Shown: piece by piece, positions 1-64,000 of the stretch
Position numbering within the stretch: the stretch's first letter is position 1
How the letters are laid out: every line of letters starts with the position of its first letter
Source of the DNA: Bacillota bacterium
GTDB taxonomy: Bacteria > Bacillota > Clostridia > Peptostreptococcales > Anaerovoracaceae
Direction: 5' to 3'
DNA: 64,000 nucleotides
Assembly: GCA_030530285.1 (NCBI GenBank)
Contig: JAUMVD010000002.1
Location: forward strand, 1 to 64,000
Notes under the pieces: generated by a model
What the model was told of the DNA's origin: nothing
Seen by the model: only the letters and a program-made list of their open reading frames with translations
Database searches by the model: none
Translations under genes and position numbers: made by a program

Positions 1-33
1 AGTCTACCGGAAAACTGTTCTGCGTGTGTATTT

Positions 34-55
34 TTGAATGGCTGCAGCCATTCAA
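34..55. repeat. 22-bp perfect palindrome
   Basis: Each arm is 11 bases (TTGAATGGCTG / CAGCCATTCAA). No T-tract follows on either strand, so it does not look like a terminator. It lies about 140 bases upstream of the L,D-transpeptidase gene and could be an operator or the remnant of a mobile repeat. Function unknown. Confidence 0.6.
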
Positions 56-132
56 GGCAAATTCATCCCAGCCGCTTGCAGAAGTGGGGGGGTATTCTTT
101 GCTTACTATGATAAATTTTAACGGCTGCCCCC

Positions 133-161
133 TTTAAAACAACCGTCAAATGAAATATACT
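133..161 (+). promoter_or_regulatory. Predicted sigma-A promoter of the L,D-transpeptidase gene
   Basis: A TTTAAA -35 element (133-138), a 17-base spacer and a TATACT -10 element (156-161) precede the gene. A CAGGAG ribosome site lies just before the ATG at 195. Assigned from hexamer match and spacing only. Confidence 0.45.
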
Positions 162-194
162 ATATGATGTAGGTTAATTGATCAGGAGACAGCG

Positions 195-1595
195 ATGAAA
201 AAAGCTTTTTGGACAGTTATCGCAGTGATTGCAGTGGTTATAGCCTGTCTGGCAATCGCCGCGGTTTCCTATACACATTCAGATGACTATACGAATGACT
301 CATTTTCTCAGGGAGTGACGATCAACGGCCTGGATTGTTCGGGTCTTACTTATGATGAGGCGGCTTCCGCCCTGACGGATTACTGGAACGGTCAGAAGAT
401 GGTCGTTGTAGGCAATTTGGACGAGCCTCTGGAAGAATATACGGATTTTGGCTGCACGTACGATATTGCTGGCAATATCGCCGGCGTCAAAAAGAATCAT
501 CTCATCAAATCGGCGTTGAATCACTATCTGCACATCCCTTATTCCGTGCAGATCGCCATGAACGTTGAGAAAACCACGAAGAAATTCAGAAAGACCGTAA
601 AGAACTCTCCGTTCCTGTCACATGGCAACGCCCAGGAAACCCAGGACGCTTATGTTGACATGTCCGATCCTTCCTATCCGATCGTTCCGGAAGTATACGG
701 CAATAAGCCGGACACCGAAGCGTATCTTAACGGAATCATCAAAGGCATCGAACTGGGCGAGCTCCGGTTCAAATTCGACGAGAAGGATTATATCGATATC
801 CCTGAAGTAAAGAGCGATGATCCGGAACTGCTGAATTATCAGCGATGCTGCCGTGAATATCTCTCACAGAAAATTTCATATAAACTGGGAGACGAATCCT
901 TTACCATCAGCGCTGAGGATCTGTTCAAGATGTACGACTCGCTGACCGAGAACGAAATCGACAAGAAGGCTGTTGCCAAGTATGTCAAGAAAATGGCGGA
1001 GAAGTACAACACCATCGGTGAAAACGTGAAGTTCACTTCCTTTACGGGCAAAACCTTCACCATCAATGGCGGCACGTACGGATGGGCCATCGACCAGGGA
1101 GCTGAGGCCGAACAGCTGGCCAAGGACATCAAGTCTCATAAGGATGTCAAGCGGGAGCCTAAGTTCTCCAGCAGAGGAAGCGGCACCTACTCGAAACTCG
1201 TAGGAGACACTTATGTAGATATCGACATTACGAAACAGCATGCCGTGTACTTCGAAAACGGCAAAAACAGATTTGAGACCGATGTGGTCACCGGCTGCGT
1301 GGCCGCCGGGCACTCCACGCCGACGGGACTGTTCCAGGTGCTCAATAAGCAGAGAGACATCACCCTAAAGGGAGGAAGCAAAAAGAAAAAGACCTATTAC
1401 GAAAGCTTCGTTCACTACTGGATCGGTTTCTTCGGATCGGGCTACGGCATGCATGATGCCTCCTGGAGAAGCAGCTTCGGCGGAGAGATCTATAAATACT
1501 CGGGCAGTCACGGCTGTGTCAATATGCCGCCGTCAAGAATCCCGGATCTCTACAATATCATATCCATCGGTACGCCGGTAATTGTTCACTATTGA
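195..1595 (+). CDS. Membrane-anchored L,D-transpeptidase (YkuD domain)
   Basis: A 466-aa cell-wall enzyme expected to make 3-3 cross-links in peptidoglycan or attach proteins to it. Residues 5-27 form one membrane segment with a short cytoplasmic Lys start, so the protein should be anchored with its bulk outside. The region from about 40 to 320 resembles the peptidoglycan-binding repeats found before YkuD domains (VTINGLDCSGLTYDEA near residue 41). The C-terminal YkuD domain carries the active-site motif SHGCVN at 438-443 (Cys441) and an upstream GMHD with the usual His. It is monocistronic: a strong terminator follows within 15 bases, and the next genes are on the other strand. The start is supported by CAGGAG seven bases upstream. 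The family call is firm; the acceptor substrate cannot be read from sequence. Confidence 0.93.
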   Translation: MKKAFWTVIAVIAVVIACLAIAAVSYTHSDDYTNDSFSQGVTINGLDCSGLTYDEAASALTDYWNGQKMVVVGNLDEPLEEYTDFGCTYDIAGNIAGVKKNHLIKSALNHYLHIPYSVQIAMNVEKTTKKFRKTVKNSPFLSHGNAQETQDAYVDMSDPSYPIVPEVYGNKPDTEAYLNGIIKGIELGELRFKFDEKDYIDIPEVKSDDPELLNYQRCCREYLSQKISYKLGDESFTISAEDLFKMYDSLTENEIDKKAVAKYVKKMAEKYNTIGENVKFTSFTGKTFTINGGTYGWAIDQGAEAEQLAKDIKSHKDVKREPKFSSRGSGTYSKLVGDTYVDIDITKQHAVYFENGKNRFETDVVTGCVAAGHSTPTGLFQVLNKQRDITLKGGSKKKKTYYESFVHYWIGFFGSGYGMHDASWRSSFGGEIYKYSGSHGCVNMPPSRIPDLYNIISIGTPVIVHY

Positions 1596-1609
1596 TGAAA
1601 CGACAAGTG

Positions 1610-1647
1610 GACGGTCGCATGAAACAATTCGTGTGACCGTCTTTTTT
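1610..1647 (+). terminator. Rho-independent terminator of the L,D-transpeptidase gene
   Basis: A 14-bp stem (1610-1623 with 1628-1641, a few G-U pairs), a 4-base loop ACAA, then six T residues (1642-1647). Confidence 0.92.
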
Positions 1648-1664
1648 CGTACGTACGACTGTAC

Positions 1665-1700
1665 GGGGCAGTGCCGGCGGGATACGCGCCGCACTGCCCC
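1665..1700. repeat. GC-rich inverted repeat without T-tract
   Basis: GGGGCAGTGCCGGCG (1665-1679) pairs with CGCCGCACTGCCCC (1687-1700), with one bulged base. No T-run follows. It lies between the two convergent terminators at 1610-1647 and 1735-1773. It may be a transcription barrier or a small dispersed repeat; function unknown. Confidence 0.5.
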
Positions 1701-1734
1701 GCCAGCCGTCGTTCAAAAAACCGGCCCCCAAATG

Positions 1735-1773
1735 AAAAAAAGCTGGCGCCTCAGTTTTTGCTAATGCGCCAGC
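1735..1773 (-). terminator. Rho-independent terminator of the pyruvate carboxylase unit
   Basis: On the minus strand GCTGGCGC pairs with GCGCCAGC (1766-1773 and 1742-1749). An inner TTAG/CTGA stem extends it, and a run of seven T residues follows. Confidence 0.88.
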
Positions 1774-1816
1774 CCTTTCATTAATGTTTTATTAGTGTTT
1801 TACTTTTATTCTCGGT

Positions 1817-2002
1817 TTACTCGCGGCGTTTTTTGCCCAGCGATCTGAAGATGTTCCAGACGATGAATATCAGCGCAGCCCCCACGAGGATATATATGGA
1901 CTGTCTGGTATCATCGAGAAATCCGAACAATTTGCCGAATATCACGACGCCCAGCATGAACGCCCAGAAATATAGGATTTTACCGATTATACCGTTGCCC
2001 AT
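1817..2002 (-). CDS. Small two-helix membrane protein, function unknown
   Basis: A 61-aa protein with two hydrophobic segments (about residues 8-25 and 34-51) and a very basic tail ending KKRRE, so the C-terminus is probably cytoplasmic. A perfect AGGAGG site sits nine bases before the ATG. It starts 34 bases after the pyruvate carboxylase stop with no terminator between, and a terminator follows its own stop, so it is probably co-transcribed with pyc. No family is recognised. The good ribosome site and the operon position support it as a real gene. Confidence 0.7.
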   Translation of the reverse strand: MGNGIIGKILYFWAFMLGVVIFGKLFGFLDDTRQSIYILVGAALIFIVWNIFRSLGKKRRE

Positions 2003-2036
2003 GATACTTTCCTCCTAAGGTTTGTTCTAAGGTTGA

Positions 2037-5000
2037 TTATTTCAGTTTGGCGATCAATTCGCCGGCTTTGACCTGCTGACCTTCGCTGATGTAGACTTTG
2101 TCCACAACGCCTTTCTGTGTTGCCAGAATGTTCGTTTCCATCTTCATGGCTTCGATGACCGCGATCGGCTGTTTCTCTTCTACTTCATCGCCTTCCTTGA
2201 TCAGGACTTTGATGATGTTGCCTGGGATGTTGGCGCCGATCTCCGTCGGATCGTCGGCATCCGCGTAAACGATCTGGGTTGAGGTCGAGGCAATGTTTGC
2301 AGCCTGGTCTTTGATTCGTACGGCGCTCCTGTTGCCGTTGACTTCGAAGATGACATTTCTGTAACCTTCTTCATCCGCTTCACGCACGTTGGAAAGCCTG
2401 ATGACCAGCTCACGTCCGTCTCTGACTTTGACTTCGCAGGTCTCGCCTTCAGACAGCCCGTGGAAGAAGATATCCGAGCCCATGTATCTGAACTTGCCCT
2501 TCTTTTTCTGGGATTCCAGGAAGTCTTCGTAGACCTTTGGATACAGGGCGTAGGACAGCGCCTCCTGCTCCGTTCCTTCCAGTCCGTGTTCTTCTCTGAG
2601 CATTGCCTTGATGCCGTCAAAGTCCTCGTCAGGCAGCAGTTCTCCCGGTCTGCATGTGATCGGCTCTCTGCCGTGCAACACCAGCTTCTGCAGCTTCTCC
2701 GGGAATCCGCCTACCGGCTGTCCCATCATGCCCTCGAAGAAGGAAACGATGGAATCAGGGAAGTCCATATTCGCGGCCTTTTCGTATATGTTCTCCGGCG
2801 TCAGCTCGTTCTGAACCATGAATATGGCCATGTCTCCCACCGCCTTGGATGAAGGGGTTACCTTGACGATATCTCCCAGCATCTCGTTGACTGTCTTGTA
2901 CATATCCTTGACTTCTTTGAATTTATGTCCGAGGCCAAACGACTCGACCTGAGATTTCAGGTTGGAGTACTGTCCTCCCGGCATTTCGTATTTGTAGATT
3001 TCCGCGGATCCCGTAACCATATCGGATTCGAAGCCTTTGTATACCGGTCTGACGGCTGCCCAGTAATCGGAAATTTCCTGAATGCCGTCGATATCCAGCC
3101 CCGTTTCTCTCTCCGTGCCGTCCAGCGCGGCAGCGATGGAATTCAGCGCAGGCTGTGATGTCAGTCCCGACATGCTGTTGAACGCGGAATCTATGATGTC
3201 CACTCCGGCGCCGGCCGCCATCATCAGGGTCGCCACGCCGTTTCCGGATGTATCGTGAGTGTGGAGGTGGATCGGTATGCTGATCTCGTTCTTCAGCGCC
3301 GTGATCAGTTTATTGGCCGCATTCGGTTTGATCAGACCGGACATATCCTTGATGCCCAGGATATGCGTGCCTCTCCTCTCCAGTTCCTTGGCCATGTCTA
3401 CGTAATATTTGAGATTGTATTTCTCTCTGGACTCGTCCAGGATGTCGCCGGTGTAGCATATACACGCTTCGGCGATCTTGCCCTGATTCAGCGTCTCATC
3501 CAGAGCCACTTCCATGCCCTGAATCCAGTTCAGCGAGTCGAATATTCTGAAGACATCGATGCCGGCACGGGCGCTTTCCTTGACGAAACGTCTGATGACG
3601 TTGTCCGGATAATTCTTATATCCCACGGCATTGGCGCCTCGGATGAGCATCTGGAACATGATATTCGGAACCAGTTCCCGCAGCGTCTCCAGCCTCTCCC
3701 AAGGTGATTCTCCTAAAAATCTGTAGGCCGTATCAAACGTAGCTCCGCCCCACATCTCCAGTGAAAACAGGTCCTTGCCATAGAGGGCTACCGCCGGAGC
3801 GATTCTCTCCATGTCTACAGTTCGCACACGTGTGGCCATCAGCGACTGCTGCGCGTCTCTCATGGTAGTGTCGGTGATCAGGAGCTTTTTCTGATCTTTG
3901 ATCCAGCTTACGACACCTTCAGGCCCCTTCTCATCCAGAAGCTGCTTCGTGCCTCTGAGGCCCGCGATTTCCTCGTGTTTGATCTTCGGGAATACAGGCT
4001 TATCGAACTGAGGCTTGAATCCTCTGTTGCCGTTGACGTATATTTCGCCCAGATAATTGAGTACCTGTGACTCTGAATTGGTTCTCGGTTTCGAATGCAA
4101 AAGCTCCGGATTGTCCGCGATGAATCCGGTATCGCAGGTGCCCGCTCTGAACGTCGGATGATTCAATACGTTCAGCAGGAAAGTCCTGTTGGATTTCACA
4201 CCCTGAATCTTCAGTTCCTTCAGTGCTCTCGCCGCTTTATTGGCGGCATCTTCCCACGTCCTCGACCAGGCGGTAACTTTAACCAGCAGGCTGTCGTAAT
4301 ATGGTGATATCTCAGCGCCTGCCTGGGCGTTTCCGGCGTCCAGTCTGATGCCGTATCCGCCAGGTGAAATGTATCTGGTGATGATTCCCGTATCCGGCGC
4401 AAAGCCGTTCATCGGATCTTCTGTCGTCAGTCTGCACTGGATGGAATAGCCTCTCGGCTGGATATCATCCTGACTTCTGATACCGATTTCGTCTGAATCC
4501 AGACGGTACCCTTCGGCGATCAGGATCTGTGACTGCACGATATCGATTCCGGTAGTCATCTCGGTAACGGTATGCTCTACCTGAATACGAGGGTTCATTT
4601 CAATAAAGTAATGGTTGCCGTCCTTATCGATCAGGAATTCCACCGTTCCGGCGCTCCTGTATCCAACAGCCTTTGCGATTTTGATGGCGTCGCTGCAAAG
4701 AGCTTCTCTCAGCTCGCTGCTGATGGACAGTGCCGGTGTGAATTCGACGACTTTCTGATGTCTTCTCTGTATGGAGCAGTCACGTTCACCGAGGTGAATG
4801 ACGTTTCCGTGAGTGTCTCCCAGCACCTGAACTTCTATGTGCTTTGGACGTTCAATATATTTTTCGATAAAGATATCGTCGATGCCAAAGGCCTTTGCCG
4901 CTTCACTCTTGGCGCTTTCAAACTGTCCCGGCAGTTCTTCCTTGCTTCTGACGATTCTCATGCCTCTGCCGCCGCCGCCGGCTGCAGCCTTAAGCATGAC

Positions 5001-5480
5001 AGGATAGCCGCATTCATCCGCGAAATCCAGCGCGGTCTTCACATCAGGTATCGTCTCCGCGATGCCGGGTATGGTCGGAACGCCGACCGATTTGGCAATG
5101 ATCTTTGACTTGACCTTGTCGCCGAGATTATCCATCATTTCATGATCGGGACCTATGAAAACGATCCCCGCATCTTCACATGCTCTGGCAAAAGCCGTAT
5201 TCTCAGCCAGAAATCCGTATCCCGGATGAATGGCATCGATGCCCTTTGCCTTAGCCAGTTCGATGATTTCATCGATGGCTAAATACGCGTCCACAGGCGC
5301 CTTGCCTTTACCGATCTGGTATGACTGATCCGCTTTGGTTCTGAATAATGTATTTTTATCCTCTTCTGAGTAGATCGCTACACTTCTAATTCCCAGTTCT
5401 TTGCAGGCTCTGAATATTCTGATCGCGATCTCTCCGCGGTTGGCGACCAGTACACGCTTGAATTTTCTTTGTTCTGTCAT
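2037..5480 (-). CDS. pyc: Pyruvate carboxylase
   Basis: This 1147-aa cytoplasmic biotin enzyme carboxylates pyruvate to oxaloacetate using ATP and bicarbonate, refilling the TCA intermediates. The single-chain layout is complete: biotin carboxylase domain (about 1-460, with the Gly-rich KAAAGGGGRGMR loop), carboxyltransferase domain (about 530-800, TTMRDAQQS motif and HLHTHD metal site), an allosteric/tetramerisation region, and a C-terminal biotinyl domain with AMKM, whose Lys1113 is the biotin site. Length matches the usual about 1150 aa. A good AAAGGAG site precedes the ATG. The promoter appears to lie in the loop of the preceding terminator (5517-5557). The small membrane protein at 1817-2002 follows in the same transcript. 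Confidence 0.97.
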   Translation of the reverse strand: MTEQRKFKRVLVANRGEIAIRIFRACKELGIRSVAIYSEEDKNTLFRTKADQSYQIGKGKAPVDAYLAIDEIIELAKAKGIDAIHPGYGFLAENTAFARACEDAGIVFIGPDHEMMDNLGDKVKSKIIAKSVGVPTIPGIAETIPDVKTALDFADECGYPVMLKAAAGGGGRGMRIVRSKEELPGQFESAKSEAAKAFGIDDIFIEKYIERPKHIEVQVLGDTHGNVIHLGERDCSIQRRHQKVVEFTPALSISSELREALCSDAIKIAKAVGYRSAGTVEFLIDKDGNHYFIEMNPRIQVEHTVTEMTTGIDIVQSQILIAEGYRLDSDEIGIRSQDDIQPRGYSIQCRLTTEDPMNGFAPDTGIITRYISPGGYGIRLDAGNAQAGAEISPYYDSLLVKVTAWSRTWEDAANKAARALKELKIQGVKSNRTFLLNVLNHPTFRAGTCDTGFIADNPELLHSKPRTNSESQVLNYLGEIYVNGNRGFKPQFDKPVFPKIKHEEIAGLRGTKQLLDEKGPEGVVSWIKDQKKLLITDTTMRDAQQSLMATRVRTVDMERIAPAVALYGKDLFSLEMWGGATFDTAYRFLGESPWERLETLRELVPNIMFQMLIRGANAVGYKNYPDNVIRRFVKESARAGIDVFRIFDSLNWIQGMEVALDETLNQGKIAEACICYTGDILDESREKYNLKYYVDMAKELERRGTHILGIKDMSGLIKPNAANKLITALKNEISIPIHLHTHDTSGNGVATLMMAAGAGVDIIDSAFNSMSGLTSQPALNSIAAALDGTERETGLDIDGIQEISDYWAAVRPVYKGFESDMVTGSAEIYKYEMPGGQYSNLKSQVESFGLGHKFKEVKDMYKTVNEMLGDIVKVTPSSKAVGDMAIFMVQNELTPENIYEKAANMDFPDSIVSFFEGMMGQPVGGFPEKLQKLVLHGREPITCRPGELLPDEDFDGIKAMLREEHGLEGTEQEALSYALYPKVYEDFLESQKKKGKFRYMGSDIFFHGLSEGETCEVKVRDGRELVIRLSNVREADEEGYRNVIFEVNGNRSAVRIKDQAANIASTSTQIVYADADDPTEIGANIPGNIIKVLIKEGDEVEEKQPIAVIEAMKMETNILATQKGVVDKVYISEGQQVKAGELIAKLK

Positions 5481-5516
5481 ATTCTGAGTCTCCTTTCATA
5501 AGCTTTTTGTCTAAAG

Positions 5517-5557
5517 AAAAATAGACAGAATTATTATATCATATTCTGTCTATTTTT
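5517..5557 (-). terminator. 15-bp perfect inverted repeat: terminator of the Crp gene, with a pyc -10 element in its loop
   Basis: The arms 5517-5531 and 5543-5557 are perfectly complementary over 15 bases (AAAAATAGACAGAAT and its complement). On the minus strand the right arm ends in five T residues, so it can terminate the transcript coming from the Crp-type gene (stop at 5592). The 11-base loop contains a minus-strand TATAAT (5533-5538), correctly placed to start a pyc leader of about 45 bases. The -35 match is poor. The same repeat could also be an operator. Confidence 0.7.
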
Positions 5558-5591
5558 ACCATTTAATTCATTAAATTGTATGCATATTTAT

Positions 5592-6239
5592 TTATCGTTT
5601 CAATATGATGAATCCGTCTTTTTTGAAACCAAGAATTCCTTCTTTTTTCATTTTGTTCAGTTCATTTGACAGGGCGCTTCTGTTCACGCAGAGAAATTGC
5701 GCCATCTGTTCTCTGTTCATTTTTACCGTAATTTCATTTGTGCCTGCCTTATTCATGAGGATATCGAAATACACCAGAATCCGGTTTCTGAGTCCGCGCT
5801 CCGCCAGTATCTCGATCTTATGAGACATGATGACATTGTCATCGGCCAGCTTCTTCATCAGTACATTCTTTATCGCCGCGGCATAAGTGGACTTTTCGAT
5901 GGATTGCATCGTAATATAAACGATTTCGCAATCTTCGTTGCTGATGTAGTCGATTGCGGAGATTTTTGTTCTCGACGCGGCGATCTCAAGCCCGAAAAAG
6001 GCGCCTTCATCAAACAGTTCAACGATATGAATCTCACCATCCGGATATGCCTTTTCGCTTCTGACGCTGCCGCTGACTACGATACAGATTTTATCGATCA
6101 CATCTCCTTCGTAGAATACGGTTTCTCCTTTTTTGTAGTTCCTGCCATAGATCTTCAGTCGATCAAAGGCGTATATATAATCGGATTTACTGATATCCTC
6201 AAATAGTCCGCTATTGATTACTAATTCCAGATATTTCAT
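5592..6239 (-). CDS. Crp/Fnr-family transcriptional regulator
   Basis: A 215-aa regulator with an N-terminal cyclic-nucleotide-binding-type beta-roll (about 30-120, including GETVFYEGD) and a C-terminal winged helix-turn-helix (about 150-212, with MNREQMAQFLCVNRSALSNE). It lacks the N-terminal cysteine cluster of FNR, so it is unlikely to bind an iron-sulfur cluster; the ligand is unknown. It begins immediately after the stop of the metallophosphoesterase (stop codon at 6240-6242), so it is translationally coupled as the last gene of the operon that begins with the MotA/TolQ-type channel. It may regulate that operon or respond to the same stress. Terminated by the inverted repeat at 5517-5557. 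Confidence 0.88.
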   Translation of the reverse strand: MKYLELVINSGLFEDISKSDYIYAFDRLKIYGRNYKKGETVFYEGDVIDKICIVVSGSVRSEKAYPDGEIHIVELFDEGAFFGLEIAASRTKISAIDYISNEDCEIVYITMQSIEKSTYAAAIKNVLMKKLADDNVIMSHKIEILAERGLRNRILVYFDILMNKAGTNEITVKMNREQMAQFLCVNRSALSNELNKMKKEGILGFKKDGFIILKR

Positions 6240-7610
6240 TTAATACCTCAACCATTCATCCGGATCAAACGTTCTTATCTCGGAAATGTGTCGTATCCAC
6301 TGCCTGCCGTTATACTGATGGTCTTCTCTCTGTCCGAAAGCCAGTCTATACCTGGATCCTGGTCCGTTCTCTTCATAGATTACCGCATCGACGGCCTCCG
6401 GCTCGCTGTTCTGTCCGAAACAGTACGCTGTTTTGATATCGCTCATTCTGAAGGCGCGTCTGTCGCCGTCATCACTGATGGCCAGAATCGCTTTGGCGTC
6501 CGGAACCAGCGCTGTCAGCTTGATTCCTTCGATCTGCTCATGCTCCTGCCGGTTCCTTCTCCACAACGAAAACTTCTGACTGACATGCGGCAAATCTCTC
6601 AGCTGCTGATCCGTATACTGTCTGCCGTCAACCAGAAGTCCCCCGGTATAGGCGCGTTCCCACGGCAGTCCTTCCCGTTTCGCCTTGGCCTGCATTTCCT
6701 CCAGTTCCACGATGCCCGTTCCCCCGCATCTGGAGAAGTTAACGCAGCTGCCGCATTTTCTGGGTTTTGGCCATCTGACATCCTGCGTCAGTTCATCGAT
6801 CAGGTGACCGGCGGAGTCACAGGTTTCTGCTTTTATTGTACATGGATTTGCACGAATCAATGTTGCTGCACCAACATTTTCTGCAATGTATGACATGTAT
6901 TTTTCATCCTTTGATGAAAAGAACTTTGTGCCGGAAACCCCCATGATCTGTGTGATCTGCGCATCGGCTCCGGTCCTGCAATAGACGTGCTGATGCCCGC
7001 AGAGTATCAGATCCACACCGTAACGGTACAGGAGCTTCATATAGTTCTTTCTGATCAGAGCGCCCCTGATATCGTCATCGAACGAAGTGCCCAGGGTATA
7101 TGCAGGATGATGCATCACGGCAAATACTGCCGGTCTGGTATTCTTAGCCAGGTCATGTTTGATCCACGCGCCGATATATTTATATGCGTTTTCATCCGGA
7201 TCGCCCATCATATGAGAATCCAGTACGATAAAATGCGCGCAGCCTCTGTCGAAGGAATAAAACCTGTCTTCACATCCATAGGGACCGTTCCCGGGAAGCA
7301 AAAACCTGCTTCTAAAGTCAGCCCTGTTCTCATAGCCTCCCTGGCTGCTGAAGTTTCCGTTTGCCGACACGAAGGTGACATCATACTCCGCGCGTATTCT
7401 GTCCACGACTTCAAAAAACGCCGTCCATTCCGCCTCACTATCCGCTCGATTCACCAGATCGCCGCCCAGTACGACGAGAGCGTTTTCGCCATCAAAACGA
7501 GAGAGAGCCTTTCGCAAAAGGCCCTCCCACTGTGAGTAATCATTATCCTTTCCTGAGATCCTGCTGCACTGCGGATCACCCATAAAAATGAATTTTGTTT
7601 CCGTATCCAT
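6240..7610 (-). CDS. Calcineurin-like metallophosphoesterase with a cysteine-bearing C-terminal extension
   Basis: A 456-aa soluble protein. The N-terminal half (about 5-260) is a calcineurin-like phosphoesterase fold: GDPQ near residue 11, GGDLVN near 49, MHHPAY and CGHQH are all present. The motif that is normally GNHD/GNHE reads NGNFS, so the usual metal-site/catalytic His is replaced by Phe; activity may be altered. The C-terminal third contains a CGSCVNFSRCGG cysteine cluster and a region I do not recognise. It starts three bases after the stop of the anchored protein gene and abuts the Crp-type regulator, so it belongs to the channel/MoxR operon. It might act on a nucleotide, phosphoprotein or phospholipid; the substrate is unknown. 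Confidence 0.82.
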   Translation of the reverse strand: MDTETKFIFMGDPQCSRISGKDNDYSQWEGLLRKALSRFDGENALVVLGGDLVNRADSEAEWTAFFEVVDRIRAEYDVTFVSANGNFSSQGGYENRADFRSRFLLPGNGPYGCEDRFYSFDRGCAHFIVLDSHMMGDPDENAYKYIGAWIKHDLAKNTRPAVFAVMHHPAYTLGTSFDDDIRGALIRKNYMKLLYRYGVDLILCGHQHVYCRTGADAQITQIMGVSGTKFFSSKDEKYMSYIAENVGAATLIRANPCTIKAETCDSAGHLIDELTQDVRWPKPRKCGSCVNFSRCGGTGIVELEEMQAKAKREGLPWERAYTGGLLVDGRQYTDQQLRDLPHVSQKFSLWRRNRQEHEQIEGIKLTALVPDAKAILAISDDGDRRAFRMSDIKTAYCFGQNSEPEAVDAVIYEENGPGSRYRLAFGQREDHQYNGRQWIRHISEIRTFDPDEWLRY

Positions 7611-7613
7611 GAT

Positions 7614-8609
7614 TTAGTTCAGATTGAACGTAATGTTGAAACTCGTATCTGACGTTACCTTTGACGGTTCTCCTTCAAGCTGCCATGACGAACCTTCCAG
7701 GAAAATGCCGTTCCTGATGCCGCTCTGTCCCGTGAGCGGAGGAATCGCCTCTTCATCGCCGTACTTCTCTCTGGCGCTCTGGGTCAGATCCAGATCTGAC
7801 ATGCCCGAAAGCGACAGATAGGTCGGCGTCTTTCCGGAAGGGCTCATGGAATATCCCGACTTGTTCAGTTCACTGTTGAGCGCTTTGAGTACGCTGCTGA
7901 GACTGTCGCCTTCCGTGCATTCGCATGTTACTGACAGGCTGAATGCCGAGCCGTTGACGAGTATTTCAGGAGCGCTGAAGTTTGCCGTAACCGTGTATTT
8001 TTCTTTTTCTTTAGCGCCGGTTACAATATACGTTTTGGTGGTTGACTTCTTGCGGGCAGGGTCCGTCACCTTGATCTTGATGGTGTTCTTGCCCTCAGGA
8101 ATCTCAACCGTATACTGGCAGTGGGTACTGCTTCCGGAACCGGTAATGGTCGTGTTTCCTATCTTGACCGTGTAATTCGAAGTCTTGATCGCCGCTCTGT
8201 TGTACGTCTTGCCTTCAACCCAGAAGGTGATGCTCTCGCCGGCAGTGACCGTCTGTTTCTTCAGGTCCGTACTGATGATCGGACTGTAGTCAATCTTACG
8301 GGTCGGATACTTCGGTGTCGTATACGTCTTCTTCGGTGTGGTCGGCGTATATTTCTTTATTTCATTGTCCTTTTTTTCGATTTTCTGAGGCAGATCGTAC
8401 TGCGCTTTTTGCTCCTTTGACAGTTTATATCCATCCCCCTCAAGAAGCACCTGTGTCTTCTGCGGATTCTGCCCGGCTACAGGATTAGCTCCCATATCCG
8501 CACGCTGGGCCTTGAGACCGCCGTATACGGTTCCTGCCCCCGCTATGATGACCACTAACGCAATGATCGCCGCCAGATTTTTCTTGGCTATTCGCTTAAA
8601 TTTATCCAT
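7614..8609 (-). CDS. Membrane-anchored extracellular protein of the channel/MoxR operon
   Basis: A 331-aa protein with a basic start and one membrane segment (about 11-32), followed by a Lys/Thr/Pro/Tyr-rich linker (about 85-110). An Ig-like domain follows (about 115-200, binding to partner rather than catalysis is likely). The C-terminal domain (about 210-331) has the look of a DUF4430-like fold, with GDSLSSVLKALNSEL. No catalytic motif is seen. Its ATG lies within the last bases of the transglutaminase-like gene (22-base overlap), preceded by AAGGGAA, so translation is coupled. It is the only clearly exposed globular protein of the operon and could be the part moved or presented by the channel complex. 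That role is inferred from context only. Confidence 0.75.
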   Translation of the reverse strand: MDKFKRIAKKNLAAIIALVVIIAGAGTVYGGLKAQRADMGANPVAGQNPQKTQVLLEGDGYKLSKEQKAQYDLPQKIEKKDNEIKKYTPTTPKKTYTTPKYPTRKIDYSPIISTDLKKQTVTAGESITFWVEGKTYNRAAIKTSNYTVKIGNTTITGSGSSTHCQYTVEIPEGKNTIKIKVTDPARKKSTTKTYIVTGAKEKEKYTVTANFSAPEILVNGSAFSLSVTCECTEGDSLSSVLKALNSELNKSGYSMSPSGKTPTYLSLSGMSDLDLTQSAREKYGDEEAIPPLTGQSGIRNGIFLEGSSWQLEGEPSKVTSDTSFNITFNLN

Positions 8610-10933
8610 TCTATTCCCTTCTTAACCAGCTTGTACTCCTTGAATGACTTTCTCTTCTTTTTCCCCTTATTCTTCTTTATTTTACCAGATTTTTCTGGTT
8701 TTTCAATCCTGTCAGGCGTTTCATCAGACTTTTCGTTCCTGCCCCGCATGAACTTTCTTTCTCTCTTTGGTCTGTTTTTATCTTTTTTGCCTTTTTTATC
8801 CTTGTCTTTATCTTTTTTCTTGCGTCTTCGTTTGAGTTTTTTCAGCATGGTCTGCCTGTCCTCTTCGGAGACTTTGAACACGCTGTAAGACGCCTTGTTT
8901 CCGATATCCATGGCCTCCTTGTCAGGTTCCCGGCCGATTTTCTCCATGTGTCTGTATATGGCTCTGACCGCTTCCCTCGGCTCGCCTTTTCGGAACAGTC
9001 TCCTCCTGTCACGGATCTTCCTGATGGCCTTGATGGCCTTCAGCACCAGATATACGATGAGGATCAAAAGCCCTATGGCAGCCAAAATACCCAGCGCGAT
9101 CAAAGGCTTCTTCGGCAGTTTCTTGCCGCCGGCATTCGTCTTGTTTTTGCCTTCGACGACATTCGGGTTCTCTCTGTTTTCTTTGGACTTATCGAATAGC
9201 GGATCCTTCTTCTTGGAAGAAATGCCGATGTTATAATCCGCCTCTTTCATCAGGCTCATATACGATGGACAGACTTCTACCGGTACGAATCCGATCCCGT
9301 CCACATAGATCTCACACCATGCGTGGGCGTTCTGCCTCGGCACATTGACTGTGGTCTGCCCCGCCGCCACATCTCTCTGGGTGATGAGATATCCTTCGAC
9401 GTATCTTGCCGGGATTCCGTAATACCTGAAGATCATGACCGCAGCCGTGGCGAAGTGAGCATCATAACCGTTATGTGAGGAGAAGATATTCTCCATTGCG
9501 GAATACTTTTTCTTATATTCGGTCAGGGTGTCGCTGTAGGTGAAGTTGGCTCCGATCAGCTGTCTGATCTTTTTGATGGCTGTATTGTAATCAACATGTC
9601 CGCGCTTTTGGTCGCCCTTGTCCTCGTTCATGGCCATGTTGAGCACTTCTCTGTCCTCATCGGAAATATAGGTATATTTCTGATAGATATACGCATTGTA
9701 GTGACTCTCGTTTTCGAGATAGGAATACTGTTCCGCCGCCGTCACCTTATTCGTATAGAACTTCGAGGCGATATTGGTCCAGTCGGATACCTTGTTCGGC
9801 GCTGTGGTGAATGAATACTCCTTGACCTTGGTCATTTTGCCGCCAGTCAGGAAATTGTCATTCCAGTTCTTCACGCCCTGCACGCCCTCGATGGAAATCT
9901 CATACGGGATGTAGGCAAATCTCTTGTCCGCATCGATATTCTCAACGGTCACTCTGTTCTGGATATCGTGATAGGCCAGATTGAGCTTCTTCTTGCCGCC
10001 CTGCTCCGCCAGCGCCGCTGACTGGCTGATCTGGCCCAGCGCGTTGAATCCGTTTTCTTTGAGCCAGAAGAACAGATCGCCGTCATCATAATACGTGGTA
10101 TAGGACATCGGCTTCCAGCCGTCCTTCTCCAGAACATCTCCCACAAATCCTCTCAGGTACAGTGAGTCGGGATTGCTCATGGTGACCTTGAGCGCCGTGC
10201 CGTTTCCGGTCTTTCTGGTCTTCATGGTCAGATCTCCGTTATGGAGCGGATTCTGTCCGTAGTATGAATTGATGGCTTCGGACTGGACGCTTTCCCGGTA
10301 GCTGTCCACCAGAGCCGGTCTGTCCGTCAGCTTGGTGATGGCCGGAACGCATATGATCAGGAACGACAGTCCTATGACGACTGCCGCGTATATCAACCCT
10401 CTCAGGGCTTTTTTCGTATCGTTCACATCGGAGTTGACGATGAACAGCAAAACCCCCGCTGTCAGGACAGCTACAGCCAGTACCGAAGGATGCAGGCCCC
10501 ATATCACGGATGGCAATCCGACAAGCAAGACGTAAAGTATGATCATCCACTTGTTTCTGCTGAAGGATATCAGAATGCCGACAGCCAGCATCGCCAGCAG
10601 AACGAAGGTCAGAAACCGTCCGTTCTCTTCCCCGGCATCCGCCAGTTGTTTCAGGAATACACCATCTACGGACGCCAGGTGTCTCGCGGCGATATTCCAG
10701 GTCCTGATCATGCCGCCAGTGAAGGTGCCCGTAGGCCAGTCACTGCGGCTCCAGCTCAGTCCGAAGGTGGTCAGAAGCACCATAAAAGAACCGATACCCA
10801 TAATGATACCGATGGCTGCATTCTTGGCGTATCTGATCAGTACATCAATGTCCAGATCCGGTCTGCCTTTTTTCTTATTTGGCTGTTCCGACTTATTGGA
10901 AGTCTTTTGGTCTGTATAAGGTAACCGTTCCAT
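8588..10933 (-). CDS. TgpA-like transglutaminase-fold membrane protein lacking the catalytic Cys
   Basis: A 781-aa polytopic protein. The first third holds about five membrane helices, the middle an extracellular domain with a transglutaminase core, then one more helix and a cytoplasmic tail that is extremely Lys/Arg-rich. In active members the core reads GxCEHYA; here it reads GYDAHFAT, with Asp491 where the nucleophilic Cys should be. The NAHAW His (His537) remains, and the acidic third residue is Glu553 (VPVEV). It therefore looks like a pseudo-enzyme or a binding module. I chose the ATG at 10933, preceded by AAAGG, rather than the longer reading from 11041, because it overlaps the DUF58 gene by only 41 bases. 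MoxR, DUF58 and this family form a known gene trio. Confidence 0.85.
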   Translation of the reverse strand: MERLPYTDQKTSNKSEQPNKKKGRPDLDIDVLIRYAKNAAIGIIMGIGSFMVLLTTFGLSWSRSDWPTGTFTGGMIRTWNIAARHLASVDGVFLKQLADAGEENGRFLTFVLLAMLAVGILISFSRNKWMIILYVLLVGLPSVIWGLHPSVLAVAVLTAGVLLFIVNSDVNDTKKALRGLIYAAVVIGLSFLIICVPAITKLTDRPALVDSYRESVQSEAINSYYGQNPLHNGDLTMKTRKTGNGTALKVTMSNPDSLYLRGFVGDVLEKDGWKPMSYTTYYDDGDLFFWLKENGFNALGQISQSAALAEQGGKKKLNLAYHDIQNRVTVENIDADKRFAYIPYEISIEGVQGVKNWNDNFLTGGKMTKVKEYSFTTAPNKVSDWTNIASKFYTNKVTAAEQYSYLENESHYNAYIYQKYTYISDEDREVLNMAMNEDKGDQKRGHVDYNTAIKKIRQLIGANFTYSDTLTEYKKKYSAMENIFSSHNGYDAHFATAAVMIFRYYGIPARYVEGYLITQRDVAAGQTTVNVPRQNAHAWCEIYVDGIGFVPVEVCPSYMSLMKEADYNIGISSKKKDPLFDKSKENRENPNVVEGKNKTNAGGKKLPKKPLIALGILAAIGLLILIVYLVLKAIKAIRKIRDRRRLFRKGEPREAVRAIYRHMEKIGREPDKEAMDIGNKASYSVFKVSEEDRQTMLKKLKRRRKKKDKDKDKKGKKDKNRPKRERKFMRGRNEKSDETPDRIEKPEKSGKIKKNKGKKKRKSFKEYKLVKKGIEWINLSE

Positions 10934-12002
10934 ACTCCATGAGCCTTTCGATGTCTCTGCCTTTATCTGAAACGTAAATATAACTTGAAAATTCTCTGCT
11001 TGCTCCCGCTTCCACATATCTGGCAGCGGAAGACTTGTCATCCTTTCGGTAAGGAGATGATATGAATTCTCTTACCGCGATCCAGTAGGACTCCTCATCA
11101 TCTACCCTGTAGGAAACGAACTCCTCTTCCAGATAGTCATACCATCCTATCGTGTGATTGATCTGTCTGCCCAGCAGCGTGAAGCTTAATGACGAAGCAA
11201 AAACTGCAGCCTGTTCGATTTCCTCGGCTGACTTTCCTGCCTTTGCGCCGTCATCCAGTCCTTTGTCTACGATGACCATGACCTTGTTTTCGATCGGCAG
11301 CCCAAACTCCCGGATCACCAGTTCATCCACCTTGCTGCTGAGTTTCCAGTGGATGGCTTTGACCTTGTCGCCCATCTGGTATTCCCGGATATCAAATGTC
11401 TCGGCAGGGTCGCCGCCGCTTCGGTAAGCCGAATATTTATAGCTCTCCATGTCATACGTCGCCAGTTCATCAGGCGGCAGCTGCGCCTCCGTCAGCTTCG
11501 GCATGAAGTGGATCAGTCGTTTCTCATCTTCGCCTTTGAGCCTTCTCGGCTCTACCTTAAGAAGCCCCAGAGGATCCGTCACGCCGACTTCTTTGATGCT
11601 GATTCTGATGCATCCGCACCTGTCCTCTTTGACGGCAAAGTCCACGTTCGCGGTCTTTTTGGTTCCTACGGAAAGATAGTGCGCTTCCTCATCCCGTTCA
11701 TCGGTGAGCAGATTCTCCACTACGGTGACGATCCGGCACATAAAAATCGGCAGCTTCCCCTTGTTCTCTACCTTGAGAACGATGTGGGCCGGTTCTCCCC
11801 GCACGCCCTGCAGAGGAGCTTCCAGATCGACCTTAAGATTTCTGCCTGTGATGTTTGCGGTGATGATGGCTCCGAAAATAAGCAAAAGAAGCACAACAAG
11901 CAGCAATACTGCATATTTGGCTTCTGAGTAGAAATATAGAGCCGCAGAAAGAATCAATAAAATAAATATAAATAAACTTCTGATGTTGAATGGTTTCATC
12001 AC
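10893..12002 (-). CDS. DUF58 domain membrane protein
   Basis: A 369-aa protein with two closely spaced N-terminal membrane helices (about 8-45), an extracellular beta-rich region (about 50-170) and the DUF58 signature near residues 195-225 (AYRSGGDPAETFDIREYQ and GDKVKAIHWKLSS). The part after this resembles a von Willebrand A-like fold (KVMVIVDKG). DUF58 proteins are regularly encoded beside MoxR ATPases and transglutaminase-like membrane proteins and are thought to act with them in assembling or activating envelope complexes. Its ATG overlaps the stop of the MoxR gene by four bases, and its end overlaps the next gene, so the three are translationally coupled. Biochemical function is unknown. 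Confidence 0.9.
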   Translation of the reverse strand: MMKPFNIRSLFIFILLILSAALYFYSEAKYAVLLLVVLLLLIFGAIITANITGRNLKVDLEAPLQGVRGEPAHIVLKVENKGKLPIFMCRIVTVVENLLTDERDEEAHYLSVGTKKTANVDFAVKEDRCGCIRISIKEVGVTDPLGLLKVEPRRLKGEDEKRLIHFMPKLTEAQLPPDELATYDMESYKYSAYRSGGDPAETFDIREYQMGDKVKAIHWKLSSKVDELVIREFGLPIENKVMVIVDKGLDDGAKAGKSAEEIEQAAVFASSLSFTLLGRQINHTIGWYDYLEEEFVSYRVDDEESYWIAVREFISSPYRKDDKSSAARYVEAGASREFSSYIYVSDKGRDIERLMEYGTVTLYRPKDFQ

Positions 12003-12952
12003 TTAGGTGCCTTCACTGTATTCAGGATGTCTGTAAGGATCTTTACTGCTGTCGCCTCTTCAAGCTGCGCCTTCGGCTGCAGTATGATCCTGTGGGCGCA
12101 TACATCTGTAAATACGGACTGTACGTTTTCCGGAGTAACGAAATTCATCCCCTTAATAAAGGCGTCTGCCTTTGACATATCTGCCAGAGCGATAGCGCCG
12201 CGCGGACTCAGTCCCAGCTTGATGAGCTGATGTCTTCTGGTGGCCTCCGCCAAAGCAGTAATATACATGTAAATCTTATCGTCCACATAGGTCATTCTGA
12301 CCTGCTGTTTCATCTGCACGATATCCTGCGCGCTGATGACAGAGTTAACCTGTTCCAGCGGGTCGGCATTGCTTCTGTCCTTCAGGATCTGAAGCTGCGC
12401 CTTGGTGTTCGGATATCCCATGGAAATCTGAATCATGAATCTGTCCAGCTGTGCCTCCGGCAGCATCTGGGTACCGATGGTGCCGATCGGGTTCTGGGTA
12501 GCCATGACGATAAACGGTTCCGGCAGCTTGTATGTCTGCCCGTCAACGGAAATCATGCCCTCCTGCATGACCTGCAAAAGCGCCGACTGCGTTTTACTGG
12601 ATGTTCTGTTGATCTCATCCGCCAGCAGGAAGTTGCAGGAAGCTGCACCGTGGACATACGAAAACTTCCCGGTCTCCTTATTGTACATGGTAAATCCGGT
12701 AATATCCGAAGGAACGACGTCCGGTGTAAACTGCACTCTCCTGAATTTGAGTCCCATGGCCTTGCTGAATGCCAGCGCCATGGTGGTCTTGCCGACTCCG
12801 GGTATGTCGTCGATCAGTATGTGTCCCCCTGCCATGATAGCGGTCATCGCTCTGTCAATTACTGCATCCTTGCCGATGATTGCTTTCTTTACTTCGTTTC
12901 TGACTGCTACGATTCTGTTATCCACAAATATATCCTCCCTGTTATGCTCCAT
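11999..12952 (-). CDS. MoxR-family AAA+ ATPase
   Basis: A 317-aa cytoplasmic ATPase. Walker A is GVGKTT (52-57), Walker B is LLADEIN, and the pore region has the MoxR pattern ITGFTMYNKETG. The C-terminal lid domain contains the sensor 2 motif SPRGA. MoxR ATPases act as chaperone-like motors that insert cofactors or activate partner complexes, usually with DUF58/VWA proteins. It lies eight bases after the DUF2149 gene and overlaps the DUF58 gene by four bases. Its neighbours suggest that it works on the MotA/TolQ-type channel or on the anchored proteins of this operon. Length and motifs are typical. Confidence 0.94.
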   Translation of the reverse strand: MEHNREDIFVDNRIVAVRNEVKKAIIGKDAVIDRAMTAIMAGGHILIDDIPGVGKTTMALAFSKAMGLKFRRVQFTPDVVPSDITGFTMYNKETGKFSYVHGAASCNFLLADEINRTSSKTQSALLQVMQEGMISVDGQTYKLPEPFIVMATQNPIGTIGTQMLPEAQLDRFMIQISMGYPNTKAQLQILKDRSNADPLEQVNSVISAQDIVQMKQQVRMTYVDDKIYMYITALAEATRRHQLIKLGLSPRGAIALADMSKADAFIKGMNFVTPENVQSVFTDVCAHRIILQPKAQLEEATAVKILTDILNTVKAPK

Positions 12953-12960
12953 CCGGTAGT

Positions 12961-13266
12961 TTATTCTACCTTGACATAGTATTGTCCTGTATCTTCATCA
13001 TAATAGACCTTGCCTTTTTCCACAAGGTTTTGTTCGATTCCGTCTTCGGAAATCTGTTCGCTGTCGACTTTTGCCGGATCGTCGATTTTTTTGACCTTAT
13101 TCTGATTGATATCCACGTTCCAGTTGATGACTACGGCAAGCATCATGCCGACTGCCAGCACCAGCATGGCATCGGACAGGTTCGTCGTGCTCTCCATAGG
13201 ATTAACATCCTCTTCCTGTCGCTTCGCGGCGGCATGGAGTCTGCCTGCTCCTGATCTCCTAAGCAT
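12961..13266 (-). CDS. DUF2149 protein, ExbD/TolR-like partner of the channel
   Basis: A 101-aa protein with a cytoplasmic N-terminus, one membrane helix (about 30-50) and a small extracellular domain. The helix begins SDAMLVLAVGMM. This matches the proton-carrying helix of ExbD/TolR (DVMLVLLIIFM in ExbD), with Asp32 in the place of the essential Asp. DUF2149 proteins are usually encoded next to MotA/TolQ/ExbB channel proteins, as here: the ATG overlaps the end of the channel gene by eight bases. The C-terminal part is acidic, with a YYDEDTGQYYV motif. Likely role: the second subunit of a proton-driven membrane motor. The family is clear; the mechanism is inferred from the helix match. Confidence 0.85.
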   Translation of the reverse strand: MLRRSGAGRLHAAAKRQEEDVNPMESTTNLSDAMLVLAVGMMLAVVINWNVDINQNKVKKIDDPAKVDSEQISEDGIEQNLVEKGKVYYDEDTGQYYVKVE

Positions 13267-14149
13267 TGGCTGCGCCCCCTCTCTGCTGCGCCCTTCGGGC
13301 TACGATCTGCTGTGCCTCCAAAAAGGCTGCTTTCTGGAAATCCTGTGTCAGCGCAGAGGCTCCCAGCTTTTCTCGCTTGGCGGCAAGGATCTGCTTATAT
13401 ACGGAGACGATCTCGTCCTTTTGTGCGTTCTGCGCTTCTTTATACTCCCTGCTATAAGGGGAGACCGCAGGCTTTGCCGGAGCAGGGGTCTGCTCCGCCT
13501 GGCTGTAATCCACTTCGTTCTTGACCTCATCCAGCACGCATTCCATCAGTGTTTCCAGCATCGACATATAGTTATTATACCATCTTTTCCGGATTGTTGA
13601 TATACAAAGCGCTACCGCGGCGACGGCAAGTCCGGCTACCGTGGTGTCAAAGGCGATGAGCAGTGATGTAGACAGCGTATAGGTATCTCCCTGTCCCAGG
13701 GCGATGATTCCGGGACCGAGGGGAATCAGGGTGCCCATGAGTCCGAACATCGGTCCTACTTTGGCGATCAAATCGCTTCTTCGAGTGCGACGGTCATAAA
13801 AATCCTGCTCTTCCGCGATGAGTCGTATGGCCAGACTTTCACGCATCAGATCCGTGAGCTCCGGATGTCTCGTCACTTCTACCAACGCTTCCTTCTGTCT
13901 GATGAGCAAAGCGCTCTCGCTGATTTTATCCGCTACATGGCCTTTGCCTGCGGATCTGATGTCATCCACCAGGGCAGGCATTTTGACGTTGAGATACCTG
14001 TGTTCCTGTATGTACTCAACGATCAGCGTTCCCAGTAAAAAAATCGTGAAGGCTGCCAGAAGAATCAGTATGATCATGACCGGATATTTGAGTCCGGATG
14101 ACATGGCTCTTAGTGTTCCCGTTACGCCTTCCTGAAAGATATCAAGCAT
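13259..14149 (-). CDS. MotA/TolQ/ExbB proton channel family protein
   Basis: A 296-aa membrane protein. One helix lies near the N-terminus (about 20-42), a long cytoplasmic loop follows, then two helices carry the family signature (ARS region at about 150-200: KVGPMFGLMGTLIPLGPGI and AFDTTVAGLAVAAVALCIS). A cytoplasmic tail of about 80 residues is Ala/Gln-rich and probably coiled. I chose the ATG at 14149 because GGAAAGGACTG precedes it, rather than an earlier start. It is the first gene of the operon that continues with DUF2149, MoxR, DUF58, the transglutaminase-like protein, the anchored protein, the phosphoesterase and the Crp-type regulator. Such channels convert ion flow into mechanical work on a surface partner; that partner is unknown here. 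Confidence 0.9.
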   Translation of the reverse strand: MLDIFQEGVTGTLRAMSSGLKYPVMIILILLAAFTIFLLGTLIVEYIQEHRYLNVKMPALVDDIRSAGKGHVADKISESALLIRQKEALVEVTRHPELTDLMRESLAIRLIAEEQDFYDRRTRRSDLIAKVGPMFGLMGTLIPLGPGIIALGQGDTYTLSTSLLIAFDTTVAGLAVAAVALCISTIRKRWYNNYMSMLETLMECVLDEVKNEVDYSQAEQTPAPAKPAVSPYSREYKEAQNAQKDEIVSVYKQILAAKREKLGASALTQDFQKAAFLEAQQIVARRAQQRGGAANA

Positions 14150-14227
14150 ATGTTTACAGTCCTTTCCTTTATTTGCGCTATGGCAAAGCATACACATATA
14201 CTATATCAATTCTCGGAAACGCCATTC

Positions 14228-14238
14228 GTTATTATAAC
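14228..14238 (-). promoter_or_regulatory. Predicted extended -10 promoter of the channel/MoxR operon
   Basis: On the minus strand TGTTATAAT (TGn followed by TATAAT at 14231-14236) forms an extended -10 inside a short palindrome, GTTATTATAAC. A -35 match is poor. Transcription from here would give a leader of about 75 bases. Confidence 0.45.
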
Positions 14239-14292
14239 AACATTTGCGTATCCTTTGCCACCTTTTCACCTGCATGTTCACAAGAACTCCAT

Positions 14293-14325
14293 AAAAAAGG
14301 AGGTGCCGTCTCTCACGACACCTCC
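14293..14325 (-). terminator. Terminator of the 408-aa secreted protein gene
   Basis: On the minus strand GGAGGTGTCG pairs with CGGCACCTCC (10 bp, one G-U) around a 7-base loop, followed by six T residues. Confidence 0.92.
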
Positions 14326-14356
14326 GCATGTTCCGACCGGAAGTTTCTTTCGGTTG

Positions 14357-15583
14357 CTATTTGATTTTCTTCGTGATCACTACATCACTCCACTCGCCGA
14401 ATGCCTTTGCCTGCTTCGGGGTGTAATAATAAGCTCTTACCTTGACGTTGTATTTCTTGCCTTTTTTGAGCTTCTTTATCTTCTTGGTCGTCAGGTTCTC
14501 AACGTTGACTGTCTTCCACGCTGACTTGCCCTTCAGCTGATACGCTACCTGTACTCCTGCCGCATCTCCATCCACGCCGTAAGTAACCGTGAAGGCCTTC
14601 TTCGCTACGGCGATCTTCGAAATCTGAACCGATGGGACAACCGCCTCATCATCTGTAGTCTTTGGCGTAGGGAACAGTGTCGCATCTCCGACTTCCGCCA
14701 GCTGCGCACCGGTCGGCTGCAGACCTAAATCAACTACTGTATCGACTCCGTCTACCTTCTTGACGTAACTCCAGCCCGTAATACTCTTATCGGCAAAAGT
14801 CGCAGGCAGAGCTACCGTCATTGCGGCGTTTTCGCTGTCAAAGTAAATGGTCTCGCCATTGACGTCGATGGTCTCGTCAAACGGAAGCACCAGATCGAGT
14901 CCCGTCCTGGCGCCGGACATGGACTGCATGCCGCCTGTATCCGTCGTCGTGTCCTTGATGCCCAGGAACGATCTGTCCACATCATCGACCCAATTGGCCG
15001 CCTCAATATCCGCGATCGCTGTGTCAGGATAATTCATGACCCCGCCATTCAGATACTTGTATTCAAGGGCAAGTACCGGCTTGACCGCTGTAGGCTCTCC
15101 CCAGTTATATGATCCGGTGGCGCTGTCATACTTCAGGTCGAGATAGGTGCCTACCGGAGATGTTCCGTTGAGTCTGTCAATGAAGTTTCCGAATTTATAG
15201 TGTTTTTCGCCATCCCAGTTATATACGCCGAAAAGATCGCCGACGCTGTAACCGGCATCATTAATGATTGCCTCATAAGAAACACCTTTGGTAACTTTAT
15301 ATACATTTACACTGGCGGTAGGGTTTTTATACCACATGTATATCGCCGGGTCGCTTTCGCTTCCGATATCCGCCAGAGCTTCGAATTCAGCTTTGGTGTA
15401 TTCCTTGACTGTTTTTGTTCCTTCGAATGTGGCTCCATCATCATTCGTATAACTTACGGTGACATAATAGCCGCCTTCTTCGACTTCTGCATTGGCCTGC
15501 ACAGCGCCAAAGACGCCGAATACTGTGAATGCCATGATGAACGACAGCACATATGACAACACTTTTTTCTTAGTTGTAACCAT
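14357..15583 (-). CDS. Secreted protein of unknown function with C-terminal Fn3-like domain
   Basis: A 408-aa protein with a signal peptide (about 1-32: basic start, hydrophobic core, then VQANA as a likely cleavage site). The middle region (about 35-300) is beta-rich and shows short motifs such as GVSYEAIINDAGYSVGDLF, reminiscent of the molybdopterin-binding-like or DUF4430-like modules of surface proteins, but I cannot assign it. The last 90 residues look like a fibronectin type III or similar Ig fold (KIAVAKKAFTVTYG, then KKYNVKVRAYY). There is no LPxTG and no C-terminal helix, so it is probably released or held non-covalently. It has its own promoter and terminator. AGGAAAGGA precedes the ATG. 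The same Fn3-style tail occurs in the papain-like proteins at 38.9-43.2 kb. Confidence 0.72.
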   Translation of the reverse strand: MVTTKKKVLSYVLSFIMAFTVFGVFGAVQANAEVEEGGYYVTVSYTNDDGATFEGTKTVKEYTKAEFEALADIGSESDPAIYMWYKNPTASVNVYKVTKGVSYEAIINDAGYSVGDLFGVYNWDGEKHYKFGNFIDRLNGTSPVGTYLDLKYDSATGSYNWGEPTAVKPVLALEYKYLNGGVMNYPDTAIADIEAANWVDDVDRSFLGIKDTTTDTGGMQSMSGARTGLDLVLPFDETIDVNGETIYFDSENAAMTVALPATFADKSITGWSYVKKVDGVDTVVDLGLQPTGAQLAEVGDATLFPTPKTTDDEAVVPSVQISKIAVAKKAFTVTYGVDGDAAGVQVAYQLKGKSAWKTVNVENLTTKKIKKLKKGKKYNVKVRAYYYTPKQAKAFGEWSDVVITKKIK

Positions 15584-15639
15584 GTTCTTCCTTTCCTCTC
15601 ATTAGCTTTAACGTTTCTGATAATCCATATTATGGGTAT

Positions 15640-15668
15640 ATTATATGGTTGCTGCTGATGACTGTCGG
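15640..15668 (-). promoter_or_regulatory. Predicted promoter of the 408-aa secreted protein gene
   Basis: On the minus strand CCGACA (15663-15668), a 17-base spacer and TATAAT (15640-15645). The leader would be about 50 bases. Confidence 0.5.
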
Positions 15669-15680
15669 TTGCTTTAGCAG

Positions 15681-15718
15681 ACTAAAAAACAAAAAGTGTT
15701 GCTTTCACAACACTTTTT
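15681..15718 (-). terminator. Terminator after the 1808-aa surface protein gene
   Basis: An 11-bp perfect stem (15691-15701 with 15708-15718) with a 6-base loop, followed on the minus strand by a T-rich run. Confidence 0.9.
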
Positions 15719-15742
15719 ATCACCGTTCTTTTTGGCTGGCCT

Positions 15743-18700
15743 TTATTTTATCTCGAATCCGGCAAGGTCCAGCAGCGCTTCCGGATCTTCTCCCCGGGTG
15801 CAAACAGAGACCTCCATGTATACCGCTTCCGTCAGGTTCTCCGGTTCGCAGTCATAGACGGATGACGAATCCGTCAATGCTCCCTCCACGCTTGTTTCGG
15901 AGATCTCATTTCCCTGATTGTCATAGAGGCTGATCATGATCTGGTATTCTCCGGCATCTTCACGATCCAGTGCAAAGCTTCTATCAAAGAGTCTCACCCT
16001 GACCTTGTCATCTGCCTTCCAGGCTGTCATCCGCACATTAGGCACAGTCGTTTCATTGACGCCCTCAGCGATGACCGATCCATCGACTGCGACCGTATGG
16101 CTGGTCCCTTTTTCAAGCCACAGGTAGATATGGTTGTCCGCCTTGCTGCTGTCTACCGTGAAGCTGTCCCCATCGCCGATCGTGTAGGAGACGAGATTGC
16201 CTTTGCCGGAATATACCTCCCTGCCGTCTACGGAAACGGTTTTCTCCGTTCCGTTCCAATCGGAGGTGTCCACCGCATAGAGGAAATGGGTCTCATTGAA
16301 TCCATCTCCTGACTGATCGGAGTCGCCGGCGGAGTTAATGGCGTCTCGATTCATGTAATACCAAATCGGGTCTTTCGTGTTGTTCTGGTGCGTTCTGACG
16401 CCGGCATACAGACTCCCGCCGGTAACATCCATCTCATCGGCGTACAGCGCGTACTCAGCGCCGTTTGATCTGCCGGTACCGTTGACACCATTCGCTGACA
16501 GGGCTTCTGTAGCAAAGAACATAGCGCTGCCGCCTGTCTGTGTGTACCTGCCTACACACGCCGCAAACATATGATTCGATTCGGATACGCAGATGAGACT
16601 GCCGCCGCTGACGGTCAGATTGCCCTTGACATCGCCGCTGCCTTTACGGGTATTATAGTCAAAATCCGTTCCGTAGACCATGCCGCCGTTGGCGCCCAGT
16701 TTCTCCAGCTTATACGCCTCAACGATGCCTCCGGCAACCTCCAATTCGGCGCCATCCTCGATGTTGATCACAGGGCTTCCATTATCGGATTTCAGGTGGA
16801 TCGTATCCGTATCTTTCTCTGCTGCGTCAAACGTCACATACCCTGATACCGCTGCTGCCGGATAAACGTTTTTGTTATTCGGTCCATTGCTCCCGTCATT
16901 GCTGCTGGCGATATTGTTGTATCCGCTGAATCTGACTGTTGTCGCATCCGCTGCGCTGTTTCCACCGCTGATATCCAGCACGGCATACGTATCATCTGTG
17001 CCGGCAACTCTGGCCGGATCAGAAGTGATATCCAGGTCCTTCAATGTCAATCCGGCTCCTGCCTCCACCACGATCCTGATTTCCTTGAACGGCCCGTTCG
17101 TGCCGTCCAGCGTTACGTCGGCGCCATTTCTGACATATATTGTTCCCTTCGCCTGCGGCGCCAGGAACAGATACTGCCCGTGTTCGTTTACATAGTCCGC
17201 ATCGATATCCGCGGTGAAACGAACACGATCGCCATCGTCATTTTTCGTGAATTCCAGAGTCTGCTGGGTATATACCGCGTTGACGGTTATGTCTGAAGTC
17301 CCCAGAGCTGCAGTCCTGCTGCTGTCCCAATAGCTGACACCGTTTTCATCCTTCATGTCATCCGCTGACCACTTGGCGGTGTAGCCATCTCTGTGGACGC
17401 CTTCCAGCGTTTCCGCTGCAGGAGGCACTTCGCTCAGATATTTATCCGCCGAGCTGAACGGCATGGTATACACTTCACTGCCGCCGGCCTTGAAGATCAC
17501 GCTGGCCTTGGAGATTTTTTTCTTCGTCACATATACGGTTACATTGGCCTTGATAATCGTTCCGTCCCAAAGCGCGCCTGTGGCCTTTTTCTTATTGAAT
17601 CTGTACGTGTATCCTTTTGGAGGCTGCGGCAAATTGACGGAGCCGCCGTAATACGTTTTATCGGTTCCTTTATATGCGCCCTTATAGGTTACCTTCAGTT
17701 CTTTGAGCACTGTGACCCACTTGAGCTGCGGGTAGTTCTTCTTGACGTATTTGAACGTTCCCTTACTGTTTTTGTTTAAGAGGGTCGCAAAGGCTTTTGC
17801 TTTCATCTTCTTGGCGGTCTTCGTCGTGACCTTGACATAGTCCACTTCCGGATCCTTCGTCACATTCTTCGCGCTTCCGTCCAGCGCGACAGACTTGCCT
17901 CCCGACGTGCAGTATACCTTGTCTACCTCGTTATAAATACTCTTATAGAATCTGCCGATCAGTTTGCCCGTGTAGTCCTTACCGCTTACGGCAGCGCTGT
18001 TGTAGCAGTTGCTCATCGTGATGTATTTCCCATATCCCACGATGCCGCCTGCCACAGCCGAGGCTCCCGTATTTGTGGTCTTGACCGCAGCCTGATTGAT
18101 GCAGTCTTTGATATCCGAATGTCCCTTCGTCTTGGAATCGGCCTTTTCGTTGGCGAATGTGTATCCGGCTATGCCGCCCACGTTACTGTTCAGCGATGTG
18201 ACCTTGCCATAGTTGCCGCACCGATCCGCTGCGCATCCCAGCTGTCCTGCTATGCCGCCTGTGTATGTTGAGGCGCCTGTTGCCGTTCCCGATACGGCTC
18301 CGTAATTGGCGCACATGATCACGCCGCCTGCCGTATCGGCAGCATTTCCGACGATCCCCCCAACGCCCGTGGTGCTGGTGATCTTGGCCTTGTTTCTGCA
18401 GTTTATGATCCGGGCTCCGTCTGTGATCTCAGCGCAGATTCCGCCCGTTTTCCCGGTTCCGGCTGTGGACGTGACGACCGCATAGTTGATGCAGTTTTCA
18501 ATGCTGCCGCCATTCATCACTGCGGCGATTCCTGCCGTGTTGCCGGGAGTCTGGACGTTGCCATAGACAGTAAGACCCTTGATGACCGCCCCCTCGCAGT
18601 GACCGAACAAGCCTCCGGCGCCGCTGGTGGCGCTGACCGTAAGTCCGCTGATGGATTTGCCGTTGCCATCAAACGTCCCCTTGAACTTCTTTGTGGAAAG

Positions 18701-21169
18701 CCCTATGGGCTGCCAGTATCTGATTCCCGCAGTACCGTCTGCGTTCTTTAAGGATATGCTGTTTCCGAGTTTTACCGTGGCTCCTTCGAAGGAATAGCCT
18801 TCACTGACCAGCTGCTGCAGTCCTGCCAGCTGCCGGGCGGTGGTAATGGTATAGTCGCCATGGATTTCGCCTTTCTCACACCAGCTGGTGTCGGCGTAGT
18901 CAGACCAGTTCTTACCCGCGGTAAGCGGCTGAGGCTTTACGGTAAGCGCCTCGTTGATATCGGATGTAACCGTATGAATCCCGGCATTCGTGCTGATGGT
19001 ATCACCGGATGAATAGGTGAAATCATACTTGAACCTGCCGTTGTATGCCCGGTCCGGATCTTTGAGCTCTACGCCTTTTTTGAGTACGGCCTTTGCTGTG
19101 AGCGCGTCATTTTGGAATATGGTGTCTCCATCAGCGACAATATAATCGGAAACGGCAACGACTCTGGTTTCATTTCCTTCTCCGATCACCGCATTTCCGT
19201 TCTTGGAGATACCCATTTGATAGATATCGGCATCCTTATCGAAATGGATCACACCGCTTTTGAGGGTCATGAAATCTCCACCCAGCACGGTTTCCTGGCC
19301 ATCTTCGGTTACTGTATAGTAATCCGCCCTGAGCGCCCTGCCGTCAGCCTTATAGTTTTCCAGTACATTTGGCGGCTCCGCCTGATTTGTGAGTATCACG
19401 GTCGTCCCAACAGGCACCTGGGCTGACTGCCCGGCTTCGAGAGTCTGTCCGCCCGGTATGCGGATGATTACCGCGCCCTTTTCTGTGGCGGCAGCAGTCA
19501 CCGTGCCCGTTCCGGTATTTCCGGCCTGCCAGAACAGAATCGGATAACCGTTATTGATTCCCTCGGAATCTCTGACAAAAATGTTTCCCGCTCCCGCGTT
19601 CATCTCATCCAGGAATGCTTCGGATTTCAATCCGTTTCCTGCTTCTGAATCTGAACCCTGTCGGACAAATGCATTGACGACAATGCTGCCGTATCCACTG
19701 CCTCTATAGTAACCATCGCAGGCCTCTTCAGCTCTGGAATCGCTGGTATGCTGGAATGTGCCTGACAGGCTGTAGCAGTTGTCTATGATATACTTGCCGC
19801 CGTAATGGCTTCCTATACCTTCACTGTATTCATCTTTTTCCGTATTTATGATCCTGCCGATGTTATAGCAGTTATATACATTCGTACCATCATTGGATCC
19901 TATGATTCCTCCTGCAGGTGACGTCGAATACGTGGTCCTGATGGTTCCGGCGTTATAACAGTTTCTGATATTGCCTGCGCCGCTGCTACCTCCCGCAATG
20001 CCTGCCAGTCCCTTGGAATCTGTAGTGAAGACGGATGCGTAGTTGACGCAGTTTTCGATATCCACGCCGTTTTCTGCATCTCCCATGCAGCCTACGACCG
20101 CACCGACCATTCGGTTGCCTTTGATATATCCCTTAAAGGTTTCATCCGTCGCATCATTTCCCACTGCCAGATTTCTCACGGCAGGAATCCATCCGTCAGG
20201 CAGTTCCTCGGCATTGTCGGCATGTCCATACCCGGTGTCTACATCATCGTATTTCGTATCGTAGAGGCTTCCGATGTTACCGATAAAGCCGGATCCGTGA
20301 TTCTTCAGAAAGTCACCGTCACTGGCCCATCTGTCGCAGTATATATTGCTGATGGTATGACATCCGCCGTCAAACACCCCGTTGAATGCTGAATCCACAA
20401 CCAGATTCTGATGATGATGCTCCGTGCCTTTGTTGTCCGTATACAGCAAATACGCGTCCGCTGGGAACCTGCCGCCTATCGGTGTCCAGTTAGGACCGGA
20501 AATCTGTCCGTCTGCATCCGCCCCGGCTCCCAGATCGATGTCAGCCGTCAGGTGCACCGTCTTGCCCAAAAAGTCATACTTTTGATTCCCGATATAGTAA
20601 TAGGTGTCCGTCACGCCGCTGCCGCCGCCACTGGAATTGATGTGGGTAAACTTCTGAATATAGAAGTCACTGGCGGTCAGTCCTGAAGCTGTCGTTCCGT
20701 CGTCTTCCGTCCCATCGATGAGCTTAGGATCTTCGCCTGCTCTGGCGGTCTGCAGCATCGCCTCATAATCGATGTCATAGGAGCCTTTGTGCTCCGTATT
20801 CATTTTATAGTATTCCTTATACGCGCCTTCCGCGCTGTTCGTGTAATCCTTGATGCTGGCTTTATCGTAGTCTCCCGTACCCTCCGGATTTTTCTTATAC
20901 TGCACCGGGAAGACTTCCGCATCCAGCTGACCGTTTACGATGTACGCCAGTCCCGCAAGCTGCGCGGCGTTCTCAATATAATAGTCCGTCGTCTCCTCTG
21001 GGTCGCTTTCCGTATACCAGCTGATATCCACCGATCCGTCCCAAGCCTTGCTGCCTGCGTTCCCCAAAAGGTTCGTTGCCATGGCGCCTGCCGGCATCGC
21101 TGCCGCCAGGATCACCACCAATAACGGGATGAGTTTACTGCTGATTTTGCTCCTGCTTATCCGTTTCAT
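15743..21169 (-). CDS. Very large secreted surface protein with GLUG-type repeats
   Basis: An 1808-aa exported protein. I chose the ATG at 21169, preceded by GGAG at seven bases; a signal peptide follows (about 1-31, ending AGAMA). Two blocks (about 250-500 and 780-1100) are built from GLUG-like repeats of the form GGIxG...NCxNxGxV, for example GGIIGSNDGTNVYNCYN, which form beta-helix-like stalks. A region near 1180-1330 resembles InlB-type B repeats (GYTAKWSADDM, ITVNAVYTQ). The last 450 residues contain a right-handed beta-helix-like domain (GADVTLDGTN, LTLKDLDIT). No protease or glycosidase motif and no LPxTG was found. It begins 32 bases after the ABC ATPase stop with no terminator between, so it is probably co-transcribed with the importer. 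Adhesion or polysaccharide binding is likely but unproven. Confidence 0.82.
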   Translation of the reverse strand: MKRISRSKISSKLIPLLVVILAAAMPAGAMATNLLGNAGSKAWDGSVDISWYTESDPEETTDYYIENAAQLAGLAYIVNGQLDAEVFPVQYKKNPEGTGDYDKASIKDYTNSAEGAYKEYYKMNTEHKGSYDIDYEAMLQTARAGEDPKLIDGTEDDGTTASGLTASDFYIQKFTHINSSGGGSGVTDTYYYIGNQKYDFLGKTVHLTADIDLGAGADADGQISGPNWTPIGGRFPADAYLLYTDNKGTEHHHQNLVVDSAFNGVFDGGCHTISNIYCDRWASDGDFLKNHGSGFIGNIGSLYDTKYDDVDTGYGHADNAEELPDGWIPAVRNLAVGNDATDETFKGYIKGNRMVGAVVGCMGDAENGVDIENCVNYASVFTTDSKGLAGIAGGSSGAGNIRNCYNAGTIRTTYSTSPAGGIIGSNDGTNVYNCYNIGRIINTEKDEYSEGIGSHYGGKYIIDNCYSLSGTFQHTSDSRAEEACDGYYRGSGYGSIVVNAFVRQGSDSEAGNGLKSEAFLDEMNAGAGNIFVRDSEGINNGYPILFWQAGNTGTGTVTAAATEKGAVIIRIPGGQTLEAGQSAQVPVGTTVILTNQAEPPNVLENYKADGRALRADYYTVTEDGQETVLGGDFMTLKSGVIHFDKDADIYQMGISKNGNAVIGEGNETRVVAVSDYIVADGDTIFQNDALTAKAVLKKGVELKDPDRAYNGRFKYDFTYSSGDTISTNAGIHTVTSDINEALTVKPQPLTAGKNWSDYADTSWCEKGEIHGDYTITTARQLAGLQQLVSEGYSFEGATVKLGNSISLKNADGTAGIRYWQPIGLSTKKFKGTFDGNGKSISGLTVSATSGAGGLFGHCEGAVIKGLTVYGNVQTPGNTAGIAAVMNGGSIENCINYAVVTSTAGTGKTGGICAEITDGARIINCRNKAKITSTTGVGGIVGNAADTAGGVIMCANYGAVSGTATGASTYTGGIAGQLGCAADRCGNYGKVTSLNSNVGGIAGYTFANEKADSKTKGHSDIKDCINQAAVKTTNTGASAVAGGIVGYGKYITMSNCYNSAAVSGKDYTGKLIGRFYKSIYNEVDKVYCTSGGKSVALDGSAKNVTKDPEVDYVKVTTKTAKKMKAKAFATLLNKNSKGTFKYVKKNYPQLKWVTVLKELKVTYKGAYKGTDKTYYGGSVNLPQPPKGYTYRFNKKKATGALWDGTIIKANVTVYVTKKKISKASVIFKAGGSEVYTMPFSSADKYLSEVPPAAETLEGVHRDGYTAKWSADDMKDENGVSYWDSSRTAALGTSDITVNAVYTQQTLEFTKNDDGDRVRFTADIDADYVNEHGQYLFLAPQAKGTIYVRNGADVTLDGTNGPFKEIRIVVEAGAGLTLKDLDITSDPARVAGTDDTYAVLDISGGNSAADATTVRFSGYNNIASSNDGSNGPNNKNVYPAAAVSGYVTFDAAEKDTDTIHLKSDNGSPVINIEDGAELEVAGGIVEAYKLEKLGANGGMVYGTDFDYNTRKGSGDVKGNLTVSGGSLICVSESNHMFAACVGRYTQTGGSAMFFATEALSANGVNGTGRSNGAEYALYADEMDVTGGSLYAGVRTHQNNTKDPIWYYMNRDAINSAGDSDQSGDGFNETHFLYAVDTSDWNGTEKTVSVDGREVYSGKGNLVSYTIGDGDSFTVDSSKADNHIYLWLEKGTSHTVAVDGSVIAEGVNETTVPNVRMTAWKADDKVRVRLFDRSFALDREDAGEYQIMISLYDNQGNEISETSVEGALTDSSSVYDCEPENLTEAVYMEVSVCTRGEDPEALLDLAGFEIK

Positions 21170-21201
21170 TCGTCGTCTCCACTTTCTCAATCCATCTGCG
21201 A

Positions 21202-22017
21202 TCATCTCGTCGATCTGACAGGCACGCACACCTTGGCTTCCTGTCCATCGAATTCTGTATTCAATAGCCGCACTTCCACATCATAGAGTTGCTGCATCAG
21301 ACTTTCCGTCAAAACTTCCTTTGACGGTCCCGCAGCCTTCACTTCGCCGTTCTGAAGCACAAAGGCTTTTTCCGCGAACAGTAAAGCGTGCTCCGGGTTA
21401 TGTGTGGAAATGATCACGGAATAGCCGTCCTTTACCAGTCCTCTGATTCTCTCCATCACCCTGAACTGGTTGCCATAATCCAGATTGGCGGTGGGTTCAT
21501 CCATGACCAGAAGCGTTGCGTCCTGCACCATGGCCCTGGCCAGAAGTACCAGCTGTCTTTCTCCACCTGAGATCCGGCCGAATCCTCTGTCTCTCAGATA
21601 GGTTATACCCAGTTCCTCTAAGGTTTTCTCTGCCTTTTCGATGTGCTTTGCTTTCGGCGATTCCAAAGGCTTCAGTCCCCCTGTCATCCCCATGAGCACA
21701 ATATCTATGACCGGGTAGTTGAATACGGGAGTCGTTGTCTGCGGAATATATGCGATTTTTTTGGCTATTACGGTTCTGGACATCTGCATCATATCCTGAT
21801 CCTCCAGCAGAATCCTGCCGGTATAGCCTTTGTTGAATTTCAAAATACACTTGAACAGGGTGCTTTTGCCCGCGCCGTTTGGTCCGATGAGCGCCACCAG
21901 CTGCCCTTTGTGCGCGGTGAAATTCACGTGCTTCAGAACCGGCACGTCGCCATATGAAAACGACAGGTCCTCTATCCTCATCAGAGGAGGTCTCTTCTCC
22001 ACGCCCTTAGTCTCCAC
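21202..22017 (-). CDS. FecCD-type ABC importer, ATP-binding subunit
   Basis: A 271-aa ATPase that powers the importer encoded just upstream. Walker A is GPNGAGKST, the signature motif is ISGGERQLVLLARAM, Walker B is LLVMDEPTANLD, and the H-loop is STHNPEH. It resembles the FecE/BtuD group used for siderophores, haem, cobalamin and molybdate. The start is not ATG: an AGGAGG lies eight bases before a GTG at 22017, which I prefer over another GTG at 22026 that directly abuts the AGGAG. The gene overlaps the end of the permease gene by 11 bases. The substrate is discussed under the cluster finding. Confidence 0.93.
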   Translation of the reverse strand: METKGVEKRPPLMRIEDLSFSYGDVPVLKHVNFTAHKGQLVALIGPNGAGKSTLFKCILKFNKGYTGRILLEDQDMMQMSRTVIAKKIAYIPQTTTPVFNYPVIDIVLMGMTGGLKPLESPKAKHIEKAEKTLEELGITYLRDRGFGRISGGERQLVLLARAMVQDATLLVMDEPTANLDYGNQFRVMERIRGLVKDGYSVIISTHNPEHALLFAEKAFVLQNGEVKAAGPSKEVLTESLMQQLYDVEVRLLNTEFDGQEAKVCVPVRSTR

Positions 22018-23044
22018 GGATCGCACCTCCTGTCATGATCAGATACACAAATATCGGCGCCCCGATAAATGATGTCAGGATACCGATCGGTATTTCCGCT
22101 GTGGTAGCCAGCCTTGCCACGTTATCCACTACGATAAGGAACGTGGCGCCAAATAACATGTTTACCGGGATCAGTCTCCTGTAGTCGTAACCAAAAATCA
22201 TCCTGCAGAAGTGCGGGATCACCAGACCTACCCATCCGATGACACCGCTGATGGAAACACTGATGGCAGTCAGAAGTGTGGCGCATACGATGACGACGAA
22301 TCTCAGTTTCGTGGTGTCTACGCCCATGGAAAGCGCTTCTTCCTCGCCTACAGTCAGTAGATTGATTCTCCACCTCAGAAGTATCAGCGGGATAAAACCG
22401 ATTAACATCGGTCCTGCAGCAAACAGAACGTCTTTTGGCTGGATGGAGACCAGACTCCCCATGAGCCAGTATGTAATGGCCGGCAGAGCCGACTCCGTAT
22501 CCGCTACGAGTTTAATAAATGAAGTTCCCGAACTAAACAGAGAACTGATCAGCATGCCTGCCAGTACCATGGCAAGCACGGGATTGATCTTACTGATTCT
22601 GCTGATAAAATATGCCAGCATTACGGCGCCAAGACCAAATATGAAAGCGACCAGAGATATGGAGTAATAGGATAACCCCAAAAGTATCGCCAGTGCTGCT
22701 CCGCATCCCGCTCCTGAAGACGCGCCCAGAACGCCCGGTGAAACCATCGGATTCTGGAACATGCCCTGATAGGAAACTCCCGCTACAGCCAGAGCCGCGC
22801 CCACCATTCCTGCCGCCATGACACGGGGCAGTCTGATCTGGAATACTACAGTTTCGGCCGCTTCAGGCCATGTCTGGTGCAGATCCACCAGCTTCGAGAG
22901 CAATATTTTGATGAGATCATCTGGCATGATTGGATATCTTCCCAACATAAAAGAGCCAAAAAAGACAACGACAAAACAAACGATCAGTGCCGCTGTTTTC
23001 GTTTTGAATCCTTTTTTGTTTTCTCCGCCAAATGTCTTTCCCAT
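22007..23044 (-). CDS. FecCD-family ABC importer permease
   Basis: A 345-aa integral membrane protein with about ten helices and the FecCD signatures (LPRVMAAGMVGAALAVAG near 70, SGAGCGAALA, GWVGLVIPHFCRM, GxPIFVYLI at the end). As there is only one permease gene, it would act as a homodimer, as BtuC does. It starts immediately after the stop of the molybdopterin-like surface protein gene, so the unit reads: binding lipoprotein, surface protein, permease, ATPase. It transports a metal oxyanion, a metal-chelate or a cobamide; which one cannot be read from the permease. Confidence 0.94.
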   Translation of the reverse strand: MGKTFGGENKKGFKTKTAALIVCFVVVFFGSFMLGRYPIMPDDLIKILLSKLVDLHQTWPEAAETVVFQIRLPRVMAAGMVGAALAVAGVSYQGMFQNPMVSPGVLGASSGAGCGAALAILLGLSYYSISLVAFIFGLGAVMLAYFISRISKINPVLAMVLAGMLISSLFSSGTSFIKLVADTESALPAITYWLMGSLVSIQPKDVLFAAGPMLIGFIPLILLRWRINLLTVGEEEALSMGVDTTKLRFVVIVCATLLTAISVSISGVIGWVGLVIPHFCRMIFGYDYRRLIPVNMLFGATFLIVVDNVARLATTAEIPIGILTSFIGAPIFVYLIMTGGAIRGD

Positions 23045-24487
23045 TTAACCTCTTTTTCTGAATATCCAAAGACCTGTCGTCTGCGATTTAAACGATGCGG
23101 CTGCTGTGGCTCCGCCAAGAATCAGCAGTCCTCCCATACCGCCGGCAATAAATGGAGCGTATTTTCTGGAGTCATCCGTCGGCTTAATCTGTGAAGCCTT
23201 GGTATCGGTCGTCATGACATCTTCCAGATCCATGGCGGTCAGCATATCACTTCTCGAAGCAGTGTCATTTGGGGCCTGCTGTGGACGGGAAGCTCCGCCC
23301 GATGACGCGGTTTTTGTCCCGTTGCCATCCAGAGAAAGCTTACCGATTTTAGAGTCGGATGAACTGCCGCCGCTATTGTTTTTTTTCTTTTTTTCGTTTT
23401 GTGTGTCATCAGGAGCGTCTGCTGATGTTCTGATTTCCGAACCGGAGAGTTCTACTCCTTCCATCGCTCCGCCCATCGTACCTGTAATCGTCGCGTCTCC
23501 GCCTTCTACGAAGACTTCGTACTTAATGGTTACCTGCACCGCGTCGGCATACTTGGTGCTTTTGTCCATATCTACACTGTTAATCTGGAGGACCTTTTTG
23601 TCGGATGACTCCCATACGATGTTATCCATGATCAAAGACAGCATGGCTTCATCAGCGGCAACGTTAAAGGTTGTCGTATGCTTGCCGACCTTATCAGAAA
23701 GCTTGATTTGACCCATCTTCAGCCCGTCCGTTTTGATCGTAGGCGCGCCATCTATGGTGACCGCTATCGTGTGAACATACTTGGCCGACTGATTGGTTCT
23801 TTTCTCATCCGGAGCATTCTGTCCGAACAGCAGTCTGAACCTGCTGCCCGTGCCGAGATTCGTGAAACTGGGGCTGGTATTTTCGGTACCCGCTTCATAC
23901 GTGGCCCAGTTGCTTTCCAAAGCCAGCATCGTATTGACGCGTTCTTTATTGTTTTCTACCTCGGGATCGATACTGTAGCCCGTCAGAATCCCCAAATCGT
24001 TATATTCGTTCACGATAAAGGACGCCATGTTATCATAATAATATCTTGGTTCCTGCAACAGCTGATAAGGGGTGAAGGAAGTGAACACACCTGCCCCATA
24101 GTCATTCGTATAGAACGATATGTTCTTCATATCACTCATATTGACGCCTGCAAGCGCCAGAATATCCTCCAGATAAAAGCCTTTTGCTGAGACAACGACG
24201 GTTTTGTAACTGCCGTCTTCCTTGCCCTGAAAGAAGGAATAGGCCTGTTCGTATAATCCCAGACTGTCCCTTAGCTCGGTCCAGTGAAACGTATCCTTCT
24301 CCACATATTCGGTTTCTTTCATGCCCCAGTAGCCTACTTTGACCGTTACCGTATCCGTTACGGTTTCTGCTTCAGCCTCCCCATTGATCTGCGGTATCAA
24401 TGTCATGCAGACAGCAAAACAGACTGCTGCCGCCAGCAGTCCTGTAACGAATCTCTTGATGCTGTTTCGTCTTTTTTTGCTATCCAT
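23045..24487 (-). CDS. Anchored surface protein with a molybdopterin-binding-like domain
   Basis: A 480-aa protein with a signal peptide (about 1-40, ending AEAET), an extracellular region and a C-terminal membrane helix (about 445-468) followed by FRKRG. The part from 45 to 260 has the pattern of the sulfite-oxidase-type molybdopterin-binding fold found in Gram-positive surface proteins (GFYLEDILALAGVNMSD, NISFYTNDYG, EPRYYY). The residues 340-440 are low-complexity (Ser/Gly, Lys, Asp) and act as a stalk. Lying between the binding lipoprotein and the permease of an importer, it probably helps capture or display the ligand. Whether it binds a cofactor is not shown by sequence. The ribosome site is weak, and it follows the lipoprotein gene by 14 bases. 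Confidence 0.72.
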   Translation of the reverse strand: MDSKKRRNSIKRFVTGLLAAAVCFAVCMTLIPQINGEAEAETVTDTVTVKVGYWGMKETEYVEKDTFHWTELRDSLGLYEQAYSFFQGKEDGSYKTVVVSAKGFYLEDILALAGVNMSDMKNISFYTNDYGAGVFTSFTPYQLLQEPRYYYDNMASFIVNEYNDLGILTGYSIDPEVENNKERVNTMLALESNWATYEAGTENTSPSFTNLGTGSRFRLLFGQNAPDEKRTNQSAKYVHTIAVTIDGAPTIKTDGLKMGQIKLSDKVGKHTTTFNVAADEAMLSLIMDNIVWESSDKKVLQINSVDMDKSTKYADAVQVTIKYEVFVEGGDATITGTMGGAMEGVELSGSEIRTSADAPDDTQNEKKKKNNSGGSSSDSKIGKLSLDGNGTKTASSGGASRPQQAPNDTASRSDMLTAMDLEDVMTTDTKASQIKPTDDSRKYAPFIAGGMGGLLILGGATAAASFKSQTTGLWIFRKRG

Positions 24488-24501
24488 ACATCCAATCTCA
24501 T

Positions 24502-25608
24502 TTATTTCAGGGATGAATTTTCAAGCATCGCTTTGGCCTCATCGTCTGAAAGATCGTAATCAAAGAAAAGTTTATAATACTCCTGAGCCTTTGCTACCAT
24601 GTCGTAGTCGTATTTTTCCGGATAGACCAGATTTCCCAGCCACCAGATGCCCAGTACTCTGTTTACCGAAGGCGGACCGCTCATCCAGCAATACGGGATT
24701 CCCGGAATCTCATAATAATCGCCGTTCTTTACGGCAGTCAGTTCCGCCCAGCTGGCATCTCCCTCATCTATAACATCATAGATCCCATCCAGTGTCACGA
24801 TGATCACGTCCGGATCGAATTTATAGAGCTGTTCCATGTTGACCAGTGTGCCGCCACCTTTATCGCTCACGTCCATGCCCACTACTGCGTTGCTGGCCCC
24901 AATCAGATCTATGACGTCAGCCTGGACGGATCCATCGGCATTGCAGTCAAGTCCCGAAGCGCCTGTCCCATAGTAGACGGTCTTTCTTTCGTTATCACTG
25001 ACCGTTGCTGCCTGTTTAGCCGCGTAACTTACTGTATCCTCTATGTAAGCCGCCAGTTCTTCTCCCTTTTCTTCCTTGCCGAAGAGTTTGCCCAGAGTTC
25101 TGTAGGCCTTCGGCATCTTATCCAGCGATGTTTCGATAAAGATCGTAGGAATACCGGTCTGTTCCTGGATCTTATCCATGTCCGCCTTATGAGTCGCTTT
25201 CTTGTCCCCAATATCAATGATCACCTGAGGCTGCGCCGCAATCAGGGCTTCCATATTCAGATTCGCCTTGCTTCCGTAAAACTGACCAAATGTAGGCAAT
25301 TCCCAAGTGCTCTCAGGGAAATAATCCAGTTGATCTGTACTCGGTGAAGCCGAAAGTCCCACCAAAGACTCCGGTGCGATGGTCATCAGAACCATCTGCG
25401 CTACTGAACCGCTTGGCGCTGCTTTGGTGATCGTCTCCGGTATTTCTACCTCTCTGCCGCAGTCATCTCTAAATGTGATGGTATTGACACCTTCCAGCGG
25501 ATCATAATCCGCTTCACCATCATTTCCACAACCTGTAAATAAAACGGTTAACCCTAAGACCAGAGCTGTCATCAACGACACCATGATCCGGACTGTTTTT
25601 TTTGACAT
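24502..25608 (-). CDS. ABC importer substrate-binding lipoprotein (BtuF/FepB-type)
   Basis: A 368-aa lipoprotein: signal peptide and lipobox LFTGC with Cys27. The mature part is a class III (helical backbone) binding protein, with a first lobe (about 45-190, DDCGREVEIPETITKAA at its start), a linker helix, and a second lobe (about 215-350). The motif YCWMSGPPSVNRVLGIWWL near residue 300 resembles binding proteins that sit beside molybdenum/tungsten or iron genes in anaerobes. It is first in the operon with the surface protein, the permease and the ATPase. The region upstream has a palindrome (25683-25700) and a TATAAT. Substrate unresolved: molybdate/tungstate is favoured by context, with iron or a corrinoid as alternatives. 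Confidence 0.92.
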   Translation of the reverse strand: MSKKTVRIMVSLMTALVLGLTVLFTGCGNDGEADYDPLEGVNTITFRDDCGREVEIPETITKAAPSGSVAQMVLMTIAPESLVGLSASPSTDQLDYFPESTWELPTFGQFYGSKANLNMEALIAAQPQVIIDIGDKKATHKADMDKIQEQTGIPTIFIETSLDKMPKAYRTLGKLFGKEEKGEELAAYIEDTVSYAAKQAATVSDNERKTVYYGTGASGLDCNADGSVQADVIDLIGASNAVVGMDVSDKGGGTLVNMEQLYKFDPDVIIVTLDGIYDVIDEGDASWAELTAVKNGDYYEIPGIPYCWMSGPPSVNRVLGIWWLGNLVYPEKYDYDMVAKAQEYYKLFFDYDLSDDEAKAMLENSSLK

Positions 25609-25656
25609 TTATACTCTCCCGTACTCGTGTTTTGGTCATATCGTCATACGCATTAA

Positions 25657-25662
25657 ATTATA
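25657..25662 (-). promoter_or_regulatory. Candidate -10 element of the ABC importer operon
   Basis: Minus-strand TATAAT about 50 bases before the lipoprotein ATG. No good -35 is seen at 16-18 bases. The palindrome at 25683-25700 lies just upstream, in a position where a regulator could act. Confidence 0.35.
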
Positions 25663-25682
25663 CAGGAATACCTCCTTAGGAT

Positions 25683-25700
25683 TTGTTGTTATAACAACAA
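25683..25700. promoter_or_regulatory. 18-bp perfect palindrome upstream of the ABC importer
   Basis: TTGTTGTTA followed by its exact complement. The minus strand contains TGTTATAAC, which also resembles an extended -10. A related half site (TTATAACAACA) lies upstream of the channel/MoxR operon at 14233-14243. Likely an operator; the regulator is not known. Confidence 0.5.
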
Positions 25701-25726
25701 AAAGAACGGAAGCAACCTTCCGCTCT
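25697..25726 (-). terminator. Terminator of the DMT-fdhD-methyltransferase unit
   Basis: On the minus strand AGAGCGGAAG pairs with CTTCCGTTCT (one G-U) around GTTG, followed by five T residues. It separates the methyltransferase gene from the ABC importer operon. Confidence 0.82.
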
Positions 25727-25805
25727 TTCGCAAGTCAAAAAAATCAATCATCAAAGGCTTTGTTCTTTTTACACCTAGATTGTACTTCCCGTCCGTGACG
25801 TTGTA

Positions 25806-25821
25806 TGTTGGCGTGCCAACA
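25806..25821. repeat. Short inverted repeat just after the methyltransferase stop
   Basis: TGTTGGC and GCCAACA separated by two bases, about ten bases after the stop codon at 25832 in transcript direction. No T-tract, so it may serve as a 3' end-protecting hairpin or a regulator site. Function unknown. Confidence 0.45.
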
Positions 25822-25831
25822 TTTCACGGAA

Positions 25832-26716
25832 TCATTTCATAAATTCTTTATCCCATCTTATGAACGCCATGGTGGACATTTCGCTGTGATCCAGCTGCCA
25901 GTAATCTTCCAGTTCCTGCCCATCACCGCCGGAGCTTTTGTAGCCTTTGCCCGTCTTATGGATCAGATGCTCCCTGCAGTACTCCTGCAGTTTCTGTTCC
26001 TGCTCCTGGCTGAGATCACCCATAAAGGAGTCTCTCAGGATCTCAACTCCGGATTCGTAACTATCAAATCTGGCCAGACGGAAAGGACTCTTGATGAACA
26101 GCATTTCCGGAGATACGTCCCGGGTCATCAGTTCACCCATGACGATGCTGTGTACGGCCCATACCGGGCCTTCATAGCCGATGGCCTTTGATACATATCG
26201 GTCAAAGCCTTTTGTCGGATTGTCCCACGCGCCGATGCAGACCCTTCTGGAGGCTACCGATTCCAGTTTTTTAAGACAGCCGGAAAGATCCTCACAGATG
26301 AGGGACCTGGAAGAGATGGCGATGTCACACACCGGAAGGTCGCGAACGCTCCAGTCTTCATTCCAGTCAAGCCTGATGGGATGGATCTTCTCCGCTGCGC
26401 CTTCTTCCTCCGCACTCTTCATGAGGACATCCAGCATGGCCTGAGAAAAGTCCGCGGCGTAGATCTCATGCCCTTTCAGCGCGTAGGGTATGGCGAGGGT
26501 TCCCGAAGCGCAGCCCATGTCGAATATCGTCTCGCCCGGCCGGATCTCCATCAGTTCATAGAATCGTTCGATGTATTCGTCCTTTCCACCGTCCTTCGGT
26601 TTCTTTCTGAAGGTCGCTGCGAATTTATCCCAAAACTCGCTCTGGGTATTTTCGGAGTTTCTTGATCTGTTATTGACGTTTTCCGTCCACAACTCATTCC
26701 AGTCAATGTTTTTCAT
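25832..26716 (-). CDS. SAM-dependent methyltransferase
   Basis: A 294-aa soluble class I methyltransferase. Motif I is IFDMGCASGTLAIP (about 75-88), followed by an acidic residue at the end of the second strand (IYAADFSQAMLDVL). The N-terminal 60 residues form a helical cap with FWDKFAATFRKK, typical of small-molecule methyltransferases of anaerobes. The protein ends FIRWDKEFMK. It follows the fdhD-like gene by 17 bases and precedes a terminator, so it is the last gene of the DMT-fdhD unit. Methyltransferases of this kind often lie in clusters with FecCD-type importers and formate dehydrogenase accessory genes in Clostridia, but the substrate is not known. Confidence 0.88.
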   Translation of the reverse strand: MKNIDWNELWTENVNNRSRNSENTQSEFWDKFAATFRKKPKDGGKDEYIERFYELMEIRPGETIFDMGCASGTLAIPYALKGHEIYAADFSQAMLDVLMKSAEEEGAAEKIHPIRLDWNEDWSVRDLPVCDIAISSRSLICEDLSGCLKKLESVASRRVCIGAWDNPTKGFDRYVSKAIGYEGPVWAVHSIVMGELMTRDVSPEMLFIKSPFRLARFDSYESGVEILRDSFMGDLSQEQEQKLQEYCREHLIHKTGKGYKSSGGDGQELEDYWQLDHSEMSTMAFIRWDKEFMK

Positions 26717-26733
26717 TCCTTACCTCTCTGACG

Positions 26734-27447
26734 TCATGCAAATATCAATATCGTACCGCTTCTGTCGATGCCCGCCAGCATCAGCCCGCCTTGCGCGGCG
26801 GCTTCCACGGCCCCGGTGGATACCAAAGGCTTTCCGGTAGCCAGCGCCATGACTCCGGAAGCAACCGCTTTTTCCACCATGGTCTCGCTGACTCTGCCGC
26901 TGGTATATAATACACAGGCACCGAGTTCTATGTCATGCAGGATTCCCCAGCCCACCGCCTTGTCAATGGCGCTGTGTCTTCCCGCGTCTTCGCTGTGAAA
27001 CAGAACTTTATATCCTTTCTCCTCAGGAACGGCCAGTATGCAGCTGTGTGTCGCTTTCGTTTCCTGACGGAGAGGTCTTTCTTTTTCGAAATATCCATCC
27101 AGACCGTACAGCCAGTCCCAGCCAATGGCATGGATATTTCCCCGGGTTTTCATCACCTGCTTTCCGTGAGCCGCGACCGCCGTATCGGCAGCCAGGTGGC
27201 TTCCCGATTCATTTGCCTGCCTGATGTCGATGTCTGTAATCTCTGACGACTTGTCTGCCAGGCCTTTGTAGCAAAGCCAGCCGGCCACCAGTTCCTCCAG
27301 GTGCTCCGGCGTGCATGGGACCGTGCCTTCAACGTTTCCGTTTACGCTGATTTCTAAAAGCGCTTCTCCCATGGCCGTATATGGCTTGTTCGTCACTTCG
27401 CCATCTCTGGTGATATATTTTACTTCGATGGAATCTGAGGTTTTCAT
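26734..27447 (-). CDS. fdhD: FdhD-family protein without the CxxC motif
   Basis: A 237-aa protein of the FdhD family. FdhD passes sulfur from IscS to the molybdenum (or tungsten) cofactor of formate dehydrogenase. The family core is clear: EALLEISVNG and TPEHLEELVAGWL near the N-terminus, then DAGRHSAIDKAVGWG, TSGRVSETMVEKA and a C-terminal GIDRSGTILIF. However, the loop that carries the two sulfur-transfer cysteines in E. coli (RTGCGVCG, Cys121/Cys124) reads KTRGNIHA here (about 100-107), with no cysteine. The protein is about 40 residues shorter than the E. coli one. A Cys lies in THSCILA (about 134-140), close to the expected cofactor site. It may be a non-sulfur-transferring paralogue or a cofactor-binding chaperone. 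Its gene follows the DMT gene by six bases. Confidence 0.85.
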   Translation of the reverse strand: MKTSDSIEVKYITRDGEVTNKPYTAMGEALLEISVNGNVEGTVPCTPEHLEELVAGWLCYKGLADKSSEITDIDIRQANESGSHLAADTAVAAHGKQVMKTRGNIHAIGWDWLYGLDGYFEKERPLRQETKATHSCILAVPEEKGYKVLFHSEDAGRHSAIDKAVGWGILHDIELGACVLYTSGRVSETMVEKAVASGVMALATGKPLVSTGAVEAAAQGGLMLAGIDRSGTILIFA

Positions 27448-27452
27448 GTCGT

Positions 27453-28427
27453 TTATGAATCCTTCCTGTTCATATCATCCGAAAGTGATTTGCCGCTGTT
27501 GCGCGCCTCTGCCGGCGCCAGCGTCAGTCCTACGACTCCTGCCAGGATGATCGCGCCGCAGACGTAATGGTAGATATAGAGGGGCTCGCCTAATATCAGC
27601 GCGCCGGCTATGATGGAAACCAGCGTAGATGCGCTGTTGAATATGGTGCACTGGATGATCTCCATGTGGGCCAGCATATACGCCATGAACTGAGCCGAAA
27701 GCAGAATGCAGAATATGCCGAGAAATGACGCCCAGATGACGAAATCAATATGATACAAAGGCGCGATGAGGGACGCGAAATCGTGGCGCACCGCCGCCCT
27801 GATGATCGAAGCCCCGATGAATATGACGGACCCTCCCACCGCTATGGTCGTCGTGATCTCGATGGGCTGGAATACTCCCCTGACATATCTGGCGGACACA
27901 TTCTGACACGCCATGAACACACTGCTTACCGTCATGATGGCGAGACCGGTCACGTTGAGATTGATATCGGTAGCGTTGAGAACGATCAGAATCACCAGCG
28001 CCATGACTGTGACGACCACAAACACCATTTGCAGTCTGGTGGATTTCTCGCCCAGCACGATGCGCCCGATGATCTTGGCGAAGATCGGAACCATGGCGTA
28101 AACGATGGCGCCCTCGATGGACGTGGCGAAAAACATGGCCAGAATCTGGAGTATCATGAAGGCGATATAAAAAGCCGCCACCATGTACAGCCTGCTTTTT
28201 GGTCTGCCTTTCGGCGTTTGCGGATAGAAACCCGCAGCTTTTGCGATGGCTACGAAAATAGCTACGCCAATCAGCGCTGCCACATAACGATAGGAAAGTA
28301 TCGTCAGCGTGTCAGCGTAAGGCACGCATTTTTTGATGCCAAAAAAAGAAAATCCTATAGAAAATGTAAACGCCGCCGCTACCAGGTAAAGTTTCCATTT
28401 CGCGGGGCCTTGACTCTGTATCGTCAT
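27453..28427 (-). CDS. EamA/DMT-superfamily transporter
   Basis: A 324-aa membrane protein with ten predicted helices in two repeated five-helix halves (EamA domains, about 15-150 and 165-310), the fold of small-molecule exporters of the drug/metabolite superfamily. The ATG at 28427 is preceded by GGAGG; an in-frame TTG just before it is less likely. The C-terminal 20 residues are polar. It is the first gene of the unit that continues with fdhD and the methyltransferase. Substrate not predictable; EamA proteins often export amino acids or metabolites. Confidence 0.88.
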   Translation of the reverse strand: MTIQSQGPAKWKLYLVAAAFTFSIGFSFFGIKKCVPYADTLTILSYRYVAALIGVAIFVAIAKAAGFYPQTPKGRPKSRLYMVAAFYIAFMILQILAMFFATSIEGAIVYAMVPIFAKIIGRIVLGEKSTRLQMVFVVVTVMALVILIVLNATDINLNVTGLAIMTVSSVFMACQNVSARYVRGVFQPIEITTTIAVGGSVIFIGASIIRAAVRHDFASLIAPLYHIDFVIWASFLGIFCILLSAQFMAYMLAHMEIIQCTIFNSASTLVSIIAGALILGEPLYIYHYVCGAIILAGVVGLTLAPAEARNSGKSLSDDMNRKDS

Positions 28428-28459
28428 CAAAACCTCCGTATTTTGTTCTGCCGTAACAC

Positions 28460-28486
28460 TTTATACCTTTTGCGCGGAAACGTCAA
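28460..28486 (-). promoter_or_regulatory. Possible promoter of the DMT-fdhD-methyltransferase unit
   Basis: Minus-strand TTGACG (28481-28486) and TATAAA (28460-28465) with a short 15-base spacer, in the 67-base gap after mntP. Hexamers are good but the spacing is poor. Confidence 0.35.
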
Positions 28487-28494
28487 ACCCGCAG

Positions 28495-29085
28495 TCAGCT
28501 GATGAAGATCTGTATCCCGATGAGAATCAGAATGACGCCGCCCAGAATCCCTGCTTTATCCGCCAGTTTCAGGCCGAACCTTTTCCCGATGTGAAGTCCG
28601 ATCATGGATATGATATAGGTGACCACCGCTATGATCAGAGCGCATATGACAGCCATGAGCAGCGTGTAGTCCGCTATGGCAAATCCCACGGAAAGAGCGT
28701 CGATGGATGTGGCGATGCCCTGAACCAGCAGTCCTGCCAGCGTGAGCCTGCCGGCGCTTTCCGGGTGATCAGCGTCTCCCTTTCTGATCTTGACGATACT
28801 TTCGATGAGCATCTTGCCGCCGATGTACAGCAGCAATATGAGCGCGATCCACGGTACAAATGTCTCAAATGTCTTGAAATAATTGACCAGATTATGCACG
28901 CAGAACCATCCGAGAAGCGGCATGAACGCCTGGAAAAAACCAAAGGTTCCGGCGATCAGATACATGCGTCTTTTATCCATCACGGGCTCATTGAGGCCAT
29001 TGGCTATGGAAACGCTGAAGGCATCCATGGCAAGGCCGACCCCAAGCAGAACGCTTTTGATGAAGTATCCGGCGCCGAACATCAT
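28495..29085 (-). CDS. mntP: Manganese efflux pump MntP
   Basis: A 196-aa protein with six membrane helices arranged as two three-helix repeats. The first repeat carries GLAMDAFSVSIANG (about 17-30) and the second GIATSIDALSVGFAI (about 118-132); the paired acidic residues in these motifs form the Mn2+ site in MntP. Length is typical. The start overlaps the terC stop by four bases, so the two are translationally coupled and share the Mn-responsive riboswitch upstream of terC. It exports excess Mn2+ from the cytoplasm. Confidence 0.94.
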   Translation of the reverse strand: MMFGAGYFIKSVLLGVGLAMDAFSVSIANGLNEPVMDKRRMYLIAGTFGFFQAFMPLLGWFCVHNLVNYFKTFETFVPWIALILLLYIGGKMLIESIVKIRKGDADHPESAGRLTLAGLLVQGIATSIDALSVGFAIADYTLLMAVICALIIAVVTYIISMIGLHIGKRFGLKLADKAGILGGVILILIGIQIFIS

Positions 29086-30089
29086 TTCGCCTTTCTCCTG
29101 TTACGCCTTCCGAAACGTTTCTTGTCTTCTCTATTGAACGCGTCTTCGATTTCTTTTTTCTTTTCTGCCCGGTCAAACTTATCCGTAGAGAGGTCTCCCT
29201 CATCCTGCTTTCTCTTCACCACGATTACAGAAACGATGATGCTGGCGATCAGAATGAACAGAATGATGGCGATGGAAATCAGATTGTGAATGTGGATCTC
29301 AAATATGCCCAGAAGCATCTTGACACCCGTGAACATCAGAATCACGGCCACGCCGTATTTGACGTAGCTGAACTTCTCGTGCATGTGTTCAAGCACGAAG
29401 AAGAGCTGCCTGAGTCCCATGATGGCAAACATGTTGGAAGTGTAAACGATGAACATGTCCCTGGTCATGGAAATGACTGCCGGTACGGAGTCGATGGCGA
29501 ATATGACGTCCGATAAGATGAGCAGGACCATGACCACTGCCAGCGGCGTGAACAGCTTTTTGGATCTCTTTGACAGAGGACTTGCGGGATCATAATTGGT
29601 TCCGTCATTATCAACGACAAACTTCTCGCCTTTTGGGTATTTGCTCATCGGCATGACCTTGGCGATCATCTTATACAAAATGCCGTCCCGGGGATCGTCG
29701 TCCTCGTCCTCAGGTTTGAACATCTTGATTCCGCTGAATATCAGAATCGCTCCGAACACCCAGAGGATCCATTCAAATTTGTTGACCAGTGATATGCCGA
29801 TAAATATAAATACAAACCGCAGTACGATGGTGCCGGCGATACCGTACGCCAGCGCCTTGTGCTGAGCATGTTCCTTGATGCCGAAGCTGATGAAAATCAG
29901 CAGAAATACGAACAGGTTATCCACACTCAGACTGAGCTCGATCAAATAACCGCTGGCAAAATCCACAGCCTTGTCGAATCCTTCTACGAAATAGATGCCG
30001 ACGTCAAATGCAAAGGCCATCAGGATCCAGAAATAGAGCCATTTATACTGCCACAAAGACTTTCCTTTAGAGATTTTTTCTTCGCTCAT
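29082..30089 (-). CDS. TerC/Alx-family membrane protein
   Basis: A 335-aa polytopic protein with about eight helices. Family motifs are present: LIELSLSVDNLFVFLLIF (about 70-87, with the conserved Asp) and LILSDVIFAIDSVPAV (about 195-210). The C-terminal tail (about 290-335) is cytoplasmic and very basic. Members such as E. coli Alx, B. subtilis YceF/YkoY and streptococcal MeeY act in manganese efflux and loading of exported metalloenzymes. I chose the ATG at 30089, with AGGTGG ten bases upstream, over an earlier in-frame ATG at 30149 that falls inside the riboswitch expression platform. Co-transcribed with mntP. Confidence 0.92.
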   Translation of the reverse strand: MSEEKISKGKSLWQYKWLYFWILMAFAFDVGIYFVEGFDKAVDFASGYLIELSLSVDNLFVFLLIFISFGIKEHAQHKALAYGIAGTIVLRFVFIFIGISLVNKFEWILWVFGAILIFSGIKMFKPEDEDDDPRDGILYKMIAKVMPMSKYPKGEKFVVDNDGTNYDPASPLSKRSKKLFTPLAVVMVLLILSDVIFAIDSVPAVISMTRDMFIVYTSNMFAIMGLRQLFFVLEHMHEKFSYVKYGVAVILMFTGVKMLLGIFEIHIHNLISIAIILFILIASIIVSVIVVKRKQDEGDLSTDKFDRAEKKKEIEDAFNREDKKRFGRRNRRKAK

Positions 30090-30107
30090 GTTATTGTTAC
30101 CACCTAT

Positions 30108-30144
30108 AAAAAAAGAGACTTTTCCGCTTACGCAGATAAGTCTC
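30108..30144 (-). terminator. Riboswitch-controlled terminator before terC
   Basis: On the minus strand GAGACTT (30138-30144) pairs with AAGTCTC (30115-30121), with an inner CTGC/GCGG stem, then seven T residues. The left arm is also the 3' side of the riboswitch P1 stem, so aptamer folding and termination exclude each other. Confidence 0.85.
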
Positions 30145-30250
30145 ATCAATTACGATCATGCCAGAACGCCATTGGCGCACGAGATTGTTGACATCATCAC
30201 AGCCTCGCCTGCAGGTTTTCCCCGGAAGCGGCTGCTGACTACTCCCTTAA
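30138..30250 (-). ncRNA. yybP-ykoY manganese riboswitch
   Basis: The leader has the conserved elements in order on the minus strand: AAGGGAGTAG at the 5' side (30241-30249), a stem-loop region with CCGGGGAAAACC, the GTCAACA loop segment, and GAGACTTA closing P1. The gene order behind it (terC then mntP) is exactly what this riboswitch class controls. The terminator arm overlaps P1, so Mn2+ binding should stabilise P1, block the terminator and turn expression on. The class is recognised by motif reading; a covariance-model search was not run. Confidence 0.85.
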
Positions 30251-30262
30251 CTTGATAGACTA

Positions 30263-30291
30263 TTTTTAACACATTGCGTGAGTTTTTTCAA
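30263..30291 (-). promoter_or_regulatory. Promoter of the terC-mntP operon
   Basis: Minus-strand TTGAAA (30286-30291), exactly 17 bases, then TAAAAA (30263-30268). Transcription would start just before the riboswitch. It is divergent from the regulator promoter, with the two -35 elements about 30 bases apart. Confidence 0.7.
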
Positions 30292-30321
30292 GCATTAAAA
30301 AAATGATGTTTCGATGTTTTT

Positions 30322-30350
30322 TTGCATATCCGCATTTTATATTGTATAAT
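30322..30350 (+). promoter_or_regulatory. Promoter giving a leaderless transcript of the NtrC-like regulator
   Basis: TTGCAT (30322-30327), a 17-base spacer and a perfect TATAAT (30345-30350). The ATG at 30357 begins six bases after the -10, where transcription should start, and no ribosome site fits in between. Confidence 0.75.
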
Positions 30351-30356
30351 GTCACC

Positions 30357-31709
30357 ATGAAAAACAAAGGCATTGATAATATCTACAAGATAATCGTCGA
30401 AAGTCTCGGCGAGGAAATATTCGTAAGCGACGGCAATGGAGACGTGCTCTTTGTCAATCCTGCCTCCATCGAGATCAACGAACTCGACATCGAAAACATC
30501 ATCGGCAGAAACGTCAGAGATCTCGAGCGGGAGGGATACTTCTCAGAAAGCAGCACCCTCAAAGTTCTTCGTGAACGGAAACCCGTCAGCGTTCTCCAGA
30601 AGCTCAAGAACGGCAAGCGCATTATCGCAAGCGGAGTCCCAATCTACAATGAAGATGGAACGATCGATATGGTTATTACCTCTTCCCAGGACATCGATGC
30701 GGTCAATACGCTGCTGGAGACTTTGGATGAACGGGAAGCGGAGATCGCTACCCTCCGTCGCGAACTGTATAAGAACAGTGACTTTTATGTTTCCGATCCC
30801 GCCACGGTGAAACTCAAGGCAGCGATGGACAAAGTCGCTTCCCTTGACGTACCTGTACTGATCACGGGAGAATCAGGAACAGGCAAACAGGTCGCCGCCA
30901 GGCATATCCACTTCTTCGGCAAGCGCAGAGAAAAACCGATCCTTACCGTGAACTGCTCATCCTCTGATGAGTCTGCGCTGGAGAAGGAAATCTTCGGATA
31001 TGAGATGGAATCCGCCGGCGACGGACAGACGAAACTGGGCAAGCTGGATCTGGCTTCCGGAGGGACCCTGGTATTCAACAATGTGGCATTTCTGCCTTTG
31101 AAACTGCAGTCAAAGCTTTTTGAATATCTGGAAACCGGCAGATTCCACAGAACCGGCGGTTCGGAATCCGTCTCCTCATCGGCCAGAATTATCGCCATAA
31201 CGAGAAAGGATCTGCAGTCCATGTGCGACGAAGACACATTCCTGAGATCCCTGTACTACAAAATCAGTCCGGTTCACATCAACATACCGCCTCTCAGAAG
31301 CAGAGTCAAAGATATCCCGTATCTGTCAAACCAGTACGTGACCATGTTCAACGAGAAGTATCACACGAAGAAGATTCTCAGCAAGGACGCTCTGGGCGTA
31401 CTGACCTCACATACCTGGCCGGGAAATCTCATCGAGCTTGACCGCACCATCGAAAGCGCATACATTATGACAGATGAACCGGTAATCAAGGGTGATACGA
31501 TTTATACCGCCATTCACGGGCAAAGCGACGTCAGCGGCAATAAGGGCAAGGTCTACTGTGAGGATATCATTCCGCTCAAGGAAGCCAAGCACCTCCTGGA
31601 GGAACAGCTTGTCAAGAGAGCTTATGAAATCTATAAGACCACGCACAAGACCGCCGAAGTCCTGGGCGTTAACCAGTCCACGGTATCACGCATACTGCGC
31701 AAGTATTAG
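30357..31709 (+). CDS. Degenerate NtrC-type (TyrR-like) regulator with PAS domain
   Basis: A 450-aa protein: PAS domain (about 10-120), a short coiled linker, an AAA+ domain of the sigma-54 activator type (about 145-375) and a Fis-like helix-turn-helix (about 425-448, HKTAEVLGVNQSTVSRILRK). Walker A (GESGTGKQ, 171-178) is intact, but the GAFTGA loop that contacts sigma-54 is replaced by EMESAGDG (216-223) and Walker B reads LVFNN (238-242) instead of LFLDE. It is thus unlikely to hydrolyse ATP or act through sigma-54; it may work as a conventional repressor/activator like TyrR. The start at 30357 is set by a promoter whose predicted +1 is the ATG. It converges on and overlaps the sirtuin gene by four bases. 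Ligand and targets unknown. Confidence 0.85.
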   Translation: MKNKGIDNIYKIIVESLGEEIFVSDGNGDVLFVNPASIEINELDIENIIGRNVRDLEREGYFSESSTLKVLRERKPVSVLQKLKNGKRIIASGVPIYNEDGTIDMVITSSQDIDAVNTLLETLDEREAEIATLRRELYKNSDFYVSDPATVKLKAAMDKVASLDVPVLITGESGTGKQVAARHIHFFGKRREKPILTVNCSSSDESALEKEIFGYEMESAGDGQTKLGKLDLASGGTLVFNNVAFLPLKLQSKLFEYLETGRFHRTGGSESVSSSARIIAITRKDLQSMCDEDTFLRSLYYKISPVHINIPPLRSRVKDIPYLSNQYVTMFNEKYHTKKILSKDALGVLTSHTWPGNLIELDRTIESAYIMTDEPVIKGDTIYTAIHGQSDVSGNKGKVYCEDIIPLKEAKHLLEEQLVKRAYEIYKTTHKTAEVLGVNQSTVSRILRKY

Positions 31710-32446
31710 AGGTTGTCTACCGCCTCTCCCAGTACTTCGCCGATCGCATCGTTTATGACCAGATCAGCCTTTCCATCAAAGGCGGTCTGGCTTTTGTTTA
31801 TCAGAACCAGTTTGTTGCCGTTGAAGTAATGTACGAATCCCGCAGCCGGATATACTACCAGAGACGTTCCTCCGATGATCAGTGTATCCGCCGAACGGAT
31901 CGCATCAATTGCGCCCGTTATCTGATCCTCATCCAGCGATTCCTCATAGAGCACCACGTCAGGTTTGACTATGCCGCCGCATTTCTGACACTTCGGTATG
32001 CTGCCATCGCAGTTTGCCGGATCCATGATATAGTCCAGATCGTACGACTCTCCACATTCCATGCAGTAATTTCTGAGAACGGATCCGTGCAGTTCATAGA
32101 CGGTCTTGCTGCCTGCCATCTGGTGAAGCCCATCAATATTCTGTGTGGCGATGGCTTTGAGTTTGCCCATCTCTTCCAGACGGGCAAGCGCGATATGCGC
32201 CTTGTTCGGTTTGGCGTCTCGATAGATCAGATTCTTCTTATAGTAATCAAAGAATGTCTCCGTATCGCGCATAAAAAATGAGTGGGATATCATCTGTTCC
32301 GGCGACATGCCGTAATCCTTCTTCGCGTTATACAGTCCCTGTTCCGATCGGAAATCGGGGATGTTGCTCTCGGTGGAAACGCCTGCCCCTCCGAAAAAAA
32401 CGATATTGCTGCTTTCTTTCAGAATTTTAGTAAGTTCTTCGTACAT
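31706..32446 (-). CDS. Sir2-family NAD-dependent protein deacylase
   Basis: A 246-aa cytoplasmic sirtuin that removes acyl groups from lysines while consuming NAD. It contains GGAGVSTESNIPDFRS (about 19-34), TQNIDGLH with the catalytic His just downstream (ELHGS), and the zinc ribbon CMEC...CQKC. The length is normal for bacterial enzymes. It starts one base after the MFS stop codon, so it is the last gene of the seven-gene unit that includes glutamine synthetase. Its end overlaps the convergent regulator gene. Confidence 0.95.
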   Translation of the reverse strand: MYEELTKILKESSNIVFFGGAGVSTESNIPDFRSEQGLYNAKKDYGMSPEQMISHSFFMRDTETFFDYYKKNLIYRDAKPNKAHIALARLEEMGKLKAIATQNIDGLHQMAGSKTVYELHGSVLRNYCMECGESYDLDYIMDPANCDGSIPKCQKCGGIVKPDVVLYEESLDEDQITGAIDAIRSADTLIIGGTSLVVYPAAGFVHYFNGNKLVLINKSQTAFDGKADLVINDAIGEVLGEAVDNL

Positions 32447-32447
32447 C

Positions 32448-33674
32448 TCATTTCCTCCTCACCTTGTCAATAACTGCTATTATGAGCGCCGCGCCGGCAG
32501 CGGTGGCCAGTGTGGCAATGAATGTCAGCGTCTTAGCTCCGGCTATATCCAGAATCCATCCTCCCAGCAAGCTGGAAAATATGGTCGTCAACGTGATCAT
32601 CGTGGTGAACAGTGCCTGTCCTTTGACCGCTTCACCTCTGCTCATGATCTCATCGGTAAAATACACCATACCCGGGAGAAACAGAGCGAAAGAAACAATC
32701 TGAAACAGCTGTCCCGCGTAGAGCATCGCCACGGATTCCGCGATCCAGCAGATCGCGATCTTGATGGTGAACCCGATGGCGGCGACTTTGAGCAGAAACT
32801 GACAGGAAAAATGTTTTTTGATGTTTTTGAAGAATACCATGGTGGGTATTTCCAAAAACGCCATCACGGCCAGGATCCTGCCCATATCTTCCGTAGATCC
32901 GCCCACATTGTCCACGATCTGCGCCATGTAATTATTCAATATCGCATTGCTGAAGAATATGCCTACGACACCGATGTTTACGATAAAAAACATCTTGTTC
33001 CTGCGGATAAACTGTATCAGTGTGATGGTGTCCTCTCCCTGATCGTCCGCAGACTCCCTGCCACGCAGCGACGGCAGATTCAGTTTTTTGTTCTTGTCAA
33101 AGCTCCTCTTGGTCAGAATCAGGCTGACTAAGAGAAACAGACATATCAATTCACCGCTTACCGGCATGACCGCGATTCCCAGATGGTCCACCAAGGTGCC
33201 CAGTATCGCGACGAATATGGAATACGCTAAAGATCCCACAGATCTGGCGATGCCGAAATTGATCGGCACGCCGCAGTCCTCCAGCCGGAAAGCCAGAGAA
33301 TTGAACAATGGCTGCAGCACCGTGTGGAACGCAATCAGCAGGACGAACACCGCGCAAAGCGCTACGGTTCCGCCCCTGAAGGCGAACATGCCCAGGGTAA
33401 ACACCATCATCAGCACCGTCATGATCTCCGTCACGCCGATGACGCCAAGCCGTTTGGACCTGTCGGTAAAGTCGGCGATGAGGGGCTGCATGATAAAGGC
33501 CAGCACGTTGGCCGCTGCCAGCGTGATTCCGATCTGTGAATTGGAATAGCCCCTGGCGAGCATAAAAACTGAGGCAAAACTGCTTACTACCGCATATAGC
33601 ATCCAGTATGCCCCAAAAATTGATCCGTATTCAGTATTTAATATTGTTGTCCGCTTCTTCATACTACAGGTCAT
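32448..33674 (-). CDS. Major facilitator superfamily transporter
   Basis: A 408-aa protein with twelve predicted helices, resembling the LacY-like/nucleoside-permease subgroup (MFS_1-like): AYWMLYAVVSSFASVFMLARG at the start and a DRSKRL loop between helices 2 and 3. The start is uncertain: the ATG at 33674 overlaps the glnA stop by 11 bases, while another ATG at 33662 lies just after it; neither has a clear ribosome site, so translation is probably coupled to glnA. The substrate is unknown. Confidence 0.85.
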   Translation of the reverse strand: MTCSMKKRTTILNTEYGSIFGAYWMLYAVVSSFASVFMLARGYSNSQIGITLAAANVLAFIMQPLIADFTDRSKRLGVIGVTEIMTVLMMVFTLGMFAFRGGTVALCAVFVLLIAFHTVLQPLFNSLAFRLEDCGVPINFGIARSVGSLAYSIFVAILGTLVDHLGIAVMPVSGELICLFLLVSLILTKRSFDKNKKLNLPSLRGRESADDQGEDTITLIQFIRRNKMFFIVNIGVVGIFFSNAILNNYMAQIVDNVGGSTEDMGRILAVMAFLEIPTMVFFKNIKKHFSCQFLLKVAAIGFTIKIAICWIAESVAMLYAGQLFQIVSFALFLPGMVYFTDEIMSRGEAVKGQALFTTMITLTTIFSSLLGGWILDIAGAKTLTFIATLATAAGAALIIAVIDKVRRK

Positions 33675-35100
33675 AATACAGCGAAAACTCTGCAGGATGC
33701 GGTATGGAATTGACCTTATTAAAGTCGGCTTTTTTCTTTTCGATCCACAGATCGATCAGTTCCTTCGGGAACACTCCGCCGACAGTCAGATAATCATGAT
33801 CCGCCTCCAGCGCATCAAGCGCGTCCATGAGATTTCTCGGCAGAGACTTGACTTCTTTTTTCTGCTCGTCCGTCAGATCATAGAGATTGAAATCGTATGG
33901 ACCCCAGCCGCCATCCATGGCATTGATCTTATTCTTGACACCGTCGATGCCGGCCATGAGTATGGCCGCATACGCATAGTACGGGTTCGCAGTCCCGTCA
34001 GGGTTTCTGAGCTCGAATCTCTTGGCTTCAGGAGATTTGGCGTAGGCCGGAATCCTGATGACGGAGCTCCTGTTGGCCGTGGCGAAACCGATCGTTACCG
34101 GCGCCTCGAATCCCGGCACCAGTCTCTTATAGGAATTGGTCGACGGGTTCGTGAAGGCGCAAAGGCTCGGCGCATGCTTCAGAATGCCGCCCATGAACTG
34201 CAGCGCCAGTTCCGAAAGCCCTGAGTAGCCGTTCTTATCATAGAACAGCGGTTTTCCATCCTTGAACAAATGCATGTGCACGTGCAGTCCGCTTCCCGCC
34301 TCATCGTAAATCGGCTTTGGCAGGAACGTGGCCGTTCTGTCATCCTCAACGGCTGTATTCTTAATGATATATTTCGTTGCCATGGTGGCATCTGCCATCT
34401 CGGTGAGCTCTCCCAGTTCCACTTCGATTTCGACCTGTCCCGGGCCGCCCACTTCATGGTGATGGTATTTGACCTTGATGCCCCAGTCTTCCATGGTCAT
34501 GCACATTTTCGCTCTGCTGTTATAGGTGATGTCCTGAGGGATATCCGCGTGATAACCGCGCTTGCGTCCCACCTGATAGCCTTTGTTTCTGATATCGTCT
34601 TCTATGGCGGAATTCCACTCGGCCTGGCTCGTATCCACCTCGCAGAAGACAGACTGTTCCTGCACCTGATACGCCACGCGGTCAAACAGATAAAACTCGA
34701 ATTCAGGACCGATGATCATCTGATCTGCTATGCCTTCACTTCTCATATACTGTTCCGCGGCCAGAGAGACATTCCTCGGATACTGATCGAAAGGTCTGTT
34801 CTCCGGTTCATCGATAACGTAGACATCCCCCATCATGGTGATGGTAGGGACAGATACGAATTTGTCCACGATGGCGGTCTTAAGGTTCGGTATAAATACC
34901 ATGTCTGATTTCTCGATCGGCGCATAGCCGTAGTTGGAGCCATCGAATCCGATGCCTGCCGTCATGGTCTCCTCCGTGAACCTGTCTACCGGAATCGACA
35001 GATGTCTCCATCTGCCCTCCAGATCCACCATCTTGAAATCCACCATCTGGATGTCATTTTCTTCAATAAATTTCTTTACCTCTTTTACCGACTCGAACAT
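33664..35100 (-). CDS. glnA: Glutamine synthetase, type I
   Basis: A 478-aa enzyme making glutamine from glutamate, ammonia and ATP. The N-terminal beta-grasp domain (about 14-100; MVDLEGRWRHLSI, GFDGSNYGY) and the catalytic domain (about 110-478) are complete, with GPEFEFYLFD, AGSGLHVHMHLF (metal/glutamate site) and the ATP-site motif KRLVPGFEAPV. The adenylylation-loop Tyr motif of enterobacterial GS is not evident, fitting feedback-controlled clostridial enzymes. GGAGAAAGCA precedes the ATG. It lies in an operon after metH and a zinc ribbon protein, and before an MFS gene and the sirtuin. No GlnR gene is seen here. Confidence 0.97.
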   Translation of the reverse strand: MFESVKEVKKFIEENDIQMVDFKMVDLEGRWRHLSIPVDRFTEETMTAGIGFDGSNYGYAPIEKSDMVFIPNLKTAIVDKFVSVPTITMMGDVYVIDEPENRPFDQYPRNVSLAAEQYMRSEGIADQMIIGPEFEFYLFDRVAYQVQEQSVFCEVDTSQAEWNSAIEDDIRNKGYQVGRKRGYHADIPQDITYNSRAKMCMTMEDWGIKVKYHHHEVGGPGQVEIEVELGELTEMADATMATKYIIKNTAVEDDRTATFLPKPIYDEAGSGLHVHMHLFKDGKPLFYDKNGYSGLSELALQFMGGILKHAPSLCAFTNPSTNSYKRLVPGFEAPVTIGFATANRSSVIRIPAYAKSPEAKRFELRNPDGTANPYYAYAAILMAGIDGVKNKINAMDGGWGPYDFNLYDLTDEQKKEVKSLPRNLMDALDALEADHDYLTVGGVFPKELIDLWIEKKKADFNKVNSIPHPAEFSLYYDL

Positions 35101-35109
35101 TGCTTTCTC

Positions 35110-35496
35110 CTATACTCTTTCTTCAAACTCCCGCTTGCAGTGCGGACATCTGATCTTTATATTGCCAGCCCCTACGGGCACTCTTAACTTCTCCTTGCAG
35201 TACGGGCAGATGAGAACCCTCTTGCCTTCTTTGGCAGCCTTTCGGTCCTTCATGCCGGTCCTGATGGATCCGCCCCCGCCTGTGAATTTGGACTTCAGCT
35301 CCAGGTATTTCATGTTTTCCTGCTGCCGTTTGGCGAATGACCTGGAAAAGGCTCTGCAGTACATTATAATCAGCAGGACTATGGTAAGCCATGTCAGGAT
35401 CCGGATCCTGGCAAACAGATTGACTATGATCAAAGCCAGTGTCAGGTACATGATGAATCTGTTGAGCTGATCCATTCCATATCTTCCGTTCATCAT
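35110..35496 (-). CDS. Small membrane protein with C-terminal zinc ribbon
   Basis: A 128-aa protein. Two hydrophobic segments (about 13-30 and 32-50) lie near the N-terminus, then a basic region with a run of Gly (FTGGGGSIRTG). The C-terminus is a zinc ribbon: CPYC (about 100-103) and CPHC (about 118-121). The ATG overlaps the metH stop (ATGATGA), and glnA follows nine bases later, so it is coupled within the operon. Such proteins may sense or deliver zinc or bind nucleic acid; the MetH N-terminal domain needs zinc, but a link is only a guess. Confidence 0.8.
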   Translation of the reverse strand: MMNGRYGMDQLNRFIMYLTLALIIVNLFARIRILTWLTIVLLIIMYCRAFSRSFAKRQQENMKYLELKSKFTGGGGSIRTGMKDRKAAKEGKRVLICPYCKEKLRVPVGAGNIKIRCPHCKREFEERV

Positions 35497-37940
35497 TTTT
35501 CTATCCTCGTTTTCTGATCGTCATTACTGTCAAAAACATCTCTCGCCGCCTGCACCGACCTCATGGCGTCGCTGCAGTAAAAGTCGGCTCCCATCTCCGC
35601 CGCGTAGTCCTCGGTAAGAACCGCGCCTCCGACCATGACTTTGCAGTCCGGCGCCTCCTCTCTCAGCATTTTGATCGTATCTCCCATGCTGGAGAGCGTC
35701 GTCGTCATCAGGGCGCTGAGACCCACCAGCTTGATGTCCTTTTCTTTGACCGTCTCGATCACCTTTTCTTTCGGAACGTCCCGGCCCAGATCGATCATCT
35801 TGAACCCGTAGTTTTCCATGATGACTTTGACGATGTTCTTGCCGATATCGTGTATGTCGCCTCTGACGGTGGCGATAACCACTTCGCCCTTTGACTCTTC
35901 TGTCTGGCCAGTGTCCAGCAGGTTTTTCTTGATCACATCAAATCCGGCCTGCGCCGCCTGAGCTGCCTGCATCATCTGCGGCAGGAATATCTCGCCCTTT
36001 TCGAAGCCTTTGCCCACTTTATCGAGGGCAGGGATCAGATAGTCATTGACGATGGCTATGCCGTCGTGATCTGCCAGAAGTCCTCTGACCTCCTCCGCCG
36101 TTTCCCTTTCGAGTCCGTTGAGGACGTGATAAAGCAGCCTCTCTTCGACTGATCCTTCAGACGCTGACGCAGCTGCCGGAGCCTTTGCCGCACCGGAGGA
36201 TCTGCTCAGTTTCGAAAGCTGGCTGTCACCGAATCTTTCGATAAATTGAACCGCGTTTTCGTCCTTGTTCTTGAGCACGTTAAACGCGTATATGGCCGCC
36301 ATCATGTCCTCATCATTCGGGTTGATGATCGGCATGGTCAGACCGTTTTCCAGGGCCATGGTCAGAAATGTTCTGTTGACAACCGGCCGGATCGGCAGAC
36401 CGAAACTGACATTGGAGACTCCAAGGGCTGTATTCAGACCGAACACTTCATCGATCATCCTTACGGTCTTCAGGGTCTCGTTGACTTCCTTTTGCTGCGC
36501 GGAAACGGTCAGCGTCAGGCAGTCGATAATGATATCTCTTCGGGGTATCCCGTATTCTTCTGCTTTTTTGATGATTCTCTCCGCGATCCTGAATCTCTGC
36601 TCGGCGGTTTCCGGAATTCCGGTATCGTCCAGCGTCAGTCCGATGACTGCGGCGCCGTATTTTTTGACGATCGGAAGTATGCTGTCCAAAGCCTCCGCTT
36701 CGCCGTTGATGGAGTTGACGATGGCCTTGCCGTTATACACTCTGAGTCCCGCTTCGATGACCTGCGGATTTGCCGAATCGATCTGGAGGGGCACATTGGT
36801 GACGGACTGGAGTTTCTTGATCAACGGGCCGATCGCCGCGGCTTCATCCAGTCCCGGAACGCCCACGTTGACGTCCAGAATCTCCGCTCCGGCTTCTGTC
36901 TGTTCCAGCACTTTGAGCGCGACATAATCGTAATCCCCGTCCAGCAAAGCCTGCTTCAGCTTCTTCTTGCCGGTAGGATTCAGTCTCTCCCCGATCACGG
37001 TAACGTGGTCCACCGTGACGGCTTTGCTGCCGCTGCAGACCGTGAGAAGGCCTTTGGCTGGATCCGCGCTATCCGGCGCTTCGATCTCGCCAATCTCATT
37101 TCTGATCTCCGCCAGGCCGCGGATGTATTCGGGATCGGTTCCGCAGCATCCGCCTACCATGGAAACGCCGGCTTCCATGAATTTCTTCATCTCAGCGACG
37201 AACTGTCCGCAGTCGATATCGTATGTACCGGTCTGGGGATCGGGAAGCCCCGCGTTCGGTTTAGCGAATACCGGCAGATCGGTATAGGACATGAGTTCTT
37301 TGATCATCGGCAGTATCTGCACCGGCCCCAGAGAACAGTTGATGCCGATGGCGTCTGCCCCCAGTCCTTCCGCGGTTACCGCAAAGGCCTTCAGGCTGGT
37401 TCCGGTAAATGTCCTGCCGTTTTCCTCAAATGACATGGATACGATGACCGGCATCTGCGAGTTTTCCTTCGCCGCCAGCAGCGCCGCCTTGGTCTCGTAC
37501 AGATCCGTCATGGTTTCTATGACAACAAAATCAGCGCCCGCAGCCTCTCCTGCCCGCACTAATTCCGCGAAAAAGTCATAGGCCTCCTCAAAGGTTTTCG
37601 TCCCCATCGGTTCCAGCAGCTGTCCCTGCGGTCCCATGTCCAGTCCGGCGATAACGGCTCTTCCCTGCGCCGCCGCCTCATCACGAACCTTGATCGTCGG
37701 AGCCATGAGCCCCGCGACGATCTCTTCCAGGCTTGCGCCCATTTTCGCTATTTTTTCTCTGTTCAGATTAAATGTAGGAGCGTATAATGCGTCAGATCCC
37801 GCCTCCACATACATACGCTGTATTTTCTCTACTATATCAGGATTCTCGTATGCGAACTGGGTCGTGTCCTCTCCCGGTTTGATCCCGTTTCTCTGGAACA
37901 TCGTCCCCATCGCTCCATCCAGAATCAGTACTCTCGACAT
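35493..37940 (-). CDS. metH: Cobalamin-dependent methionine synthase lacking the activation domain
   Basis: An 815-aa enzyme. Domain 1 (about 1-290) is a homocysteine S-methyltransferase with the zinc ligands GGCCG. Domain 2 (about 310-570) is a pterin/methyltetrahydrofolate-binding barrel (VIGERLNPTGKKK). Domain 3 (about 600-815) binds cobalamin, with DIHDIGKN providing the axial His. The SAM-dependent reactivation domain of E. coli MetH (residues about 900-1227) is absent, as in several anaerobes that use a separate reactivation protein; none is visible in this window. It overlaps the DJ-1 gene at its start and the zinc ribbon gene at its end. AAAGGGG precedes the ATG. FolD, another one-carbon gene, lies 6 kb away. 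Confidence 0.93.
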   Translation of the reverse strand: MSRVLILDGAMGTMFQRNGIKPGEDTTQFAYENPDIVEKIQRMYVEAGSDALYAPTFNLNREKIAKMGASLEEIVAGLMAPTIKVRDEAAAQGRAVIAGLDMGPQGQLLEPMGTKTFEEAYDFFAELVRAGEAAGADFVVIETMTDLYETKAALLAAKENSQMPVIVSMSFEENGRTFTGTSLKAFAVTAEGLGADAIGINCSLGPVQILPMIKELMSYTDLPVFAKPNAGLPDPQTGTYDIDCGQFVAEMKKFMEAGVSMVGGCCGTDPEYIRGLAEIRNEIGEIEAPDSADPAKGLLTVCSGSKAVTVDHVTVIGERLNPTGKKKLKQALLDGDYDYVALKVLEQTEAGAEILDVNVGVPGLDEAAAIGPLIKKLQSVTNVPLQIDSANPQVIEAGLRVYNGKAIVNSINGEAEALDSILPIVKKYGAAVIGLTLDDTGIPETAEQRFRIAERIIKKAEEYGIPRRDIIIDCLTLTVSAQQKEVNETLKTVRMIDEVFGLNTALGVSNVSFGLPIRPVVNRTFLTMALENGLTMPIINPNDEDMMAAIYAFNVLKNKDENAVQFIERFGDSQLSKLSRSSGAAKAPAAASASEGSVEERLLYHVLNGLERETAEEVRGLLADHDGIAIVNDYLIPALDKVGKGFEKGEIFLPQMMQAAQAAQAGFDVIKKNLLDTGQTEESKGEVVIATVRGDIHDIGKNIVKVIMENYGFKMIDLGRDVPKEKVIETVKEKDIKLVGLSALMTTTLSSMGDTIKMLREEAPDCKVMVGGAVLTEDYAAEMGADFYCSDAMRSVQAARDVFDSNDDQKTRIEK

Positions 37941-38473
37941 AAAAGCCCCTTTGCTACTTCATCTCTTACCTGCGCGCCTTTGAGATCTTCCACCAGCTTC
38001 AGCGCGAATTCCATCGCCAGCGCAGGTCCCTGTCCTGTGATAACATTTCCGTCTTTGGTAACGGCTTCTCCCGTTGGTGTGGCTCCCTTCAGGAATTCCT
38101 CCATTCCCGGATAAATCGTTGCGGATTTGCCCTGAAGCGCCCCGTGCGCAGCCAGAACCATAGGCGCCGCGCATATGGCGGCTAACTTTTTGCCTGCGGA
38201 TGCAAAAGCTTTGATCTGCGCTTCCAGACCCTTGTGCTCCTGCAGATTGGATGCTCCCGGCATTCCTCCCGGCAGCACGATCATCTCGCAGCTGTCGTAA
38301 TCCGCCTCACCGAAGAGCATATCCGTCTTGACGGCAATTTCGTGAGTGCCCGTAACGATATACTCATCCGTCATTGACACTGTCATGACCTTGCATTCCG
38401 CTCTTCTCAGCACATCCACGATCGTCAGCGCTTCTACTTCTTCAAATCCTTCAGCTATGTGTACGTAAACCAT
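37925..38473 (-). CDS. DJ-1/PfpI family protein
   Basis: A 182-aa protein of the DJ-1/ThiJ group, with a Rossmann-like fold. The nucleophile elbow reads AAICAAPMVLA (about 95-105, Cys in AIC), and the conserved acidic residue is in GFEEVEAL near the N-terminus. Members act in protein/glyoxal damage repair or oxidative stress. It overlaps the metallopeptidase gene upstream by 23 bases and metH downstream by 16, so all three are coupled. GAGGAG precedes the ATG. Confidence 0.92.
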   Translation of the reverse strand: MVYVHIAEGFEEVEALTIVDVLRRAECKVMTVSMTDEYIVTGTHEIAVKTDMLFGEADYDSCEMIVLPGGMPGASNLQEHKGLEAQIKAFASAGKKLAAICAAPMVLAAHGALQGKSATIYPGMEEFLKGATPTGEAVTKDGNVITGQGPALAMEFALKLVEDLKGAQVRDEVAKGLLCREY

Positions 38474-38834
38474 GTCTCAAATACTCCTCTATCTGTTTCT
38501 GGTCCTTGATCTCCAGACCTCTCTCACCGGCCAGAGATTCTATGTGATGCGTGAATTCGTGATACAACACTTCCCTCATCTTATCGACGAGCATTTCCTT
38601 CGAAGCATGGGCGAACATTTTCTCGAATGATCCATAATAGATTTCGATAAATCTACCCATGGAAGTACTCCTGTTATACGTTCCCAGTATATACAGGTCA
38701 TCTGCTCTGGCATGAGGGCTCACCCTGACGTCAGGCAGGATGAGGATGCCGCCGTTTAAATCCTTGTAGAACTCTGCCGGCAGCTCCTCCGCTATGTGAT
38801 CCATGATTTCCGTAAATTCATCGATATTGATCAT
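38451..38834 (-). CDS. Minimal zinc metallopeptidase (zincin-like, PF06262 type)
   Basis: A 127-aa protein of the minimal metalloprotease group. It carries the zinc-binding sequence HEFTHHIE (about 98-105), where both His and the Glu are in place, and a third ligand downstream is plausible. The fold is compact with no signal peptide, so it is probably cytoplasmic. I chose the ATG at 38834, preceded by AGGA at six bases. It is the first gene of the metH/glnA unit and lies 29 bases after the broken papain-family gene. The substrate is unknown. Confidence 0.85.
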   Translation of the reverse strand: MINIDEFTEIMDHIAEELPAEFYKDLNGGILILPDVRVSPHARADDLYILGTYNRSTSMGRFIEIYYGSFEKMFAHASKEMLVDKMREVLYHEFTHHIESLAGERGLEIKDQKQIEEYLRHGLRTHS

Positions 38835-38863
38835 CGTCTTCCTGTCACCCAATTACCCTTTGA

Positions 38864-40972
38864 TTACCACGGATTCGTATAAACTATTGCGATATTTTCC
38901 GGTCCGTAGTAAGTCTTTTTCTTGATCTTCTTATATGCTACGATCACGAATCGATACTCTGTATCCGGCTCCAGATTTTTCGCTGTATAAGTTACCTGCT
39001 TGGCCTTACTGTTCGTCTTCAGCAGTTCTCTGCCGTACTCCGTATCGAGATAGATCTTATATCCGGTCATCTTGGCCTGTTTATTCCACTTCATCTTCAG
39101 GTAAGTATCGCCGATTTCTGTGAATTCAAATCCCGTGATGCTGCCGATCATGAACATCTCTGAAACTTCGCCTTTATAAAGGCCGATGCCTTTGATCGTT
39201 ACCGTTCCCGTTCCCGGATTCTTGTTGTTGCTGTAAGTCAATGTATAATCCTCGTTCTTGACAAGCTCATTGCCATTCACGATGACTACCGGTGACGGCT
39301 TGATGGCTTTGCCTGTGTAGGCATACTCATCCTTCGGCAGGCTCACTTCCGCGCCTGCCAGGCTGATGCGGCTTTCCGTGGTGGTCAGTGCCTTGATGCG
39401 GAATGACCCTGCTCTGTCTGAGCTGTACAGATTCTTCCATTTCTTCGTTCCGGCTTTTTTGAAGTAGCTGGTCTTGGTCTTTCCCGTGGAATCGAATCTG
39501 ATCCAGCTGTAATTGTCGTCCGTCTCATATCCGATATAAAATCTCTTCTTGTCAAGCGATCCTGTGGACGTTGCCCTTACAACAACGGCAAATTTCTCGC
39601 CGGTATTGAGATGTACCGGGCTGACGCCGTAATCACTGAGATTGAAGGTATAATTTCCCGCATTGTCGGTAGCCACATTGAAGTTCGCCGCTACCTTACC
39701 CGTTGTCGGGGTGGATTTGACATTGCGGTAGACCTTGACATTGTATTTGGTAAAGCTCTCGTTCCAAGTCGTAAAACCGACAGCTTCCACGGTGTGTCTG
39801 TAGTTATCATCCGGCACCGTGAAGACGTTCGCAAAGTCGGATTTGACCTTGAGGGAAGCATCACTCGGGACTGCATTTCCATCATAGTGGAAATTGTAAT
39901 CATACGTATCTGCCGGCTGCATATCCAGTGCGATGGCGTTCTGGAAACTCCAGTCGAAATAAGATACGTAAACGTATCCGTTGTCATGGACGCCGGTGCC
40001 CCAGCTGTTCTGCACGATCCATGCGCCATCGATCTCAGGATAATCCTCTCCGCCCTCGAAGTTCTCCGCAGCATAAGTGTCATCTCAGCCGACGATAGAA
40101 ACTGCGTGATTGGTCATACCCCAAGCGTCCCAGTAGTCATTGCCGTAGGAATAGTCGCAGTAATAGGCTGACTCATCTTCATTCAGATAGGCATCATCAT
40201 AGTAGATCGAAGCCATGACCGCTCCGTGCTCACTGATGGCCTCCTTGGTCAGATCGACATTCAGATTATATAAATCGTCAACGGAATAATAAATATCCGA
40301 AATGTACTCGGCATTTTCCAGTTTCAGGACATCATTATATGTATACGGTGTATCTCCAGACGCGCGGCTGTGCATGCCCATCCAGTTTGCCATGGCCTGG
40401 GCTGACATATAATTGTTTCCGCCGTTTTGCTTCCACGCGCTGCTGGAAATGTTCCTGTCATTTGCCGTATATCCATAATCCGGATAGGCCTGTCTGTTAT
40501 AGAAATTGTAACCGAATCCCAAGGCTGACAGATCGTAATCCTGATCAATGGTCTTCCCCTGGTTATTCAATTCATACAGATACGAAATCTGCGCTACTGT
40601 GGCGGCCGCATGGGCCCAGCATGTCTCCGTATCACCCTGGTCCAGCACATCGACCCTGTTTTTGAACCAGGAATACTTCCTCGGATCATAGACAGCAGGA
40701 AGCTCACCCCGCAGTTTTCGCTTTTTCTGGTCCATGTATTCGTCCCGATCTTCCTCTTCGACAGCGATACGTTCGCGGACCTCCTGGATATCGTGGTAAC
40801 CGGTGCCTTTATCCGTAGGCTCTGCCGCAGTTGCGCCCTCCTGAACCAGGTCTTCTGTCAGAGCGAAACTGCTGACTGGATAAAAGCATGTTCCCAATAC
40901 AAAAACGGCAGCCGTGATACAGGCGGTCAGCCGCTTTATAAGGGATTTTCTACTCATTTTTATATTTTTCAT
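38864..40972 (-). pseudogene. Secreted papain-family (C1A) peptidase, interrupted by an in-frame TGA
   Basis: Reads as one 702-codon frame with a single TGA at 40085-40087. Upstream part (residues 1-295): signal peptide (about 12-36), pro-region and the active-site Cys118 in GDTETCWAHA, then His289 in NHAVSIVG. Downstream part: catalytic Asn322 in IVQNSWGTG, then an Ig-like domain and an Fn3-like domain. The TGA falls between His and Asn where the adjacent paralogue has Trp (VIGWDD), so a TGG-to-TGA change fits. All catalytic residues remain. The second half shows no good independent start (GTG at 40015). Outcome: pseudogene, rare read-through or a sequencing error. GGAGAAGAGGAA precedes the ATG. 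Confidence 0.82.
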
Positions 40973-41050
40973 TTCCTCTTCTCCGGCATATCGTCATTTT
41001 CAAAAATATCTGATAAATAATTGTATCATTTTACCCCGACTGCCGCAACT

Positions 41051-41078
41051 AAAAGGCGTGAGGATCGCTCCTCACGCC
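41051..41078 (-). terminator. Terminator after the second papain-family gene
   Basis: A perfect 10-bp stem (GGCGTGAGGA 41055-41064 with 41069-41078), loop GCGA on the minus strand, followed by four T residues. The plus strand also has a T-run after the stem, so it may work in both directions. Confidence 0.85.
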
Positions 41079-41098
41079 GGTTTGTTTTTTTGATCTGA

Positions 41099-43218
41099 TT
41101 AATAGTTCGTATACTGTGTCAGTACAGGTGACAGCGGTCCATTGTAAGTCTTTTTCTTAACCTTCACGTATGTCTTGATCTTATATTGATACTTGGTTCC
41201 CGGTTCCAGATTCTGATGTGTGAATGTGGTGGTTCCGGCCTTTTTGATGGTCTTGATCTGTTTATCGCCATCCGGTGTTACCTGATAGATCTTGTATCCG
41301 GTAGCCTTAGGGACCTGATCCCATGAAAGCTGGATATAATCAGACCCGCTGTCGGCTGCTCTGAATCCGCTCATGTTTCCGATCGTAAATGTGCTTTCGG
41401 CAGAGCCTTTATACAGGCCGATGCCCTTCACGATAACGGTTGCTGTTCCCGGATACTTGTTGTTCTTATAGGAAACGCTGTAGTCCTGATCTTTGACGAG
41501 TGTCTTGCCGTTGAATTTTACTACAGGCTCCGGTTTTACCGCTGCCTTGGTATATGGGTTCATCTTCTGCGATACCGTCACGCTGGCTCCCGTCATGTCG
41601 ATTCTCGGCGTCGTCGTGGTGAAGCCTTTGATTCTGAAAGAAGCGCTCTTGTTCTTTGAATACAGATCCTTCCACTTGCCGCTGGCTTTATCTCTGTAGT
41701 AGCAGACATTTTTCTTGCCCGTTGTCTTGAAGCTAATCCAGCCGTATTTACCCTTTTCCTCATATCCCATCAGGAAATTCTTGTCGTAAGGATCCACTTC
41801 TGTCGCTTTGATGACGATGGCGTACTTTTCTCCGGTCTTGAATTTTACCGGGGCAGCTCCCTTTTCTCTCAGGTTGAAGGTATAAGCCCCCGGATAATCT
41901 GTTGAGACGTTGAAGTCCGCTGCCAGCTCACCGCTTGTCGGCACTTTCTTTACGTTTTTGTAGACCTTGACATTATAGGATGCTTTGAAGTCGTTCCACG
42001 TGGTGAACCCGACGGCTTCCAGTGTATGCATGTTTCCATCATCCGGAATCGTGTATACGTTGGCAGTCTCGGCTCCGACCTTTCTCTTCATCCAGTTGAG
42101 GACTGAATTGCCGTCATAGTGGAAGTTGGCGTCGTATTTGTCCGCAGGCTGCATATTCAACGCGATGGCGTCGCACATGCTCCAGTCTTCGTAGGAAACG
42201 TAGAAGATGCCTCCTTCATGCATCTCATCTCCCCAGCTGTTCTGAACGATCCACGCGCCGTTATGGTCAGGTTTTTCATCAAACTTGGTTCTGGAATAAT
42301 TGTCATCCCAGCCGATTACGGTGACTTCATGGTTGGTGTCCATCGGCGATACATCATAGCTGTAGTAACTCTTTTCATCCTGAGCGAGGAAATAGTAGTC
42401 CCAGCAAATCACTGTGGTTACCGCACCATACTTCTGGATGGCTTCCTTTACGAGATTGACATTCAGCACATAGTCATCATTGTCCTCTTCATTCGGGATG
42501 AAGATGGCGTTTTCAAGCGTCAGTTCATCATCATACAGTTTGAGCCAGTCATCTTCATTGTTGCTTCTGTATGGCCCCATCCAGTTTGCCATGGCCTGTG
42601 ATGAGATGAATCCGTTTCCGCCGTTGAGCGCCCAGTTGCGCTTGCCGACGTTTTTGTCTTTCGCGGTATTGCCATAGAGACTGAACGGCTTGTAAACCTT
42701 CCTGTTATAGAAGTTGTGGGCGAAATCCAGCGGTGACATGTCATAGTCCTTTGTGATGGTCTTGCCGCTGTCCGAAGTTCCTTGAGATATGACATCTGCG
42801 CAGTGGTGCTCATGGAATACGCCCAGCAACATTCTGTATCACCCTGATCCATTACGTCTACATGTCCCTTGTAAAATGACATGCCTCGCGGATCATATTT
42901 TGACGGAAGGCTCGCCCCCAGCCTGCTGATCTTCTTTTTGAGATAAGTCGGCTGATCTTTTTTGGCTACAGAAAGTCTATCGTCGACTTTACTGATCGGC
43001 TGATAACCGGTGCCTTTTTCCGGCAGATTTCTGTCAGCCTCCATTTCCAAATACTCTTCTTCACTGATCTGACTGGCATCCGTTTCCTGCAGTTCATCTT
43101 CCGTGATCGCGAAACTGCCAACAGGATAGAGGCAGGTTCCCAGCACGAACACGGCAGCCGTCACACAGGCGGTCAGCTGTTTGATCAGCGCTTTGCTCCT
43201 GATAGATTGTTTTTTCAT
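41099..43218 (-). pseudogene. Secreted papain-family (C1A) peptidase, frameshifted paralogue
   Basis: A paralogue of the gene at 38864-40972, split by one frameshift. The first frame (43218 to about 42777) holds the signal peptide (LTACVTAAVFVLGTCLYPV), pro-region and active-site Cys in DTECCWAYS; it ends in frame-shifted nonsense after SYLKEL. The other frame resumes at about 42775 with SDSGKTITKDYDMS and contains the catalytic His (NHEVTVIGWDD) and Asn (IVQNSWGDE), then Ig and Fn3-like domains. Aligning ELSDSGKTI with ELNNQGKTI of the neighbour places a one-base deletion within 42772-42780. AGGAGA precedes the ATG at 43218. The two genes are a tandem duplication; both are damaged in this sequence. 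Confidence 0.82.
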
Positions 43219-43252
43219 ATCGACTCTCCTAACTAGTAAAAAAATACACTTC

Positions 43253-43258
43253 ATTATA
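43253..43258 (-). promoter_or_regulatory. -10 element of the papain-family gene
   Basis: Minus-strand TATAAT in TGATATAATG, 34 bases before the ATG at 43218. The -35 region is weak. Confidence 0.45.
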
Positions 43259-43306
43259 TCAGTTAATACACCATTTGTATCGAAGTGTTACAATTATTTC
43301 TGCGTT

Positions 43307-44161
43307 TTACTGATTCAGCCCTGCTGCTTCAACGACGTGTTTCATCAATACAGCAGTCGTCACGCTGCCTACGCCCCCCGGCACCGGAGTGATCATGGCA
43401 GCGCGCGGCTCTGCCTCATCGAAATTCATATCTCCGCAGAGTTTACCCTCTTCATCCACATTGATGCCCACATCGATCAAAACCTGCCCCTCGCCAAGCT
43501 TATCGGCGCCGACCATTTTGGCTCTGCCGAGGGCTGCGATCACGATATCCGCTTCACGGCCCGCTTTGGCGAAGTCCTCCGCCGTCGTTCTGCTGTGGCA
43601 GACCGTTATGGTCGCATGTCTTCTCATGGCCATCATGGCTACAGGTTTGCCGATGACCAGACTTCTTCCCATGATGGTGACTTTCTTGCCCTTGAGCTCG
43701 ACGCCGTAGTGGTCCAGCATATGGATGCAGGCTTCGGCTGTGCATGGCGGATAGCCCAGATCGCTGTCCATAAACACCCCTGCCATGGACCCGGATGTGA
43801 TGCCGTCCATATCCTTGGCTGGTGACAGACTTTCACATACTGCCTTCTCGTCGATGTGCTTCGGCAAAGGTCTGAACATGAGAACGCCGTGAATGCTGTC
43901 GTCTTCATTGATCTTTTGGATTACACCGATCAGTTCATCCTGACCGGTTTCCTCTCCCAGCACGAACTGTCTCACGTCGATTCCTGTCTGTTCAGCTCTC
44001 TTGAGAGCGCCCTTCTCATATGAAAGGTCTCCGGGGTTTTCTCCGAGTCTGATGATCGCCAGTGTCGGAATGATCCCCTGCTCTCTGAGCGCTTCGGCTT
44101 TGGCTTTGGTCGTCTCCGTAAGGCTCTTTGCCACAGCCTTACCCTTTAGTAATTCTGCCAT
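43307..44161 (-). CDS. folD: Bifunctional methylene-THF dehydrogenase/cyclohydrolase
   Basis: A 284-aa enzyme interconverting 5,10-methylene-, methenyl- and 10-formyl-tetrahydrofolate with NADP. Typical signatures: GNPGDLSYEKGALKRAEQTG variant near 45 (shown by ENPGDLSYEKGA), the catalytic Lys in this segment, DMDGITSG near 145, and the Rossmann motif IMGRSLVIGKPVAM. It ends with the family's TPVPGGVGSVTTAVLM. The ATG at 44161 has AGGA seven bases before it; a TTG at 44167 is also in frame but less likely. The start overlaps the rnhB end by 23 bases. The protein feeds one-carbon units into purine, thymidylate and methionine synthesis. Confidence 0.96.
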   Translation of the reverse strand: MAELLKGKAVAKSLTETTKAKAEALREQGIIPTLAIIRLGENPGDLSYEKGALKRAEQTGIDVRQFVLGEETGQDELIGVIQKINEDDSIHGVLMFRPLPKHIDEKAVCESLSPAKDMDGITSGSMAGVFMDSDLGYPPCTAEACIHMLDHYGVELKGKKVTIMGRSLVIGKPVAMMAMRRHATITVCHSRTTAEDFAKAGREADIVIAALGRAKMVGADKLGEGQVLIDVGINVDEEGKLCGDMNFDEAEPRAAMITPVPGGVGSVTTAVLMKHVVEAAGLNQ

Positions 44162-44843
44162 CTTCAAATCCTTTCTGTAAAAACGTCAATCTGTGTATCG
44201 GACACGTGCCGTGCTCTCTCAGTCCCTCATAATGAGCCGCGGTTCCGTAACCCTTATTCTTTTCAAAAGCATACCATGGATATTCTTTCGCGTACTCCAC
44301 CATCATCCTGTCCCTGGTGACCTTGGCGATGATGGATGCCGCCGCGATAGCCAGTACTTTGGCATCGCCTTTGATGATCGCCTCCTGAGGCTGCTCCAGA
44401 TCCTCTATGGTGACGGCGTCAAACAGGACGTAGTCGATCTGCGCGGGTCCTTCCGGGCCGGCAGGCTGCAGATTCGCCAGCTTGCTGTCACACTGCGCGA
44501 TCGCCTTTTTCATCGCTTTCTTGGTGGCCTGCAGGATGTTGACCTCATCGATCTCTTCATGGGTGCACATTCCGATTCCGATCGCCAGCGCCTTCTCATT
44601 GATCCGATCAAAGAGCTCTTCTCTGCGCTTCTCCGAAAGTTTTTTGGAATCATCTACCCCCAGCACATCAAAATCCTCAGGCAAAACCACCGCTGCCGTG
44701 ACCACCGGTCCGGCCAGAGGTCCTCTGCCCACTTCATCGACTCCTGCGATGTATTGATAGCCCGCCTCATGGAGCTTTTGCTCCGGCAGCTTCATTTCTG
44801 CCAGGCGGAGCTTTTGCTTCTGTATCCGTTCTTCTTTTTTCAT
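44139..44843 (-). CDS. rnhB: Ribonuclease HII
   Basis: A 234-aa enzyme that cuts RNA in RNA-DNA hybrids and at single ribonucleotides in DNA. The N-terminal catalytic motif is AGVDEVGRGPLAGPV, with the Asp-Glu pair, and further acidic residues come from VDDSKKLS and VLFDAVTIED. The helix at the N-terminus (KLRLAEMKLPEQKLHEAG) is typical of Firmicutes. It overlaps the rbgA stop by four bases and is coupled to it. The gene order rplS-rbgA-rnhB matches B. subtilis (rplS-ylqF-rnhB). Confidence 0.96.
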   Translation of the reverse strand: MKKEERIQKQKLRLAEMKLPEQKLHEAGYQYIAGVDEVGRGPLAGPVVTAAVVLPEDFDVLGVDDSKKLSEKRREELFDRINEKALAIGIGMCTHEEIDEVNILQATKKAMKKAIAQCDSKLANLQPAGPEGPAQIDYVLFDAVTIEDLEQPQEAIIKGDAKVLAIAAASIIAKVTRDRMMVEYAKEYPWYAFEKNKGYGTAAHYEGLREHGTCPIHRLTFLQKGFEDGRITKG

Positions 44844-45664
44844 GTTGATGGTTTCTCCGGCATTTCCAGCGTGATCCTGCCGATCTTGGCGCTTCTGAAT
44901 TCATCCAGCACCAGCTTGCCGATCCGCTCATAGTCTATCCGTTTGCCCGACATAATGCAACCGCGTTTGAGGGCCATTGCTTCCATGGTCTCCAGGGGCG
45001 TCTCTCCCATCTCATTGAGTTTATATCTTTCTTTGAGCATGTCCGGATAACGCGCCATCAGCACGCCGATCAGTTCCATCCCCAGAGTCGGCACATCCAG
45101 GATCTCGTCTTTGATGGATCCGCAAAACGCCAGATTCAGCCCCACCTTCGGATCTTCGAATTTAGGCCACAAAATCCCCGGCGTATCCAGAAGCTGCATG
45201 CCGTTACCCAGTCTCAGCCACTGTTTTCCTTTCGTGACACCGGGTTTGTTGCCCGTCTTGGCGCTCTTTTTGCCCGTGAGTCTGTTGATCAGCGATGACT
45301 TGCCGCAGTTCGGCACGCCCACGATCATGAGCCTTTTGGCTCCCATGCCTTCCAGAATCTTAAGGAGAGTTTTGACTCCGGCACCGCTCATGCTGTTGAC
45401 GGAGACAGCCTTAACGGCCGCTTCCCTTTCGGTGAGATATTCTGCCCAGACCTTGGTGGCGCTTTCATCGGCCAGATCGCTCTTATTCAGAGCAATCACT
45501 CTGGGCTTTCGCTTCACCAGCTCATCGATGATGGGATTCCTGCTGGAAACCGGAATCCTGGCGTCGACAACCTCTATGACCGCGTCCACCATTTTCAGGT
45601 TTTCCTGAATCAGCTCGCGGGTTTTTTTCATGTGACCGGGATACCAGTTAATATTCTCAATCAT
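44840..45664 (-). CDS. rbgA: Ribosome biogenesis GTPase RbgA (YlqF)
   Basis: A 274-aa circularly permuted GTPase needed for late 50S subunit assembly. The G motifs come in permuted order: G4 ALNKSDL (near 58), G5 VSVNS, G1 GVPNCGKSSLI (near 136), G3 DTPGILWPK. The C-terminal 90 residues form the ribosome-binding ANTAR-like helical domain. It follows rplS after a terminator and a short gap. The membrane-free sequence and length are typical. Confidence 0.95.
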   Translation of the reverse strand: MIENINWYPGHMKKTRELIQENLKMVDAVIEVVDARIPVSSRNPIIDELVKRKPRVIALNKSDLADESATKVWAEYLTEREAAVKAVSVNSMSGAGVKTLLKILEGMGAKRLMIVGVPNCGKSSLINRLTGKKSAKTGNKPGVTKGKQWLRLGNGMQLLDTPGILWPKFEDPKVGLNLAFCGSIKDEILDVPTLGMELIGVLMARYPDMLKERYKLNEMGETPLETMEAMALKRGCIMSGKRIDYERIGKLVLDEFRSAKIGRITLEMPEKPST

Positions 45665-45695
45665 GTTGCTGCTCCCTATGATTTCCGCAATTATG

Positions 45696-45721
45696 AAAAA
45701 AGGACCTCACTATGAAGGTCC
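45696..45721 (-). terminator. Terminator after rplS
   Basis: On the minus strand GGACCT pairs with AGGTCC around an 8-base loop, followed by six T residues. It lies between rplS and rbgA, so rbgA-rnhB-folD either use read-through or another promoter. Confidence 0.85.
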
Positions 45722-45729
45722 CTTTAGAA

Positions 45730-46077
45730 TTATCTGCTTTCTTTTGACTTGATCTTAGCTGATTTACCAGTTCTCTGTCTCATGTAGTGCAGTCTGGCTC
45801 TTCTAACCTTACCGTGTCTTACGACCTCGATCTTCTCAACCAGTGGTGAGTGGATCGGGAACGTCTTTTCAACGCCGACTCCGGATGCGATTCTTCTTAC
45901 TGTGAAAGTCTCGCCGATTCCGCCGTTCTGTCTCTTCAAAACAAAGCCTTCGAATATCTGAATTCTTTCTCTGTTTCCTTCTTTGATTTTAACGTGTACC
46001 TTTACAGTATCTCCAACGTTAAATGCAGGGATGTCAGATTTCATATATTCTTGTGTTACTGAGCTCATTACGTCCAT
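45730..46077 (-). CDS. rplS: 50S ribosomal protein L19
   Basis: A 115-aa ribosomal protein at the 30S-50S interface. Recognised by the N-terminal [17 protein letters not shown], the central [20 protein letters not shown] and the C-terminal [11 protein letters not shown]. Length is standard. A strong promoter and a structured leader of about 110 bases precede it, and GGAAGGAGGAAG is the ribosome site. A terminator follows directly. Confidence 0.98.
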
Positions 46078-46187
46078 CGCTCTTCCTCCTTCCCTTCGAA
46101 ACGTTCATGACCTGTCCGGAACAGCCGGAGCCTTACGATCAGAGGACCGCCCGTTAAATTACAATCTGCATGCGCTCCAGCGCACGC
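46078..46187 (-). promoter_or_regulatory. Structured 5' leader of rplS, possible L19 autoregulatory leader
   Basis: The predicted transcript begins with a hairpin, GCGTGCGC-TGGA-GCGCATGC (46168-46187), and runs about 110 bases to the ATG, with further pairing potential around CTCCGGCTGTTCCGGA. L19 leaders that bind the protein are known in Firmicutes; I cannot confirm the match without a covariance search. Confidence 0.45.
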
Positions 46188-46193
46188 TCAATA

Positions 46194-46222
46194 ATTATAC
46201 AATATAAAAAATCCCCTTGCAA
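46194..46222 (-). promoter_or_regulatory. Promoter of rplS
   Basis: Minus-strand TTGCAA (46217-46222), exactly 17 bases, TATAAT (46194-46199). The -35 lies in the loop of the terminator hairpin of the preceding recombinase gene. Confidence 0.8.
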
Positions 46223-46231
46223 GGATTTTTT
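46206..46231 (-). terminator. Terminator of the recombinase gene
   Basis: On the minus strand AAAAAATCC (46223-46231) pairs with GGATTTTTT (46206-46214) over 9 bp, ending in six T residues, eight bases loop. It overlaps the rplS promoter. Confidence 0.72.
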
Positions 46232-46252
46232 ACGTTCTCAATGGTGCCTTTT

Positions 46253-47137
46253 TTATGCTCTCGGATGTGTCTTGTCGTAAACATCTTTGATCCTGTTTTT
46301 TGTCGCGGATAAATAGATCTGTGTTGCCGTGATATCCTCATGCCCCATGAGTTCCTGCAGAGACTTGAGATCCGCGCCGTTCTGAAGCATATGAACCGCG
46401 AACGAATTCCTGAGGGTATTGGGCGTCAGACGCTGCTGCAGCCCGGTCTTCTCCCCGTATTCTTTTAGCAGTTTCCATAACCCCTGCCTGGTGATTCTGC
46501 TCCCGTAGTAATTGACAAACAAAGCTTTCTCGTCCCGGTTGTCGTCTCTCAGAAGTTTCTTTCTGACATCGTAGACATATTCTTCAAGGGCGGCTCTGGA
46601 CGGCCTTCCGAGGGGCACGATCCTGGCCCGTATCGAAGACGTGGCGCAGGTGATGAACCCCATTCTGAAATTCACATCTTCCACATTGGCATCGATCAGC
46701 TCACTGACTTTGATGCCGGTCGCATACAGCACCTCCAGAATGGCTCTGTCTCTGATGCCCTTGAGACTTCTGTCAGGTACCTCCAGAAGACGATCCACCT
46801 CTTCGATGGTCAGAAATTCCAGTTCCTTTCGTTCGATTTTAGGCGTTTTGATTCCGGATGTCGGATTGTCTTTGATGACATTTATTTTCTGAAGATAACG
46901 AAAGAATGACCGCAAAGAAGCCAGCTTCCTGTTTACTGTGGATGCGGATTTCCCTGTGGATTTCAAGTTGTGAAGATACGCTACGATTTCCGTGCTGGAG
47001 ACTTCCGTCACATCGGTGATCCCGCGTGAGCTTTCAAACGAAATGAAACTAATGACATCTCTTTTATACGCTTCCAGCGTGTTTTTTGCCATGCGTTTTT
47101 CTTTCTGAAGATATTGGACAAACTCTTCGATGTACAT
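46253..47137 (-). CDS. XerC/XerD-like tyrosine recombinase with altered catalytic residues
   Basis: A 294-aa protein with the full Xer architecture: N-terminal SAM-like domain (about 1-95) and catalytic domain (about 105-294), ending HPRA. It aligns closely to E. coli XerD, but three of the six catalytic positions differ: the first Arg (ATGLRVSEL) is Lys143 in ATGIKVSEL, the hairpin Lys of GKGNKERLVPL is Ser167, and the first His of HxxR is Asn240 (TPNTLRNSF). Arg243, His266 and the nucleophile Tyr275 remain. It may be a weak or partner-dependent enzyme. It follows the Nudix gene by 28 bases with AGGAGG before its ATG. Chromosome dimer resolution is therefore not certain. Confidence 0.88.
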   Translation of the reverse strand: MYIEEFVQYLQKEKRMAKNTLEAYKRDVISFISFESSRGITDVTEVSSTEIVAYLHNLKSTGKSASTVNRKLASLRSFFRYLQKINVIKDNPTSGIKTPKIERKELEFLTIEEVDRLLEVPDRSLKGIRDRAILEVLYATGIKVSELIDANVEDVNFRMGFITCATSSIRARIVPLGRPSRAALEEYVYDVRKKLLRDDNRDEKALFVNYYGSRITRQGLWKLLKEYGEKTGLQQRLTPNTLRNSFAVHMLQNGADLKSLQELMGHEDITATQIYLSATKNRIKDVYDKTHPRA

Positions 47138-47165
47138 CTCGTTCCTCCTATCAGATCCATCTGAA

Positions 47166-47696
47166 TTATCTCTGTTCCTTTGCCATCATAAGCGCCGCTA
47201 AGGTTTTGGCGTCAACCAGTTCTCCTCTCGCTGCCATGTCGTACGCCTCATCAAAAGGCATTTCGATCACCTCGACCGCTTCATCCTCATCCAGCTGCTG
47301 CTCTCCGGCAGTGAGGTCTGTCATAAGATAAAGATATATTACTTCGAGGGAATACGCAACGCTTACGTTGATCTTCCCCAACAGCTTTATGGACCCCGCG
47401 GTATATCCGGTTTCTTCCTTGAGTTCCCTGACCGCGGCTCCCAGCGGATCCATCTCGCCTTTATCTATCTTCCCTGCGGGTATTTCCAGAACCGGCCTGC
47501 CTACAGCATACCGGAACTGTCTGACCAAAACGATATCATCGTTATCATTGATGGCCACCATGGCCACCGCTCCGTTATGCTCTATGATTTCCCGATACGC
47601 TTCGCCCTGAATCGCGGTGACCTTATCGCGTCTCAGGTTCAGTATCTTTCCTTCATATATTCTCTCGCTGCTTATGAGTTCTTCTTTAAAAATCAT
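47166..47696 (-). CDS. Nudix hydrolase, ADP-ribose pyrophosphatase type
   Basis: A 176-aa hydrolase of nucleoside diphosphates linked to another group, most likely ADP-ribose. The Nudix box starts [18 protein letters not shown] and ends KEETGY; it is one residue longer than the strict consensus between the first Glu and REL. The upstream [19 protein letters not shown] is characteristic of ADP-ribose pyrophosphatases. It overlaps the proC stop by four bases and is coupled to it. Homodimeric, cytoplasmic. Confidence 0.93.
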
Positions 47697-48517
47697 CCTT
47701 GCTTCTCCTTTGTCATTTCGATTGATCGGTCTACCGCAGCCTGAAAGCCCTCTTTGGTCTTATCCATAAAGCCGTTTTCCAGCAGTTTATTCACCGCTTC
47801 GATGGTGGTTCCGCCAGGGGAGCAAACATTGATCCTGAGCTGCTGTATGCTCTCTTCTGACTCCAGTACCATCTTCGCGGCTCCCAGCACGGCCTGCGCG
47901 GCAAAGACCCGGGCCTTATCCTCTGCCATACCGTTTGCTGCCGCCGCATCCATCAGCGCCTCGATGTACATATATGTATATGCCGGGCTGCTGCCGCTGA
48001 CGCCGATGACACAGTCAATCAGCGCTTCATCCACCTCTTCCGCCGAGCCTACGGAGTCAAAAATCTCTTTCACCCTGTAAAACTCATCATCCGAAACATT
48101 GTCCTTTCTGCATACGGCAGTCATGGCTTCTCCAACCTTGGCCGGAGTGTTCGGCATGATCCTGATGATCTTCGGGTTTCCGCCCAGCATTTGTGAAATG
48201 TGATCGATGCTGACGCCCGCTGCCATGGATACCAGGATTCTGTCTTTGTTCTTCCCAAAGGCTTCTGCGATTTCCTCCAGGACTCCGTCGATGACCTGGG
48301 GCTTTACGCCTATGACAACGACATCTGCCGCTTCGCACAGCGCGGTATTGTCATCTATGATTTCGCATCTGCCGCCTGTTCTCTCCAGAGCCCAAACCGA
48401 ATGAGACGGTTCCTTGTTGGAAACCAGTAAGCGGCTGCCTTCTGATGCGTCCGAGGCCGCGTACCCTTCGAGGATGGCGCCTCCCATATTGCCTGTTCCG
48501 ATAAATCCTATGATCAT
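47693..48517 (-). CDS. proC: Pyrroline-5-carboxylate reductase
   Basis: A 274-aa NAD(P)H enzyme that makes proline from pyrroline-5-carboxylate. Rossmann motif [17 protein letters not shown] at the start, and the C-terminal helical dimer domain with [14 protein letters not shown] and [11 protein letters not shown]. The ATG at 48517 is set by AGGAGGAAGAATT. It overlaps the exonuclease stop by four bases. Confidence 0.95.
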
Positions 48518-49542
48518 AATTCTTCCTCCTGAAATTTCCTGATAAACGCCTTGGTAAAGTGATTGATTTCCATGTGCTTGGGTCCTTTGGCATCCTCTAT
48601 GATGAGAAACCCGCTTTCGCATGACGGAAACCGTTCCAGTTCTTCTGCATGCACTCCCGCTGCATTCAGGTCGATCAGTGTGAGCCCGGAATCCCTGATC
48701 ACCGGTACACTGAACCGAAACTCCCTGGTTGCTGATGAGAACTCCGTTTCAACGGGGTAACTGCCGAGAGCGTATCCGACGTAATCGATATAACCGCCAG
48801 CTGCCGGTTTCTGAACCCCCTGGATGATCAGTTGATTCCGCTTGACTGATGGTTTGCCGGTAACCAGGTTCCTTCCTGCCGGAAATCCCATGTTGTACAT
48901 CGCCTTATGGATGTCACACTTACTTAAAACCCGCGTCAGCTTCGTCAGCTGCCTGACATCATCATTATTGTGAAGGAGTATTTTTTGTTCTGCCTCTTTA
49001 TCCCCCGTCTTTTCATATCGGTAGTAAAGCTCCACGCTGTCCGCTCCGGAGATCTCGTCCGTTCGGGTCTCCCAAAGCCCCATGTAGTTTTCGATGGTCT
49101 TCTGCCGCAAATTCGGCACCATGCTTTTGATCGGGGAATGGCCTCTCACGACAACGAACAGGTCCAGATCATATACCCTGTCCAGAATATCGCGAAATCT
49201 GCTATCCTTTATCTTCCCGCCTTTGGTGAGAACCTCCAGCCGCTTCGCCAGAAATGGCATGTCGAACTTCCTGCCGTTATACGTAATCACTACGTCCACC
49301 TTGGCGATTTCCTCCAGATACTCACACAGCGTCTCACATTCTTCCTGTCTGTTTTCGGCAAGTACCTGATGCAGCTCATGGGTCTGACAGTTGTAGAGAC
49401 AACCCAGAATGAATCTGGTCTTCGAAGGATCCAGTCCGGTGGTTTCTATATCCAGCGCGCCTACGTTCATGCCGGGAAAGTACTGATTCCATATTACGCT
49501 TTCATACAGCTTTTCCTGGTAGCTTTCGATGATATGTTTCAT
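48514..49542 (-). CDS. YprB-type RNase H-fold exonuclease
   Basis: A 342-aa protein with a DEDD-type exonuclease fold (PF13482 group). Catalytic motifs: ALDIETTGLD (near 27), ITYNGRKFDMPFL (near 105), and the later HNNDDVRQL. In B. subtilis the YprB family lies next to a DEAD-box helicase; none is seen here. The final 100 residues are beta-rich and not recognised. The ATG at 49542 lies six bases after a TATAAT with TGC before it, so the mRNA may be leaderless. First gene of the unit with proC, the Nudix gene and the recombinase. Confidence 0.85.
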   Translation of the reverse strand: MKHIIESYQEKLYESVIWNQYFPGMNVGALDIETTGLDPSKTRFILGCLYNCQTHELHQVLAENRQEECETLCEYLEEIAKVDVVITYNGRKFDMPFLAKRLEVLTKGGKIKDSRFRDILDRVYDLDLFVVVRGHSPIKSMVPNLRQKTIENYMGLWETRTDEISGADSVELYYRYEKTGDKEAEQKILLHNNDDVRQLTKLTRVLSKCDIHKAMYNMGFPAGRNLVTGKPSVKRNQLIIQGVQKPAAGGYIDYVGYALGSYPVETEFSSATREFRFSVPVIRDSGLTLIDLNAAGVHAEELERFPSCESGFLIIEDAKGPKHMEINHFTKAFIRKFQEEEL

Positions 49543-49548
49543 GTACTT

Positions 49549-49557
49549 ATTATAGCA
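49549..49557 (-). promoter_or_regulatory. Extended -10 promoter giving a leaderless exonuclease mRNA
   Basis: Minus-strand TGCTATAAT (TATAAT at 49549-49554), six bases before the ATG at 49542. No good -35 and no ribosome site. It lies directly behind the thioredoxin terminator. Confidence 0.65.
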
Positions 49558-49589
49558 TAACAAAAGAGACCCGAAGGTCTCTTTTGTTA
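49558..49589 (-). terminator. Terminator of the thioredoxin operon
   Basis: A perfect 14-bp stem (49558-49571 with 49576-49589) with a UUCG tetraloop on the minus strand, closed by C-G, then a T-rich arm (TCTCTTTTGTTA). Confidence 0.93.
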
Positions 49590-49679
49590 AAAGGGGTATT
49601 GGGATTAGAGATTAATGAGGTTATCAGGGGGATAACCACATTTGTATTTTATTCTATACTTCATCAAATTGCAAGCTTT

Positions 49680-49988
49680 TTATAAAATTCCCTCTATTTC
49701 TGCTTTTGACCTCAAACCCACCAGCTGCTGCGCCGGTTCACCGTTCTTAAACAGAATCAGTGTCGGTATGGCGGTTATGTTATACTGCATTGCCAGCATC
49801 TGTTCCTCATCGATGTTGACCTTGCCGACTTTGACCTTGCCTTCGTACTCCTCAGCAATCTCCGCTACCACAGGCGCCACCATCTTGCACGGGCCGCACC
49901 AAACCGCCCAGAAATCTACCAGTACAGGAATTTCTGACTCCAGAACTTCCGCCTTAAAATTATCGGTTGTCAGTTTAACCTCTGCCAT
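49680..49988 (-). CDS. trxA: Thioredoxin
   Basis: A 102-aa cytoplasmic disulfide reductase. Active site [12 protein letters not shown] (about residues 29-40) and the cis-Pro in TAIPTLILF are both present. Its start overlaps the rhodanese gene by 14 bases. Last gene in the redox/sulfur unit with the rhodanese, thioesterase and flavin reductase. GGAGG precedes the ATG. Confidence 0.96.
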
Positions 49989-50292
49989 GCTCTATTCCTC
50001 CTTTATATCCTCTGACTCCGCCAAGATTGACAATGTTGGTGTAGCCTTTTCTCTTCAGTCTTTTCATCGCCCTGCCGGCTCTGCCTCCATTGAGGCAATA
50101 GAGAAATACCGGCGTGTCCTTCTGCGCATATTTTTCCAGCTGACTCAGCTTGTTCAGCGGCACATTGACACTGCCTTTGATTCTTCCCATCTCAAACTCA
50201 TCCTTATTTCTTACATCCACAAGGACGGCTCCCGGCGTCTTCTTGAACAATTCAATCCCGTCGTTTATATCCGGTCTTCTGAATCCAAACAT
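49975..50292 (-). CDS. Rhodanese-like domain protein
   Basis: A 105-aa single rhodanese domain. The active-site Cys is in [14 protein letters not shown] (near residue 69), and the domain boundary motif is [24 protein letters not shown]. It probably carries a persulfide, accepting it from or passing it to the neighbouring thioredoxin. No signal peptide. Placed in the thioredoxin unit. Confidence 0.92.
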
Positions 50293-50314
50293 CTGATTTC
50301 TCCCTTCCTAAATA

Positions 50315-50698
50315 CTATATCTTTGAATACGAAAACTGTCCGTCGCACACCACATCGCCGTCGGCGTGCAAAAGCTCTACCGCCACAATGCATGTTCTGG
50401 AGCCCCGATGTCTTACCGTCGCCTTTGCGATCAGCACTTCATCAGACAGTTCTGTGCTTTGATAAAACTGCAGGCTGCAGTTCTGCGTCACATACATATC
50501 GCCTGTCGCTCTGGCCGCCACGCCGCCTATGGCATCCGCCAGCGACGCATACGCTCCTCCCGTGACATGCCCCAGCATATCCGTAAAATCTTTTTTGGTT
50601 CTGAATCTGCCCAGAGCCTTTGTTTCATCCGCTTCGATGATCTCGATTCCGAAATAATCGGCGTACGGATATTTCTCATTGCTAAGATCCAAGCTCAT
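50315..50698 (-). CDS. PaaI-type hotdog thioesterase
   Basis: A 127-aa hotdog-fold thioesterase (acyl-CoA substrate). Family motif: MLGHVTGGAYASLADAIGGVAA with the conserved Gly-Gly and Asp. I chose the ATG at 50698, which has AAAGGG six bases upstream and overlaps the flavin reductase gene by 17 bases, over a longer in-frame reading. Substrate not predictable. Confidence 0.9.
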   Translation of the reverse strand: MSLDLSNEKYPYADYFGIEIIEADETKALGRFRTKKDFTDMLGHVTGGAYASLADAIGGVAARATGDMYVTQNCSLQFYQSTELSDEVLIAKATVRHRGSRTCIVAVELLHADGDVVCDGQFSYSKI

Positions 50699-51305
50699 CT
50701 TTGACCCTTTCCGCAAAGGCTTTGGCGTGCGCGGCCTTTGCTTCATCCATGAAGATCGTATTGTACCCCAGATGCCTTTCGATGAGGCTGCCGGCGTACG
50801 CTAACTGTGAATGTTTGCAATACCTTTTAATGCCTTCTTCGAACAGATCCGCTCCTTTATCCGGTTTGTATCCGCACGTGACGATGAGCGCCAGTTTCTT
50901 GCCCTGCCATAGCGACGGGCCTCTGTCCCCTCCGTGTGTCCCGGCGGCATCATCGTAGTACATGTTAAACGCGTAGACGCATCTGTCCAGCAACGCTTTC
51001 AGCGGCGCGGTGCAGTACCAGGAATAGATCGGTGTTGCCAGCACGATAAGATCGCTGCCGGTTATCTTGTCAAAGACGCTCTCGGCATCATCTTCCTGCA
51101 CGCACCAGGCCTCCGTCCAGTCCGTCTGACAGCACCTGCATGCCACGCAAGGCTTGATGTTCATATCATACAGATCCACTTCCTCGATGTGGATCTGATC
51201 GCTTCCGTCATATAGCTTTGCCAGCTCCGCCGCAAAGGCATCTGTCAGCGCATTGGTATTGCCGTTTTTTCTCGGGCTTGCCTTGATAATCAGTATCTTG
51301 TCCAT
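50682..51305 (-). CDS. Flavodoxin-like NADPH-dependent FMN reductase
   Basis: A 207-aa flavodoxin-fold oxidoreductase. The FMN phosphate loop is KASPRKNGNTNALTDAF (about 8-24), the flavin ring site ATPIYSWYCTAPLKALLDR. A CVACRCC cluster (about 50-56) is typical of the iron-sulfur-flavoprotein-like NADPH-dependent reductases of anaerobes. The ATG lies six bases after a TATAAT, giving a probably leaderless mRNA. First gene of the unit running to trxA. Confidence 0.9.
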   Translation of the reverse strand: MDKILIIKASPRKNGNTNALTDAFAAELAKLYDGSDQIHIEEVDLYDMNIKPCVACRCCQTDWTEAWCVQEDDAESVFDKITGSDLIVLATPIYSWYCTAPLKALLDRCVYAFNMYYDDAAGTHGGDRGPSLWQGKKLALIVTCGYKPDKGADLFEEGIKRYCKHSQLAYAGSLIERHLGYNTIFMDEAKAAHAKAFAERVKDELGS

Positions 51306-51311
51306 ACATAG

Positions 51312-51317
51312 ATTATA
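51312..51317 (-). promoter_or_regulatory. -10 element giving a leaderless flavin reductase mRNA
   Basis: Minus-strand TATAAT, then CTATGT (six bases), then the ATG at 51305. A -35 is not convincing. No Shine-Dalgarno sequence can fit. Confidence 0.65.
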
Positions 51318-51341
51318 CTATATTTATCACGCTGACGCACC

Positions 51342-51370
51342 AAAAAATGGAGCCGCTTCCGCAGCTCCAT
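51342..51370 (-). terminator. Terminator of the ilvBNE unit
   Basis: On the minus strand ATGGAGC pairs with GCTCCAT around a 10-base loop, followed by six T residues. Confidence 0.88.
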
Positions 51371-51388
51371 TTCTGTATTCGTATCCGT

Positions 51389-52465
51389 TTAGTCCTCAAC
51401 AGGAACGACCCATCCGAACTCATCTTCGATCTTGCCGATCTGCGTGCCGTAAATCGTATCGTACAGCATCTGCGCTACAGGACCGATCTTTCTGTTATTA
51501 ATGATCATTTCTTTATCCTTGTACTTCAGCTCGCCGACAGGTGAGATGATAGCAGCGGTTCCGGAAGCGAACATCTCGGTAAACTTGCCCTGATCGTATG
51601 CCTCTACGACTTCATCGATGGAGAGAAGTCTTTCGGAAACTTTATAGCCTTTGCTCTCGAGAACGCGCAGGCAGGAATCTCTGGTAATACCCGGCAGAAT
51701 CGTTCCTCTCAGCGGAGCTGTGATCACTTCATCATCGATGACGAAGAACGCGTTGGATGTACCTACTTCTTCTACATATTTCTGTTCTTTGCCATCCAGC
51801 CACAGGATCTGTTCGTATCCCTTATCATGCGCGATGATCTGCGCCTTGAGTCCGCAGGCGTAGTTTCCGCCGCACTTCGCTTCGCCCGTACCGCCTTTGA
51901 CCGCTCTGACGAAGGTATCTTCAACGTAGAGTCTCGTAGGCTGCAGTCCGTTAGGATAATATGGACCGGATGGGCTGAGGATGATGACAAACAGGAATTT
52001 GCTGGAATTTCTGATTCCCAGATATGCTTCCGTAGCGATAATAAACGGTCTGATGTACAGGGATGTATCCTTGACTTCAGGGATCCAGTCCGCATCTACC
52101 GATACGACTGCCTTGACCGCGTCTACATACAGATCTTCATCGATCGGTGGAATGCAAAGTCTGTCGTTGGTTCTGTTGGTTCTCTGGGCGTTCATGTCAG
52201 GTCTGAACAGCTGCACTCTGCCGTTCTGTACATTCTTATACGCTTTGAGTCCTTCGAACATTTCCTGGCCGTAATGGAATACCAGAGCTGCAGGATCAAG
52301 CACCAGCGGAGCGTAAGGTACGACTCTGCCGTCATGCCATCCCTGACCCTCGTCATACTCCATGATAAACATGTGGTCAGTGAAATACTTACCGAAAGGA
52401 AGGTTATTCGGATCCGGTTTTTCCTTTGGTTTCGTTGTTCTGGTTACTGGGAATTCATATCTCAT
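51389..52465 (-). CDS. ilvE: Branched-chain amino acid aminotransferase
   Basis: A 358-aa PLP enzyme that aminates the branched-chain keto acids in the last step of the pathway. The PLP-binding Lys is in GTGEAKCGGNYA (near 201), and the family motifs FEGLKAYKN and EEVGTSNAFFVI are present. Length is that of the bacterial BCAT type II group. It follows the ilvN gene by 67 bases with no terminator, and ends with a strong terminator. AAAGGAGAG precedes the ATG. Confidence 0.97.
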   Translation of the reverse strand: MRYEFPVTRTTKPKEKPDPNNLPFGKYFTDHMFIMEYDEGQGWHDGRVVPYAPLVLDPAALVFHYGQEMFEGLKAYKNVQNGRVQLFRPDMNAQRTNRTNDRLCIPPIDEDLYVDAVKAVVSVDADWIPEVKDTSLYIRPFIIATEAYLGIRNSSKFLFVIILSPSGPYYPNGLQPTRLYVEDTFVRAVKGGTGEAKCGGNYACGLKAQIIAHDKGYEQILWLDGKEQKYVEEVGTSNAFFVIDDEVITAPLRGTILPGITRDSCLRVLESKGYKVSERLLSIDEVVEAYDQGKFTEMFASGTAAIISPVGELKYKDKEMIINNRKIGPVAQMLYDTIYGTQIGKIEDEFGWVVPVED

Positions 52466-52532
52466 ATCAAAGTCTCTCCTTTATCTAAAAATCAACACAA
52501 CTATATTACTACTTTTACTGAAAGTCTTCAAG

Positions 52533-53051
52533 TTATCTGTCCTGCATACTGATACTCTCGATGGCAACAGGGCCGCCTCTCACCACCTCGATGCTTTTGA
52601 ATCTGTCGTAGATGACGTCGAGGATCGAGTCGTTCTTTACTTCCGTCCTGCAGGATTCGATCAGCACAGAGGATCTGTCCATGTCCTTGATCTGGAATTT
52701 GAAGGCCTCGGCCATCTGGAATATCTCGGCGCGGGTCTTCTCGGTGACGCCGTAGATCTTGATGAACATGACTTCCTTCGTCCTTATGGATATGTCCGTA
52801 TAATCGATGACCTTGATGACCTCTACACTTCTGTTGAACTGTTTTTTGATCTGCTCGTACGTGCGGTCATCCGCGTCCACACATATGGTCATTCTGGATA
52901 TGGAGTGATCTTCCGTCTCTCCTACCGTCAAGCTGTGTATGTTGTACGATTTGCCGCTCAAAAGCCCCGATATTCTGGCAAGTACTCCGATTCTGTTCTC
53001 TACGAAGAGGGAGAGCCATCTTCTTTTCATTCCATCGTTATCGTTTTTCAT
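52533..53051 (-). CDS. ilvN: Acetolactate synthase small (regulatory) subunit 1
   Basis: A 172-aa regulatory subunit. The N-terminal ACT domain (about 13-85: VENRIGVLARISGLLSGKSYNIHSL) binds the feedback inhibitor valine; a C-terminal AHAS-specific domain follows (about 90-165). Its start overlaps the large-subunit stop by four bases. Paired with the 577-aa large subunit; a second pair is encoded divergently. Confidence 0.95.
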   Translation of the reverse strand: MKNDNDGMKRRWLSLFVENRIGVLARISGLLSGKSYNIHSLTVGETEDHSISRMTICVDADDRTYEQIKKQFNRSVEVIKVIDYTDISIRTKEVMFIKIYGVTEKTRAEIFQMAEAFKFQIKDMDRSSVLIESCRTEVKNDSILDVIYDRFKSIEVVRGGPVAIESISMQDR

Positions 53052-54781
53052 CGCACCTTCCCTCCTTCAACACTGGTGATGAGATCTGTTATCGGTCCGC
53101 CCGGTTTGATCATCGGCAAAACGAGTTCTTCTTCTTCGATGAGAAACTCTATGATCGTCGGCCCGTCTTTCTTTGCCTTCGCGGCCTTCAGAGCCTTTGC
53201 GATATCCTTCTTCTTCGTTACCCTGATTCCCTGGGCGCCGTACGCCTCTGCCAGCTTCACGAAATCCGGAACGTATTCCACCGTTCCGTCTTCCTTATGC
53301 CATTTGAGGTCCGTTCCCGCATAGACTTTATTTCTGAACAGATCCTGCCACTGCCGCACCATGCCCAGATATCCGTTATTCAGGATACAGATCGTGATCG
53401 GCAGTCTGTTGATGGTGGCTGTGGTCATCTCCTGGGAATTCATCTGGAATCCGCCATCACCTGTCACCGCAACGACATCCATGCCCGGATTTCCCAGAGC
53501 CGCTCCGATGGCCGACGGCAGGCCGTAACCCATGGTTCCCAGGCCGCCGCTGGTGATCAGCTGCCGGTTCCCGTATATCTCAAAGAACTGCGTCGCCCAC
53601 ATCTGACTCTGTCCGACATCGGTAGTCAGGATGAGGTCATCGTAGTTTTCATTGATCGCATCGATAATGTCCTTCGGGCAGAGCTTTTTCTTTTCTTCCA
53701 TGTGCAAAGGCTTGCTGCTCTGCCATTTGCCCAGCTGCTTGAGCCAGTCTTTATTCATTTCAACGGGCTCACCGTAATCGACGGCCTCGTAAAGCAGCTT
53801 GTGGATCGCTTCCGCCGCGTCTCCGACGATCGGAACATCTACATTTACGTTTTTTGATATGGACGCGGCGTCGATATCTATGTGGATGATCTTGGCCTTC
53901 GGCGCAAACGTGCCGAGCTTGCCCGTGATTCTGTCATTGAATCTGGTTCCTATGGAAATCAGAAGGTCGCAGTGGTTTACGGCATTGTTTGCCACGTAAG
54001 CTCCGTGCATGCCTACATTGCCGTAATAGAGCCTGTGATTGGTAGGGATGCTGCCCTTGCCCATGATGGTCGTAACCGCAGGTATGCCCGTGGCTTCTAC
54101 CAGTTCCTTCATCTGTTCGGAAGCTCTGGCAATCTTCACACCGCCTCCCAGAAGGAACAGCGGTCTCTTCGCCTTATAGATCATCTTGATGGCTCGTTTG
54201 ATCTGCCCGTCATGAACCTTCGTGTTCGGTCTGTACCCCGGAAGGCTGACCGTCTGCGGGTATTCATCACTTCCCATTTCAGCCATGATGTTGCTCGGCA
54301 GATCCACCAGAACCGGTCCCGGTCTTCCTGAACGGGCTACGAAGAAAGCTTCTTTGATCGCCTCGTTAAGTTCATCCCTGGTCCTTACCATCATGGAATA
54401 CTTCGTGATATTCCTGGTGATTCCGACGATATCTACTTCCTGGAAGGTGTCGTTGCCGATCAGTCCGGTGGACACCTGTCCCGTGAAACATACCAGCGGC
54501 ACACTGTCCAGATTGGCGTCGGCTATACCTGTAACCAGATTCGTGGCACCCGGCCCGCTGGTTACCAGACACACGCCTGTATTGCCTGTCGATCTGGCGT
54601 ATCCTTCCGCGGCGTGGATGAGTCCCTGTTCGTGTCTCGGAAGTATCAGCTCAACGTTGTCCTGTTTCTCCAGCGCGTCAAAAATATCAATGACACAGGC
54701 GCCCGGATATCCAAAAAGCTTCGTAACGCCTTCTTCTTTAAGCGCCTTGACGAAAAACTCGTTTCCTGTCATTCTTCCCAT
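53048..54781 (-). CDS. ilvB: Acetolactate synthase large subunit 1
   Basis: A 577-aa TPP enzyme joining two pyruvates into 2-acetolactate (or pyruvate and 2-oxobutyrate). The TPP-activating Glu is in LILPRHEQGLIHAAEGYAR, FAD/TPP-binding domains follow, and the C-terminal domain has GDGGFQMNSQEM for TPP-Mg. Length is standard. A TTGACA-17-TATAAA promoter precedes it, and a GGAGG site. Divergent from the ilvBNCD unit, so the two promoters share a 240-base region. Confidence 0.95.
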   Translation of the reverse strand: MGRMTGNEFFVKALKEEGVTKLFGYPGACVIDIFDALEKQDNVELILPRHEQGLIHAAEGYARSTGNTGVCLVTSGPGATNLVTGIADANLDSVPLVCFTGQVSTGLIGNDTFQEVDIVGITRNITKYSMMVRTRDELNEAIKEAFFVARSGRPGPVLVDLPSNIMAEMGSDEYPQTVSLPGYRPNTKVHDGQIKRAIKMIYKAKRPLFLLGGGVKIARASEQMKELVEATGIPAVTTIMGKGSIPTNHRLYYGNVGMHGAYVANNAVNHCDLLISIGTRFNDRITGKLGTFAPKAKIIHIDIDAASISKNVNVDVPIVGDAAEAIHKLLYEAVDYGEPVEMNKDWLKQLGKWQSSKPLHMEEKKKLCPKDIIDAINENYDDLILTTDVGQSQMWATQFFEIYGNRQLITSGGLGTMGYGLPSAIGAALGNPGMDVVAVTGDGGFQMNSQEMTTATINRLPITICILNNGYLGMVRQWQDLFRNKVYAGTDLKWHKEDGTVEYVPDFVKLAEAYGAQGIRVTKKKDIAKALKAAKAKKDGPTIIEFLIEEEELVLPMIKPGGPITDLITSVEGGKVR

Positions 54782-54826
54782 GTTTTACCTCCGCATAGTT
54801 ACCGATTATATGTAGCATTCAATACC

Positions 54827-54855
54827 TTTATATATTAAGCATTCTGCCTTGTCAA
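54827..54855 (-). promoter_or_regulatory. Promoter of the ilvBN-ilvE unit
   Basis: Minus-strand TTGACA (54850-54855), exactly 17 bases, TATAAA (54827-54832). The leader is about 45 bases with no T-box visible. Confidence 0.8.
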
Positions 54856-54949
54856 TATTCAAATCACCGATTTGTGCGATTTTTTGTTAAAAATGCATAT
54901 CTATTTTTCAATATCATTGTTTGAAATCACAAATTTTTAATAAAAACAG

Positions 54950-54977
54950 TTGCTTTTGGGTCGTATATGCATATAAT
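54950..54977 (+). promoter_or_regulatory. Promoter of the ilvBNCD unit
   Basis: TTGCTT (54950-54955), 16 bases, TATAAT (54972-54977). The leader is about 37 bases and ends in AAGGAGGACTATCAA before the ATG; it is too short for a T-box. Confidence 0.72.
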
Positions 54978-55020
54978 ATAGTATGGACATAGTTGAAATT
55001 ATCCCAAGGAGGACTATCAA

Positions 55021-56682
55021 ATGAGAGTGAACGGCTCGCAGCTAGTTATGGAAATACTGTTGCAGCATGGTGTCGACACGGTATTCGGATACCCCGGCGG
55101 CGCCGCGCTGAACCTTTATGACGCGTTGTTCGAATATAAAGATCGAATCAAAAACGTCACCACTGCCCACGAACAGGGCGCTTCCCACGCGGCTGACGGC
55201 TATGCCAGAGCTACCGGAAAAACCGGCGTCTGCTTCGCCACCAGCGGACCGGGAGCGACAAACCTAGTCACCGGAATCGCCACAGCGTTTATGGACAGTA
55301 TACCGCTCGTTGCCATAACGGCAAACGTGCCTGACAGTCTGATTGGCAGAGACGCTTTTCAGGAAGTCAGCATATCGAACGTGGTGATCCCCGTCACCAA
55401 GCACACCTACTTTATCAACAGGATCGAGGATCTGGAAGACGCGCTCTATAACGCCTTCCGCATCGCGGCCAGCGGACGCAAAGGTCCTGTCCTTGTCGAT
55501 ATCACCAAAGACGTGACGGCTGCCATGACAAACTTCAAACCGAGAGATCCCATGCCGCTCAACCCTACCCCATCATTTCACGATGATGATCTGAGGAAGG
55601 TTGCGGACATGATCAATTCATCATCCAAACCGGTCATCTATTGCGGCGGCGGAGTTGCCGCGTCGGATGCGGGATCGGAGCTTTTGCAGCTTATGGACAA
55701 GGCCGGTATTCCGGCAGCACACACGCTGATGTCAGCAGGAGTCATCGGATTTGATAATCCTAAGAATCTCGGCATGGCAGGCATGCACGGAACCATTGCG
55801 GCGAACAAAGCCTTTGACAGAGCTGATCTGATGATCGCTCTCGGCACCAGATTCAGCGACCGCGTCGCTTTGAATCCGACCAAATTCGGCAGGCGCGCCC
55901 AAAAGATCCAGATCGATATTGACGCCAGCGAAATCAATAAGAACGTATTCGTTGATCTGGGAATCACCGCGGATATCAAGGAGTTCCTGACACAGCTTTT
56001 GCCTCTCATCAAAGAAAACGATCATGAGGAGTGGCTTTCACTGGCTACCGGCTGGAAAAAAACCACCGGCGACGTCAAGAGCGGTGATGCGGAACTTCAT
56101 CCTAGTGAAATCATCGGGACTGTTTGCGATATGACCGATAAAGAAACCATCTATGTTACTGATGTGGGACAACACCAGATGTGGGCCGCGCAGTACCTGA
56201 AACACGAGAAGACCAAGCACTTCCTCTCCAGCGGCGGTCTGGGAACGATGGGCTACGGATACGGCGCCTCCATCGGAGCGCAGGTCGGATGCCCTGACGC
56301 CAGAGTCATCCACTTCACGGGAGATGGTTCCTTCCATATGAATCTGAATGAAGCATGCACCGCTGTCAGCGAGGAACTGCCGATCATCACGATCATCTTG
56401 AACAATCAGGTCCTCGGCATGGTATATCAATGGCAGAATATATTTTATGACGGCAGATATTCCGCCACGGATCCTCACAGGAAGACCGACTTCGTCAAGG
56501 TGGCGGAGGGATTCGGAGCCAAGGGCTTCCGGGCCGACACGCCTGCTGAATTCGAGGAGGTTTTCGCAAAGGCCCTGAAAGAAAAAGGCCCTGTTTGGAT
56601 CGATTGTCACATCGCCAAATCAGAATACGTGTATCCGATGATCCCGGGCGGCGGGACGATCGAAGACATGATCATAGGATAA
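55021..56682 (+). CDS. ilvB: Acetolactate synthase large subunit 2
   Basis: A 553-aa large subunit, a paralogue of the enzyme at 53048-54781 encoded on the opposite strand. The TPP-activating Glu is in TAHEQGASHAADGYAR, and the Mg-TPP motif is GDGSFHMNLNEA. It is 24 residues shorter, mainly at the C-terminus and in loops. First gene of a clean ilvB-ilvN-ilvC-ilvD operon, so it is likely the main biosynthetic form. AAGGAGG precedes the ATG. Confidence 0.95.
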   Translation: MRVNGSQLVMEILLQHGVDTVFGYPGGAALNLYDALFEYKDRIKNVTTAHEQGASHAADGYARATGKTGVCFATSGPGATNLVTGIATAFMDSIPLVAITANVPDSLIGRDAFQEVSISNVVIPVTKHTYFINRIEDLEDALYNAFRIAASGRKGPVLVDITKDVTAAMTNFKPRDPMPLNPTPSFHDDDLRKVADMINSSSKPVIYCGGGVAASDAGSELLQLMDKAGIPAAHTLMSAGVIGFDNPKNLGMAGMHGTIAANKAFDRADLMIALGTRFSDRVALNPTKFGRRAQKIQIDIDASEINKNVFVDLGITADIKEFLTQLLPLIKENDHEEWLSLATGWKKTTGDVKSGDAELHPSEIIGTVCDMTDKETIYVTDVGQHQMWAAQYLKHEKTKHFLSSGGLGTMGYGYGASIGAQVGCPDARVIHFTGDGSFHMNLNEACTAVSEELPIITIILNNQVLGMVYQWQNIFYDGRYSATDPHRKTDFVKVAEGFGAKGFRADTPAEFEEVFAKALKEKGPVWIDCHIAKSEYVYPMIPGGGTIEDMIIG

Positions 56683-56693
56683 GGAGGCATCAT

Positions 56694-57212
56694 ATGGATA
56701 AAACAGAAAGATCTGAAATACTGAGTATACTGGTATCGAATGAGCCCGGCGTAACGGCGCGTCTTGGAAGTCTGTTTGCCAGACGCGGATTCAATATCGA
56801 CTCCTTTACCGCATCGCCTACCAACGATCCGAAACTGACCAGAATCACTATCGCAACTACCGGAGATGACAGGAAGTTCGATCAGATTCTGACCCAGACG
56901 GCGAAGCAGGAATTCGTCAAGACCATCGACATCATGGATGCCAAGAGTATATACAGAGAGCTTTTGCTGCTCAAAGTAAAGGCGGACAAAAAAGACCGTT
57001 CGCAGCTGATGGAGATCGTTGAGATCTACAGAGGCCGGATCGTGGACCTGTCCAGAAAGAGCATGATCATCGAACTGACAGGCTCATCCGAAAAGATCGA
57101 CGGCTTCATGGATATGATGAGTTGCTATGATCTCATCGATGTCTGCAGAACAGGTGTAACAGGAATCAATCGCGGGGATGCCGGTATTTCCGACAGCAGC
57201 GATGATCAATAA
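56694..57212 (+). CDS. ilvN: Acetolactate synthase small subunit 2
   Basis: A 172-aa subunit with an N-terminal ACT domain (about 9-80: VSNEPGVTARLGSLFARRGFN) and the AHAS-specific C-terminal domain. I chose the ATG at 56694, with AAGGAGG eight bases upstream, over a longer in-frame reading that overlaps the large subunit. It sits 11 bases after the large-subunit stop. It differs clearly from the other small subunit in the valine-site region. Confidence 0.95.
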   Translation: MDKTERSEILSILVSNEPGVTARLGSLFARRGFNIDSFTASPTNDPKLTRITIATTGDDRKFDQILTQTAKQEFVKTIDIMDAKSIYRELLLLKVKADKKDRSQLMEIVEIYRGRIVDLSRKSMIIELTGSSEKIDGFMDMMSCYDLIDVCRTGVTGINRGDAGISDSSDDQ

Positions 57213-57223
57213 ATATAGTTTAA

Positions 57224-58249
<1,026 letters not shown>

Positions 58250-58260
58250 GAGGAATACAA

Positions 58261-59919
58261 ATGAGAAGTGATAAAGTGATAAAAGGCCCTGAGCGCGCTC
58301 CGAACAGGAGTCTGTTCTACGCCATGGGATATACAAAAGAAGAACTGGAACGGCCGCTGATCGGTGTGGTTTCCGCAAAGAGCGAGATCGTTCCGGGTCA
58401 CATGCATCTGGATAAGATCGCTGAGGCCGTCAAGGCCGGCGTCAGATTCGCAGGCGGTACTCCTGTTGAAGTGCCTGCCATCGGCGTATGCGACGGCATC
58501 GCCATGGGTCATATCGGCATGAAATACTCACTTCCAAGCAGAGAACTGATTGCGGATAGTGTTGAAACCATGACGATGGCCCACGGGTTTGACGGACTGG
58601 TGCTGATCCCAAACTGCGATAAGATCGTTCCCGGAATGATCATGGCAGCGGTAAGGATGAATATCCCTGCCGTCGTCTGTTCCGGCGGTCCGATGATGTC
58701 CGGACTTGTAGGCGGTGAAGAAACCAGCCTTTCAAAAATGTTCGAGGCGGTCGGCGCCTTTAAGGCAGGCATCATCGATCGTGATGGTCTGCAGGAGTAC
58801 GAAGAGAACGTTTGCCCGGGATGCGGTTCCTGCTCCGGCATGTACACCGCAAACAGCACCAATTGTCTGGCTGAAGCGGTTGGTATCGCTCTGCCGGGAA
58901 ACGGTACAATACCGGCTGTTCACTCCGGCAGGATCATGCTTGCCAAGCACGCCGGCATGGCGATCATGAATCTGGTAGAAAAGGACATCAAGGCGCGTGA
59001 CATCATCAATGAAAAGTCGCTCAGAAACGCACTGGCATGCGACATGGCGCTGGGCTGTTCCTCCAATACGGTTCTGCACCTGCTGGCGATCGCCAACGAA
59101 GCGGGAGTAGACTTCGATTTAAAACTGTTCAACGAATACAGCGGCAAAGTTCCTAACCTCTGCCATCTGGCACCGGCCGGAGGAACGCATATGCACGACC
59201 TGAATAACGCAGGCGGCCTTCCTGCCGTACTTGCGGAGCTGGATAAGATCGGCGTCATAGACACCAGTCTCATCACAGCTACAGGCAAAACAGTCGCGGA
59301 GAACATCAAGGGCGCTTACATCAAGGATACATCCTGCATCCGTCCTGTTACCGATCCATACAGTGAAACCGGCGGCATCGCCATCATGTGGGGAAATATC
59401 GCTCAGGATGGCTGCGTTGTCAAGAGGAGCGCTGTGGCCCCTGAAATGCTGACCCACAGCGGACCTGCCCGTGTATTTGACAGTGAAGACGATGCGATCG
59501 CTGCCATATACGATGGTAAAATCGTTGACGGTGACGTAGTTGTCATCAGATACGAAGGCCCTAAGGGCGGACCGGGTATGAGAGAGATGCTGAATCCGAC
59601 AAGCGCTCTTGCTGGTATGAAGCTCGACAAGACAGTCGCTCTCATTACTGACGGCAGATTCAGCGGAGCTTCCAGAGGAGCATCCATAGGACATGTTTGT
59701 CCGGAAGCCGCCATGGGCGGCAACATCGGTCTCCTTCAGGAAGGAGATATCATCGATATCGACATCCCTGGAGCGAAGATCAACGCCCGCGTTACGGATG
59801 AAGAATTCGAAGAAAGACGCGCGTCATACGTCGCGCCCGAACCGACAGTAACCAGCGGCTGGCTGGTCAGATATCAGAGATATGTTGACTCGGCAGCCCA
59901 CGGCGCGGTCATGAAATAA
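58261..59919 (+). CDS. ilvD: Dihydroxy-acid dehydratase
   Basis: A 552-aa iron-sulfur dehydratase making the branched-chain 2-oxo acids. Cluster ligands are Cys in [23 protein letters not shown] and [10 protein letters not shown]; the Mg site residues lie in the same motifs, and the C-terminal GRFSGASRG is typical. It begins 11 bases after ilvC and ends the operon with a terminator. Oxygen sensitivity fits an anaerobe. Confidence 0.97.
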
Positions 59920-59929
59920 AGCAAATCTG

Positions 59930-59977
59930 AAAGCCATCCGGATCCAGGGATCTCATCCTGGTCCGCGATGGCTTTTT
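59930..59977 (+). terminator. Terminator of the ilvBNCD operon
   Basis: AAAGCCATC (59930-59938) pairs with GATGGCTTT (59967-59975), with further pairing between CCAGG and CCTGG in the stem; five T residues end the arm. Confidence 0.88.
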
Positions 59978-60114
59978 CTTTTATGGCCGCTCTCCCCTGT
60001 TGAAGTGCTCACGCCTTTGGATACTTATATCGCAAGCGTCTTTTCTCCAAAGATTGCACTGCTGAAACGCGCAGCCGCAGGCAAGCGAGCCGTGCAGGTA
60101 TCTCGAATTTCCTT

Positions 60115-60143
60115 TTTCTGACGATGCGTATCTATGGTATCAT
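60115..60143 (+). promoter_or_regulatory. Possible promoter of the acetyltransferase gene
   Basis: TATCAT at 60138-60143 with a weak -35 (TTTCTG, 60115-60120) 17 bases upstream. CGGAGG lies just before the ATG at 60162. The remaining 59978-60114 shows no clear element. Confidence 0.35.
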
Positions 60144-60161
60144 ATATCCGGAGGTAACAAG

Positions 60162-60725
60162 ATGGACTTAAAAGAATTATTACAGCACTTTAATGACGGA
60201 GATACTGTTGGGGAAAACTGGGAAGTCATAGAGCTCATGCGCTTTTACAGCAGGGAGGCGCAGAAAATTACAATGGAAATAAATACCAAATATCACGAGC
60301 CGGATGAACTCGCGCAGCTCTTCTCTGAACTGATCGGAAAACCTGTCGGTGAGAATTTCGGACTCTTTCCACCGTTTTACACGGATTTCGGTAAAAATAT
60401 CCACACCGGCAATCAGGTCTTTATTAACTCTGACTGCAAGTTTCAGGATCAAGGCGGCATCTATATTGATGACGGCGCGCTCATCGGTCATGGCGTCGTC
60501 CTGGCTACACTGAATCATGATTTTGCGCCGGAGAAAAGGCAGCAGCTCCACCCTGCCCCGATCCACATCGGCAAGAACGTCTGGATCGGAGCAAACGCAA
60601 CGGTCACTTCAGGTGTTACGATTGGGGACAACTCCATCGTTGCCGCGGGAGCCGTCGTCAACAAAGATGTTCCTGCTAACGTTGTGGTCGGCGGAGTGCC
60701 TGCCAGATTCATCAAAAATATATAA
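60162..60725 (+). CDS. Hexapeptide-repeat O-acetyltransferase (maltose/galactoside type)
   Basis: A 187-aa trimeric acetyl-CoA transferase. The N-terminal 60 residues are helical (Mac-like but weak), followed by a left-handed beta helix built of hexapeptide repeats ([20 protein letters not shown] at 100-119; [20 protein letters not shown] later). The catalytic His is in TLNHD. The small-molecule acceptor (sugar or a related alcohol) is not predictable. CGGAGG precedes the ATG. It converges on the FHA-ABC gene with only 17 bases between. Confidence 0.93.
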
Positions 60726-60742
60726 CCATACAGCCGAGAAAC

Positions 60743-63094
60743 CTATCTTCCGTCCTTTGCTACGCTTCTGAGTATGATTACACTCAGTACGATGGTGATG
60801 ACGGCCATGCCGATTAATATCCCCCATTCTCCGAGGAGCCATCCCGGATCCCAATCGAACATGTTTTCATCCGTATCATCCGGAACCGGCAGTCCGTTTT
60901 CATTCAGATCCAGTTCTCTGAGGTTTGCGATCCTCCCCATGGAATCGACGGACCATCTGCTGATGGTGAAATATGATATTCCCGTCGCTATCCCCTTTAA
61001 TTTAAACAGGATCCCCGAGAAGAGAAGCTGCACGATCAGGATAAACGGCGCCATCGTCATGGCTTTGTCTCCGGTCTTCACGATGGATGAAATGAGAAGC
61101 CCCAGCGCCATGGACGCCAATATGGTGATCCATACCGCAACGATGATTTCCGCATAGACCCCGCCGATTGGAAACAGCACATCATCGGCTTCTATATCCA
61201 CATTGCCCCCGTCTTTGAGGATATCCAGCATCCCCAGGAAAGTCAGTGTCATGAGAACCGCCTGAATCAGTCCCAATGCCGCCTGGACCACCACCTTGGA
61301 CATGATGTAGACATAGAGCCTGAGATTTGCCATGTATTCTCTCTTTAAAATGCTGCGTTCCTTGCATATCTCCTGTATGGAATTGAACAGCCCGATCCAT
61401 ATTGCCGCACAGCTGAGAACGAACATGATCGATTTCGTGGATCCGTATATGTCAAATACGTTTTTCTCTGCAACAATGTATAATAATACTCCGATCAATA
61501 TCGGTTCCAAAAGCAAGATCAGGAGTTTTCTCTTGTCGTTGACGATCAGCTCAACATAGCGCTTTGTGATCGTTGAAAACTGGCTGAGAGCGGAGACACG
61601 GGATCTTTTGAACTGTTCCGTTGAGCCCTTGGCGGCGCGGCTGCCGCTGCCGGCGGATGCCTGTCTGTACCGATTGGCCCAGTATTCCGGGGCTTTGCTC
61701 ATCATATTGTAAATATCCGTCAGGTCATCGGTCTGGAAGAATTTGCGGGCTTCATCCACGCTGCCCATAAAGCAAACTCTGCCTCCCTGACCCATGAAGA
61801 TGACCTTGTCGCACAGATGCAGACTCTGCGTCGTGTGCGTCACCATGACGATCGTTCTCTCCTGCTCTTTGCACAGTTTGCGCAAAGACTCCATCAGGTT
61901 TTTCTCCGTTCCGGGATCAAGTCCTGAAGTAGGCTCATCCAGGAAGAATACCCTCGGATCTGCCAGCAGCTCTACGGCGATGCTGGCACGCTTTTTCTGA
62001 CCTCCCGAAAGCTTTCTGATCAGCGTATCCTGATGCTGCTGCAAATCCAGTGTTTCCAGCACCTCGGTGATTCTGCCTTCCAATTCGGATTCGTCCAGAT
62101 CTTCCGGCATCCTCAGCTTCGCTGTATACATCAGCATGCTTCGCAATGTAAGATTTTCGTATATGATGTCCTGCTGCGGCACATATCCTATGACGCCTTT
62201 CAGCTGCTGGAAGTTTTCTTTCAGCGGCGTGCTGTTAAAAAACACCTCTCCTTCATAGTCCTTATCAAACCCGTTGAGCGTGCTCATGAGCGTCGTCTTG
62301 CCGGCTCCGCTTCCGCCGATAATGGCGACGAACTCATTGCTTTTGATTTCTATGTTAACGTCCCTGAGAATGCATTTCCTTTCTTTGCCCTTGCCTACCC
62401 ACTTGGTCACTCCGTCTGTGCTGATGCTGATGCCGCCGACGGTCTTTCTGTAGTAGATATAATTCCCTGAAAAAATCAGCTGGAATCCGGAGATCTCTAT
62501 GACGTCCTTATCCTTCAGAACCCTTTCTTTGTTGACCGGCGTGCCGTTTACGATCACTCCGTTAAGGCTTCGGTTGTCTCTGATGTAGTATTTACCCGCA
62601 TGTTTGGAAACCACCGCATGTACTCTGGAAACACTGGGATGATTCAGAATGATATCATTCGTAGGATTTCTGCCGATCAGAATCTGGTCTTTGTTCAGAT
62701 CGGTTCTGTCCATCACGGCATCCGCGCTCATGTAGGTGAAGAAGATCAGGACCATTTTGTCGGGGTTTTTGCTGCTTCCGATCCGTATGATCGAATGATT
62801 CTTCAGCTCAACCGCTTCATTTGTGTGTTTCAAATGCAGCTGGCTGGATCCGGATATGACCATGCTGCCGTTGCTGCTGTCCAGATCCTGATAAGCGAAT
62901 CCCCCGTTGCTTCTGATGAACGCCCCGTGGGTTCCGGAAACAAAAGAATCACTGATTTGTATGTCGTTGATATTCTTCATCCTGCCGAACGTGATGGTGT
63001 CAGACTGGTAGCTGTCCAGATTTGCTCTGGCGAAATTGCCCATACTGTCGACGATAATCAATGTCGGAATCTGCGTTATATCATATGAATTCAT
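60743..63094 (-). CDS. FHA-FHA-ABCG-type transporter
   Basis: A 783-aa fusion. Two N-terminal FHA domains bind phospho-Thr peptides: the first at about 35-105 (FGRMKNINDIQI, SGTHGAFI, DLDSSNGS), the second at about 138-207 (IGRNPTNDIIL, VSRVHAVV, DNRSLNGVIVNG). An ABCG-like ATPase follows: Walker A GGSGAGKTT (260-268), LSGGQ (362-366), Walker B VFFLDEP (382-388). Six membrane helices of the ABC2 type end the protein (about 520-780). The layout resembles mycobacterial Rv1747, which is controlled by a Ser/Thr kinase, but no kinase is seen in this window. The gene lies 15 bases after the TIR-FHA gene. It is probably a phospho-gated exporter; the cargo is unknown. Confidence 0.92.
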   Translation of the reverse strand: MNSYDITQIPTLIIVDSMGNFARANLDSYQSDTITFGRMKNINDIQISDSFVSGTHGAFIRSNGGFAYQDLDSSNGSMVISGSSQLHLKHTNEAVELKNHSIIRIGSSKNPDKMVLIFFTYMSADAVMDRTDLNKDQILIGRNPTNDIILNHPSVSRVHAVVSKHAGKYYIRDNRSLNGVIVNGTPVNKERVLKDKDVIEISGFQLIFSGNYIYYRKTVGGISISTDGVTKWVGKGKERKCILRDVNIEIKSNEFVAIIGGSGAGKTTLMSTLNGFDKDYEGEVFFNSTPLKENFQQLKGVIGYVPQQDIIYENLTLRSMLMYTAKLRMPEDLDESELEGRITEVLETLDLQQHQDTLIRKLSGGQKKRASIAVELLADPRVFFLDEPTSGLDPGTEKNLMESLRKLCKEQERTIVMVTHTTQSLHLCDKVIFMGQGGRVCFMGSVDEARKFFQTDDLTDIYNMMSKAPEYWANRYRQASAGSGSRAAKGSTEQFKRSRVSALSQFSTITKRYVELIVNDKRKLLILLLEPILIGVLLYIVAEKNVFDIYGSTKSIMFVLSCAAIWIGLFNSIQEICKERSILKREYMANLRLYVYIMSKVVVQAALGLIQAVLMTLTFLGMLDILKDGGNVDIEADDVLFPIGGVYAEIIVAVWITILASMALGLLISSIVKTGDKAMTMAPFILIVQLLFSGILFKLKGIATGISYFTISRWSVDSMGRIANLRELDLNENGLPVPDDTDENMFDWDPGWLLGEWGILIGMAVITIVLSVIILRSVAKDGR

Positions 63095-63109
63095 TCTTTC
63101 ACCTTGCTC

Positions 63110-64000
63110 CTACAACGATAATTTCCATGTGTAACGACTGCTTCCGCTGATGATGTTATCTTCATTCTGCAGCCTTCGTTTTTCCCCGTAAAATAATCTC
63201 TCTCCGTTGTACCAAACATCTTTATCCATCTGACTGTTGATCAGATAATATGCCTTCCCCGAATTAAGGATAACGAAATCGTCAATGACGGTAACCGGCT
63301 GATCAGGCACATTGATTTCTCCTGCGTCTGTGATCAGAACGTGTTCGGGCATTTTCCTGATGTTGGACTCATCATAATCTTCAAAGAAAAGGAACAGTTC
63401 CTTTCCCAGCGATACCGTATCCCCATCCTTTAAGTCATTTTCGATCCAGGGAGCGAGGATCTGTCCGTTCAGAATCGTATGATTCAGCGATTCGTTATCG
63501 GTTATGGTGTATCGGCCGTTGATCCTTCTCAACGTAGCGTGTTTTCTGCTTACGGTCTTGCTTCCCTCCAGAGTGTAGTCACTCTGGCTTTTGCTTCTTC
63601 CCAGAGAAAAGATATCCTTGGTGATGTATATCTTATCACCGGTACCGACCCGGTAAAGAAAGCTTTGTTTCCGGCTGTATTCATTCTGCGCGATTCCTAT
63701 GGTGAGCGTCAGCGTGCTTTCGGTTTCTTCAAATAAGCCGGGGATGATTTCCGGTCTGAACTCGCCGCGGCAGCCCTGGATCCGCTCGTTTTCATACGCC
63801 CTGGAGATGAACTCCTGCACCGATGCGTATCTGGAACGGTAAATGCCCTGCACATTGGAAAGAACCATTTCCATTCCCGGCGATAGCTTCACGTCATCCA
63901 GAAACAGGGTGATGATCTCCTTGTTCTTCTGCACGGCGAAATTGATCTCACTTCTGCAGTTATGGGACGTCATGCTGTTTTCGGTGATGAATGCGACAAA
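63110..64000 (-). CDS. TIR-FHA protein (N-terminus beyond the window)
   Basis: The reading frame is open to the window edge and continues with FVAFITENS before the first Met at 63973, so the gene is truncated at its 5' end here; 296 residues are visible. The first 50 look like the end of a TIR domain (FVAFITENSMTSHNCRSEIN, then FLDDVKLSPGM), and a hydrophilic linker leads to an FHA domain (about 125-205: SLGRSKSQSDYTL, VSRKHATL, DNESLNHTILNG). The last 80 residues may be a second, weaker FHA-like fold. The FHA-FHA-ABCG transporter follows after 15 bases in the same unit. The TIR active-site Glu, if present, is probably the E in CRSEI. Function is inferred: TIR domains either cleave NAD or mediate protein contacts. 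Confidence 0.78.
   Translation of the reverse strand, partial: FVAFITENSMTSHNCRSEINFAVQKNKEIITLFLDDVKLSPGMEMVLSNVQGIYRSRYASVQEFISRAYENERIQGCRGEFRPEIIPGLFEETESTLTLTIGIAQNEYSRKQSFLYRVGTGDKIYITKDIFSLGRSKSQSDYTLEGSKTVSRKHATLRRINGRYTITDNESLNHTILNGQILAPWIENDLKDGDTVSLGKELFLFFEDYDESNIRKMPEHVLITDAGEINVPDQPVTVIDDFVILNSGKAYYLINSQMDKDVWYNGERLFYGEKRRLQNEDNIISGSSRYTWKLSL

Follow-up and report, generated by a model that had tools for sequence, protein, structure and literature searches.

Gene Content and Organization of the Locus

The analyzed window was a 64,000-nucleotide stretch (positions 1–64000, forward strand) of contig JAUMVD010000002.1 from assembly GCA_030530285.1 of a Bacillota bacterium (Anaerovoracaceae). 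The contig (C4) was 85.5 kb in length and started with the window; coordinates are the same in both. A gene for an FHA-FHA-ABC-ABC2 protein and, 15 bp upstream of it, an open TIR-FHA gene had been described in a first-pass annotation, and both reading frames were found as described. The part of the TIR-FHA gene inside the window (63110–64000, minus strand) opened with FVAFITENS...HNCRSEI...FLDDVKLSPGM and was completed by extension along the contig. The region past position 64000 was found to encode the predicted kinase and PP2C as well as additional FHA proteins (Table 1).

All listed genes of the cluster, from PP2C to FHA-FHA-ABCG, were located on the minus strand. The start of the STAS gene was overlapped by the stop of the gene for the 58-aa peptide, and only one base separated STAS from TIR-FHA; therefore, these three genes are probably cotranslated. 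A terminator-like hairpin (judged by eye) and a 380-bp gap followed the 3′ end of the kinase gene, and thus the kinase and the first PP2C may form their own transcript. An approximately 220-bp repeat with CCCCACT...AGTGGGG arms was located between the kinase and PP2C genes (C4:71381–71601); four more near-full copies (75–85% identity) and several fragments were found elsewhere in the genome, and it resembles a mobile element of the non-autonomous kind or a structured repeat. On the window side, the cluster was flanked by branched-chain amino acid genes, with two adjoining divergent pairs of acetolactate synthase large/small subunit genes at 52533–57212.

Table 1. Features of the cluster on contig C4 and of TIR and kinase proteins at related loci (TM, transmembrane segment; LRR, leucine-rich repeats).
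Feature	Position	Strand	Remarks
PP2C phosphatase (first)	C4:73671–74534	−	5′-most gene of the cluster; beyond window
Transmembrane Ser/Thr kinase	C4:71672–73639	−	Beyond window
PP2C phosphatase (second)	C4:70515–71291	−	Beyond window
DUF5684/zinc-ribbon/FHA membrane protein	C4:69323–70504 (= L002:11324–12505)	−	Beyond window
ECF sigma factor	C4:68815–69363	−	Beyond window
C39-peptidase ABC transporter	C4:66810–68852	−	Beyond window
Second ABC transporter	C4:64805–66838	−	Beyond window
58-aa peptide	C4:64574–64750	−	Beyond window
STAS	C4:64200–64577	−	Beyond window
TIR-FHA, 362 aa	C4:63110–64198	−	3′ part (63110–64000) within window
TIR domain, visible part (residues 67–141)	63776–64000	−	PF13676
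FHA domain of TIR-FHA (residues 176–275)	63374–63673	−	PF00498, model, fold match
Second FHA-like beta domain, degenerate (residues 285–361)	63116–63346	−	Model, weak FHA HMM match
FHA-FHA-ABCG exporter, 783 aa	60743–63094	−	Rv1747-like architecture
Second FHA domain of ABCG protein (residues 131–208)	62471–62704	−	Pfam
ABC ATPase domain (residues 243–390)	61925–62368	−	Pfam
ABC-2 membrane domain (residues 505–716)	60947–61582	−	Pfam, hydrophobic segments
TIR–lysine-flanked TM–BspA-type LRR	L093:9992–12343; L094:9995–12634
TIR–arginine-flanked TM–PASTA-like–C-type lectin	L196:10689–12191
TIR–TM	L095–L097
Ser/Thr kinases, one TM, C-terminal LRRs beyond TM	L088:10871–13579; L089:8705–11941		Adjoin TIR-FHA genes

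TIR-FHA and FHA-FHA-ABCG Proteins

The TIR fold proposed for the N-terminal part of the TIR-FHA protein was confirmed by a Pfam TIR_2 match (PF13676, 61.5 bits, cut-off 28), by the AlphaFold2 model (mean pLDDT 85.5), and by structure comparison with SPARTA TIR-APAZ, AbTir, and SARM1 (Z 15–16). The model comprised TIR (residues 1–141), FHA (178–275), and an FHA-like sheet domain (285–361); the latter, degenerate domain matched the FHA HMM with 21.6 bits. The FHA domain proper gave 66.5 bits with Pfam FHA (PF00498, cut-off 20.7) and was close in structure to EmbR/DgcB (Z 17) and GarA (Z 16). With the TIR_2 profile, this gene was the sole TIR gene found in the whole genome.

The TIR domain kept SHNC and the WYDEGI-PG loop. 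Glu84 within SHNCRxE (at about 63947–63949), which we take from the known motif to be the catalytic TIR Glu, was kept in all 20 loci of the comparative set described below. A TIR fold with this Glu has the features of TIR NADases, and cleavage of NAD by the protein is predicted. The phospho-Thr-pocket residues of the FHA domain (GR, SRxH, SLN, NG) were present; G200, R201, S217, R218, H220, N239, and N244 were invariant in our alignment (A1), and the domain is a putative phospho-Thr binder.

Regarding the ABCG protein, Pfam identified two FHA domains (103 bits), ABC_tran (104 bits), and ABC2_membrane (69 bits). Homologues were encoded in 11 of the 49 genomes of the genus, its own included. From the TIR-FHA and FHA-ABCG genes, the first-pass annotation had inferred a phosphorylation-gated export system with a TIR module, perhaps serving stress or defence. 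Synteny ruled out the pair as a conserved unit: a kinase gene sits between the two in two close relatives (L073, L074), six relatives (L075–L080) had FHA-FHA-ABCG with no TIR in view, and no FHA-ABCG gene was found at STAS-TIR loci outside the close-relative group, to which the pairing is restricted. Of that proposal, the presence of TIR in a phosphorylation-linked export locus stands. TIR is accompanied by a peptide exporter of the NHLM/PCAT type, which in the window genome is encoded past position 64000.

NHLM-Type Exporter and the Ala-Ala Peptide

The exporter consisted of two NHLM-type ABC proteins, one of which had, in residues 1–145, an intact C39 peptidase with Gln, Cys, His, and Asp all present (QMEASECG, NHFVV, NDP; PF03412, 128 bits). 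The window exporter scored under the curated cut-offs of TIGR03796 (545 bits against 853; 530 bits in L084) and TIGR03797 (241 bits against 709), and the exporter of L091, with the same synteny, exceeded all three curated cut-offs (TIGR03794/03796/03797), with 1010 bits for TIGR03796 and 790 bits for TIGR03797. A 59% homologue of the C39 transporter was found in one congener, which had nearly the same gene set over its two contigs (L039, L072); the DUF5684/zinc-ribbon/FHA membrane protein was also kept in L039. We failed to find a Gly-Gly precursor near the window exporter or, above cut-off, in the genome. A Nif11-type precursor elsewhere in the genome was also not found above cut-off, the best match (L165) being devoid of a leader motif. 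At the window locus, no precursor with a Gly-Gly/Ala/Ser leader was identified, and the Ala-Ala peptide was the only leader-bearing candidate found.

A reading frame for this peptide, 58–71 aa in length, was present in 16 of 17 exporter loci between the exporter and the regulatory genes, mostly directly before STAS; it was missing from L112, the locus of the cultured carrier Schaedlerella arabinosiphila DSM 106076, where exporter, STAS, and TIR were present. No Pfam or NCBIfam model matched the peptide above cut-off. It is under purifying selection (dN well below dS), and its model consisted of three helices with moderate confidence (mean pLDDT 75). The sequences had Leu/Met at position −12, mostly acidic or polar residues at −8, Leu at −7, and Val/Ile at −4, which is the register of the C39 recognition helix as LahT reads leaders (PMC6363468). 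Positions −2/−1 were Ala-Ala in every case, where cleavable leaders have Gly-Gly, and were followed by a short tail with a Phe invariant in the 15 aligned sequences. The same motif search in NHLM loci without TIR gave 41 Gly-Gly and one Ala-Ala; two AA or AS regular-expression matches in L091 and L097 were left out of the count as chance reading frames far from the cluster. Canonical Gly-Gly precursors adjoined the Ala-Ala peptide in L092, L093, L094, and L163. In microcin PDI, which is exported by a type I system, the Gly-Gly to Ala-Ala double mutant abolished cleavage, and single changes did not (PMC5311971). The Ala-Ala peptide can be read from its sequence as an uncleavable leader mimic, both the uncleavability and the docking to C39 being predicted. 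To our knowledge, no natural leader mimic of this uncleavable kind would have been known before this family of small peptides.

A blind search with the peptide HMM recovered loci L163/L196, encoding sigma, C39-ABC, ABC2, Gly-Gly peptide, Ala-Ala peptide, STAS, and TIR. It also found L164, in which the Ala-Ala peptide overlaps an ECF sigma gene beside the exporter, as it does in L057 from the window's own genus; Ala-Ala peptides are thus found beside regulators. The two overlapping peptides (L057:4359–4550, L164:1495–1695) belonged to NHLM loci and represent a second setting in which the Ala-Ala peptide occurs; one of them had both a Gly-Gly precursor and a radical-SAM-like gene beside it. Among 31 genomes of the order of G799, no further Ala-Ala peptides were found besides that of G799 itself.

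Conservation and Distribution

A profile of four TIR-FHA proteins was searched against a named genome collection, and 80 loci were kept. L082–L098 and L112 were linked to STAS, exporter, or kinase, and the other 62 had neither STAS nor C39. In forming the set of 20 loci, L086 was treated as a repeat of L072, and two further loci were included, that of the window and one that a later search supplied. STAS was encoded directly upstream of TIR in 18 of the 20 (all except L087 and L088), and the exporter was in view in 17: none was in view beside STAS-TIR in L089 and L098, and L087 had TIR-FHA and a kinase with neither STAS nor exporter in view. What is widely conserved, over several clostridial families, is the combination exporter–small peptide–STAS–TIR. 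Among its carriers are Oscillospiraceae, Lachnospiraceae, a Peptococcaceae assembly, and unclassified Clostridia; going by the record titles, most of these assemblies come from gut or rumen.

The system is rare and sporadic. The peptide accompanied STAS-TIR in two of 391 genomes of the class, its own included, the third match being L164 with the sigma gene; with the STAS profile, only generic STAS proteins without TIR were found in 398 genomes of the phylum besides its own. The 20 loci are related by descent, and we estimate about 10 independent lineages, with about three independent TM lineages. The STAS-linked TIR proteins may or may not share one origin and did not form one clean clade: on the poorly resolved TIR tree, the STAS-linked label needed at least two changes, against 18 in shuffles.

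Membrane Anchoring, Kinases, and STAS

Regarding the TIR proteins of the 20 loci, 14 had FHA and no TM, six had TM and no FHA, and none had both, TM segments being called from hydropathy and not by a trained predictor. LRR or C-type-lectin ectodomains were present in three of the six anchored proteins, and the positive-inside rule gives a cytosolic TIR with an extracellular LRR or lectin. The TIR-TM-LRR (L093, L094) and TIR-TM-PASTA-like-C-type-lectin (L196) proteins have a Toll-like-receptor-like topology. The kinases examined had one TM segment each. In the simplest reading of this either-or pattern, FHA docking on a phosphorylated receptor kinase probably replaces the covalent anchor, a suggestive conclusion drawn from about three independent TM lineages.

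Members of the STAS family shared an ED-E-L motif with invariant D52 and E53. The column taken to hold the phosphoserine of SpoIIAA/RsbV contained Ser, Asn, Gly, Ala, or Phe across 18 loci, with Ser in the window protein. The reading as a classical phospho-switched anti-sigma antagonist was rejected because the phosphoserine was not conserved, and a binding partner is the more probable role of STAS.

Proposed Function and Alternatives

Locus anatomy, conservation, the leader motif, and the intact catalytic and binding residues were observed directly. As their best explanation, which we put forward tentatively and at slightly less than an even chance, we propose a receptor-kinase-gated TIR output module monitoring or gating peptide export by means of an uncleavable leader mimic; its interactions, activities, exported product, and physiological cue are inferred. 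The C39-peptidase ABC transporter and its NHLM-type partner would process and export a leader-bearing peptide. The transmembrane Ser/Thr kinase would sense an outside cue by its extracellular C-terminal region and phosphorylate partners, and the PP2C proteins would undo this phosphorylation. The FHA domains of TIR-FHA, the ABCG exporter, and the membrane FHA protein would dock after phosphorylation; in relatives whose TIR protein has no FHA, TIR itself is membrane-anchored, a role that FHA docking probably takes over. The 58-aa peptide, with an Ala-Ala that presumably cannot be cut, would bind the C39 peptidase by its leader helix and act as a resident plug or reporter tying exporter occupancy to the STAS-TIR complex. 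Activated TIR would then consume NAD or make a TIR signal, shutting down the cell or the export programme.

Support for this explanation comes from the operon content and from the conservation, as a set, of the small peptide with exporter, STAS, and TIR; from the prevalence of Ala-Ala at these exporter loci (16/17) against its rarity at TIR-less NHLM loci (41 Gly-Gly to one Ala-Ala); and from the microcin PDI result (PMC5311971) along with a register fitting the C39 helix (PMC6363468). It is further supported by the blind HMM recovery of a locus with ABC2, Gly-Gly peptide, Ala-Ala peptide, STAS, and TIR, by purifying selection on the peptide together with the intact C39 motif and the TIR Glu in 20/20 loci, and by FHA and TM never occurring together (14 against six) with one-TM kinases bearing LRRs in L088 and L089. 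Against it count the peptide-less L112, the loci with no exporter in view (L089, L098, L087), the window exporter lying under NHLM cut-offs, the Gly-Gly precursor that was not found there, the non-conserved STAS phosphoserine, and the shared descent that reduces 20 loci to about 10 lineages. In its most specific form, which we consider rather doubtful, the proposal is a new regulator class: an uncleavable Ala-Ala leader mimic would occupy the C39 peptidase of the exporter and couple it to a STAS-TIR receptor module, with TIR either fused to extracellular LRR/lectin sensors or recruited through FHA to a transmembrane receptor kinase. The result would amount to a Toll-like receptor circuit in bacteria, based on a peptide exporter.

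The peptide could instead be an ordinary exported product, a shifted C39 cutting after Ala-Ala to release a charged helical bacteriocin or signal of 14–23 aa, with kinase, FHA, STAS, and TIR regulating production and protecting the producer. C39 is intact, no other leader-bearing candidate was found near the window exporter, and the peptide lies directly beside the exporter genes. However, the same exporter adjoins Gly-Gly precursors in L092, L093, L094, and L163/L196, so drift of C39 does not explain Ala-Ala; the tail, with its invariant Phe, is conserved and not variable like known cores, and the Gly-Gly to Ala-Ala change abolished cleavage in microcin PDI (PMC5311971). We regard this reading as unlikely.

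An anti-phage or abortive-infection module, in which TIR is recruited by FHA once the kinase has sensed infection and then depletes NAD, with the exporters as passengers, would suit a TIR fold close to SPARTA and AbTir, a kinase generically similar to defence kinases, and the sporadic, rare distribution (2/391 genomes of the class, its own included). It appears improbable to us: PADLOC gave no match for the characteristic proteins of a known system, its matches being limited to generic ATPase and kinase models and weak TIR ones, the conserved linkage is with peptide exporter, leader-like peptide, and STAS rather than defence genes, and the window flank consists of branched-chain amino acid genes. 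The 62 other TIR loci without STAS and C39 also speak against it, since they set the STAS-linked TIR group apart from ordinary TIR effectors. Many TIR domains are adaptors, and the FHA fusion, the STAS partner, and the membrane-anchored relatives would suit a non-enzymatic TIR whose sole role is to oligomerise the receptor complex and to serve as a scaffold for its STAS and FHA partners; yet the catalytic Glu in 20/20 loci, together with SHNC and the WYDEGI-PG loop, makes a pure scaffold improbable.

Comparison with Known Systems

In bacteria, TIR proteins are mainly known for their role as defence effectors triggered inside the cell. Here, TIR domains encoded in a peptide-export operon appear to be coupled to a receptor kinase and to surface sensors; if this is true, receptor-TIR signalling would become testable in bacteria. 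The combination of TIR, peptide exporter, membrane kinase, and small peptide points to a mechanism, not yet described, by which peptide export is sensed and controlled, and the peptide, if it is an uncleavable mimic, is a possible tool for blocking peptidase-containing exporters.

FxsC is a TIR-like protein encoded with the FxsABC ribosomal-peptide (RiPP) system; its model (NF040588) matched here with 28 bits, far under the cut-off of 130 bits. SPARTA TIR-APAZ, AbTir, and SARM1 share with our protein the TIR fold (Z 15–16) and the conserved Glu, but no Ago/APAZ is present here, the fusion partner of TIR is FHA (TM-LRR/lectin in some relatives), and the activity is predicted. The NHLM/NHLP bacteriocin export system likewise has a C39-peptidase ABC transporter, a second ABC protein, and leader peptides with the C39 motif (PMC2887384), whereas the window proteins are divergent and under cut-offs, and no HlyD partner was seen with them; that paper (Haft et al. 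2010, PMC2887384) makes no mention of FHA, STAS, TIR, or sigma. Rv1747/PknF of Mycobacterium also combines an ABC exporter bearing two fused FHA domains with a Ser/Thr kinase encoded nearby (PMC3908365, PMC5549992), while the window ABCG gene lies in a long cluster with peptide exporter, TIR-FHA, and STAS, its kinase gene not being adjacent. The T6SS threonine phosphorylation pathway (PpkA-PppA-Fha) similarly uses a kinase, PP2C, and an FHA protein to gate a secretion machine (PMC3953482, PMC5995506); the machine is another one, and a TIR output and a leader-like peptide are added here. A search of the literature, mostly outside subscription papers, found no description of an NHLM arrangement with TIR/STAS/FHA. 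Known parts (NHLM-like exporter, Rv1747-like ABCG, and kinase/PP2C/FHA control as in T6SS) are combined here with a TIR output and a new family of leader-like peptides, and this conserved arrangement was not found described in that literature.
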